The translations under genes and the position numbers were made by a program. A stretch of 32,572 nucleotides of DNA. Source: Campylobacteraceae bacterium (GTDB lineage Bacteria > Campylobacterota > Campylobacteria > Campylobacterales > Campylobacteraceae). The notes under the pieces are model-generated. The model did no database searches. It saw nothing but the letters and a program-made list of their open reading frames with translations, and was not told the origin of the DNA. Location of the stretch: positions 1 through 32,572 of the forward strand of contig JAISQB010000050.1 of the NCBI GenBank assembly GCA_031274495.1, read 5' to 3'. Shown here in pieces: positions 1-32,572 of this stretch (position 1 is the stretch's first letter; each line of letters opens with the position of its first letter).

Positions 1-2717
1 TTTATCCTCACGGCTTCGGAGATGTTGCGCTCTATCTCTTTTATGTGTGAGGGGTCTTTTGAGAAGCCTTTGATGATGTAGAGTATGACGGCGAAAAATC
101 CAAGCAGCGCGCAGAGCCCCAAAAATCCATACCCCGCCGTGATGATGGATACGTGTATCGTCAGCCAGTGCGATTTGAGGACGGGGACGAGATTGGTTAT
201 CTGCGGGTCAAGCCAGCTAAGGTGCGCCGTGAAGAGTGTGATGCCCGCCATTATGGACGAGAGTGACATAGATATGATAGAGGTGCGCGAAAAGAAGATA
301 CCCGAGAGCGCTATCGCCCACGCTATGTATATCATCGATTCGTAGCTGTTGCTCCACGGGGCGTGTTCGGCGACATACCATCTAAGAGCGAGTCCTCCCG
401 TGTGGAGCGCGAATGCTATGAGATTGACGGCGAGCGCTATCATCACGACGGGCTTGATGTTGAATTTGGGCAGAGCCATACGCACAAAGATAAATATGAG
501 TAGCACCAGACCGCTTAAGAGATATAGCGGATATATCCTGTCAAAGATTTTGGCTTTATTGAAAAACAGCTCCGCTTTTATCTTTGTTTCACTCGGGATG
601 AGCCCATCCGCGGCTACTTTATTTTGGTAATTTTTGATGATAGTCACCATCTTGTCCGCCAGAGTCCAATTGCCGCTCTCTTGCGACATTTTGATGGCGT
701 CAAAATAGTAGCTGAATATCATCTGAATATTCGCCGCCTCATCGGTGGGGAAGCTCATCCAAGCCTCATTGACCGAATACCACCCCTCTTCGCCCATCTT
801 CGGCACCATACGCAAAATGTCCATATTAAAGACGCCGTAGACGATATTGACGCGCTCGTCTACCTTTATCACATCTTTGTCAAATTGATTGCGCTCGCTC
901 TCTTTTTTGCGGTTGGCGATCTCGGAAACTTGCATCAATTTATAAGCCCCGCTCTCATCGAAAAAGTCCGCGAACGCCGCGTAGCCGCTTTTCACACCGA
1001 TAAGCTTTTTAAGCTCGTCGTGCGTAACTTTGATGATAGGCTCTTCGCGCCACTTTGCCACATCAGCTATCATCCCGAACATCACCTCGTTCGCGCCAAG
1101 GGAGTTGTAGCTGTCTTTGCGGTAGACTTTATTTAAAACTTCGTGAGATAGCGTGTCGGCGGGATATATGCGCCCGTCCAAGCCTTGTATCAGTATCGTT
1201 CCGAAATTCTCCGCGTGCTCTTTTGCGTCGGCGGCGTACGATGGCGTCGCAAATCCACCTAAAAACAGCGCCAAAAAGAGTGCGCCAATGGTGCTTTTAC
1301 GGTTTGCCGTCATATCTTTATGTACCAGCGAGGCTAATTTTCTAAATCTGCTTTTGGGGTTGAAAAGATTTAGTAATAGTCCAAGGCTTAGCAGAAAATA
1401 GCCTATATAAGTGGATAGTTTGCCCGGGTCTTTATTGACCGTGAGGGTCGTGCCCATCTCGTCGTTATCATAGAATGATTGAAAGAAGCGATACCCTTTG
1501 TAGTCCAAAACGTGGTTCATATAGATACGATAGTCCATCGTGAAATTGCCGTCTTTGAGCGTTATCTCGCTGGCGTATGAAGAGGGCGAACGCGAGCCCG
1601 GATACCTCTCAAGCTGAAAATCATTAAGATAGATAGAAAACGGCAAGATAGACTCCGACGAGCCCCATTTGAGGACAAACATAGCATCATCTATCACAAC
1701 TCTTGCAGGCGTGCCGCTATATCCCCTGCCCCGCCCTCGCAAAGCCACCTCTTTTGAGATATCTTTATAAGTAAGAGTTACTATCACGGCGTCTGTGTAC
1801 ATAGCGGTAGTCTGCTGCGTAACTTCGGCGCTCACAAGTTTCTCTTTGCCCTTGAGCCCTATATATTTTGCCGCGAAATTGATATCGCCCAGCGTGTATA
1901 GGTGCTTATCGTCAAAAGGCTCTTTTTCACCCTTTTTGTAGACGCCCAAAGATGAGTCAGCCATCTTAAACCAATCCAAATCCTCGCTTGATATCAATGA
2001 AAATTCACCCTCTTGCAAGATAAATCTAACAAGCGGCTTTGAGGCGTTGTCTATCTTTTTGTTAAATGTAAATATCGCATCCTCGCCCTCCACGATATCC
2101 CCCTCGCGCAATATAACATCCGCCGTGCCGTCCTTTCGTGAAACGACGATAGCTATCATAGGCTCGCCGTCTCTATCATCTTGTATGGAGTTTACGGCGT
2201 TGGGTATATACTCTTTAAAAGCTACTGCGGCATTTTTATCTGCTATCTTGAAAGAGAAGCTAAAATCATTCGAGCCGATTTTGGAGATGAACTGTTTGTG
2301 CTCCGCGTTGTAGATAGTGCCGTTTTTGTAGGCTTGGGCTTGGATGTAGGATTCGGAGGATTTGACTAAGCTGCCGCTCTCATTTTCTCTTATATGCAGC
2401 GTCCCCTCGTAGCCGCCGTAGCGCGTCAGGGCTGAGCCCAAAAGGATAAAAAGAAAGCTCGCGTGGAAGATGAGTGCGGGGAGTTTGTCTCTTTTGTGGA
2501 GAGAGAAATTGACGATATTGTAGATGAGATTGAAAGCCAAAAATAGTTGTATTAATTCAAACCACTTCGCCGCGTAGATGAGCGCCCACGCCGTCTCCGT
2601 GCCAAAATCATTCTCTATAAATGTCGCCACGGCACAGGAGAGGGCGAAGATGATGAGTAAAACCGCCATAAACCACATAGAAACGGATGCTTTTAAAATA
2701 TTTTCAACTATTTTCAT
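1..2717 (-). CDS. ccsBA: ResB/CcsA fusion cytochrome c synthase, 3' end outside window
   Basis: This is the System II cytochrome c synthase, which exports haem across the inner membrane and attaches it to CXXCH motifs of periplasmic apocytochromes. The minus-strand frame is open from the ATG at 2717 to the window edge (about 905 codons). The start is preceded by AGGGG at good spacing. The N-terminal part has three ResB-type membrane segments, including LPALIFHASFLFILLG, then a large periplasmic domain up to about residue 410, and another membrane segment (YFLLSLGLLLNLF). The later part has CcsA features: HAPWSNSYESM in a periplasmic loop and KSHWLTIHV, which supplies a likely haem-ligand histidine. 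The WWD tryptophan-rich motif expected further on lies outside the window. It follows livF by 42 bases. A cytochrome c gene at the other end of this block could be one client. I recall the same neighbourhood in Campylobacter jejuni. Confidence 0.92.
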   Translation of the reverse strand, partial: MKIVENILKASVSMWFMAVLLIIFALSCAVATFIENDFGTETAWALIYAAKWFELIQLFLAFNLIYNIVNFSLHKRDKLPALIFHASFLFILLGSALTRYGGYEGTLHIRENESGSLVKSSESYIQAQAYKNGTIYNAEHKQFISKIGSNDFSFSFKIADKNAAVAFKEYIPNAVNSIQDDRDGEPMIAIVVSRKDGTADVILREGDIVEGEDAIFTFNKKIDNASKPLVRFILQEGEFSLISSEDLDWFKMADSSLGVYKKGEKEPFDDKHLYTLGDINFAAKYIGLKGKEKLVSAEVTQQTTAMYTDAVIVTLTYKDISKEVALRGRGRGYSGTPARVVIDDAMFVLKWGSSESILPFSIYLNDFQLERYPGSRSPSSYASEITLKDGNFTMDYRIYMNHVLDYKGYRFFQSFYDNDEMGTTLTVNKDPGKLSTYIGYFLLSLGLLLNLFNPKSRFRKLASLVHKDMTANRKSTIGALFLALFLGGFATPSYAADAKEHAENFGTILIQGLDGRIYPADTLSHEVLNKVYRKDSYNSLGANEVMFGMIADVAKWREEPIIKVTHDELKKLIGVKSGYAAFADFFDESGAYKLMQVSEIANRKKESERNQFDKDVIKVDERVNIVYGVFNMDILRMVPKMGEEGWYSVNEAWMSFPTDEAANIQMIFSYYFDAIKMSQESGNWTLADKMVTIIKNYQNKVAADGLIPSETKIKAELFFNKAKIFDRIYPLYLLSGLVLLIFIFVRMALPKFNIKPVVMIALAVNLIAFALHTGGLALRWYVAEHAPWSNSYESMIYIAWAIALSGIFFSRTSIISMSLSSIMAGITLFTAHLSWLDPQITNLVPVLKSHWLTIHVSIITAGYGFLGLCALLGFFAVILYIIKGFSKDPSHIKEIERNISEAVRI

Positions 2718-2759
2718 AAAATCAACCCCTATTTTTTTACAAATGATAAAACGAACATT

Positions 2760-3455
2760 CTATCCGCCAAGATATTTTTTTCTTATCATATCGTTGCCTA
2801 TCATCGTGGAGGCGATGCCCTCCATAACGATTTTGCCGTTTTCCAAGACATACGCGTAGTCGCTTATCTTCAAAGCCGCGAACGCGTTTTGTTCAACGAG
2901 CAGTATCGTTATCCCCTCGTTTTTAAGCTTCACGATAGTCTCAAACACTTCGCCCACAATTTTGGGGGCGAGTCCGAGGCTTGGCTCATCAAGCATCAAT
3001 AGCTTCGGCTCGCTCATCAAAGCTCTCGATATCGCCAACATCTGCTGTTCGCCGCCGCTCAAAGTCCCCGCCATCTGTTTGCGTTTATCTTTGATACGCG
3101 GGAAGAGTTTGTACATCACATCTCTTAACTCTTCGTAATTTTCGTCATTATTGAAAGCGCCGATGCGCAGATTCTCTTCAACGCTAAGGTTGATAAATAT
3201 GCGCCTGCCCTCAGGCACCAGCGCCATACCGTTTTTCACCAAAGTGTGGGTTTTATGCTTTCTTGTCTCATATCCGCCGAAATTTATCTCGCCTTTTCTC
3301 TTGACGGCGTTTAAAAGCGCGTTCAGAGCGGATGTCTTGCCAGCGCCATTTGAGCCGATAAGCGAAACGATACTGCCCGCCTCCACTTTAAAGCTTATCC
3401 CTTTAACAGCCTCTATAAGCCCGTAATATACGTGTAAATCTTTAACTTCAATCAT
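2760..3455 (-). CDS. livF: Branched-chain amino acid ABC transporter ATP-binding protein LivF
   Basis: One of the two ATPases that power the HAAT-type importer encoded upstream. It has 231 residues, normal for LivF. Visible motifs are Walker A GSNGAGKT near residue 35, the signature LSGGEQQMLAISRAL near 133, and Walker B LLMLDEPSLGLAP, whose GLAP ending is typical of LivF. A switch histidine is not obvious at the usual place: the segment reads ITILLVEQNA, with Q-N instead of H-D, which is normal in LivF. The ATG at 3455 overlaps the end of livG by 8 bases, so translation is probably coupled. It is the last liv gene before ccsBA. The transported substrate cannot be read from the ATPase. Confidence 0.95.
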   Translation of the reverse strand: MIEVKDLHVYYGLIEAVKGISFKVEAGSIVSLIGSNGAGKTSALNALLNAVKRKGEINFGGYETRKHKTHTLVKNGMALVPEGRRIFINLSVEENLRIGAFNNDENYEELRDVMYKLFPRIKDKRKQMAGTLSGGEQQMLAISRALMSEPKLLMLDEPSLGLAPKIVGEVFETIVKLKNEGITILLVEQNAFAALKISDYAYVLENGKIVMEGIASTMIGNDMIRKKYLGG

Positions 3456-4215
3456 TCGTAAAATCCCCCAGATACGCCGCTACGACATCTTTATGGCTGA
3501 TAACCTCCGCAGGTGTCCCCTCGCAGATGGATTTGCCGTAGTCCAGAACCAAGACCCTGTCGCAGAGTTGGTTTACAAATTTCATATCGTGCTCTATCAG
3601 CAATATAGCAAGGTCAAAATCGGCTTTGGCTCTTTGTAAAAGTGTCGCCAACTCTTTCGTTTCAGCGGGATTCATACCGGCGGCGGGTTCGTCTAAGAGC
3701 AAAAGCTTCGGATTTGCCGCAAGGGCGCGGGCGATTTCCACTTTACGCTGCTGCCCGTAACTAAGGCTCACAGCCGCCTCATCTTCGTAAGCTTCCAACT
3801 CCAGATACTCTAATATCTTGCGCGCCTTTGCCTTTATTTCCCGCTCGGATTTAAAAAATCTGGGCAAGCGAAACATCCCCTCGAAAAATGTATATTTGGC
3901 GTGGTTATCAAACCCTATAAGCACATTTTCCATAACACTCATCGAGCTAAAAAGGCGGATATTTTGAAATGTTCTGGCTATCCCTTTGCGCACGATTTGA
4001 TAGGGCTTCAGCCCCGATATCACTTCGCCGTCTAATTCCACAATGCCGCTTGTTGGCTTGTAATTGCCCGTGATGATGTTAAACATCGTGGTCTTTCCGG
4101 CGCCGTTTGGTCCTATGAGCCCAAAAATCTGCCCCGTTTCGACGCTAAAAGAGGTGTCGCTTATCGCCATCACCCCGCCAAAACTTTTTGTTATACTTTT
4201 TATCTCTAATATCAT
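3448..4215 (-). CDS. livG: Branched-chain amino acid ABC transporter ATP-binding protein LivG
   Basis: The second ATPase of the importer, acting as a heterodimer with LivF at the cytoplasmic face. It has 255 residues, the usual LivG length. Motifs: Walker A GPNGAGKTT near residue 36, signature LSYGQQRKVEIARAL, Walker B LLLLDEPAAGMNP, and switch histidine in LLIEHDMKFV. The DEPAAGMNP ending and the RTFQNIRLF segment are typical of LivG. The ATG at 4215 forms an ATGA overlap with the stop of livM, and the gene's end overlaps livF by 8 bases, so livM, livG and livF are read as one translationally coupled unit. Confidence 0.95.
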   Translation of the reverse strand: MILEIKSITKSFGGVMAISDTSFSVETGQIFGLIGPNGAGKTTMFNIITGNYKPTSGIVELDGEVISGLKPYQIVRKGIARTFQNIRLFSSMSVMENVLIGFDNHAKYTFFEGMFRLPRFFKSEREIKAKARKILEYLELEAYEDEAAVSLSYGQQRKVEIARALAANPKLLLLDEPAAGMNPAETKELATLLQRAKADFDLAILLIEHDMKFVNQLCDRVLVLDYGKSICEGTPAEVISHKDVVAAYLGDFTND

Positions 4216-5243
4216 CGTTTTTTACTTTTTAATTTTTTCAAAAGGTCGCCCACTTCGCCGTTGCCAAACAGCCCCCGCCTTGCAAAAAGCATAACGAGTA
4301 TGAGTATGACCGAAAAGACGACCATCCGAAGTCCGGGCATCGCGGGAGTTTCGTAGCCGAAAATATTCATAGACTCATCCAAAAACCTTAGCCACTCGCT
4401 GCCGCCTATGACAAGTATCGTTCCTACTATAGCCCCCGTCGTGCTTCCAAGTCCGCCTAAGACTATGATGATGAGTAGTTGAAATGTCAAGAAAAATGTA
4501 AATTGGTCAGGCGAAACGGTCGTCAAAAGAACGGCTAAAAGTCCGCCTCCGACACCCTCGAAAAAGGCGCTCGTGCAAAATGCGGTCGTTTTAATCTTAA
4601 ATGTATTGATGCCCATAGCCCCCGCCGCGTCCTCGTCGTCACGCACGGCTTTCATCGCGCGTCCGTATTTGGAGTTGACGACATTGAGGATAAAAAGCAC
4701 CGTAAAGAGCGCGGCAAATCCCGTCCAGTAAAAGTTCGCGTGTTCGGGTATGTCGCTTAAGCCCAAAGAGCCGTTGGTAACTTGCGGATTGTTGATGGCA
4801 AGTATCTGGATGATAAAGCCAAACCCCAAAGTCACGATAGCAAGATAGTCGCCCCTGACGCGAAAGACGGGAAAGGCGAGTGTAAACGCGACAAGTGAAG
4901 CAGCAAGTCCTGATATGATAAGCGCGGCAACAAAGCCCGAATTCATCCACACAACAAATGCCGTGGGCTCTTCCACGACAAATTGGTACACCTTCTCATC
5001 CGCGCTCAAAAGCAGCAGTGCGGTTATATAGGCACCTATCGCGACAAAGCCGTTGGGCTCCAATGAAAACTGCCCCGTAACGCCGTTGATGAGATTGTAA
5101 CTGACGGCGAGGATAGCAAAGATGGCGATATTGCTCAAAATGCGCATTGTGTATTCGTCAAAAAAAGTGGGCGCGACCAGTATGAAACCGGCGGCAACAA
5201 AAAAGATAGCGGTATTGATAACTCTTTGGCGTGTAAAAATCAT
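4212..5243 (-). CDS. livM: Branched-chain amino acid ABC transporter permease LivM
   Basis: Inner-membrane permease that pairs with LivH to form the translocation pore. The start chosen here is the ATG at 5243, one base past the livH stop, giving 343 residues and beginning MIFTRQRVINTAIFF. An upstream in-frame TTG at 5264 would overlap livH and is less likely. The protein is strongly hydrophobic with eight or more membrane segments. It carries the family segments SYNLINGVTGQFSLEPNGFVAIG (in part) near the N terminus and the ATPase-contacting loop around AVRDDEDAAGAMGIN, then GGLGSTTGAIVGT. The end overlaps livG by an ATGA. The conserved G-Q-x-S-L-G pattern of most LivM proteins reads GQFSLEPNG here, a mild departure. 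Confidence 0.93.
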   Translation of the reverse strand: MIFTRQRVINTAIFFVAAGFILVAPTFFDEYTMRILSNIAIFAILAVSYNLINGVTGQFSLEPNGFVAIGAYITALLLLSADEKVYQFVVEEPTAFVVWMNSGFVAALIISGLAASLVAFTLAFPVFRVRGDYLAIVTLGFGFIIQILAINNPQVTNGSLGLSDIPEHANFYWTGFAALFTVLFILNVVNSKYGRAMKAVRDDEDAAGAMGINTFKIKTTAFCTSAFFEGVGGGLLAVLLTTVSPDQFTFFLTFQLLIIIVLGGLGSTTGAIVGTILVIGGSEWLRFLDESMNIFGYETPAMPGLRMVVFSVILILVMLFARRGLFGNGEVGDLLKKLKSKKR

Positions 5244-5244
5244 A

Positions 5245-6141
5245 CTAAAACCTACTCTTTTCAAAGTTATATCCCAGTATGCCCGTTGGCTTAAAGAGTA
5301 GAACGAGTATCAAAAATACAAACGCAAAAGCGTCTTTGTATCCGCCAAGTTCCGGAAAAAACGCGACTGCGACCACTTCCGTGAAGCCTATGATAAAGCC
5401 TCCCAAAACCGCTCCCGTGACGCTTCCGATACCGCCAACGACCGCGGCGGCAAAGGCTTTAAGACCTATCAAAACGCCCATCATCGGATCGATAGCGGGA
5501 TAATTCAACGCCCAAAACACGCCGCCCACAGCAGCCAGCGAAGAGCCCATCGCGAAGACTAACATAATGATCTTGTTGGCGTCGATGCCCATAAGATTGA
5601 CAGTTTTGACATCAAACGCGAGTGCGCGTATCGCCACGCCGTATTTGGTGCGAAAAAGTATATATAAGATTATCATCAGTAAAACTATCGTGATGATCGG
5701 CACCAAAAGAGCCGACATAGAAAATGTAAGTCCGAAAACGGTGATAACTTTACTCATATAAGGGGGTACTAAAAAGCCTTTTGGCACACCGCCGAAAAGC
5801 ACATTGAAACTATTCTCCAAAAAGTAGCTAATGCCGATAGCTGTTATCAAAAGCGAGATACGCGGGGCTTCTCGCAGGGGTTTGTAGGCTATCTTGTCGG
5901 TTAAAATTCCAAGAGCGCACGCGCCAAGAACCGCCATCACCGCCGCGGCAAAAAACGGCAGCCCAAATACCGCCATACCAAAATAACACAAAAACGCCCC
6001 AACCATCATAATATCGCCGTGCGCGAAGTTGATAAGCCTCAAAACTCCGTAAACCATCGTATATCCGACGGCGATAAGCGCGTACATACTGCCCAGACTA
6101 AAGCCGTTTAGCATCTGTTGCATAAAAGTTATAAAATCCAA
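5245..6141 (-). CDS. livH: Branched-chain amino acid ABC transporter permease LivH
   Basis: Inner-membrane permease, partner of LivM. It has 298 residues and starts with TTG at 6141, supported by AGGAG six bases upstream; the first internal ATG is too far from that site. Family signatures are GFSLGSMYALIAVGYTMVYGVLRLINFAHGDIMM (in part: INFAHGDIMMVGAF) and the cytoplasmic loop with RALAFDVKTVNLMGID, followed by GGIGSVTGAVLGG. It is the first gene after a hairpin terminator downstream of livK. Only a fraction of transcripts may therefore pass from livK into livHMGF, a common way to make more binding protein than permease. Confidence 0.94.
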   Translation of the reverse strand: MDFITFMQQMLNGFSLGSMYALIAVGYTMVYGVLRLINFAHGDIMMVGAFLCYFGMAVFGLPFFAAAVMAVLGACALGILTDKIAYKPLREAPRISLLITAIGISYFLENSFNVLFGGVPKGFLVPPYMSKVITVFGLTFSMSALLVPIITIVLLMIILYILFRTKYGVAIRALAFDVKTVNLMGIDANKIIMLVFAMGSSLAAVGGVFWALNYPAIDPMMGVLIGLKAFAAAVVGGIGSVTGAVLGGFIIGFTEVVAVAFFPELGGYKDAFAFVFLILVLLFKPTGILGYNFEKSRF

Positions 6142-6220
6142 AAAACTCTCCTATATTTAGCCCTCAACCAAAACTCCATTCCAATAAAAATCTTAAAATA
6201 GACCTAAAAGCCACTGTTCT

Positions 6221-6260
6221 TAAAAACAAACAGGACGGAGCAGATCTACCGCCCCGTCCT
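6221..6260 (-). terminator. Hairpin terminator/attenuator between livK and livH
   Basis: On the minus strand, 19 bases after the livK stop, a 7-bp stem AGGACGG/CCGTCCT (6232-6238 with 6254-6260) with a GC-rich inner part is followed by a T-rich run (GTTTGTTTTT, 6221-6230). This has the form of a rho-independent terminator. Its position inside the operon suggests partial termination rather than the end of transcription. Confidence 0.6.
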
Positions 6261-6278
6261 TAAAAAGCAAAAAAGCGA

Positions 6279-7394
6279 TTATGGATTGACCGTCGCTTTG
6301 TATACAAATTTGCCGTCTTTTACCTCTTTGATGACCGCTGAGCGTACAGGGTCGCCGTTGGGCAGCATATTGATGACGCCGGAGACGCCCTCAAATCCTT
6401 TGGCGGATTTTATCTGTTTGTTGACACATATGCCGTCTTGCGGGTCTTTACACTTGTTCATCGCGTCTATTATCAAAAAGTAAGCATCCGCGCCAAGAGC
6501 AGTGAATGAAGCCATCTCTTTGTTGCCCGTTCGCTTCTCATACTCTTTTATGAACTCCTCGGAGCGTTTTGTCGGAGGTGCGCCGTAGTCGAATGTGTCG
6601 GTAAGCATATACCCCTCAACCGCGCTCTTGCCAAGCTCTAAAAATGTAGGGTTAGCGACGCCGTCGCCTGAAAACATAGGCTTATTCAAGCCTATCTCTT
6701 TTGCCTGAATAGATATCATCGAAGCCTCAGGATGGTACAGAGGCAAAAATATCATATCCGGATTTGCGCTCTTTATCTGCGCCACTACCGCTTTGAAGTC
6801 TTTATCACCGGAGTTGACGAAAATCTTTTTGGTGATTTTGCCGCCGTTTGCCGTGTAGACCTCTTCAAATGTCTTGCCCAGACCTATGGAGTAAACCTGC
6901 GCTTGGTCTACCAACAAAGCGGCAGTTTTAAGCCCCAAAGTGTGGTAAGCGTAGTTTGCGACCACCGCCCCTTGAAATGAGTCCGTAAAGCAGACGCGGC
7001 TTATAAATTCGCGCTTTTGCGTCAATCTATCACTCGTAGCGGCGGGTGCTACTACTGGGATTTTCGCCTTTTCGGCTATGGAGACAACTTGGTCTGTGTT
7101 CGTGCTGATAAGCTCGCCGACTATCGCGGCTACCTTTTCGTATGAGATGAGTCTTGAAGCGGCGTTGGCTGCTTCAACCTTTTCACCTTTCGTGTCAATC
7201 AAAACAACTTTGACAGTGTCGCCGTTTTTTAGTGTCGGCTCCAATTTATTCGCCAAAGATAACCCTTCGTATGCCGTCTGCCCGTAAGCGGCTATAGACC
7301 CGCTCATAGGCATAATAGCGCCTATTTTCACCTCTTTTGCCGACAAAGTGCCGACAAGAGACGCAGCCAATATAATCGATAGCGATTTTTTCAT
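6279..7394 (-). CDS. livK: Periplasmic branched-chain amino acid (HAAT) substrate-binding protein
   Basis: Type I periplasmic binding protein that captures the substrate and delivers it to LivHM. It has 371 residues. The N terminus MKKSLSIILAASLVGTLSA is a Sec signal peptide with cleavage expected after LSA. The mature part begins KEVKIGAIMPMSGSIAAYG, the standard start of the Peripla_BP_6 (Leu/Ile/Val-binding) family, followed by VGELISTNTDQVVSIAEKAKIPVVAPAATS. The start ATG at 7394 has AAGGAG upstream. The family also binds other amino acids, amides and urea, so leucine-type specificity is by default only. C. jejuni has two adjacent binding proteins (LivJ, LivK); only one is here. A weak -10 like TAACAT lies at 7424-7429. 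Confidence 0.92.
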   Translation of the reverse strand: MKKSLSIILAASLVGTLSAKEVKIGAIMPMSGSIAAYGQTAYEGLSLANKLEPTLKNGDTVKVVLIDTKGEKVEAANAASRLISYEKVAAIVGELISTNTDQVVSIAEKAKIPVVAPAATSDRLTQKREFISRVCFTDSFQGAVVANYAYHTLGLKTAALLVDQAQVYSIGLGKTFEEVYTANGGKITKKIFVNSGDKDFKAVVAQIKSANPDMIFLPLYHPEASMISIQAKEIGLNKPMFSGDGVANPTFLELGKSAVEGYMLTDTFDYGAPPTKRSEEFIKEYEKRTGNKEMASFTALGADAYFLIIDAMNKCKDPQDGICVNKQIKSAKGFEGVSGVINMLPNGDPVRSAVIKEVKDGKFVYKATVNP

Positions 7395-7475
7395 ATGTTC
7401 TCCTTGTCAAAATAAATTTTTCTATGTTACACAAGCTTCACTTTAAAATAGTTAAGAGGTGAAGAGTCGTAGTGT

Positions 7476-8087
7476 CTATTTTTTAAGCGATTCTATATAA
7501 GAGGCGATATCATACATCTGTTGTTCGTTCAGCATCGTGGCTTGCACTCTCATAATAAGCCCCGAAGTTCCGCCGTATCCTGAGTCTCTTCTATAATTTT
7601 TAAGTTGGTCTACTATCTCATCTTTGGGAAGCTTTATCAAATCGCGCGCACTTAGATAAGAGCTCTTTTCGGCATTTTGCCCGTGGCAGCTTGTGCACTT
7701 TTTTTTGTATAAAGTTTCACCGTGCGCAAGATCGGCGTTCATCTTCTTTTCGCCAAACAGCACGCCTAAGATGCTAAAGTCCTTCTTTTCCACATCGGCG
7801 CTTTGCGTTTTGTCGTATATAGTTTCGTCCACATCCACAACTACTATCTCGTCACTTGGCTCTTCCGCGCTCTTTGCCACCTCTTCATCTTGGGTTTGCG
7901 AAGGCTGAGCAATGCTTTTGTTGCTGTCTATTATCTCGATGCTGCCGTTCACATCGCTCGTTTGGTACTTTTCCATCAACTCTTTAAGCTCTTTGGCGAA
8001 CTCACCTGTGGCTTTTATCGTTATCTCCTCTTGTGCAAACAGCGTACAGGCGCAAGATATGGCAATAAACATCAACGATTTACGCAT
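7476..8087 (-). CDS. Periplasmic class I cytochrome c with acidic linker
   Basis: A 203-residue secreted cytochrome c. The N terminus MRKSLMFIAISCACTLFAQ is a signal peptide, with cleavage probably after LFA. Residues about 25-115 form a linker rich in Asp, Glu, Ser and Gln. The haem domain follows, with CTSCHG covalently binding haem and a distal Met probably in MRVQATMLNEQQM. The C-terminal helix YDIASYIESLKK is typical of cytochrome c class I. The ATG at 8087 is preceded by AAAGGA. Its likely job is small electron carrier in the periplasm; the partner is not visible. It would be a client of the CcsBA synthase encoded six genes downstream. A comparable cytochrome gene borders liv in C. jejuni. 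Confidence 0.88.
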   Translation of the reverse strand: MRKSLMFIAISCACTLFAQEEITIKATGEFAKELKELMEKYQTSDVNGSIEIIDSNKSIAQPSQTQDEEVAKSAEEPSDEIVVVDVDETIYDKTQSADVEKKDFSILGVLFGEKKMNADLAHGETLYKKKCTSCHGQNAEKSSYLSARDLIKLPKDEIVDQLKNYRRDSGYGGTSGLIMRVQATMLNEQQMYDIASYIESLKK

Positions 8088-8114
8088 AAAAATCCTTTAA
8101 GTAGAATAAGGCGG

Positions 8115-8120
8115 ATTATA
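8115..8120 (-). promoter_or_regulatory. -10 box for the cytochrome c gene
   Basis: The minus strand shows a perfect TATAAT at 8120-8115, 27 bases before the ATG at 8087, giving a short leader that contains AAAGGA. No good -35 box is seen at 17-18 bases, which is normal for Campylobacterota sigma-70 promoters. Confidence 0.5.
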
Positions 8121-8343
8121 ACAATATTTTGTTTAATAAAAGCTATTCTTTCGTTATCAACCAAGAAGCGGCGTTGGGTGGAGCCTGTTTTGTCGTTTGA
8201 CGCCGACGGGGGCTTGTGACCACGCCGCCAAAGCCCCCGCCTTGCCCTGTTTTAATCTGTTCAAGGGAGCTGCAGGACTCCACGCCCTTTTACGATATGG
8301 CGCTGCTTTGCGGATAACTTTCGACAAGGATATCCCTTTTTTT
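8121..8343. other. Intergenic segment with GC-rich stem-loop
   Basis: This gap between the aldo/keto reductase stop and the cytochrome c promoter is noticeably GC-rich compared with the other gaps in the window. It holds a perfect 9-bp inverted repeat, CGGGGGCTT (8207-8215) with AAGCCCCCG (8231-8239), loop 15 bases. No T-run follows on either strand, so it is not a standard terminator. A 71-codon frame crosses it, but it has an odd Arg/Pro/Ala-rich composition and no ribosome binding site, so I do not call a gene. A short stretch at 8289-8311 resembles the end of the reductase gene at 8342-8364, possibly by chance. Confidence 0.4.
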
Positions 8344-9183
8344 TTACAATATAACGCTGCCTTGCTCGTCAAATTGAAAAAATGTCTGCTTTATCGCGTG
8401 CTTGTTCTGGTTGAGCGCGCTTATCGTCTTAAGCTCATCCGCACTAAGCTCGAAGTCAAAGATATCCGCATTTTCTCTGATGCGCTCCGCGTGGGAGGAC
8501 TTTGGTATCGGGATGATATCATTTTGCAGATGCCACCTTAAGATGACTTGCGCAGGACTCTTGCTGTACTTTTCACCTATCCTGATGAGTTGGGGCGTTT
8601 TTAATATTTTGGCGCGTCCAAGCGGCGAATACGCCTCCACCGCGATACCCTCTTGAACGCAAAATTCGCGCAAAGGCACTTGCGTGATAAACGGCGAAAT
8701 CTCTATCTGATTGACCATAGGCGGGATGTGGGCGTTTTTATAAATCTCATTTATATGAAACTGTGTAAAGTTACTCACGCCGATAGTGCGAACAAACCCT
8801 TCCTCATAAAGCCGCTCCATAGCGCGCCAAGTATCGGCAAATTTGCCCTTCACAGGCCAATGCACAAGGTACAGATCGACAAAATCGACATCCAACCTCT
8901 TAAGACTCTCCTCGCAAGCCCTCAAAGTCTTATCGTAGCCTTGCTCCTCATTCCAAACTTTCGTAGTAAGAAAAAACTCATCCCGACGAAAATCTTGCAG
9001 CCCCTCGCCAACCCCCTTTTCATTACCATAAATAGCGGCAGTATCGATCAACACATACCCCGCCCTCAAAGCCTCCCGCACAGAATTCGCGACCTCATCC
9101 CCATCATTTATCTGCCACACCCCAAACCCAAACTTAGGCATCTTCACGCCATTACTCAAAGTGACCGTGCTTTTGATATTCAT
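8344..9183 (-). CDS. Aldo/keto reductase
   Basis: NADPH-dependent oxidoreductase of the aldo/keto reductase family (2,5-diketo-gluconate reductase type), 279 residues, cytoplasmic. Visible motifs: GVKMPKFGFGVWQI at the N terminus, ALRAGYVLIDTAAIYGNEKGVG with catalytic Asp and Tyr, the Lys in FFLTTKVWNE, LYLVHWPVKGKF with catalytic His, and the cofactor-binding IPIPKSSHAERIREN near the C terminus. The start is placed at the ATG at 9183, because AAGGAG lies seven bases upstream and a TATAAT at 9208-9213 provides a promoter. The reading frame is open for a further 184 codons upstream, through a piece of rhs gene, which is an accidental in-frame join. The physiological substrate cannot be inferred. 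Confidence 0.93.
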   Translation of the reverse strand: MNIKSTVTLSNGVKMPKFGFGVWQINDGDEVANSVREALRAGYVLIDTAAIYGNEKGVGEGLQDFRRDEFFLTTKVWNEEQGYDKTLRACEESLKRLDVDFVDLYLVHWPVKGKFADTWRAMERLYEEGFVRTIGVSNFTQFHINEIYKNAHIPPMVNQIEISPFITQVPLREFCVQEGIAVEAYSPLGRAKILKTPQLIRIGEKYSKSPAQVILRWHLQNDIIPIPKSSHAERIRENADIFDFELSADELKTISALNQNKHAIKQTFFQFDEQGSVIL

Positions 9184-9207
9184 CTTCGCTCCTTTTATTT
9201 TTTTGCA

Positions 9208-9213
9208 ATTATA
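9208..9213 (-). promoter_or_regulatory. -10 box for the aldo/keto reductase gene
   Basis: Perfect TATAAT on the minus strand, preceded by TG, 25 bases before the ATG at 9183, followed by AAGGAG. No clear -35 box. It supports independent expression of the reductase and argues that the rhs fragment upstream is not its true N terminus. Confidence 0.5.
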
Positions 9214-9307
9214 CAGCTTGGCGGTAAATTTGACGGATGGTGTGGTGGTTGTCTCCGCTATTAGCAATCCTATCGCGTACAGCTCTTCCATTAACGACAA
9301 TGCAACC

Positions 9308-9606
9308 ATTTGGTTGTTTATGAGTTTGGCTGTTCTTTGGTTGTTGGAGTTGTAGAGATAGGTTATCTTGTCATTGTTGGGTAGTATTACCTCTCTTAGC
9401 TCTCCTAATGTTCCGTATGTGTAAGTAGTAGTCTCTTGGGCATCTGTTTTTGATGATAGATAACCGTCTGTGTTATAGATATAGTTTGTGTTGTCAAATA
9501 TCTTAGTTCTGTCATCTATGTCATATGCTCCTTGTCTTATTGTTTTTTGAGTATTGTTTGTTATAGTCTGTTTTAGTATGTTTCCTTGTTTGTCATAGCT
9601 AAACTC
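9308..9606 (-). repeat. Direct repeat of rhs core segment, copy 1 (copy 2 at 11498-11796)
   Basis: Copy 1 and copy 2 align without gaps at an offset of 2190 bases, with differences at only about five positions that I could see. Recombination between them would delete the intact rhs tip, its neighbour and the orphan cassette, or exchange tips. Confidence 0.85.
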
Positions 9607-9735
9607 CTCCGTATGGTCATAGTCTCTATATCCAAATCTTACAAGTTTAGTGCCTTTGTCATACAATCCTCCTGAAAAGCCAATTGGTATGTTTGGCGAC
9701 TGTTGTTTGTTTGGAATATCATACCGTATTTCCAT
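9308..9735 (-). pseudogene. Rearranged fragment of a second rhs core
   Basis: The frame from the ATG at 9735 starts with residues that match the end of the intact RHS core (GFSGGLYDKGTKLVRFGYRDYD). It then jumps to a part that lies about 200 codons earlier in the intact protein (EEFSYDKQGNILKQTI onward), and stops matching after KLINNQ. At the DNA level 9308-9606 is a direct repeat of 11498-11796 with about five differences in 299 bases and no gaps. The piece at about 9610-9690 is more diverged from 11165-11240. The permuted order is best explained by deletion between tandem rhs copies. It begins at the stop codon of the immunity-like gene and continues in frame into the reductase. It has no complete core or tip and is probably non-functional. 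Confidence 0.8.
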
Positions 9736-10097
9736 TAAAGAATGTTGCCCTTGAAGATGTTTATCCTTGAGCTTCTTTTTTGAGTTGGCTCAACTCCTTT
9801 CATTAAAGCGGAAATTGTTTCGACGAATGCAATAATCAAATCTTTTTCATCATCAAAATCATATTTCTCAAAATAATATGATTTTTTATCACAATTAAAC
9901 ATACATTCGTCGGCATATATGTAAGCATTTATATGCATATCATTTTTGCTTACAATCTCGATATTCAAATATGTTTCCGATATACCGCCGACACTGATAT
10001 TTTTTGATAGAACATCACATTCTGCAATAGTAGAATTTAACATATTAAGACATTGTTCCTGAAAATTAGAGAGTTGAGATAATTCACCAAATATCAT
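9735..10097 (-). CDS. Putative immunity protein of the orphan RHS tip
   Basis: A 120-residue, acidic, soluble protein with no signal peptide or membrane segment. I do not recognise its family. It begins MIFGELSQLSNFQEQ and contains YLNIEIVSKNDMHINAYIYADE and a run of acidic residues (KYDFDDEKDLIIAFVE). Its ATG overlaps the stop codon of the orphan toxin tip in an ATGA arrangement, the standard spacing for a toxin-immunity pair, and its length and acidity fit an immunity protein. The 3' end meets the start of the rhs core fragment. The toxin assignment next to it is itself an inference, so immunity is a guess from position. Confidence 0.55.
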   Translation of the reverse strand: MIFGELSQLSNFQEQCLNMLNSTIAECDVLSKNISVGGISETYLNIEIVSKNDMHINAYIYADECMFNCDKKSYYFEKYDFDDEKDLIIAFVETISALMKGVEPTQKRSSRINIFKGNIL

Positions 10098-10435
10098 AAT
10101 CGTCCACCTCTAAATAAATCGATGTGCCCGGTTGGTGTTTTAACCCACTTTCCAGAAATTCTGAAAATATTATATCCATTATGTCTGCCCCAACCAATCC
10201 GTAAATATCTATTGCTATTTGTCCATCCGCCTCTTGCAAATGATTTTGAGCCAATAATTCCACCCCCGATAACCACTTGAGTCCCAGTTCCACCATAGCC
10301 ACCATTCCTATAAGCATCAGAACATTTATCGACGGCTTCATTGCCTCCGTATATATTGCGAAACTCATCTGTCAAGCCAAATGTAACTGCATCTCCAAAT
10401 CCTGCAGAACCGTCAACGAACCATTGAGGAAACAT
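10094..10435 (-). CDS. Orphan RHS C-terminal tip (putative toxin domain)
   Basis: A 113-residue frame resembling the C-terminal tip of RHS proteins, but detached from any RHS core. Its first half, FVDGSAGFGDAVTFGLTDEF followed by a stretch with EAVDKCSDAY, matches the linker that commonly follows the RHS core and precedes the toxin domain. The second half ends YNIFRISGKWVKTPTGHIDL plus FRGGRL, a C-terminal pattern I know from uncharacterised RHS tips. The ATG at 10435 has no good ribosome binding site and sits on a junction with a remnant of another tip, so it may be a silent cassette, expressed only after recombination onto an intact rhs gene. The immunity-like gene overlaps its stop. No catalytic motif is identified. 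Confidence 0.55.
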   Translation of the reverse strand: MFPQWFVDGSAGFGDAVTFGLTDEFRNIYGGNEAVDKCSDAYRNGGYGGTGTQVVIGGGIIGSKSFARGGWTNSNRYLRIGWGRHNGYNIFRISGKWVKTPTGHIDLFRGGRL

Positions 10436-10524
10436 TGTTCTAAACCATCAACTATATATTGGGAACAAGTTGCCGCGCAATTGCCGCCTTTTTGACCTTG
10501 CTTATCTTTATTTGCCCGTCTATT
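10435..10524 (-). pseudogene. Remnant of a second copy of the main RHS tip
   Basis: In the frame 10435-10524 about 30 codons encode ANKDKQGQKGGNCAATCSQY then IVDGLEQ. These align with the last residues of the intact rhs tip (REANYQGLLNKSGDCRKTCG then KYIVPGLEKW), including both cysteines and the YIV-GLE ending. There is no start or ribosome binding site of its own. It lies directly after the small membrane protein and is joined out of frame to the orphan tip. It shows that a second, diverged rhs tip once stood here. Confidence 0.6.
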
Positions 10525-10726
10525 TAGCATACCCACATAAATCACTTTTGTTATTCCACTGTCCACCTTCATCAAGACAATCTAATTTTTTTGAACACAG
10601 CGAACTAAACCCACAATTAACATATAATCTAACCTCCATTAGCAGTATACATGCAATGAAAAAAACTAAAATTGCTATAAAGACTTTAAAAAACATAATG
10701 ATATTTTTTTTTATTACCATAGCCAT
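10520..10726 (-). CDS. Small membrane protein after the rhs gene, candidate immunity protein
   Basis: A 68-residue protein starting at the ATG at 10726, whose start overlaps the last codons of rhs by 13 bases, so it is probably translated by coupling. One N-terminal membrane helix (MFFKVFIAILVFFIACILL) is followed by a short segment with several cysteines ending CLDEGGQWNNKSDLCGYAK. I know similar small proteins with a CLD-x-GG-x-W ending beside rhs genes, but not their function. Position right behind the tip makes an immunity role against the rhs tip plausible, perhaps at the inner membrane or periplasm. An earlier in-frame start at 10771 exists but lies deep within rhs. Confidence 0.55.
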   Translation of the reverse strand: MAMVIKKNIIMFFKVFIAILVFFIACILLMEVRLYVNCGFSSLCSKKLDCLDEGGQWNNKSDLCGYAK

Positions 10727-13700
10727 TTTTCCAAACCAGGAACAATATATTTGCCGCACGTTTTTCTGCAATCCCCACTTTTGTTAAGTAGTCCTTGATA
10801 ATTTGCTTCTCTATCTGCGCTTGAGTCGCTCATTCCACAAATCGTATCTCTTGCTTCTTTTATCTCTCCTATATAAAAAGAGGTTATGTAGCCGACCAAT
10901 CCCACATTTGAACCTTGGCAATGCGCCATACAATGAAAATATTTATCCGAGTAAACAACATTTGCTTCTTTCATTCTATCCTGATTCTTAGCAAAAGATT
11001 CATATACTGAATAAATTTGCAATATGGGATTGAATGTACCATAATAACTCTTTAACCCCTCAACATCCACCCCATTCACCGGATCACCCATCACATACCC
11101 ATAAAGATTAGAATCCCCTCCACTAAAATCTATCGGGTCTTTCGTTGTCCATTTACCAGTATTGGGGTCATAATCCCTATAACCAAATCTAATCAGTTTA
11201 GTATCTTTATCGTATAGTCCCCCTGCAAATCCTATGTGTATATTTAGATTTGGGTTTGTGTCTTGTATTATATTGCCATATGCGGAATATATTATTGATT
11301 TTATATTTTGTCCGTTTTGGTCTGTTACTGCTTTTAAGCTTCCTTGATGATTGTAGCTTAGATAGTATATTTGGTTGTTGTGTTTTACTTTGTATGGTAC
11401 TCTATCGTTTGAATAGTAAAATCTTGATATTAGGTTGTCGTCTTTGTCGTATACTGCTAATAGTGTTGTTAGGTTTAGCCATAGATACTTTTCTTCTATT
11501 TGGTTGTTTATGAGTTTGGCTGTTCTTTGGTTGTTGGAGTTGTAGAGATAGGTTATCTTGTCATTGTTGGGTAGTATTACCTCTCTTAGTTCTCCTAATG
11601 TTCCGTATGTGTAAGTAGTGGTCTCTTGGGCATCTGTTTTTGATGATAGATAACCGTCTGTGTTATAGATATAGTTTGTGTTGTCAAATATCTTAGTTCT
11701 GTCATCTATATCATATGCTCCTTGTCTTATTGTTTTTTGAGTATTGTTTGCTATAGTCTGTTTTAGTATGTTTCCTTGTTTGTCATAGCTAAACTCTTCT
11801 ATGTAGTAGTATGATGATGGTTTTTCGTTTTTTACTCCTGAGTGAAGAGTTGAAGCTTTTGTCAATCTTCCTTGTTTATCGTAAGTGTATGTATGATAGA
11901 GAGTTCTATCATACAGATATTCCGTCTGAGTTAATAGTTTGTCTGCCGTGTTTCTTAATGTATTGGTATATCCGTATATCCTTTTATTGTCAATATTATC
12001 TTCAAGTTTGTATATACCATCATAAGAGGAGAGATATGATAACTTTTGTTCATAACCGTTCTCTTCTTGATTTAAGATATTGGCGTTGTTTTTATCTCTT
12101 GTTATGGTTAAATCGTTTGATTTTATGAGGAGATTGTCTTTGTCGTATGTGAAGTTCTCTTTTTCGCTTGCATATGTTAGGGAGGTTGGGAGGAAGTAGG
12201 GGTTGTAGGTGAATTTTATATCTTGATTTAATGCTCCTTGATAGCTTATGTTGGTGAGCAGGTCTCCGTCGTAAGAGTAGATAGTTTTGTCTTGGTTAGT
12301 GGATATGGAAACTATCTGTCCTAAGCAGTCATAAGAGTAGTCATATCTATCCTCATTAGTAAACGTTGATGAGAGAAGACCGTTTGAGTATTCGTTTCTT
12401 ATCTCTTTGCCTGAAGGTTTTGTTATTTTGGTGAGTTTTTTATCTTTGTCATACTCATAATATGTTTTATATCCCAAAGGAGAGCTCCACTCACTCTTTT
12501 GGTCTAAAGGGTTGTAATTAAACTCATTATCGTAAGAGTTATAGTTTAGTATGGATATGAGGTTATCATTGGTATCATAGTCATAGTATAGCGTAAGACC
12601 ATTTGGGTTTTTGGCAGATATAAGTCTGTCTTTTTGGTCGTAAGAGTATGTGTATTTGTTCAGCAAGGCATCTGTTATGGTCGCTAAATTGCCTCTTTTA
12701 TCGTAAGTGTAAGTATGCAGTTTAAGTCCCTCAAGAGATGATATCAACTGCTTTTTGGAGTTGTAAGCAAATGTATAGGATGGTTTTCCTGTCTGCGTTA
12801 TGGATAAAGGAAGATATGTTTTAAGGTCAAAGTGTATAGTTGTTTTTCTATTCTCGGGAGTTGTTATCGTCTGTGTGCCTAAAAGATAGTCTGTAGTTAC
12901 GGTTGAAGTTTTAGAGTTTAGGCTTATCTCTTTAGTCTCTTTGTATTTGTCTGAGGTTAGCTTTTTATAGTAAGTATGAAATGTCTGAGTGTTGGTTAGA
13001 CCGCTTGGCATAGTTTTTGTTATCGAAGAGAGTCTATTTTGCATAGATAGCTCATCTATCTCGTAGCTTATCTTCTCTTTGATGCTGCAGTAGTTTTTCT
13101 CAACATCTCTTTTGTCGTTAGAGGTAGCTACCGTTGTCTCAAATCCGAAAGGATTTTTTGATATGGAGAGTTGCACTCCGTTTGCATCTGTTTTTGAGTT
13201 GGAGTAGTTGTATGAGATGCCTTGCGGGGTTGTAAATGAAGATATGGCTGTGTTGTCATTTAGGCTTGAAGAGAATGTATATTCGCCGTATAGAGGATTG
13301 ATAGTTTTTGAGACTCTGCCGTTTGTATTGTACTCGTATCTATATGTATAGTTTCTGGGGTTAATTTTAGAGGTTAAGAGACTCTCGCTGTTATAATTAA
13401 AATAGTAAGAGCTGCCGTCTTCATATCTTACGGAGATAAGGTTATTATTGCTGTCCATATCAAGATAGGTCGTTTGACCAAAATGTGATTGTATGGAAAG
13501 TACTTTGCCGTTACTGTCTCTATTTAGTTTGGTTGTATGACCATATCTGTCCGTGATAAATGTTAATAGTCCGCTCTTTTTGTCGTAAGTAAATGTATAA
13601 AGGTTGGCATTTGATTTGGGGTCAAATGAGCGAAGGATAGAACCTGAAGCGTTAAACTCGTGTCCTATGTGTGATTTATCATAGACTATCGTATTGCCTG

Positions 13701-14514
13701 ATTTTAGAGTAGTTATCTCATTATCTTTATACTCTATCGTCTCGCCGTTTCCAAGATATAAAGTGCCATTGTTATAATGATGAAGATTGGATAGTGTCCA
13801 GCCATTTGCTATATCGGAAACAGTGTAAGGATATAGAGCATTTTTATATCCCTCTGCCCTTGAGCTTGAATAATGAAGAGTTATGTCACTGCCTTGTATA
13901 TCTATATCTTCGTGAAGTTCTCTTGTCTTTGGTATGACATAAGAGCCGACAGGGACACGGCATTCTCCCCCTCCATCTTTGTTTTCCGAAGAACATATCC
14001 CGCCAACATCAATTGTTTCAATTGGGCATTGACACTGTTTTTGGGTGGAGTTCCAAATTGAACCTTTGACCTCTTTTGAGCAATCAGGGATTTTTTCACA
14101 AATGCCATTATTATTATAATAACCCTCATCACACATTTTTTGATATAGTCTTACAAACTCTTGATATATAATTTTTCCTTCATATACATCTGCTTTCCAA
14201 TCGTCCCAAGCCATCATACCGCGGCAATATCCAGATAAAGCATATGGTTCGCTATAAACAGTGCTTCTCGTATGATCTAAAAAAGCATTATAAGAATATG
14301 TTTTATTGCTTGTGATATTCTCTTCAACAAGTTCATAGTTATTTGGAATTTCTTTGTCTATTATTTCGCCAAGATATGGTGGAAGAGGTGGGGAGAGCGG
14401 CTCAATTGGGAGTTCACACTCAGGAATATCTACAAAATAATCTCCTGTTGACATTAGCCAATTATAATGACTTTCATCTGTCGGATGGGGACATCCCATA
14501 GCCCAATGACTCAT
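10714..14514 (-). CDS. RHS/YD-repeat polymorphic toxin (main reading frame)
   Basis: A 1266-residue frame. Residues about 1-190 are a Cys-containing N-terminal region (CEKIPDCSKEVKGSIWN, CQCPIETIDVGGICSS). Then come a DUF6531-like entry segment (DIDIQGSDITLHYSSSRAEGY) and a long array of YD repeats of the type YDKQGRLTKA and YDQKDRLISA. The RHS core ends GYRDYDPNTGKWTTKDPIDF, NLYGYVMGDPVNGVDVEG. The tip after VEG, about 112 residues (10717-11052), has CMAHC, a DREAN-x-QG segment and CRKTCGKYIVPGLE; I do not know its activity. RHS shells encapsulate and deliver such tips against competitors. The ATG at 14514 is not the natural start: a signal peptide lies just upstream in another frame. The gene follows the type II secretion operon in the same direction. 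Confidence 0.88.
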   Translation of the reverse strand: MSHWAMGCPHPTDESHYNWLMSTGDYFVDIPECELPIEPLSPPLPPYLGEIIDKEIPNNYELVEENITSNKTYSYNAFLDHTRSTVYSEPYALSGYCRGMMAWDDWKADVYEGKIIYQEFVRLYQKMCDEGYYNNNGICEKIPDCSKEVKGSIWNSTQKQCQCPIETIDVGGICSSENKDGGGECRVPVGSYVIPKTRELHEDIDIQGSDITLHYSSSRAEGYKNALYPYTVSDIANGWTLSNLHHYNNGTLYLGNGETIEYKDNEITTLKSGNTIVYDKSHIGHEFNASGSILRSFDPKSNANLYTFTYDKKSGLLTFITDRYGHTTKLNRDSNGKVLSIQSHFGQTTYLDMDSNNNLISVRYEDGSSYYFNYNSESLLTSKINPRNYTYRYEYNTNGRVSKTINPLYGEYTFSSSLNDNTAISSFTTPQGISYNYSNSKTDANGVQLSISKNPFGFETTVATSNDKRDVEKNYCSIKEKISYEIDELSMQNRLSSITKTMPSGLTNTQTFHTYYKKLTSDKYKETKEISLNSKTSTVTTDYLLGTQTITTPENRKTTIHFDLKTYLPLSITQTGKPSYTFAYNSKKQLISSLEGLKLHTYTYDKRGNLATITDALLNKYTYSYDQKDRLISAKNPNGLTLYYDYDTNDNLISILNYNSYDNEFNYNPLDQKSEWSSPLGYKTYYEYDKDKKLTKITKPSGKEIRNEYSNGLLSSTFTNEDRYDYSYDCLGQIVSISTNQDKTIYSYDGDLLTNISYQGALNQDIKFTYNPYFLPTSLTYASEKENFTYDKDNLLIKSNDLTITRDKNNANILNQEENGYEQKLSYLSSYDGIYKLEDNIDNKRIYGYTNTLRNTADKLLTQTEYLYDRTLYHTYTYDKQGRLTKASTLHSGVKNEKPSSYYYIEEFSYDKQGNILKQTIANNTQKTIRQGAYDIDDRTKIFDNTNYIYNTDGYLSSKTDAQETTTYTYGTLGELREVILPNNDKITYLYNSNNQRTAKLINNQIEEKYLWLNLTTLLAVYDKDDNLISRFYYSNDRVPYKVKHNNQIYYLSYNHQGSLKAVTDQNGQNIKSIIYSAYGNIIQDTNPNLNIHIGFAGGLYDKDTKLIRFGYRDYDPNTGKWTTKDPIDFSGGDSNLYGYVMGDPVNGVDVEGLKSYYGTFNPILQIYSVYESFAKNQDRMKEANVVYSDKYFHCMAHCQGSNVGLVGYITSFYIGEIKEARDTICGMSDSSADREANYQGLLNKSGDCRKTCGKYIVPGLEKWLW
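11498..11796 (-). repeat. Direct repeat of rhs core segment, copy 2 (inside intact rhs)
   Basis: Matches 9308-9606 nearly perfectly in the same orientation, as described there. It lies within the YD-repeat part of the intact rhs gene upstream of the core end. Confidence 0.85.
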
Positions 14515-14650
14515 GAAAATCGTGTCCGATAGTTACTTCGCACTTAGATATAGTTCTATTGCCATATACGATTAAAGTTTGATTGTTCTCCGCAAATACC
14601 ATTTGCGCCAAGACGGCAAAAAGCAGAATGAGTGGAGTAGCTTTTTTCAT
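14474..14650 (-). pseudogene. Out-of-frame signal-peptide leader of the rhs gene
   Basis: The frame from the ATG at 14650 has AAGGAG seven bases upstream and encodes MKKATPLILLFAVLAQMVFA, a clear Sec signal peptide, followed by about 38 residues up to GHDFHE. It then leaves the RHS frame and stops at 14474. The RHS frame opens at 14514 with MSHWAMGC and no ribosome binding site. Removing one T from the run at 14516-14519 would join the two as GHDFMSHWAMGC. So the real gene is probably 10714-14650, split by a one-base insertion. It may be a mutation, a sequencing error or a programmed slip; the run is only four bases, which argues against efficient phase variation. Confidence 0.7.
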
Positions 14651-14739
14651 AATCACACTCCTTGATAAAAAAGAACAAACTCATTATTGCCAAATTTAAT
14701 TAAAAATAAACTTAAAAATTAATTTTATATATATATATT
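14651..14739 (-). promoter_or_regulatory. Very AT-rich gap between gspJ and rhs, probable rhs promoter region
   Basis: This gap is almost entirely A and T, with an alternating TA run at 14727-14738. It separates the last gsp gene from the rhs leader. There is no hairpin terminator, so read-through from the gsp operon is possible. I see no convincing -35/-10 pair; AATAAT near 14685 is a weak candidate. The segment ends with AAGGAG at the rhs leader start. Confidence 0.35.
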
Positions 14740-15279
14740 CTATGTTCTATTGCCGCTTGTGTTGCCTGTTCTGCCTGCTGGTGGTGGGAGGGAGATTTGG
14801 AAGGAGGTCAGTTTGTCCTCTTCCATATAGTTTATGAGGTATGCGTTTTTGGATTCGTAGACTCTAAAGAGCGTGACATTATCGAATAGCTTGTCCACTT
14901 TGAGGCGTTCTACGGCTTGGTAATTTGGCGGCATAGTCTCTTGCTCCTTGCTCTCGACGCGAAATAGTGCGCCGTCTTGTACAAAGTAGGCGACATAGGG
15001 CGAAGTCATAGCGTGGATGGAGTTTTTTGTGTGCAGGTAAAAGATATCAAAATCGCCGTTTTGATTTATCGTGGCGTTGGGATAGACGCTTGTCTGTAGA
15101 AACAGGTCGTTGTAAAAGAGTTTGCGCACTTTGTTTGAGCGCTCATCATAGCTGTAGTGGCGTTCGTAAAAACCGTTGCTCGTCGTTACGACATTGATAG
15201 TCTGATACATATAGATCGCCATAAGCGAAAATATAGCGATGGATACTACGACCTCAACAAGCGTAAAGGCTCTTTTCAC
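14740..15279 (-). CDS. gspJ: Type II secretion minor pseudopilin, GspJ-like
   Basis: A 179-residue prepilin. It starts KRAFTLVEVVVSIAIFSLMA: short charged leader, hydrophobic helix and Glu at +5. The residue at -1 is Ala rather than Gly. The GTG start at 15279 overlaps the preceding stop (GTGA). The globular part ends in a Pro/Gly/Thr-rich tail. Its place after gspI and its size fit GspJ, part of the pseudopilus tip complex with GspI, GspK and GspH, but minor pseudopilins diverge strongly and the letter is assigned from order. Confidence 0.72.
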   Translation of the reverse strand: MKRAFTLVEVVVSIAIFSLMAIYMYQTINVVTTSNGFYERHYSYDERSNKVRKLFYNDLFLQTSVYPNATINQNGDFDIFYLHTKNSIHAMTSPYVAYFVQDGALFRVESKEQETMPPNYQAVERLKVDKLFDNVTLFRVYESKNAYLINYMEEDKLTSFQISLPPPAGRTGNTSGNRT

Positions 15280-15701
15280 ATTTCAACCTTCATCTCGTAG
15301 CCTACGATATTTGAGCCGTTAAAATGGGCACTGATTCTGTTGATGATGAAGCTCACCATGGGTATATCGTTTATCGTTTCGTTGATATCGGTGTCGGCTA
15401 ATTTGAAGCTTGATACCTCTTCGGTGTCGCAATTTAACTTCTCGTTTTTGAATAACTCTACGAGTTTGTCGTCCTTGATGTTAAAATTTGGCTTCAAAAC
15501 TTCGTATATATCGGTATCATCATCCTCGCAAACCACGGAATTCAAAAGCAAAACGGAGAAGTAGCTTGAGTCTGCGCTTTTGGCTTTAGCATAAGTTATA
15601 AGTTTCGCACTGTTGGAGTTTGTCTTCAAAAGCCCGATGCCTACCGTAACTACGATAACGACGCAAATCAAAATCTCCACGAGCGTAAACGCTTTATTCA
15701 T
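15276..15701 (-). CDS. gspI: Type II secretion minor pseudopilin, GspI-like
   Basis: A 141-residue prepilin with N terminus MNKAFTLVEILICVVIVVTV: three-residue leader, Ala at -1, Glu at +5 and a hydrophobic helix. The ATG at 15701 overlaps the end of gspE by 8 bases. The globular domain has two cysteines (VCEDDD, LNCDTEE), which might form a disulphide. The shortness of the leader and the position between gspE and gspJ suggest GspI. It would sit at the pseudopilus tip in the periplasm. Confidence 0.7.
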   Translation of the reverse strand: MNKAFTLVEILICVVIVVTVGIGLLKTNSNSAKLITYAKAKSADSSYFSVLLLNSVVCEDDDTDIYEVLKPNFNIKDDKLVELFKNEKLNCDTEEVSSFKLADTDINETINDIPMVSFIINRISAHFNGSNIVGYEMKVEM

Positions 15702-17202
15702 CTTTAATGCCTATCCTTATGGCCTCTTCTAATGAAATCTCACCCTCGCGCAAAAGCTGTTTTAATTTCGCCGATAGAAAAACCATACCCTTCTCTTTTG
15801 CGTAAGAGCGGATCTGATAGTCATTCGTCGTGGTTTTGAGTATCGTCTTGATGTCGTTATTCATAACGAGCAGCTCACCCACAGCGCGCCTGCCTATGTA
15901 GCCCGTGTAGTTGCACTGTTTGCAGCCGCAAGCTTTGTATATTTTTGTATTTTTGGGGATAAATACTTTATCGGAAAACTCTTCGGCTATATCGTCTTCT
16001 ATTTTGCAGTGAGGACACAAAAGCCGCACCAATCTTTGAGCTAAAACTGCCAGCAATGTTGAGGAGATTAAAAAAGGCTCTATCTTCATATCTACAAGTC
16101 TTGTGATGGCCGAAGTGGCGTTGTTTGTGTGAAGTGTGGACAAAACAAGGTGTCCGGTAAGAGCCGCTTGCGTGGCTATGGACGCCGTTTCATTGTCTCT
16201 TATCTCGCCTACCATTATGATGTCAGGGTCCTGCCTCAAAACAGAGCGCAAACCGGCAGCGAAAGTGAGACCTACTTTGTTGTTCACCTGTATCTGATTG
16301 ATATTGGCTGTTTTGTACTCCACGGGGTCTTCTATCGTTATGATATTTTTATCCGGCGAAGCTAATCTTTGCAAAAATGAGTGTAGTGTGGTCGATTTAC
16401 CACTGCCTGTGGGTCCTGTTACTAAGATAATGCCGTAAGAGTGATTTAAGATATTATTCAATTCTTCGATAAGTTCGTTGCTAAATCCAAGCTCCGACAA
16501 AGAAGGGATAGTCTCGGAGTTCATAAGTATCCTCATAACAACTCTCTCGCCGTAATATGTCGGCAATATGGACACACGGATATCCAGTGTGCGTCCGGCT
16601 ATCTTTATCTGCGTTCTACCATCTTGCGGGATACGCTTTTCGGAGATGTCGAGGTTGGATATGACTTTTATACGGCTTATGACGAGGTTTAGGATGTTTT
16701 TCTCAAGCTCTATGTGCTTAGTCAAAACACCGTCAATTCTAAAGCGCACATCGCCTTTGAACTCGTGCATCTCTATGTGAATGTCTGATGAGCGTTTTTT
16801 GATAGCTTGATAGAAGAGTGAGTTTACGAATTTTATGATCGGGGCGGACTCTTCGGAGGTCAATATATCGCCTGAATTTCGTAAAAACTCACTAAGGCTC
16901 ATATCTTCGCCGCTTGCCTCTTCTTCGGCATTTTTGTCTATAGCGTCAAGCTCTCTATCGGTTCTTAATTCTAAAAATTTGTTGAAAAGCCTATCGTACG
17001 ACTCTTCATCCAAAAAGGCTACGGGGTACTCCTCTTGTAGCTTCGAGAGATACTCAAACGCGCTCTCCATATAATCTTCATTGATACACGCGTGTAGGAC
17101 GCCGCCTATTTTGGAGAAGAGGACATAGTTTTTCAGTGCGACCGATAACTCTTCGACTTCATACGGCTCAAGACCTACATCGTGGATTTGCTCTATATTC
17201 AT
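15694..17202 (-). CDS. gspE: Type II secretion assembly ATPase GspE
   Basis: Cytoplasmic hexameric ATPase that drives pseudopilus assembly, 502 residues. An N-terminal GspE domain is followed by Walker A GPTGSGKST (263-271), the Asp box ITIEDPVEY, Walker B IIMVGEIRD (about 329-336) and the His box TGHLVLSTLHTN. A zinc-binding cysteine set is present: CPHC at 396-399 and CGCKQC at 425-430. All match GspE/PilB ATPases; the cysteine module and gene context favour GspE. The ATG at 17202 lies 10 bases after gspD. The C. jejuni competence ATPase CtsE is a homologous alternative, but the many additional gsp genes here favour true secretion. Confidence 0.95.
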   Translation of the reverse strand: MNIEQIHDVGLEPYEVEELSVALKNYVLFSKIGGVLHACINEDYMESAFEYLSKLQEEYPVAFLDEESYDRLFNKFLELRTDRELDAIDKNAEEEASGEDMSLSEFLRNSGDILTSEESAPIIKFVNSLFYQAIKKRSSDIHIEMHEFKGDVRFRIDGVLTKHIELEKNILNLVISRIKVISNLDISEKRIPQDGRTQIKIAGRTLDIRVSILPTYYGERVVMRILMNSETIPSLSELGFSNELIEELNNILNHSYGIILVTGPTGSGKSTTLHSFLQRLASPDKNIITIEDPVEYKTANINQIQVNNKVGLTFAAGLRSVLRQDPDIIMVGEIRDNETASIATQAALTGHLVLSTLHTNNATSAITRLVDMKIEPFLISSTLLAVLAQRLVRLLCPHCKIEDDIAEEFSDKVFIPKNTKIYKACGCKQCNYTGYIGRRAVGELLVMNNDIKTILKTTTNDYQIRSYAKEKGMVFLSAKLKQLLREGEISLEEAIRIGIKDE

Positions 17203-17212
17203 TTATTGACAA

Positions 17213-19462
17213 TTACCTTTTTAAAAGTTGATTTAAGTATTCCGTACTGCCCGGGACGGGAGCGCGCTCCGGCTTTGCTTCTGTTTGGATGCCGCTCTCT
17301 TTTACCGCTTTAACATCTTTTGCGGGTTGGCTCTCTCTGACAGGGTTGCTCTCTTTGACAAATCCGTTCTCTTTTATAGGCTTGCTCTCTTTTATGACCT
17401 TATTTTCTTGGACCGGCTTACTCTCTTTTACAACTTTGTTCTCTTGAACTGGTTTGTTCTCTTTTATAACCTTGCTCTCCTGGACGGGCTTACTATCTTT
17501 TATGGGTTGGATATCTATTGGCTTACTCTCTTTTGTAGGCCTACTTTTTTTTGCCGCCTCTTGGCGCGCAAGTTCTTGACGGACTAACTCATTGTGAAAT
17601 TCTTTACTGTAAGCGTCTTGTATCATATCAAGTTCGGCAAGCTGGCTTCTTAAAGCGGAGAGATCTTCGCTTGAGTCAACGATATAGGGCGTTAAAACGA
17701 TGACGATATTTGTCTGGTCGTCCGTATTTGCCTTATGTGTGAACAATCGTCCCAAAAGCGGAATGTCACCAAGCAACGGCACTTTAGAGTCGTTCTCCGT
17801 TTTTTTGTTACGGATAAGTCCTCCTACGATAACGCTTTCGCCATGTTTAACGATAGCCCTTGTCGTAACTTCGCGTTTTGTGGTTGTAGGCATACCGCTA
17901 TCTCCGCCGCTGCCGTCCAAAACATCTTCCACTTTAGCTTCTATCTGAAGAGCTACTTTACCGTCGCTTGAGATACGGGGCTTTACTTGAAGAGTCAAGC
18001 CTATATCTTCTCTTGAGTAAGTGTTGCGAGTCAAATCTGTCGTGCTGTCCGCATTTGTCGTACTTGTGATGATAGATTGTGTCTGTCCGACATATATTTT
18101 GGACTCCATGTTATTTAAGCACAAAACGGACGGTTCGGATACGATATTTGCCGCACCGTTTGTCTTCAGAAAGTCTATTGCCGCGCCGAACGCCAAGCCT
18201 GATTTGAGATTTCCGACATCAAACGCATTGCTAAGAGCAGTGCCAAGCAAAGATGAGAGTGAAAAAGCCGACCCACCCATATTCATAGCAAATGTATAAA
18301 GTCCGTCCGAAGTAGCGCGTCCGCCCTCAAGTCCGTATCGTATACCTATGCGTTTTGAAGCGCTGTCGCTTATCTCTATAATTCTCGCTTTAACAAATAC
18401 CTGTTTTTGTTCTTTGTCAAGGTCGGTTATGATATTTTTTATGATCTCAAAATCCTTTTGTGAAGCCAATACTACGATAGAGTTACTAGCCTCATCAAGA
18501 GATAGTATCGGTTTGTTAGCCTCCGCAGCAGCAGCAGGGGTGGGCTTTATCGTTTGATTGCCGCCTGATGGAGCGATGAGCTGGCTTGATGAGACAAGTT
18601 CGGAGACGATTTTAAATATATCTTTTGCTTCGGTATTATTTAACTGTATCACTCTTGCGCTTACCTGCAAGCTCTGCTGCTCTTTGTCGAGATTTGCTAC
18701 TACCCTTTTCAATCTATCTATATTCTCTTTTGAACCAACCGCGATGACGCCGTTGTCGGCTTTATTTTCATAAAGCGCTACGCGCTCGCTCTCGATCTTT
18801 TCGTTAAATATATCTTTTGAGATAGATTGCAAGACAGGAAAAACCTGCTCTATATCGACTCGTGTTAGCTGTATAAAGACAACCTCCGCCGCGCCGTTTT
18901 TCTCCATGATGCTTACTATCTTTTTTATCGTCTCTATATTCTTTGGAAAATCGGTAATTATGAGCGTATTGCTCTCTCTTATCGTTGTGATTTTGGCAGC
19001 AAGAGAGGCTAAGTGCCTTATCTTATTTGCGACCTCATCGACATTTGAGCCCTTCACGGGAACTATCTGCGTAACCATCTGCGTATATTGGTCAGCCCCT
19101 TTGCTTAGTACAGGCAGATTGTATTGCGCCGCGTTGTTGTTGCGCACTACCTCCAGATATGTGCCGTGGTCAACCATAGTATAACCTTTGGATGCGAGCA
19201 CAGATTGCAAGATAAGCGGCAAATCTTTTTTGTTCACAGGCGCCGCGGAGACAAACTCTACCTTGCCCGGAATTGCATCTTGCAAAAGCACATTTTTGCC
19301 AAGTACGTTGGATACGAGACGTATGAAGTCGGTTATCTCCAAATCCCTGAAGTTTATCTCAACACTTTGACTACTTGGCTGCGGTCTTGCCGCTTCCTGA
19401 GCGCCGAGCATGGCGCAACTTATGACAAACACCCCTAGTAGTATTGCCCTAACGAATCTCAT
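17213..19462 (-). CDS. gspD: Type II secretion outer-membrane secretin GspD
   Basis: Outer-membrane channel of the secretion system, 749 residues from the ATG at 19462, which has AAAGGA at eight bases; a TTG six bases further up is less well spaced. After a signal peptide (FVRAILLGVFVISCAMLGAQ; VISC could be a lipobox) come the N0 domain (VEINFRDLEITDFIRLV), the N1-N3 ring domains and the secretin core with VGGLIRNKKTENDSKVPLLG and DIPLLGRLFTHK. The last 110 residues are unusual: eleven or more six-residue units of the type KPVQEN/KVIKES, then a short end EYLNQLLKR. The tail could bind a pilotin or peptidoglycan. No pilotin gene is visible here. Confidence 0.95.
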   Translation of the reverse strand: MRFVRAILLGVFVISCAMLGAQEAARPQPSSQSVEINFRDLEITDFIRLVSNVLGKNVLLQDAIPGKVEFVSAAPVNKKDLPLILQSVLASKGYTMVDHGTYLEVVRNNNAAQYNLPVLSKGADQYTQMVTQIVPVKGSNVDEVANKIRHLASLAAKITTIRESNTLIITDFPKNIETIKKIVSIMEKNGAAEVVFIQLTRVDIEQVFPVLQSISKDIFNEKIESERVALYENKADNGVIAVGSKENIDRLKRVVANLDKEQQSLQVSARVIQLNNTEAKDIFKIVSELVSSSQLIAPSGGNQTIKPTPAAAAEANKPILSLDEASNSIVVLASQKDFEIIKNIITDLDKEQKQVFVKARIIEISDSASKRIGIRYGLEGGRATSDGLYTFAMNMGGSAFSLSSLLGTALSNAFDVGNLKSGLAFGAAIDFLKTNGAANIVSEPSVLCLNNMESKIYVGQTQSIITSTTNADSTTDLTRNTYSREDIGLTLQVKPRISSDGKVALQIEAKVEDVLDGSGGDSGMPTTTKREVTTRAIVKHGESVIVGGLIRNKKTENDSKVPLLGDIPLLGRLFTHKANTDDQTNIVIVLTPYIVDSSEDLSALRSQLAELDMIQDAYSKEFHNELVRQELARQEAAKKSRPTKESKPIDIQPIKDSKPVQESKVIKENKPVQENKVVKESKPVQENKVIKESKPIKENGFVKESNPVRESQPAKDVKAVKESGIQTEAKPERAPVPGSTEYLNQLLKR
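17294..17530 (-). repeat. 18-bp tandem repeats encoding the GspD tail
   Basis: On the minus strand imperfect 18-base units encode six-residue repeats such as KPVQES, KVIKEN, KPVQEN, KVVKES, KPVQEN, KVIKES, KPIKEN, NPVRES and KAVKES. The pattern is small-Pro/Val-x-K/Q-E-N/S-K. At least eleven units are countable at 17294-17491, fading on both sides. The repeat number could vary between strains by slippage without breaking the frame. Confidence 0.8.
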
Positions 19463-20315
19463 ACTCAAAATCCTTTTTTATATTGTTTCGCATCACCTCA
19501 ATCCTCACTCTACTGTAAGTTTTGGCGTTGTTGTATATCTCCAGCACCCTTGAATAGTTATCAAGCTGTACGCCGTTAAAACTCGTGATAATATCCCCCG
19601 CACGCAAACCAAGCTTCGCAAAAGGTGAATTTCTATTAACACTAAGCACCCTAAACCCCTCCAGTTTACCATTTCTTACAACCTCTTTAAATCCTATATT
19701 TTTAAAGACCGAGTCGGGATTGTCAAGAAATTGGTTAAGCTCTCCCTTTTGGATAACATTTGAGTACTCCTCCATATTTGGCTGTCCGGCAGCCTGCGAC
19801 GCCAGAAGCTCCTGCTCTATCCTCATATCGCGCGCCAATAAAGTCGCCCCCGATGGCGGACCAATGATAGCGGATGCCGGCGGAGCGGGGTTTAGCGTAC
19901 CCTTCGCAAATCCCACCCAAAATTGTCTGCCGCTCTCAGTCAAAAATATACCGTCGGACTTTATCTCGCTCAATTTATATCGCCCTAAATTTTCGCCCTC
20001 TTTCAAAATCTTTACTTCGCTCCCCTCTTGTACCACAGCAAAACCTTTATCGCCCTTTACCTCTCTATAGACGGCTATTAGTTTTATATCTTCCACCGGC
20101 GTAACGACTTGCGTCGCGGATGCGGTAGCATCGCCCCTTGGTCCAAAAATAGTACCGTAAGCGTTTAAGTTTGGAATGACCTCTCCTTTTGGCGTATCTA
20201 CGCCGCTTTTTGGTAAGGAGATGTATATAGCCAAACCTATAATTTTTGCAACGGCAAGCAAAATAAAAATTTTAAAAATAAGACTAAGTGTTTGGCTATT
20301 TAAACGATAGTTCAT
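19449..20315 (-). CDS. gspC: Type II secretion inner-membrane protein GspC with PDZ domain
   Basis: Links the inner-membrane platform to the secretin, 288 residues. One N-terminal membrane helix (KIFILLAVAKIIGLAIYISL) is followed by a Pro-rich linker, then a homology region (KLIAVYREVKGDKGFAVVQE) that contacts the secretin N0 domain. A C-terminal PDZ domain (FRVLSVNRNSPFAKLGLRAG, DIITSFNGVQL) may bind substrates. The stop lies just inside gspD. The ATG at 20315 overlaps gspN by 20 bases. Presence of GspC separates this from type IV pilus and simple competence systems. Confidence 0.88.
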   Translation of the reverse strand: MNYRLNSQTLSLIFKIFILLAVAKIIGLAIYISLPKSGVDTPKGEVIPNLNAYGTIFGPRGDATASATQVVTPVEDIKLIAVYREVKGDKGFAVVQEGSEVKILKEGENLGRYKLSEIKSDGIFLTESGRQFWVGFAKGTLNPAPPASAIIGPPSGATLLARDMRIEQELLASQAAGQPNMEEYSNVIQKGELNQFLDNPDSVFKNIGFKEVVRNGKLEGFRVLSVNRNSPFAKLGLRAGDIITSFNGVQLDNYSRVLEIYNNAKTYSRVRIEVMRNNIKKDFEYEIR

Positions 20316-20820
20316 ACACTAACCTCCCATCAACATTTTTAAAATTCGAATTTAGCATAGGATATCTTCTCGCAAAATCCGATGCGGGGTTTAGCGTAAG
20401 GGATATCTTTTTACTAAAAATACTATAACTGCCCGATATACTGCCAAATCCCCCTTCCCCTTTCAAAAAAACTTTTGTCGGATAAAATGGCGTATATAAA
20501 GCGTTTATGCGTTCTACTTGGGGCACAAAATTTTGCAGATTTTTAGATGGATTGGCGGATGCTAACGCTACTTTGTTATACAAAATGCCAAAAAACGCAT
20601 CTATCTGTCCTATGCGTGCAACACTGTCACCAAGATAAAGCACATCTATACCACTTAAATCCAACCCGAAAAGCCCCTCTTTTGTACTCTCTTCGTTCAA
20701 GGAAATCCCTTTCTCAAAGAGTTTGTTCTCGAAAAAATAGTAGATATTCTCTTTGGGCAAAAATGCCATCAGCATTACGAAAAAAAGCACAGAGAAGAAA
20801 ATAAATTTTATGATTTTCAT
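20296..20820 (-). CDS. gspN: GspN-like inner-membrane protein of the type II system
   Basis: A 174-residue protein with one N-terminal membrane segment (FIFFSVLFFVMLMAFLP) and a periplasmic domain with GLFGLDLSGIDVLYLG and repeated beta-strand-like segments. This resembles GspN/AsmA-like proteins. It lies between gspM and gspC, overlapping gspM in an ATGA and gspC by 20 bases. GspN is an accessory subunit absent from many systems. The assignment rests on topology, size and position more than on strong motifs. Confidence 0.6.
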   Translation of the reverse strand: MKIIKFIFFSVLFFVMLMAFLPKENIYYFFENKLFEKGISLNEESTKEGLFGLDLSGIDVLYLGDSVARIGQIDAFFGILYNKVALASANPSKNLQNFVPQVERINALYTPFYPTKVFLKGEGGFGSISGSYSIFSKKISLTLNPASDFARRYPMLNSNFKNVDGRLVYELSFK

Positions 20821-21194
20821 TTTTTTATCTCCATAACTACGCGGTAGGTCGATTCGCTCTCCGCAATAAATTCAAATTTTCTTATCTCAAAAGCCTCCGT
20901 AATAGCTTTTCTCATAAATTCATTTGCTTCAGCGCGTGATAAAACGCCGCTTTTTACTTCAAATACCGCCGCCTTATCGCTCACCTGACCAAAAAGCGTC
21001 CGCAGCCTCTCTTCCAAGGACTCTTTATTCCACATCTTCTTTAAAGCACTCACCTTTTTTGCCTCTTCCTCAAACGCAACAAGATTTTTTGCTTCAAGCG
21101 GCAGAGCCAAACGCCCATGGGAAGCTTTCACAAAAAGTGCTATAAACACCACAAAAATAATGCCCAGTAAAACAAAAGGATTGATCTTATTCAT
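20817..21194 (-). CDS. gspM: GspM-like inner-membrane platform protein
   Basis: A 125-residue bitopic protein: short cytoplasmic N terminus, one membrane helix (FVLLGIIFVVFIALFV), a helical segment and a ferredoxin-like C-terminal part. It follows gspL with an 8-base overlap and precedes gspN with an ATGA. GspM proteins are small, poorly conserved partners of GspL in the platform; topology, size and order support this call. Confidence 0.65.
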   Translation of the reverse strand: MNKINPFVLLGIIFVVFIALFVKASHGRLALPLEAKNLVAFEEEAKKVSALKKMWNKESLEERLRTLFGQVSDKAAVFEVKSGVLSRAEANEFMRKAITEAFEIRKFEFIAESESTYRVVMEIKK

Positions 21195-22158
21195 AGCGCA
21201 TCTCTATTATAATATTTTTGCCGTCATTTCTTAATGACACATCTTTGAAAAAATTCCCGTAGTAGCTTTTAAAGTACTCTTCCCTGCTCCTATCCGCACG
21301 GATAATTAAAGAGACTTTAAGCTCGTCGATTTTAATGCTTTCAAAGCGCTCCCCCTGATTAAAGGATGTTTGAAGTATATGAGAGAACGCATCTCTGAAA
21401 GATTTTTGAACTCTATTTATATTTTCATATTCTTTTGCCAATGCGTTTAACTGAAGCGATGTCGAAGGTAGCGAATAAAGAGCCAAAACCTCTTTCTCCT
21501 GCACTTCAAATTTGCCCCTAAGAGAGCTTGTGTAGTATATATCTATAAGTGCCAACAATATTAAGAACAGCAAAATATATACAATGCCGAGCGCCCCTTT
21601 TTTCTCGTAAAAACGGTTGAATTTGCCCAATTTTATCCTGTGCTGCGAAAGCGTGTGAAACGAGAGTACCTTATCTACACTCGTATGCTCTTTCGCGATG
21701 GAGAGCGGCACCTTTATCAATTTACCGTTTTGATTTAAAATGGCCGATTTGGAGTCTATCTTTATCGGCAACGGACATTCGGAAAACTCTGTTTGCGCAA
21801 AGTAGACATTTTCTATTTGGGATGATTTGACGCCAAGGCGCTCTAATTCCTCCAAAATAGCCTTCGCGTCATACGCAAAAAGTGTAAATTTATCCGCACT
21901 TTTTATGACTTTGTAGGAATAATTCCCATCCTGTACTACACCTTCAAACAGCGATGGGGCGTACTCCTTGGCTTGAAACAGATATTTTACCGGGAGTGTC
22001 TCGTGTCTTACCCAGTAAAATTTCGGCGAAAGTATAATATTTGCCGTCGCCGACTCTCTTATAAATACCGCGGATGAATCTACAAAAATAGTCTCCACAC
22101 GCCTGCCCCTCTTTGCGCTGTTTAACTCTCTGTAAAATTTACTAAAAAACTGTTTCAA
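21187..22158 (-). CDS. gspL: GspL-like inner-membrane platform protein
   Basis: A 323-residue bitopic protein with a cytoplasmic N-terminal domain of about 200 residues. A membrane helix (LGIVYILLFLILLALIDIYY) is followed by a periplasmic domain with a helix and a ferredoxin-like fold, as in GspL, which recruits GspE and pairs with GspM. The cytoplasmic part is shorter and more diverged than in gamma-proteobacterial GspL. The start is TTG at 22158, overlapping gspK by 17 bases with only a weak ribosome binding site; no better start is near. Confidence 0.7.
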   Translation of the reverse strand: MKQFFSKFYRELNSAKRGRRVETIFVDSSAVFIRESATANIILSPKFYWVRHETLPVKYLFQAKEYAPSLFEGVVQDGNYSYKVIKSADKFTLFAYDAKAILEELERLGVKSSQIENVYFAQTEFSECPLPIKIDSKSAILNQNGKLIKVPLSIAKEHTSVDKVLSFHTLSQHRIKLGKFNRFYEKKGALGIVYILLFLILLALIDIYYTSSLRGKFEVQEKEVLALYSLPSTSLQLNALAKEYENINRVQKSFRDAFSHILQTSFNQGERFESIKIDELKVSLIIRADRSREEYFKSYYGNFFKDVSLRNDGKNIIIEMRYE

Positions 22159-23017
22159 TATAGCTCACTTTCTTCGTTGTAATATCGTACATAAACGAAA
22201 ACGTTTTTTGCTCGTCCAAATATGAAAGATTCACCGCACAAATCACACTCAGCACGCCAACATCAATACCCAACTTATCAAACGCTACTCTCGCATCATT
22301 TGACAAGTTTAAATCATCAATCCCGGAGATAGACCCCAATTCGGCGTGATAAGTGAAATTATACTCTTTTTCTATTAATTTTAACAATGGCTCTTTAATA
22401 TAGTTAAAGTCAACTTTATCCCCATAGAAGCCTATCAAATCTTTCCATGGGACTTCGTATATCGCGGCATCACCGCCGTTTGCAACATAGTGATCAAGTA
22501 AAAAATTAAACGCCTCCCACGAATAGATACCACCATCCTCAAATAGTTCACTGTCTAAAGCGGCTTCGCTCATGTAAGCTCTCTGGTTTCTATCTTTATC
22601 TATGGCGTCCAAAAGTATCTGTAAGAAAAAATTTGAGTTTGTAACATGGTATTCGTAAAGGGCACTTTGCAAAAGATTGTAAAAAAAGCTATTAGTCTCA
22701 TTTTGGTTTAAAAGTTTATTTATATTTATCACTCCGGCAGCTGAACTTATATCGACAAAGGCGTTGATATTCTCATCGCTTATCATGATAGGCAACCCTA
22801 TGATGATGGAAAGCGAATCTTTATCTTTGATATCTTTTGTGTTCTCCTGCAAAATCTTTAGTATATCAAGAAAGGTCTTATTAAGCTGCGTGGAGATATT
22901 GATCTCATTTAGCCTCGTGAAATATTTTTGAGAAATCGTAACGCTTTTTAGGACCAACAGCGAGAGTATCAGTATGAGCCCCACAGTCGTAAGCAGCGCT
23001 ATTCCTCTTCTGTTCAT
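22142..23017 (-). CDS. gspK: Type II secretion minor pseudopilin GspK
   Basis: A 291-residue large minor pseudopilin that caps the pseudopilus. The N terminus MNRRGIALLTTVGLILILSL has Gly at -1 and, as is usual for GspK, no Glu at +5. The body has SSAAGVININKLLN and LDAIDKDRNQRAYMSEAALD, matching the GspK helical domain (SAM-like). The length is normal for GspK. The ATG at 23017 lies 10 bases after gspF. Confidence 0.85.
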   Translation of the reverse strand: MNRRGIALLTTVGLILILSLLVLKSVTISQKYFTRLNEINISTQLNKTFLDILKILQENTKDIKDKDSLSIIIGLPIMISDENINAFVDISSAAGVININKLLNQNETNSFFYNLLQSALYEYHVTNSNFFLQILLDAIDKDRNQRAYMSEAALDSELFEDGGIYSWEAFNFLLDHYVANGGDAAIYEVPWKDLIGFYGDKVDFNYIKEPLLKLIEKEYNFTYHAELGSISGIDDLNLSNDARVAFDKLGIDVGVLSVICAVNLSYLDEQKTFSFMYDITTKKVSYIETVF

Positions 23018-23027
23018 CTGGCGCCTC

Positions 23028-24242
23028 TCACGAAATATTCATAGAAAATATAGGCAAAAGCATCGAAGTGATGATAAGCCCGATTAACGCGCCCACTACG
23101 AGCATCAAAAGAGGTTCCAGTAACGATAAAAACAGGGCGATTTTGTCTCTATTTTCCTCAAAATAGAGCGCTGAGAGATTTTGCAATACCAAAGAGACTT
23201 CGCTTGTCTCTTCGCCCAGAGTGACCGCTTGCACAAAAGAGTTGCTAAGTTTATAATCAGACTTTAAAAGCGCGGAAGAGAGGCGCGAACCCTCCACTAC
23301 CTTTAGCGAAGCTTTATCAAAAACATCAGCTATGACACTATTTTTCAAAATACCAAATCCAAGCCGCACCGTTTTTACAAAAGGCACTCCCGACTTTATC
23401 AGCACGGAGGCGATATATGTAAATCTGCCAAGCTCGGAGGATTCGATGATTTTCCCAAAAAACGGCATCTTCAACATCAAAAAGTCGTATGTGTATTTTG
23501 CCTTTTTATTGACGGCAAGCAGAGCTTTGATGCCCAAAACGATTAAAATTATAGCCACGATAGCATAAAACCAAAACTGCGACAACCAATCCCCAATGGC
23601 TATGATGATCTGCGTTATCTTGGGCAGTTCTTGATTCATCTGTTCAAATATCGAGCTGATTTTCGGCACCACATAAGCTATCATAAAGCCAAGCATAAAG
23701 CCCGAGATTAGTAAAATAAACATAGGGTATGCGAAAGCGTTTTGTATCTGCTTGTTTAGTCTCTCCTGCTCTTTTAAAAAGCGCGAAAGTTCCAAAAGTA
23801 TCTCGTCTAAGATACCGCTCTCTTCGGATACTTTGATGGACTGTTTAAAAAATATAGGAAGTTTAAAGACAGTCTGATTTTCGAGCGCGAAATAGAAATT
23901 TTTGCCCTCATCAAGAGAGTTTTTAAGACTACTTAAGAAAAGTGACATTTTTTTATTGTTGACATATTGGTTTGAGGAGAGCGCCACGGCATCCACCAAA
24001 GAGATGCCTGACTTCAGATAGATACTTATATCGCGGCAAAACCACGCGAGCTCGCCCGAACTAATCTTATAGCGGCGCTTAAAGCTTATCTTGCTGAAAA
24101 GCGTGAATTGCTCCTCTTGGAGCTTTTTATATATGATGCCTGCGGCTTTTAGCCTCTTTTTGGCGTCATCAAGGCTGTTTGCTTCTATCTTAGAGCTGAC
24201 TTTTGAGCCTGTTTTATCGATTCCGGAGTATTTAAATATCAA
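23028..24242 (-). CDS. gspF: Type II secretion inner-membrane platform protein GspF
   Basis: Polytopic platform protein, 404 residues, with two repeated cytoplasmic domains. Segments: FKYSGIDKTGSKVSSKIEA at the start, LAWFCRDISIYLKSGISLVD, then membrane helices FILLISGFMLGFMIAYVVP, WFYAIVAIILIVLGI and LLMLVVGALIGLIITSMLLP, with FTYIASVLIKSGVPFVKTV in the second repeat. The start is TTG at 24242 with AAGG at six bases; there is no nearer ATG that keeps the conserved FKYSG start. Confidence 0.93.
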   Translation of the reverse strand: MIFKYSGIDKTGSKVSSKIEANSLDDAKKRLKAAGIIYKKLQEEQFTLFSKISFKRRYKISSGELAWFCRDISIYLKSGISLVDAVALSSNQYVNNKKMSLFLSSLKNSLDEGKNFYFALENQTVFKLPIFFKQSIKVSEESGILDEILLELSRFLKEQERLNKQIQNAFAYPMFILLISGFMLGFMIAYVVPKISSIFEQMNQELPKITQIIIAIGDWLSQFWFYAIVAIILIVLGIKALLAVNKKAKYTYDFLMLKMPFFGKIIESSELGRFTYIASVLIKSGVPFVKTVRLGFGILKNSVIADVFDKASLKVVEGSRLSSALLKSDYKLSNSFVQAVTLGEETSEVSLVLQNLSALYFEENRDKIALFLSLLEPLLMLVVGALIGLIITSMLLPIFSMNIS

Positions 24243-24245
24243 ATC

Positions 24246-24788
24246 TTACCTTCCTCTTACTTCAAGCTGTTTTTCTTCCAAATAGTCACTTGCTTCATTT
24301 AAATTTGCAAACACCTTTCCCTCTTCCATATAATTTTCCAGCAGATAAAATCTATCTCGATACTCCAACACTACCTTATCGGCGCTACCGTTAGGATAGA
24401 CATTGTATGAAAAACAGACCCTCTCTCTTTTGCGATCCTCTCTATAATAATCGTCATATATTATCCTATCAAGCCGCTTCCCGTCGTACTTGTAGGCTAT
24501 AGGCTCAAAACCCTTCTCAAAAAGTTCTATGGTCTTGTTCGTATCGACACCGTTAAGCAACACGTGGCAATACGAACAGTCATCAACACACTTCAAAGAG
24601 ACTTTTGCTTTGTTGCCGCCTAAACTCTCAAGCAGATAGAGGTTGAGCTTTTCAAGCTTTACCTCCTCTTCGTAAGGGTCGCTTTTAAAGGCAAAATTTT
24701 GCATAAACAACCCATATGTGATAACCAGCAAAAGCATCACAAGTAAAAGTTCAAACAGCGTAAATCCGCCTTTTCTTACTCTTCGCAT
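24246..24788 (-). CDS. gspH: Type II secretion minor pseudopilin, GspH-like
   Basis: A 180-residue prepilin: RRVRKGGFTLFELLLVMLLL has a positively charged leader, Gly at -1 and Glu at +5. A globular part has Cys pairs (LKCVDDCSYCHV) that may form disulphides. It overlaps gspG by 13 bases and directly precedes gspF. The usual gspG-gspH order gives the letter; the sequence alone shows only a pseudopilin. Confidence 0.7.
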   Translation of the reverse strand: MRRVRKGGFTLFELLLVMLLLVITYGLFMQNFAFKSDPYEEEVKLEKLNLYLLESLGGNKAKVSLKCVDDCSYCHVLLNGVDTNKTIELFEKGFEPIAYKYDGKRLDRIIYDDYYREDRKRERVCFSYNVYPNGSADKVVLEYRDRFYLLENYMEEGKVFANLNEASDYLEEKQLEVRGR

Positions 24789-25195
24789 TTGCTAAAATAT
24801 ATATCTGTGTTCTCATCCGTTCCGCCCTCGCGCCCATCCGCGCCCAACGAAACCAAATCAAAATCACCACCGCTTGGAATGTATATAAACTCGTTACCCC
24901 AAGAGTCTTTAGGAGGGCTTTTAACATCAAGATAGCCGCCGTTAGGGTACTTTTTATATTTGTTAGGATCCGGATTGGCGATGAGCGCTTTAAGCCCCTC
25001 GTCCATAGTCGGAAAATTGCCGAAATCCATTCTAAACATTTTAACAGATTCAGCAATAGTCTTCATCTGGATACACACAAGTTTTTGCTTAGCCTGCTCT
25101 GATTTGCCCAAGAGATTCGGCAAAACAAGCGTTGTAAGAAGTCCCAAAATGATAATAACCACCATAAGTTCCATAAGCGAAAAAGCTTTTTTCAA
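24776..25195 (-). CDS. gspG: Type II secretion major pseudopilin GspG
   Basis: Major subunit of the pseudopilus, 139 residues from TTG at 25195. That start is chosen because GGAGG lies five bases upstream and it gives the short leader KKA before FSLMELMVVIIILGLLTTLV. A GTG at 25207 would put the ribosome binding site inside the gene. The residue at -1 is Ala, and Glu is at +5. The C-terminal half has the GspG signatures YPTMDEGL-like (FPTMDEGLKALIANPDP), KYPNGGYL and KDSWGNEFIYIPSG, plus a calcium-site-like LGADGREGGTDENTDI. It is the first gene of the operon. Confidence 0.93.
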   Translation of the reverse strand: MKKAFSLMELMVVIIILGLLTTLVLPNLLGKSEQAKQKLVCIQMKTIAESVKMFRMDFGNFPTMDEGLKALIANPDPNKYKKYPNGGYLDVKSPPKDSWGNEFIYIPSGGDFDLVSLGADGREGGTDENTDIYFSKCEE

Positions 25196-25231
25196 ATATT
25201 CCTCCACATAAATTAAAACTGTAAAATTGCT

Positions 25232-25237
25232 ATTATA
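25232..25237 (-). promoter_or_regulatory. -10 box of the type II secretion operon
   Basis: Minus-strand TATAAT preceded by GT, about 37 bases upstream of the gspG start, with no other gene between. The -35 region (TTCTTT at 17 bases) is poor, but AT-rich upstream DNA is present. All twelve gsp genes follow with overlaps or gaps of at most about ten bases, so one promoter could serve them. Confidence 0.55.
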
Positions 25238-25899
25238 ACAGAAACCATATAAATAAAGAATATAATTTTCTGACTTGTTGGTTAAAAAAACCGCTTTTAT
25301 TTGAAATTATCTCTTCTTTGGAGCGTATGCGCTATTTTCTTAAAAACAATTTCAAAATGGTTACTAATTTTCCTCCAATGCCACCCGCGATAGCTTAAAA
25401 ATCAAAAAAGGTCGCCTATAGAAACCTTGTTTTACCATTTACCGCGATGAACAATTACGCTTATTATATCTTTTTAATTTTTACTTTTAAGATAATATTT
25501 TATAAAAATTGCCATTATATCTATTAATACAACATACGCCGGCGCAAAATAAGCTATCCGTCGAGAACTTCTCTTGTTAATAGATGTGCCGATACAAAAA
25601 ATTGCTATGATGACAACGAGCCCGTCGATTTTATTAATATATGAGCCGCATATCGATAGTACAGCAGTGGGAGATATTACGCCGATGGCTCTATGCTATA
25701 TTAAAATTCCTCAAGAAAATTTTATAATTATATAACAATTTTAATTTTTTTTTGAAAGCATTCTTGGCAGCCGCACCCACATACCGCAGCTAATTACTCA
25801 AAACGATTTAAAGATAAAATAATTTTCTATTTTTGTATCAAAATCTACCGCTTTGCCATCGTAGCTATTAATTTTTTGAGACTTTTTAAGAATTGGTGA
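25238..25899. other. Host intergenic DNA without a recognisable complete gene
   Basis: About 660 bases between the gsp promoter and the left end of the integrated element. No frame with start, ribosome binding site and reasonable length is seen on either strand. Two minus-strand pieces look coding-like: 25474-25695 (next entry) and roughly 25812-25900, which encodes KINSYDGKAVDFDTKIENYF before a stop. Before integration this DNA would have lain directly downstream of ssrA. I see no hairpin terminator for ssrA in it. Confidence 0.4.
25474..25695 (-). pseudogene. Possible remnant of a small membrane protein gene
   Basis: An open stretch of about 70 codons without a start codon at its beginning encodes residues such as DGLVVIIAIFCIGTSINKRS and IAYFAPAYVVLIDIMAIFIK, which look like two membrane helices with a basic loop, ending KYYLKSKN. 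The only Met is near the end. It could be a decayed gene or chance; the hydrophobic pattern and lack of stops are the only evidence. Confidence 0.3.
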
Positions 25900-25924
25900 T
25901 TTTACTATGGTGGAAGTGAGGGGA
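25900..25924. repeat. Left attachment site (displaced ssrA 3' end)
   Basis: 25-bp copy of the ssrA 3' end and following bases, identical to 32011-32035 and in the same orientation. The match continues outward for about five bases (GGTGA) if one T is gapped. It contains 17 bases of tmRNA sequence including the CCA end but no upstream tRNA-like part, so it is a fragment left by integration, not a gene. Confidence 0.9.
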
Positions 25925-26016
25925 GCTACTGACAAACAGAGGGCTAAAAACTGTTATAAAGTACGATAAATACGGGCTTTTATAAGTAGTTTAAGGTTTG
26001 GAGTTTGGGGTAAAAG

Positions 26017-26033
26017 CTACCCTATGGCTACCC
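26017..26033 (+). repeat. Terminal repeat TACCC-N6-TACCC, left copy
   Basis: The 17-base CTACCCTATGGCTACCC occurs here, 92 bases inside the left att site. It occurs again at 31880-31896, about 115 bases inside the right att site, in the same orientation. It is itself two TACCC half-sites 11 bases apart. This fits an arm-type integrase or excisionase binding site. Confidence 0.6.
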
Positions 26034-26093
26034 ATCATCTAAAAAACTACCTCTTTTGAATGATTTTTGATGTCTGAAAGTTGCTTTGAATTG

Positions 26094-26099
26094 TACAAT
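26094..26099 (+). promoter_or_regulatory. -10 box for the 82-residue plus-strand gene
   Basis: TACAAT 24 bases before the ATG at 26124. No convincing -35 box at 17 bases. The leader carries GGAGGG. Confidence 0.35.
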
Positions 26100-26123
26100 A
26101 AAATTTCTTTCGGAGGGTTAAAT

Positions 26124-26372
26124 ATGAGTGAGATAGTAAAAGGTGTTGAAAACAACGATAATAAAACGCTTGTTTTGATAGATAAAGATGAGTGTTTAAA
26201 AAAACTCTTTAGTTGCTCTTGTATCCTTGCTACGCTAAGGCTTGCCACTAAATATGAAGATGAAATTGAAAGCATATATGTAGATGAAGTGATAAAGCCT
26301 GTTGAAGATATTCTTCATAACATATATGATGAGATTGAATTTCGCACGCCTAAAGGTGGGGGCGGGGTTTAA
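26124..26372 (+). CDS. Small protein of unknown function, only plus-strand gene
   Basis: An 82-residue soluble, acidic protein from the ATG at 26124, chosen because GGAGGG lies upstream at good spacing. It contains LVLIDKDECLKKLFSCSCIL then ATLRLATKYEDEIESIYVDE and ends in a Gly-rich GGGGV. Mostly helical by eye, with no membrane segment. I do not recognise the family. It is transcribed toward the lipoprotein gene, opposite to the rest of the element, so it is an independent unit. In phage satellites genes placed like this near an att site are often cargo, such as phage-interference or toxin genes, but nothing in the sequence shows that here. Confidence 0.65.
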   Translation: MSEIVKGVENNDNKTLVLIDKDECLKKLFSCSCILATLRLATKYEDEIESIYVDEVIKPVEDILHNIYDEIEFRTPKGGGGV

Positions 26373-26412
26373 CTTGTGGGTTGAGCTGGAACGCTCAAAG
26401 GCAATAGAGCAA

Positions 26413-26454
26413 TAGGCGGCGCGTGATGTTTTATAAGTCTTTAGCCGCCTCTTT
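26413..26454 (+). terminator. Candidate terminator after the small plus-strand gene
   Basis: Inverted repeat AGGCGGC (26413-26419) with GCCGCCT (26444-26450), followed by CTTTT on the plus strand. The loop is long (24 bases), which weakens the case. The right arm lies within the last codons of the convergent lipoprotein gene. Confidence 0.4.
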
Positions 26455-27099
26455 TAGCTTTGCCTGCTCCTTTTCTTTTGCTTGCCTTTCAGCTTCTAAG
26501 CGGATTTTTTCAGCAGGTTCTGCCGCCAATTTTGATAATTTAGAACTCTTTATAATCATACTACATTCAGAGTTTTTATAACAAGATGTGTTAAGTTTCC
26601 CACCGCCCCTTGTAATATATAAAAAGCTTGGAAAGGCTTTTGAGTAACTTCTATATTCTATGTTTTCTACTATTTTATCGCCCTCCATTCTGTATCCGCT
26701 CGTGTAACTTTCGGAATATGTATCTTCATAGTCAAAAAAGCTTGTGCCATACTTTTTTTTAATTGTTTGTAGTATCTTGTTGTTATTGCTTCTATTATGC
26801 AGTGTTTCATTCCCTTTAGAAAACTCATCATATTTTATTTCAGTCCAATAAAATTGGTTATCAAAAAAACGATATTCTATGCTCCTTAAATCCACCTCGC
26901 CTATCTTTAAAAGCTCATCTTTTTTGGTGGCTATCACCTCTTTTGAGGTTTTGTTATCGCTTATAATGGTGTGATTGCCAAGCTTTTCTATAGGCTCACC
27001 CCACTTCATATCACGAAAGCCAACGATGGGACTATTACCAAAGCAACCGCTAAACATAATACCCACTACAACCAGTAGCAAAAAACTAACCTTTTTCAT
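26431..27099 (-). CDS. Lipoprotein of unknown function, possible element cargo
   Basis: A 222-residue exported protein from the ATG at 27099, which has GGGGG at good spacing; a longer frame upstream lacks this. The signal peptide MKKVSFLLLVVVGIMFSGC ends in a lipobox with Cys at residue 19. The mature part opens VGFRDMKWGEPIEKLG, a pattern (F-x-x-x-KWG) seen in small periplasmic domains. It has several Tyr/Phe-rich strands, one Cys pair (TSCYKNSEC) and a charged helical tail (EKIRLEAERQAKEKEQAK). No function is recognised. Lipoproteins carried by prophages and satellites sometimes block superinfection; here that is only a guess from context. Confidence 0.7.
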   Translation of the reverse strand: MKKVSFLLLVVVGIMFSGCFGNSPIVGFRDMKWGEPIEKLGNHTIISDNKTSKEVIATKKDELLKIGEVDLRSIEYRFFDNQFYWTEIKYDEFSKGNETLHNRSNNNKILQTIKKKYGTSFFDYEDTYSESYTSGYRMEGDKIVENIEYRSYSKAFPSFLYITRGGGKLNTSCYKNSECSMIIKSSKLSKLAAEPAEKIRLEAERQAKEKEQAKLKEAAKDL

Positions 27100-27217
27100 A
27101 AAAGCCCCCTTGATGTTTATTTTCGTAAATTGTACATCTGAAAATGTTGATGATGTGTAAATTTGGGGGCAAAAAGGCAAGGACTATGACAAAAACAACT
27201 GACAAAATTTGGTTACA

Positions 27218-27240
27218 TTTGTTAATGTTTTTGTTGCTAA
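27218..27240. repeat. Iteron-like direct repeat, copy 1
   Basis: 23 bases beginning TTGTTAATGTTTTTGTTG, repeated at 27284-27306 with one mismatch (GCTAAA versus GTTAAA). Only two clear copies are seen, with AT-rich related sequence nearby. Confidence 0.55.
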
Positions 27241-27283
27241 AACCGTTGGTAATACGGGCTTTTGAGCATAAAAACAGTTTATT

Positions 27284-27306
27284 ATTGTTAATGTTTTTGT
27301 TGTTAA
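27284..27306. repeat. Iteron-like direct repeat, copy 2
   Basis: Second copy of the repeat at 27218-27240, same orientation, start-to-start distance 66 bases (about six helical turns). Confidence 0.55.
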
Positions 27307-27517
27307 AGTAAGGGCAAAAACGCTCCAAAGGCTGAAAGGTAAGCCGTTTTGTCTTGCCTTTGTCATAGTTTTTGTTTTAAAAAGTTTGGCGCGCATAAAA
27401 TCTTTGCTATATGCGCGGTACTGCGGGGCGGGGTCTGTAGAGATTTAACCCGCCCCTCCCTATGGTGTTTGGTGTCATACTTTGTAACACTGACTATGCC
27501 ACTTATCAAAGACTATA

Positions 27518-28024
27518 TCAAGGCGTGATAGCGTCTGTTTTGCTTGTCTGCGGTGCTGTATCGCTTTGTATGGCGTCTTTGTCTTGTTGGGTAGGCGCTT
27601 GTGTGTCTGTACCGTTATCTCTTTTAAAGGGGCGGTAGAGACCACTCAAAAAGGCTTTTAAGCCATCTATCCACCAAAGCGAAACACTATGTGTTTTTGT
27701 TTGCTCCTTGAGCTTCATTTGCCCTCTGGCGCGTGGATTAAGTCCAAGCCTATCAGAATAGGCTATGACTATCTTTTCGCACTTAAAGGCTAACTCTACG
27801 TTTTGATAGTTGATAGATAAGTTTTGCGGTGTAACTTTTATTGCCTCATTGAGTAGGCAATTGCAAAGCACCGAATAACGAACAAACCGTTTTATTACCT
27901 TTTGGTCTAACCGTTCGGTGATAACTCCTGTTTGCTCTAACTCTTTTGTAACATCTTGTTCTAACTCTCGCACAAGCTCATCAAACCCCGTTTGCTCTTC
28001 TTGCTGTTTTATTTCTTTTTTCAC
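27518..28024 (-). CDS. TerS-like protein 2 (P27-type small terminase domain, no HTH)
   Basis: A 168-residue protein paralogous to the C-terminal half of its upstream neighbour. It starts at GTG 28024 with AAGGAG six bases upstream. The shared core runs KELEQTGVITERLDQKVI, then AFKCEKIVIAYSDRLGLNPR and ARGQMKLKE. The layout 'leader helix - G-(V/L)-(I/L)-T-x-x-D - Y - LGL-x-P-x-AR' is the signature of P27-family phage small terminase subunits, which choose the DNA to be packaged. Unlike copy 1 it lacks the N-terminal helix-turn-helix. It has its own tail: WWIDGLKAFLSGLYRPFKRD plus a Thr/Gln/Asp-rich end. DNA identity to copy 1 is about 89 percent over 27703-27797. Family call is from memory of the pattern. 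Confidence 0.65.
   Translation of the reverse strand: MKKEIKQQEEQTGFDELVRELEQDVTKELEQTGVITERLDQKVIKRFVRYSVLCNCLLNEAIKVTPQNLSINYQNVELAFKCEKIVIAYSDRLGLNPRARGQMKLKEQTKTHSVSLWWIDGLKAFLSGLYRPFKRDNGTDTQAPTQQDKDAIQSDTAPQTSKTDAITP
27703..27797 (-). repeat. Duplicated terS-core segment (partner 28142-28236)
   Basis: A 95-base direct repeat at an offset of 439 bases with about ten differences counted by eye. A second conserved block lies near 27898-27952 and 28351-28405. It marks a tandem duplication inside the element with later divergence at both ends of the protein. Confidence 0.75.
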
Positions 28025-28088
28025 TTCATACTCCTTAGAATATTATTTGTATAAAGGCTTGCCATTAAGCAAAGCCACCTTAAACCTA

Positions 28089-28724
28089 TTACCTTTTTAT
28101 TATCCATTTCATCACGCCGCTATCATCATCCACCTCTTCTTGTTCCTTGAGCTTCATTTGACCTCTGGCGCGTGGATTAAGTCCCAGTCTATCGGAATAG
28201 GCTATGATTATCTTTTCGCATTTGAGGGCAAACTCTGCATAACGGTGAATGGTAGATAAGCGCTGTGGTGTAACTTCCGTGAAGTCTTGCTTAGCTGCCT
28301 CTTTGAGTAGATAATCACGGAGTGTTGAGTAGTAGCAAAACTGCTCTATTGCCTTTTGGTCTAACCGTTCGGTAATAACTCCTGCTTGCTCTAACTCTCT
28401 TGTAACGCTAAAACTAAGCTCTTTAGCCTTTGGGGCTATGATTACCTGTATCTCTGATAAGGTTCTAAAGCGGTTGGCTTTTACGGGATAAGCGTCTTGT
28501 TTTGCTTTTTCTATGTCACCGCCAAGCTTTTTAATCGTTTCAGCGTTTATAAATAGCTTGTTGCCCCTCCTTATGGTTTCTAACTCACCGCTTTTGATTA
28601 GCCTCCATACAGTCCGCTCTGTCTTTTCAAGTGCCGTAGCGGTCTCTTTGATGGTTAATTCAACCTCTTTTTTGCCTCCTTTGCTCTTAAGTGAAATAGT
28701 AGTTGCGTTGTTATTGTCAATCAT
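28089..28724 (-). CDS. TerS-like protein 1: helix-turn-helix fused to P27-type small terminase domain
   Basis: A 211-residue protein from the ATG at 28724, set by AGGAGG six bases upstream and an ATGA overlap with the rep stop; a longer frame upstream lies within rep. Residues about 20-70 form an HTH_17/MerR-like domain (LTIKETATALEKTERTVWRL, then GELETIRRGNKLFI). Residues about 95-195 carry the small terminase pattern: IIAPKAKELSFSVTRELEQA, GVITERLDQKAIEQF, and AYSDRLGLNPRARGQMKLKE. Small terminases bind pac/cos sites through an N-terminal DNA-binding domain; an excisionase-type helix-turn-helix in that place is unusual. In satellites a private TerS redirects the helper phage's packaging motor. 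Confidence 0.68.
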   Translation of the reverse strand: MIDNNNATTISLKSKGGKKEVELTIKETATALEKTERTVWRLIKSGELETIRRGNKLFINAETIKKLGGDIEKAKQDAYPVKANRFRTLSEIQVIIAPKAKELSFSVTRELEQAGVITERLDQKAIEQFCYYSTLRDYLLKEAAKQDFTEVTPQRLSTIHRYAEFALKCEKIIIAYSDRLGLNPRARGQMKLKEQEEVDDDSGVMKWIIKR

Positions 28725-29599
28725 TTTTTGCCTCCTTTTTGGGCTATTTTTGGCTGTAAACTTAAATCGCCTTTTGAATGCCGTTGTGGTGGGGGTTTGT
28801 GGCTTGTTTGTGTTGCATTTTGTACCAATATACTTAATAGACACCAGTCCACCTGAAACTTAAGGCGCGGTTTTAATGTTTTTTGTGTAGCTTGACCGCG
28901 CTTTTTTTGAGGCTCATTACTAAATGCTTTTTGGATGGTCTTATTACACGCTGCGATAACCTCATTGATACTATCTAATCTTTTAAGCCTTGCCTTACAA
29001 AATGAAAACTCCAGACGATAACAAATGTGTTTGGCTTTGTCTGTCTTATGATAGTGTTTCACATTGTAGTACGTGTTTGTCCGCCCCTCTTTGGCTGTTT
29101 TTAAGTAGATGGTATTCCAACGGCGGTATAGCTCTCTTTTGAGCCTGTGGGCTATTGTAGATACATTAAAGGGCTTGTTGCTATCAAAGGCTATATCAAG
29201 GCGTGAGAATTTGAAGCTATCTTGTCCGATGAGGTTAATAACCTCTTGCAAATCTTCACACATAGGAGCGTCAAAGAGGTTATATTGTTTTAAGCCTTGA
29301 AATGTTAGCGTGTAATCCTTTTGGCGTTTATGCTGCGTGATTTTATACCTACAACCTCGCGGGCTTATTAAGATAGCCAAATAAGAGTAAAGCGCAGGTT
29401 TAAATGCGTTTTGTGGCTTTTTGCCTTTTGCTTTAACACTTGCTTTGCCTCTTTTGGGCTTGAAATAGTCGTTTATAAGCTCTTGGTTAAAGACAAGGTG
29501 ATTTTTAACGGTCATCATCTTAAAGCCTGCCGCAGTGCGTAACTTATCCAAAATGGTATCATTAAAATCAAGAGCCACACTATCAATAAAGCCTCTCAT
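28721..29599 (-). CDS. Rep_trans-type replication initiation protein
   Basis: A 292-residue protein. It has the features I associate with Rep_trans/phage-type rolling-circle initiators: DSFKFSRLDIAFDSNKPFN (R-x-D-x-A-x-D motif), then NTIYLKTAKEGRTNTYYNVK with YHKTDKAKHICYRLEFSFCK, corresponding to the T-I-Y...Y-x-K...R-x-E-x segments of the family. The nicking Tyr is probably one of the Tyr residues in the TIY or YYNVKHYHK stretch. The C-terminal 90 residues are basic and of unknown role. The ATG at 29599 overlaps the preceding gene by 17 bases; the stop overlaps TerS-like 1 in an ATGA. It would allow the excised element to replicate. Confidence 0.7.
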   Translation of the reverse strand: MRGFIDSVALDFNDTILDKLRTAAGFKMMTVKNHLVFNQELINDYFKPKRGKASVKAKGKKPQNAFKPALYSYLAILISPRGCRYKITQHKRQKDYTLTFQGLKQYNLFDAPMCEDLQEVINLIGQDSFKFSRLDIAFDSNKPFNVSTIAHRLKRELYRRWNTIYLKTAKEGRTNTYYNVKHYHKTDKAKHICYRLEFSFCKARLKRLDSINEVIAACNKTIQKAFSNEPQKKRGQATQKTLKPRLKFQVDWCLLSILVQNATQTSHKPPPQRHSKGDLSLQPKIAQKGGKK

Positions 29600-29810
29600 T
29601 GCAAAGGGCTAAAAACTCTTTAGCCCTTTTGTTGCTGATAATGCAAAATATACGGTGGTTACCCTGCCAAATTGCGCCGCAAATGCCATCATCTCTTAAC
29701 TGCTTTAGGTAGAGATTGGCGTTTGAGATGTCAAACTCTTTGGCTGTTACCCATACGCGCTGTTTCATTGCTTTTAAGAGCGTGAGTTTGTGTTTTAGTG
29801 CTTTGCTCAT
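29583..29810 (-). CDS. Small winged-helix-like protein
   Basis: A 75-residue basic protein from the ATG at 29810, with GAGGTG upstream. Residues about 15-60 read MKQRVWVTAKEFDISNANLY, LKQLRDDG and IWQGNHRIFCI, which looks like a winged helix: recognition helix followed by a beta hairpin. It stands between the AlpA-like gene and rep with 8- and 17-base junctions, so it belongs to the same transcript. A role as replication accessory or regulator is likely from position; the family is not recognised. Confidence 0.6.
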   Translation of the reverse strand: MSKALKHKLTLLKAMKQRVWVTAKEFDISNANLYLKQLRDDGICGAIWQGNHRIFCIISNKRAKEFLALCNERLY

Positions 29811-29818
29811 AGTTCACC

Positions 29819-30016
29819 TCAACTTGCCGTCTTAGTTAGGTGTTGCTCCATAAACTTTGTAAGTTCGCTTATGGGGTATAAAACCTTTGAGTTTTTGCCC
29901 TTGCCGCTTTTAAAATAGCGTGCGCCTAATCCATTAGACCTTAACCGCTGAAGTGTCGTTGTCGAAATGCCAAGATATTCCGCCGCTTCTTTGGGTGTCA
30001 AAGTCATTTTACCCAT
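29819..30016 (-). CDS. AlpA-like helix-turn-helix regulator/excisionase
   Basis: A 65-residue protein from the ATG at 30016, with AAAGGA upstream. It is a single HTH_17 domain: MTLTPKEAAEYLGISTTTLQ RLRS, then a basic wing GARYFKSGKGKNSKVLYPIS and a helix ELTKFMEQHL. AlpA-type proteins act as excisionases and as activators of integrase or replication genes in prophages and Gram-negative satellites. It is the first gene of the alpA-HTH-rep-terS-terS block. The terminal TACCC repeats near both att sites are plausible targets. Confidence 0.75.
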   Translation of the reverse strand: MGKMTLTPKEAAEYLGISTTTLQRLRSNGLGARYFKSGKGKNSKVLYPISELTKFMEQHLTKTAS

Positions 30017-30224
30017 AGTAAAATCCTTTATATGTCAAATTAAGGGTTTTAAAGCCCTGATGAAATGGTGGCATATGGCGGAATTTAGGGTCAAAGCTCT
30101 TCCGATTATTTATCGGAGGTGGCTGTATTGCGGGTTTAGGTGTGTTTTTGTATGGTACGATGAGGTAAAGCGCTCAAAGGCAAATGATGGATATATGGGG
30201 GTTTGGCGTGGTTTTTTTATGATA
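30017..30224. other. Gap between the 187-residue gene and alpA, with hairpin
   Basis: About 200 bases. It holds an inverted repeat TCCGAT (30101-30106) with ATCGGA (30112-30117), loop five bases, extendable by two pairs, and a shorter GGG/CCC repeat near 30042-30058. No T-run follows on the minus strand. The promoter for alpA is expected here, but I see no clear -35/-10 pair. The 13-base CGCTCAAAGGCAA at 30171 also occurs near 26391. Confidence 0.35.
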
Positions 30225-30788
30225 TTAGTCTGGGTCAAGGTGTTTTATAAGCTCTGTTATAGCGCTATTGCTAACATTATGAGACTTTAAAAACTTGCGT
30301 ATCGGTTCAACATTGGCTTTTATTTTGAGTATGTGGTTTGGAAAGTACTTATCAATATCTTGTATATATCTATCAATATCACTTATAAGCTGCTCTCTTT
30401 TGTTGGAATATGAAAGGACTTCTAAATCCTCTCTTATTGCTCTAAACCTTTCAATATTGATTTGCCGTATCTTTTCTATAGAGCGATTTTGTAGCTTTTG
30501 TTTGTGGGCTTTCGTTGGGGCGGTAAAAGCTTTCCATATCTCTTTTGTTCCCTTTGCGGTTAGATAATCAAAAATCATTGCGATAAGCTCTTTGAGTATC
30601 TTTTTTTTATTTCTTTCGCTTCGGCTTTCAATGTGATAATGCCACCCCATTAAAAAATCAATCGTTTTATCGTCTATTTTGCTTTTTACCTCTTCTATGG
30701 GCAACTTTTTTATTGTTTTTTTAATAAACAGCTCTATATTATCTTTGGGTGCGTTTTTAAACATTAAAACTAAATCATTAAAATTCAT
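30225..30788 (-). CDS. Unknown 187-residue helical protein coupled to the integrase
   Basis: A basic, almost fully helical protein with no membrane segment or signal peptide. Segments: MNFNDLVLMFKNAPKDNIEL, TIDFLMGWHYHIESRSERNK and a long helix region around SIEKIRQINIERFRAIREDL, likely coiled coil. No family recognised. Its ATG overlaps the integrase stop in an ATGA, so it is made together with the integrase. Candidate roles, from position only: recombination directionality, replication control, or interference with a helper or competing phage. Confidence 0.7.
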   Translation of the reverse strand: MNFNDLVLMFKNAPKDNIELFIKKTIKKLPIEEVKSKIDDKTIDFLMGWHYHIESRSERNKKKILKELIAMIFDYLTAKGTKEIWKAFTAPTKAHKQKLQNRSIEKIRQINIERFRAIREDLEVLSYSNKREQLISDIDRYIQDIDKYFPNHILKIKANVEPIRKFLKSHNVSNSAITELIKHLDPD

Positions 30789-31861
30789 AGCCTTAGCCCC
30801 CTTACTGCGTCTAATCCATTATCAGAGGCAAGCTTCGCATATCTTAGTGTGTCTTTGATGTCTTTATGGTCTAAGAGCTTCATTATCGTAAATATCGGAA
30901 TGCCATTGATGGCTAAATGACTGGCGAATGTGTGGCGTAATGTGTGAATAACTACACGATTTTTTGTGTCTTTGTTGTTTAAACCTTGATTGAATAGTCT
31001 GTTTAGGGTTGTCTGTATCGGTCTTTCTATCGTGTGGTAATGGACGCCAACAACTTTATCATTTGGGGTGGATAGCTCTTTGAGGCGTTTTACCAATAGT
31101 GAGTAAAGACTATCACTAATAAAGCCCGTGTAGTCATTCTTTGCTTTAAAGTTTCGGAGATTAATACTTTTGGCGTTGAGATTAATATCTTTCTTTTGTA
31201 TTTCCATTATCGTGTTAAACCGCGCTCCAGTGCTTAATGACAACTCCACAAACAACAACCGCATTGGATGGTCTTTAACGGCTTCTTTGAGCTGCCTAAT
31301 CTCATTGACACTTAAATATCGGTCTCTTTTACTATCGCCTTTGGGCTTATCTACTTTTTTACAAGGATTAAGCCCCTTAAACAGCTCTCTATCAATCGCA
31401 AAGTTAAACACGGCGCTTATCCTTTGAAGATAGGTAATTACCGTTCGTGGAGCTTTACCGTTTGCCGTGAGGGTATTTTTTAGTTTATTGATAGTATCAA
31501 CAGTTATTTCGTCTAACTGGCTATTCCCAAAGATATTTTCAATAGCTCTGTACTGTGAAGCCACCTTTTTTACCAACTCCTTATGTTCTATATACTGACA
31601 AACAGCGTCTTTAAAAGTTACCCCATCCTTTTGTTTGTATTTGGCAAGCGGGGATATATCGCCAAATTTAGCTTTGTTGATAAACACATTTCTTTGTAGG
31701 TGGCAATAAGCTATATTTATATTTTCGCTCTCTTTGCCTATCTTTACCCACTTCTTTTTATTGCCATCTTTGTAAGTTATGTAAAAACTCTTATCGCCAT
31801 TGATAAGGTTTTTGTGATATATGCCATCATATTTAGTACTACTTTTGATGTAACCGCTCAT
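30785..31861 (-). CDS. Tyrosine recombinase (integrase)
   Basis: Site-specific recombinase that integrates and excises the element, 358 residues. It has an arm-binding N terminus (FYITYKDGNKKKWVKIGKES), a SAM-like core-binding domain (about 80-170), and a catalytic domain with Arg214 in STGARFN, a Lys near 239-241, His306-x-x-Arg309 in HTLRHTF, His332 in LLDHKD and the nucleophile Tyr341 in TLRYAKL. All residues are intact. The ATG at 31861 has AAGGAG seven bases upstream. It is next to the ssrA att site and transcribed away from it, in the same direction as ssrA. Its own promoter lies just upstream. Confidence 0.93.
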   Translation of the reverse strand: MSGYIKSSTKYDGIYHKNLINGDKSFYITYKDGNKKKWVKIGKESENINIAYCHLQRNVFINKAKFGDISPLAKYKQKDGVTFKDAVCQYIEHKELVKKVASQYRAIENIFGNSQLDEITVDTINKLKNTLTANGKAPRTVITYLQRISAVFNFAIDRELFKGLNPCKKVDKPKGDSKRDRYLSVNEIRQLKEAVKDHPMRLLFVELSLSTGARFNTIMEIQKKDINLNAKSINLRNFKAKNDYTGFISDSLYSLLVKRLKELSTPNDKVVGVHYHTIERPIQTTLNRLFNQGLNNKDTKNRVVIHTLRHTFASHLAINGIPIFTIMKLLDHKDIKDTLRYAKLASDNGLDAVRGLRL

Positions 31862-31879
31862 TATTCAACTCCTTTTAGA

Positions 31880-31896
31880 CTACCCTATGGCTACCC
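31880..31896. repeat. Terminal repeat TACCC-N6-TACCC, right copy
   Basis: Identical 17 bases to 26017-26033. On the minus strand it reads GGGTA-N6-GGGTA and starts about two bases after the integrase -10 box, so it covers the transcription start. A protein bound here could both recombine the ends and repress the integrase gene. Confidence 0.6.
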
Positions 31897-31898
31897 TA

Positions 31899-31927
31899 AT
31901 TGTATCATAATTGGTTTTGATTGGCAA
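31899..31927 (-). promoter_or_regulatory. Integrase promoter
   Basis: Minus strand: -35 TTGCCA (31927-31922), 17-base spacer, -10 TACAAT (31904-31899). Five of six matches in each box and ideal spacing. The start point would fall inside the TACCC repeat, about 30 bases before the ATG. Confidence 0.65.
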
Positions 31928-32010
31928 TAGTTGATTTTTTATGGTATAATCACAAAGTACGATTTTAAGGGAGTTTTGAGGGCTTTTTAGGTCGTTTAAG
32001 GTTAGGTGAT

Positions 32011-32035
32011 TTTTACTATGGTGGAAGTGAGGGGA
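32011..32035. repeat. Right attachment site (ssrA 3' end)
   Basis: 25 bases identical to 25900-25924. Positions 32019-32035 are the 3' end of the tmRNA including CCA, and 32011-32018 lie just downstream. Integrases targeting ssrA typically use exactly this part of the gene. Confidence 0.9.
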
Positions 32036-32391
32036 ATTGAACCCCTGTCCAAAAACAAGCCCCATCTTGACGTCTACATGCTTAGAAGGATTGATAAATC
32101 TTTGCTTTTGTTTCACTCAATCCGCGAAGGCTACACAAAAGCGCAAACCTGAATGTCAGCCTGACGGCGGTTAGATGTCCGGCTTAAGCTATCTGTTTTT
32201 TGAGCCTTGCAAAACCCGCTTAGATAGCATCCGCGGTGCAAAGCCTCCTTAAGAGTTAAACTTACGCGATTTTTGCGTAAGCAGGAGCGTAATTTTTGTT
32301 ATTTGCGTCTAAATTTATGAACTTTTTACGCTCTGTTCAAAGCGGCATGCAATCAAGACCAACCTGCTCCTGTCGAAGCCAAGTCACTCCC
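32019..32391 (-). ncRNA. ssrA: Transfer-messenger RNA (tmRNA)
   Basis: Rescues stalled ribosomes by acting as tRNA-Ala and as mRNA for a degradation tag. The 5' end GGGAGTGACTTGG and the 3' end CACTTCCACCA pair as a seven-base acceptor stem (GGGAGUG with CACUUCC, one G-U). The T arm reads GGGGTTCAATTCCCC, and GGTTCGAATCC-like identity is clear. Length 373 bases. The tag frame at 32262-32306 reads ANNKNYAPAYAKIA followed by TAA. The gene is intact despite the element in its 3' end, because the att copy restores the sequence. It starts one base after the trpA stop codon. No terminator is visible downstream. Confidence 0.95.
32262..32306 (-). CDS. tmRNA proteolysis tag
   Basis: Fourteen codons from the resume codon GCA (32306-32304) to TAA: ANNKNYAPAYAKIA. 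The ANN start and APAYAK core fit epsilon-class tags. The C terminus is Ile-Ala instead of the Ala-Ala I remember from most species. Confidence 0.85.
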   Translation of the reverse strand, partial: ANNKNYAPAYAKIA

Positions 32392-32392
32392 A

Positions 32393-32572
32393 TTACTCGT
32401 TGATAACGCTCTTTATGGTATCTGCGAGGGTACGAATTTTAGCTATTTTTCCGCCTCCTGTCAAGTTTTCATCCAAAAGTACCTTCACAAACGCGCTTCC
32501 GACTATAACCCCGTCCGCGTGTTTGGCTTTGGCTTTGGCACTCTTTTCGTTTACGCCAAAGCCCACAAAAAG
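32393..32572 (-). CDS. trpA: Tryptophan synthase alpha subunit, C-terminal end only
   Basis: The last 59 residues of TrpA, the subunit that cleaves indole-3-glycerol phosphate and channels indole to TrpB. The piece reads LFVGFGVNEKSAKAKAKHAD, then GVIVGSAFVKVLLDEN and a C-terminal helix ending KSVINE. The GFGV and ADGVIVGSAFVK segments, which bind the substrate phosphate, are family signatures. The 5' part lies outside the window. The stop is one base from the mature tmRNA 5' end, and the ssrA promoter lies inside these codons. Confidence 0.9.
   Translation of the reverse strand, partial: LFVGFGVNEKSAKAKAKHADGVIVGSAFVKVLLDENLTGGGKIAKIRTLADTIKSVINE
32436..32464 (-). promoter_or_regulatory. 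ssrA promoter inside trpA
   Basis: Minus strand: -35 TTGACA (32464-32459, perfect consensus), 17-base spacer, -10 TAAAAT (32441-32436, five of six). The start would be near 32429, giving a leader of about 38 bases that RNase P would remove from pre-tmRNA. Confidence 0.75.

Follow-up and report, generated by a model that had tools for sequence, protein, structure and literature searches.

Rep_trans initiators and MOBT relaxases nick DNA at sites in which CTAA lies in the loop of a GC-rich hairpin, and this nick hairpin is described as paired with an inverted-repeat binding site (PMC9371924). In ICESt3, according to the same source, 12 bp are flanked by a perfect 7-bp repeat, and the binding repeat lies 68 bp downstream (PMC9371924). 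The Rep_trans motifs are printed as RxD, TxY, YxK and RxE in PMC5714925, and at the pC221 origin, as outlined in PMC5775427, cruciform formation controls nicking. The origin described for PICIs consists of two iteron sets flanking AT-rich DNA located 3' of rep (PMC6092414).

We analyzed a window of 32,572 nucleotides from a Campylobacteraceae genome (contig JAISQB010000050.1), which carries an island of ~6.1 kb (25900-32035) integrated at the tmRNA gene. Within the island lies a spacer, 27184-27517, which the original prediction had put forward as a candidate replication origin or packaging site. The island resembles pT181-family plasmids and their Rep_trans initiators (RepDE, RepSTK1) in the predicted fold of its Rep (Z 10.1 and 7.9), in its active-site motifs and in a CTAA hairpin beside the rep gene, a candidate nick site. 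Unlike these plasmids, it is integrated in the chromosome together with an integrase, and its Rep does not match PF02486. With ICESt3, Tn916 and ICEBs1, which use MOBT relaxases, it shares a Rep_trans-like enzyme in an integrative element as well as GC hairpins, but at 6.1 kb it shows no conjugation genes and its spacer hairpins lack CTAA. Likewise, PICIs combine an integrase, AlpA, a replication gene and terS in a small element, whereas this island encodes a probable rolling-circle initiator of the Rep_trans type rather than Pri-Rep with iterons, and no helper phage is known. P4-like satellites and PICMIs have in common with it a small size, an AlpA-like regulator and an integrase; in contrast to them, its genes include no P4-type primase-helicase and it carries small terminases. 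Of the features that define PICIs and phage satellites, the island shows att sites, an integrase, AlpA, a replication gene and the lack of structural genes; induction and packaging by a helper phage would be a further one. Among the titles and abstract openings of the literature searched, we found no description of such islands in this group.

The island, its Rep and its relatives

The features of the island are as follows.

25900..32035, integrated island, bounded by exact 25-bp direct repeats (25900-25924 and 32011-32035), at the 3' end of the tmRNA gene
25947..26122, noncoding stretch beside attL, the best conserved of its kind across the island family (~71-81% in four related islands)
26124..26372, plus strand, short gene at the left end of the island, recognized partly by inspecting the comparison of related islands
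26431..27099, minus strand, lipoprotein-like cargo gene downstream of the spacer, matching no family
27518..28024, minus strand, terS2, tandem duplicate of the terminase part of terS1, without the HTH
28089..28727, minus strand, terS1, HTH and P27-type small terminase domain
28721..29599, minus strand, rep, encoding a probable Rep_trans-type rolling-circle initiator (motifs RLD135, T163xY165, Y183xK185, R195xE197)
29583..29810, minus strand, small protein, kept upstream of rep in related islands
29819..30016, minus strand, AlpA/Xis-like HTH_17 protein
30785..31861, minus strand, tyrosine integrase (PF00589, 1.5e-22)
32019..32391, minus strand, tmRNA gene, the integration target

The right 25-bp repeat overlaps the 3' end of the tmRNA gene, which alone among known RNA families passes its cut-off. 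A gene of 187 aa is also listed on the minus strand between the integrase and the AlpA-like gene. An exact 17-bp direct repeat (26017-26033 and 31880-31896) lies just inside both island ends and may represent integrase arm sites.

Sequence searches with Rep against Pfam, PHROG and PDB returned nothing useful, no Pfam or PHROG model being matched, and the PF02486 profile matched none of 12 Rep family members at E 1. Thus, Rep is better said to work like a Rep_trans protein than to be a member of the Pfam family. An alignment of 12 Rep relatives shows that D135, D139, T163, Y165, Y183, K185, R195 and E197 are invariant. The resulting motifs (RLD135, T163-I-Y165, Y183-H-K185, R195-L-E197) fit RxD, T/SxY, YxK and RxE with the catalytic tyrosine; conservation does not extend to the additional G in motif II or E in motif III. 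The structural model (pLDDT 72.8, pTM 0.68) aligns with RepDE (4cwe) at Z 10.1 and rmsd 4.9 over 185 positions and with RepSTK1 (4cij) at Z 7.9, unrelated structures reaching at most 6, and Foldseek ranks 4cij first (E 2e-6). Since both the motifs and the modelled fold agree, Rep very probably acts as a Rep_trans-type initiator of rolling-circle replication, in line with what the original prediction had guessed. Searches of plasmids, genome contigs and viral contigs recovered no Rep.

Searching 153 genomes of the bacterial family with Rep and the integrase turned up related islands. They encode the same integrase, AlpA-like and small genes, and most lie beside tRNA genes. Islands of this family (5-6 kb, with integrase, AlpA and Rep) recur in the genus, and their initiator, probably of the Rep_trans type, has diverged too far to be picked up by profile libraries. 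The cargo after rep differs from island to island, placing the spacer in a variable slot. The islands L061-L065 carry YefM/YoeB-like toxin-antitoxin pairs (Pfam check in L064 only). Other related islands carry zinc-ribbon proteins; an Ogr/Delta-like label for these was withdrawn, as Pfam points weakly to an NrdR-like ribbon.

One member of the family, the island studied here, adds phage small terminases; the related islands have no TerS. TerS1 scores 29.3 bits against PF05119 (Terminase_4), above the cut-off of 24.7, so the guess of a small terminase gene near the spacer proved right, whereas TerS2 scores 15.6, under the same cut-off. TerS1 finds a match in one of the 153 family genomes, its own, and PF05119 occurs in one of 14 genus genomes. 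Searching 398 genomes of the order, together with viral contigs and phage records, gave a single weak partial TerS match, in one other genome (31%, residues 19-122), and yielded neither a helper phage nor a close TerS relative for comparison. TerS2, which lacks the DNA-binding domain in this tandem pair (27518-28727), could alter packaging specificity or poison the terminase of a helper.

The spacer at the end of the rep-terS operon

The spacer and its boundary contain the following features.

27172..27376, long imperfect inverted repeat of 205 nt, with a closing stem on ACTATGACAAA / TTTGTCATAGT
27219..27241, plus strand, direct repeat, copy 1
27285..27307, plus strand, direct repeat, copy 2
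27390..27417, hairpin of 8 bp with a 12-nt loop lacking CTAA, followed by CCAAACTTTTT on the minus strand
27425..27456, hairpin of 8 bp, all G/C, with a 16-nt loop lacking CTAA
27504..27550, minus strand, rep-gene fragment, matching rep of sibling island L012 at 38/47, in frame, and the island's own rep (29182-29206) at 24/25

Much of the original description stands. Two perfect 8-bp hairpins lie 7 bases apart, one of them made of G and C only, and exceed chance: among 2000 dinucleotide shuffles of 27184-27517, at least two perfect 8-bp hairpins arose in 1.1% and two hairpins with GC-rich stems in none. When the window was scanned in 334-base pieces, two such GC hairpins appeared only in pieces covering this stretch. 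The 23-base direct repeat is present at the predicted distance of 66 bases, start to start, with one mismatch between the copies (22/23 bases agree); no shuffle out of the 2000 gave a 23-mer repeated with at most one mismatch. Folding, suggested in the original prediction, revealed what it had missed, namely that the direct repeats sit within the 205-nt inverted repeat (z -4.4 as DNA, -4.5 as RNA). The whole stretch on the minus strand folds with z -6.5 as DNA and -3.2 as RNA. Elsewhere in the island, too, and even within the terS2 coding sequence, sliding-scan values with RNA parameters go down to z ~-3, hence the folding signal of the spacer alone is not special.

Other parts of the description need correction. 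The stretch was called noncoding; it does contain two reading frames, of 70 and 80 aa, that overlap, although they match no family with confidence. It was placed next to rep, but rep ends at 28721, 1.2 kb away, past terS1 and terS2. Termination was dismissed for want of a T-run; the GC hairpin indeed lacks one, but in gene direction TTTTT stands five bases past its neighbor, 27390-27417 (CCAAACTTTTT). Two further candidates were rejected: a small peptide gene, having no convincing family match, and a mobile hairpin element (MITE), the stretch being single-copy in the genome. Loops 27398-27409 and 27433-27448 show 6-base complementarity (AAATCT / AGATTT), noticed by eye, and might form a kissing contact.

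We favor, with moderate confidence, the reading that the stretch is the 3'-end spacer of an operon and occupies the cargo slot, which varies, of a small satellite-like island driven by a Rep_trans-type protein. The spacer would end the minus-strand operon rep-terS1-terS2, with the cargo gene next. The tandem hairpins would most likely act in the transcript, where they may shape or protect the 3' end of the operon mRNA, and the second of them (27390-27417), with its trailing T-run, may partly terminate transcription ahead of the cargo gene. On this reading the long AT-rich inverted repeat would be additional spacer sequence, and the rolling-circle origin would more likely reside at the hairpin immediately ahead of the start codon of rep. 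Positions, predicted structures, gene identities and the absence of conservation are observed here, whereas mRNA protection or termination, and the place of the origin, are inferred.

Several observations argue for this operon-end reading. The spacer directly follows the last gene of the operon and precedes a codirectional cargo gene; T5 trails the second hairpin in gene direction; and the minus strand folds as RNA (z -3.2). The stretch is not conserved, a better origin candidate exists at 29603-29629, and hairpins are enriched upstream of rep across the island family, as detailed below. At the corresponding site after rep, the DNA of related islands is unrelated in sequence, and some of it carries terminator-like hairpins of its own, e.g. 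L013 7743-7782, followed by CCTTTTTT. Against it, a terminator scan called neither spacer hairpin. An intrinsic terminator is a GC stem with a short loop directly followed by a T-run, whereas the loops here measure 12 and 16 nt, which is long for such terminators, and T5 comes five bases after the second stem. Moreover, termination accounts for neither the direct repeats nor the long inverted repeat, and part of the terS2 coding sequence gives an equally strong folding signal. After rep in L015 (8005-8110) we observed promoter-like sequence, a GC-rich structured stretch and a terminator-like hairpin, with a fold z of just -0.8.

Searches for homologues of the spacer were negative at each level. 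No counterpart was found in 12 related islands or in 152 other family genomes. A 431-base spacer query against the 153 family genomes gave a best outside match of 43 bases (E 4.5e-6) and no homologue; of four outside matches fetched, three lie in coding genes, one at a gene end and none in an island, and they were rejected as homologues. Comparison with 29 noncoding segments of this and the related islands in both orientations gave 2 of 58 results at p <=0.02, in unrelated places, as expected by chance.

Possible packaging or recombination at the spacer

Alternatively, the spacer could be a pac or cos start read by TerS1 and acquired in a single cassette with both terS genes, which we consider unlikely. 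TerS (one of 153 family genomes, PF05119 in one of 14 genus genomes) and the stretch (none of 152 others) are both unique to this island, they are adjacent, and TerS1 retains its HTH domain. However, the site lies downstream of terS, whereas known pac and cos sites are mostly upstream of or inside terS, and the searches gave no helper phage or close relative of TerS for comparison. The fragment at 27504-27550 is a further objection. It encodes the RLDI motif, lies at the 3' end of terS2 and has unrelated DNA on either side; the sibling island L012 whose rep it resembles belongs to the same genome, and none of 300 shuffles gave any pair like its 24/25 match to the island's own rep. Its presence at the terS2/spacer boundary points to recombination there rather than to one clean cassette.

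A fuller version of the packaging reading, in which TerS1 and the HTH-less TerS2 would read the hairpin and inverted-repeat cluster as a matching cis site and load Rep_trans-made DNA into helper capsids, is in our view very unlikely. If true, it would describe a satellite that joins rolling-circle replication to its own packaging specificity.

The same rep fragment, 47 bp long at the boundary of unrelated sequences, could instead mark a recombination scar, the spacer being leftover DNA of another element that was joined there and has no function now. A stretch that is single-copy in the genome and missing from relatives, in a cargo slot that varies among islands, is consistent with such a scar, but DNA out of use should decay, and here both perfect GC-rich hairpins and the 205-nt inverted repeat are intact. 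We regard this as quite improbable.

Candidate replication origins

Placing the rolling-circle origin in the spacer itself would have Rep nick one of its hairpins and use the direct or the long inverted repeats as binding site. Rep is very probably an initiator of the right type, and by analogy the anatomy is loosely like that of known MOBT/Rep_trans sites such as ICESt3, as described in PMC9371924. However, the closest Rep relatives (L012, L014, L018) show no conservation of the spacer, and lack of conservation in related islands is the very finding that the original prediction had named as speaking against an origin. Because, in addition, CTAA is absent from the loops of both spacer hairpins and the spacer is 1.2 kb from rep, an origin there is weakly founded and distinctly unlikely; the hairpin at the rep start fits better. 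The spacer does not resemble an iteron origin of the PICI type either: instead of two iteron sets flanking AT-rich DNA 3' of rep, it holds a single repeat in two copies, plus weak additional ones, and follows terS2, not rep. Thus, the premises of the original prediction, a Rep_trans-type Rep and a small terminase beside the stretch, hold, while its placing of the origin in the stretch is not supported.

The better candidate is the following.

29603..29629, perfect 11-bp hairpin with a 5-nt loop, set 3 nt ahead of the start codon of rep, the strongest hairpin of the island

This is the sole bearer of CTAA among six strong hairpins of the island, and we consider it more likely than the spacer to be the double-strand origin. 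Its CTAA falls in the stem of the full 11-bp hairpin and would sit at the loop edge if the lower 7 bp alone pair. Across 13 islands, 9 of 45 hairpins contain CTAA, as compared to 1 to 8 for other letter orders, so that CTAA is not clearly enriched. Within 400 bp upstream of rep, 8 hairpins were observed versus 3.1 expected (P 0.014) in 12 islands, some rep start codons being our own choice and L012 omitted because its contig starts inside rep. Both hairpin counts leave aside L019 (a distant Rep relative), L066 (a contig fragment) and L067-L070 (integrase only).

Even if the packaging reading is false, the family offers candidate origins: this CTAA hairpin, a repeat in one Rep clade and a motif before rep in another. 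The 23-bp repeat CCTATTAAGTTAATCAACAAAAC occurs in 12 copies in total, always in gene direction, upstream of alpA and in or after rep.

L013: 6973, 7114, 9525
L015: 8284, 8442, 10043
L016: 7073, 7348
L017: 7247, 8269, 9785
L066 (fragment): 47

Outside islands, no copy was found in 14 genus genomes; the L066 copy lies at a contig end, and this window contains none. Confined to one Rep clade and one contig fragment, CCTATTAAGTTAATCAACAAAAC is a candidate origin. In L013 it falls within a segment longer than 100 bp that is duplicated.

A different 23-bp motif, AAAAATACCCCTTGTTATTTAAA, which is absent from this window, lies between the small gene and rep in all five islands of another Rep clade.

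L061: 6687, 1 mismatch to the consensus
L062: 3113, 0 mismatches
L063: 3544, 1 mismatch
L064: 6267, 1 mismatch
L065: 3701, 4 mismatches

In these five islands, AAAAATACCCCTTGTTATTTAAA may be partly coding, within a small frame.

Follow-up and report, generated by a model that had tools for sequence, protein, structure and literature searches.

The island and its genes

The window, i.e., the whole stretch of 32,572 nucleotides analysed here (contig JAISQB010000050.1 of a Campylobacteraceae bacterium), contains an island of ca. 6.1 kb at the 3' end of the tmRNA gene, which is bounded by identical 25-bp att repeats (Table 1). Its operon runs from the tyrosine integrase gene (int) through the genes for a 187-aa protein, an AlpA-like helix-turn-helix (HTH) protein, a small protein and a rolling-circle-type replication initiator (Rep) to a tandem pair of small terminase (TerS) genes, copy 1 and copy 2, which come last. 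Profile searches of the island detected no genes for the large terminase (TerL), portal or capsid, and its packaging set thus consists of TerS-type genes only. The initial annotation had placed the pair in a satellite-like context, a view that is borne out by the integrase, the AlpA-like HTH protein, Rep and the att repeats at the tmRNA gene. The adjoining part of the window (19449-25207) holds type II secretion or pseudopilin-type genes, judging by eye from the translations.

Table 1. Position of the features of the island in the window.
Feature	Position	Strand	Remarks
att repeat, int side	32011..32035		Overlaps the tmRNA gene (minus strand, 32019-32391) at its 3' end
17-bp repeat CTACCCTATGGCTACCC, int end	31880..31896		Inside the island; possible integrase arm site
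Tyrosine integrase (int)	30785..31861	minus	Profile matches
187-aa protein	30225..30788	minus	Overlaps int; no family match
AlpA/excisionase-like HTH_17 protein	29819..30016	minus	65 aa; profile matches
Small protein	29583..29810	minus	75 aa; a similarly laid-out small protein precedes rep in the sister islands
Rep, rolling-circle-type replication initiator	28721..29599	minus	292 aa; fold match to RepDE/RepSTK1
Copy 1, TerS	28089..28724	minus	211 aa; HTH_17 and P27-type (Terminase_4) small terminase
Copy 2, TerS paralogue	27518..28024	minus	168 aa; no HTH, 59-aa C-terminal tail
Noncoding stretch	27181..27517	minus	Strong hairpins; 18-bp repeat in direct orientation at 27219 and 27285; may be the origin of replication or the packaging site
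Putative lipoprotein, accessory	26431..27099	minus	No family match
82-aa protein near distal att	26124..26372	plus	A short ORF lies close to this end in the sister islands, too
17-bp repeat, second copy	26017..26033		Inside the distal end of the island
att repeat, distal	25900..25924		Identical 25 bp

Identity and divergence of the TerS pair

Copy 1 starts with an ATG that is preceded by AAGGAGG and overlaps the stop codon of rep, and copy 2 with a GTG located 6 bases downstream of AAGGAG; to judge from these sequences, both genes have a good ribosome-binding site. In copy 1, HTH_17 covers residues 23-65 (30.6 bits; Pfam cut-off 27) and Terminase_4 residues 106-197 (29.6 bits; cut-off 24.7), and a profile search with this protein against PHROG 83, terminase small subunit, gave an E-value of 1.2e-8. 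Copy 2 by itself scored only 15.6 bits (E 0.023) against Terminase_4, which is under the cut-off of 24.7; it is assigned to the TerS family because it is 61% identical to copy 1 (66 of 109 residues; 120 bits, E 2e-39). Also at the DNA level the repeats between the copies (137 nt with 82% identity and 69 nt with 90%) are far above chance. The two adjacent P27 small-terminase-like genes were previously proposed to represent a tandem duplication, with an HTH preceding copy 1 only and a separate C-terminal tail in copy 2, and the scores and identities obtained here confirm all of this. No better non-terminase profile match was encountered for the pair, an alternative that had been raised at the same time. 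The HTH of copy 1 and the AlpA protein of the island do not align, and a derivation of the former from the AlpA gene thus found no support.

The pairwise comparison of the copies yielded a dS of 0.81, from which we conclude that the duplication is not a fresh one, and an omega of 0.33 (bootstrap 0.19-0.55). The latter value implies that the copies diverged under purifying selection and rules out pseudogene status for copy 2, which the initial annotation had left to be checked.

The assignment to the small terminases is strengthened by a profile built from both copies, which matched a Campylobacter prophage small terminase (E 1.1e-6). The TerS genes of Campylobacter prophages have an HNH gene on one side and the gene of the large terminase on the other, and the CJIE4 phage records annotate the matching Campylobacter prophage gene as terminase small subunit. 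These proteins possess an HTH-like segment ahead of the Terminase_4 core, where HTH_17 is a sub-threshold Pfam match. Since CJIE4-type prophage TerS has it, the HTH-P27 fusion is ordinary in phages of these bacteria, and it is ruled out as a novelty of the island.

The AlphaFold (AF2) model of copy 1 is confident in the three-helix core only (mean pLDDT 56, with a poor HTH). For residues 97-188 the top fold match was the HK97 TerS (6z6e; Z 8.8, rmsd 3.2), a match with a modest model, for which helical structures may reach a Z of ~8 by chance; because unrelated helical rows score only slightly lower, we regard it as support and not as proof. Foldseek alone ranked the HK97 TerS 27th by E-value for copy 1, yet with the highest probability listed (0.69). 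The fold calls for copy 1 and Rep are based on the VIA ordering combined with sequence motifs (RLDIAFD, LEFSF) and are both graded modest; PDB sequence searches with TerS and with Rep returned no match.

The HK97 TerS ring, which is devoid of an HTH, reads DNA through N- and C-terminal helices contributed by adjacent subunits (PMC11331095). The layout of copy 2, with no HTH and a long tail, is similar, and it could be argued that the role of main, HK97-type TerS falls to copy 2, which would read DNA via its N- and C-terminal segments, whereas copy 1 would be an HTH regulator relieved of packaging. We deem this quite unlikely, as it is copy 1 that has the better Terminase_4 score and the full-length architecture of the known Campylobacter TerS.

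No close relatives of copy 1 beyond chance were detected among 199 relatives and in viral contigs and phage records, and the pair profile revealed none beyond chance in 398 relatives and viral contigs. A second island with a TerS pair was not found in the searched relatives, viral contigs and phage records, nor did our literature searches reveal a paper on paired TerS genes. Profiles of defence systems gave nothing beyond HTH-level or marginal matches.

Rep and the noncoding stretch

Rep has no Pfam match, and PF02486 (Rep_trans) is absent from both P0003 and the genome; the similarity is in fold only. The modelled fold of Rep is closest to the rolling-circle initiators RepDE and RepSTK1, which fill the top three rows with Z values of 8.1-8.5, and the top match in plain Foldseek was TBP. 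Resemblance to rolling-circle initiators, a superfamily that includes the relaxases NicK (ICEBs1) and Orf20 (Tn916), would also be expected for an integrative mobilizable element, in which Rep would act as a NicK-like relaxase for conjugation and the TerS-like proteins as DNA-binding accessories. However, profile searches of the island identified neither a coupling protein nor any other gene for conjugation, and in a Sulfurimonas genome the Rep module adjoins capsid and terminase genes (see below). To our knowledge, TerS proteins have no role in conjugation, and we consider a mobilizable element improbable.

The 18-bp direct repeat of the noncoding stretch is exact (the longest in 200 shuffles was 13), and the stretch is predicted to fold into a long imperfect hairpin and two more stems (z -5.7 relative to shuffles). 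In the initial annotation, 27184-27517 was put forward as the region bound by copy 1. The repeat and the strong hairpin agree with this proposal, but they fit a replication origin equally well; the stretch could thus serve as origin, as packaging site, or as both. The sister loci do not contain the repeat TTGTTAATGTTTTTGTTG, which, consequently, receives no support as a conserved origin or packaging site.

Sister islands, related elements and potential helper phages

Four sister islands occur in the genus, one of which (L043) is present in the same genome and the others (L045, L046, and L047) elsewhere; two genus members carrying sister islands are public MAGs, designated Campylobacteraceae bacterium. 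The sister islands share int (56-63% identity), the AlpA-like protein, the small protein and Rep with the island studied here, are ~5.2-5.9 kb in size, and have a tRNA-Met or tRNA-Ala gene as integration site, where repeats of 17-54 bp flank them. They also contain internal repeats resembling the 17-bp repeat of Table 1. None of the four harbors a Terminase_4 gene and, therefore, TerS is dispensable for the island family as such. The comparison of TerS copy number in related islands that had been proposed for the pair accordingly gave a count of zero in four out of four.

Further variation was observed among these loci. L043 (contig C18, 10589-16375) lies in tRNA-Met between 44-bp att repeats and encodes an NrdR-like zinc-ribbon protein in the place of TerS. 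The small gene ahead of rep occurs twice in L046 (8343-8905), and the Rep of L047 (9132-10039) is divided over two ORFs, so that this sister island may be decaying. A third Rep homologue in the same genome (L042, contig C90, 1-1567) is interrupted by the contig end; the three proteins encoded after Rep are of 63 aa (Cys-rich), 138 aa (with an HTH) and 88 aa. Considered as a TerS-like candidate, the 138-aa protein had no profile support.

Two loci in Sulfurimonas MAGs are related as well. L055 (JADGEZ010000006.1, 6663-14400) is an island of ~8 kb that encodes an integrase, an HTH protein, a transcriptional-regulator-like protein, a small protein, Rep and a 153-aa HTH protein; the last of these was also considered as TerS-like but lacked profile support. 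In L056 (JAUSKV010000338.1, 1035-8150) the genes for an HTH protein, a small protein and Rep are followed by those for adaptor, head closure, capsid, HNH, TerS, TerL and portal. This gene order is like that of capsid-forming PICIs and would tie the Rep module to phage satellites or, as the contig is short, to a prophage. The viral contigs with a related integrase yielded one, L078, that has its own TerL and a TerS-like gene and no relative of Rep.

The usual place of TerS is in a prophage, by HNH and TerL, and the pair might therefore be thought of as a remnant of a decayed prophage. This is very improbable in view of the intact att repeats, the compact operon without TerL or portal debris, the purifying selection between the copies, and the match in layout and size with the sister islands. 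Its own genome has no match to the TerL_ATPase, Terminase_6N or portal families, from which it follows that the TerS genes do not stem from a resident prophage of those types. A TerL of the TerL_ATPase family was found in none of 14 genomes of the genus, and some genus mates contain prophages with a Terminase_6N TerL and a different type of TerS. For this genus, no helper phage whose TerS is of the P27 type is known.

A potential packaging module

Established satellites mark their DNA with a TerS of their own, inhibit the TerS of the helper, or re-aim it (PMC6092414, PMC10690885). For the island we favour, with a probability of roughly 0.65, the interpretation that the gene pair is the packaging module of a minimal PICI/PICMI-like satellite, which would use its own TerS to redirect the TerL of a helper. 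Once a helper phage has infected the cell or has been induced, the island would be excised by its integrase together with the AlpA-like protein, after which Rep may amplify it into concatemers by rolling-circle-type replication. Copy 1, the complete HTH-P27 TerS, would then mark the satellite DNA and, as there is no TerL in the island, recruit the large terminase of the helper.

Copy 2 has kept the core, which would form the ring, but not the HTH. In the last stretch of the core (residues 165-195), 28 of 31 residues are identical between the copies and pN is 0.04, compared to a pS of 0.35; replacement changes fall in the mid-core and the tail and hardly in this stretch. That this stretch is strongly conserved in the two copies would fit a common partner surface, although gene conversion would give a similar pattern. 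Copy 2 might join the rings of copy 1, altering the number of HTH arms per ring and adding an HK97-like tail; we tentatively propose such mixed rings as its task, at somewhat less than even odds. More doubtful is the specific scheme in which paralogues with and without HTH form mixed rings whose ratio sets DNA specificity, or in which the HTH-less paralogue makes the TerS rings of the helper work for the satellite.

Alternatively, copy 2 may be a decoy that enters the TerS rings of the helper and spoils them, while copy 1 packages the satellite; the SaPI protein Ppi likewise blocks the helper TerS, though by other means. A protein that retains this core but not the HTH would be suited to such a function, and some SaPIs combine a TerS of their own with an inhibitor of the helper TerS (PMC10690885). 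Mixing with the helper TerS would, however, probably imply mixing with copy 1, to which copy 2 is 61% identical. We regard a decoy as unlikely.

If the pair is indeed a packaging module, a single duplicated gene could account for two of the functions by which satellites steal packaging, which would show a route from a satellite's own terminase to an interference protein. The island family would also add minimal satellites with a rolling-circle-type Rep to the Campylobacteraceae.

Comparison with known systems

The TerS of Campylobacter CJIE4-type prophages (PHROG 9452) resembles copy 1 in its N-terminal HTH, Terminase_4 core and length of ~211 aa. It differs in its low identity to copy 1 (~20%) and in its occurrence as a single copy by HNH, TerL and portal; an HTH-less paralogue was not seen. 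The HK97 small terminase (PDB 6z6e, 8pop) provides the best fold match for the core and lacks an HTH, as does copy 2, but is only 17% identical to copy 1 in the fold alignment and is a phage protein with its own TerL and HNH.

With PICIs in general the island has in common an att site and integrase, an AlpA-type regulator and replication module, and a packaging-redirection gene without structural genes. TerS-carrying PICIs (SaPIs and some Gram-negative PICIs; PMC6092414) likewise combine int, a regulator, a replication gene and a TerS without TerL. They are, however, usually larger and have a primase-type Rep and one TerS, in contrast to the 6.1 kb, rolling-circle-type Rep and two TerS of the island. 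The PICMIs of Vibrionaceae (PMC10803314) are similar in their minimal size, int, AlpA and replication gene, and for PICMI115 rolling-circle replication and packing as a concatemer have been reported (PMC10803314). Nevertheless, the characteristics that define PICMIs, i.e., integration by fis, a primase and no TerS homologue, are not those of the island, which has a tmRNA site, a rolling-circle-type Rep and TerS. Literature searches turned up no description of the island family, although one may still exist. Capsid-forming PICIs (cfPICIs) are represented in the comparison by the Sulfurimonas locus L056, which pairs a relative of the Rep module with capsid, HNH, TerS, TerL and portal; of the capsid, terminase and portal set, the island has the TerS genes only. 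A satellite carrying TerS is thus already known as a kind, whereas the combination of TerS genes with and without an HTH and a rolling-circle-type Rep is new.
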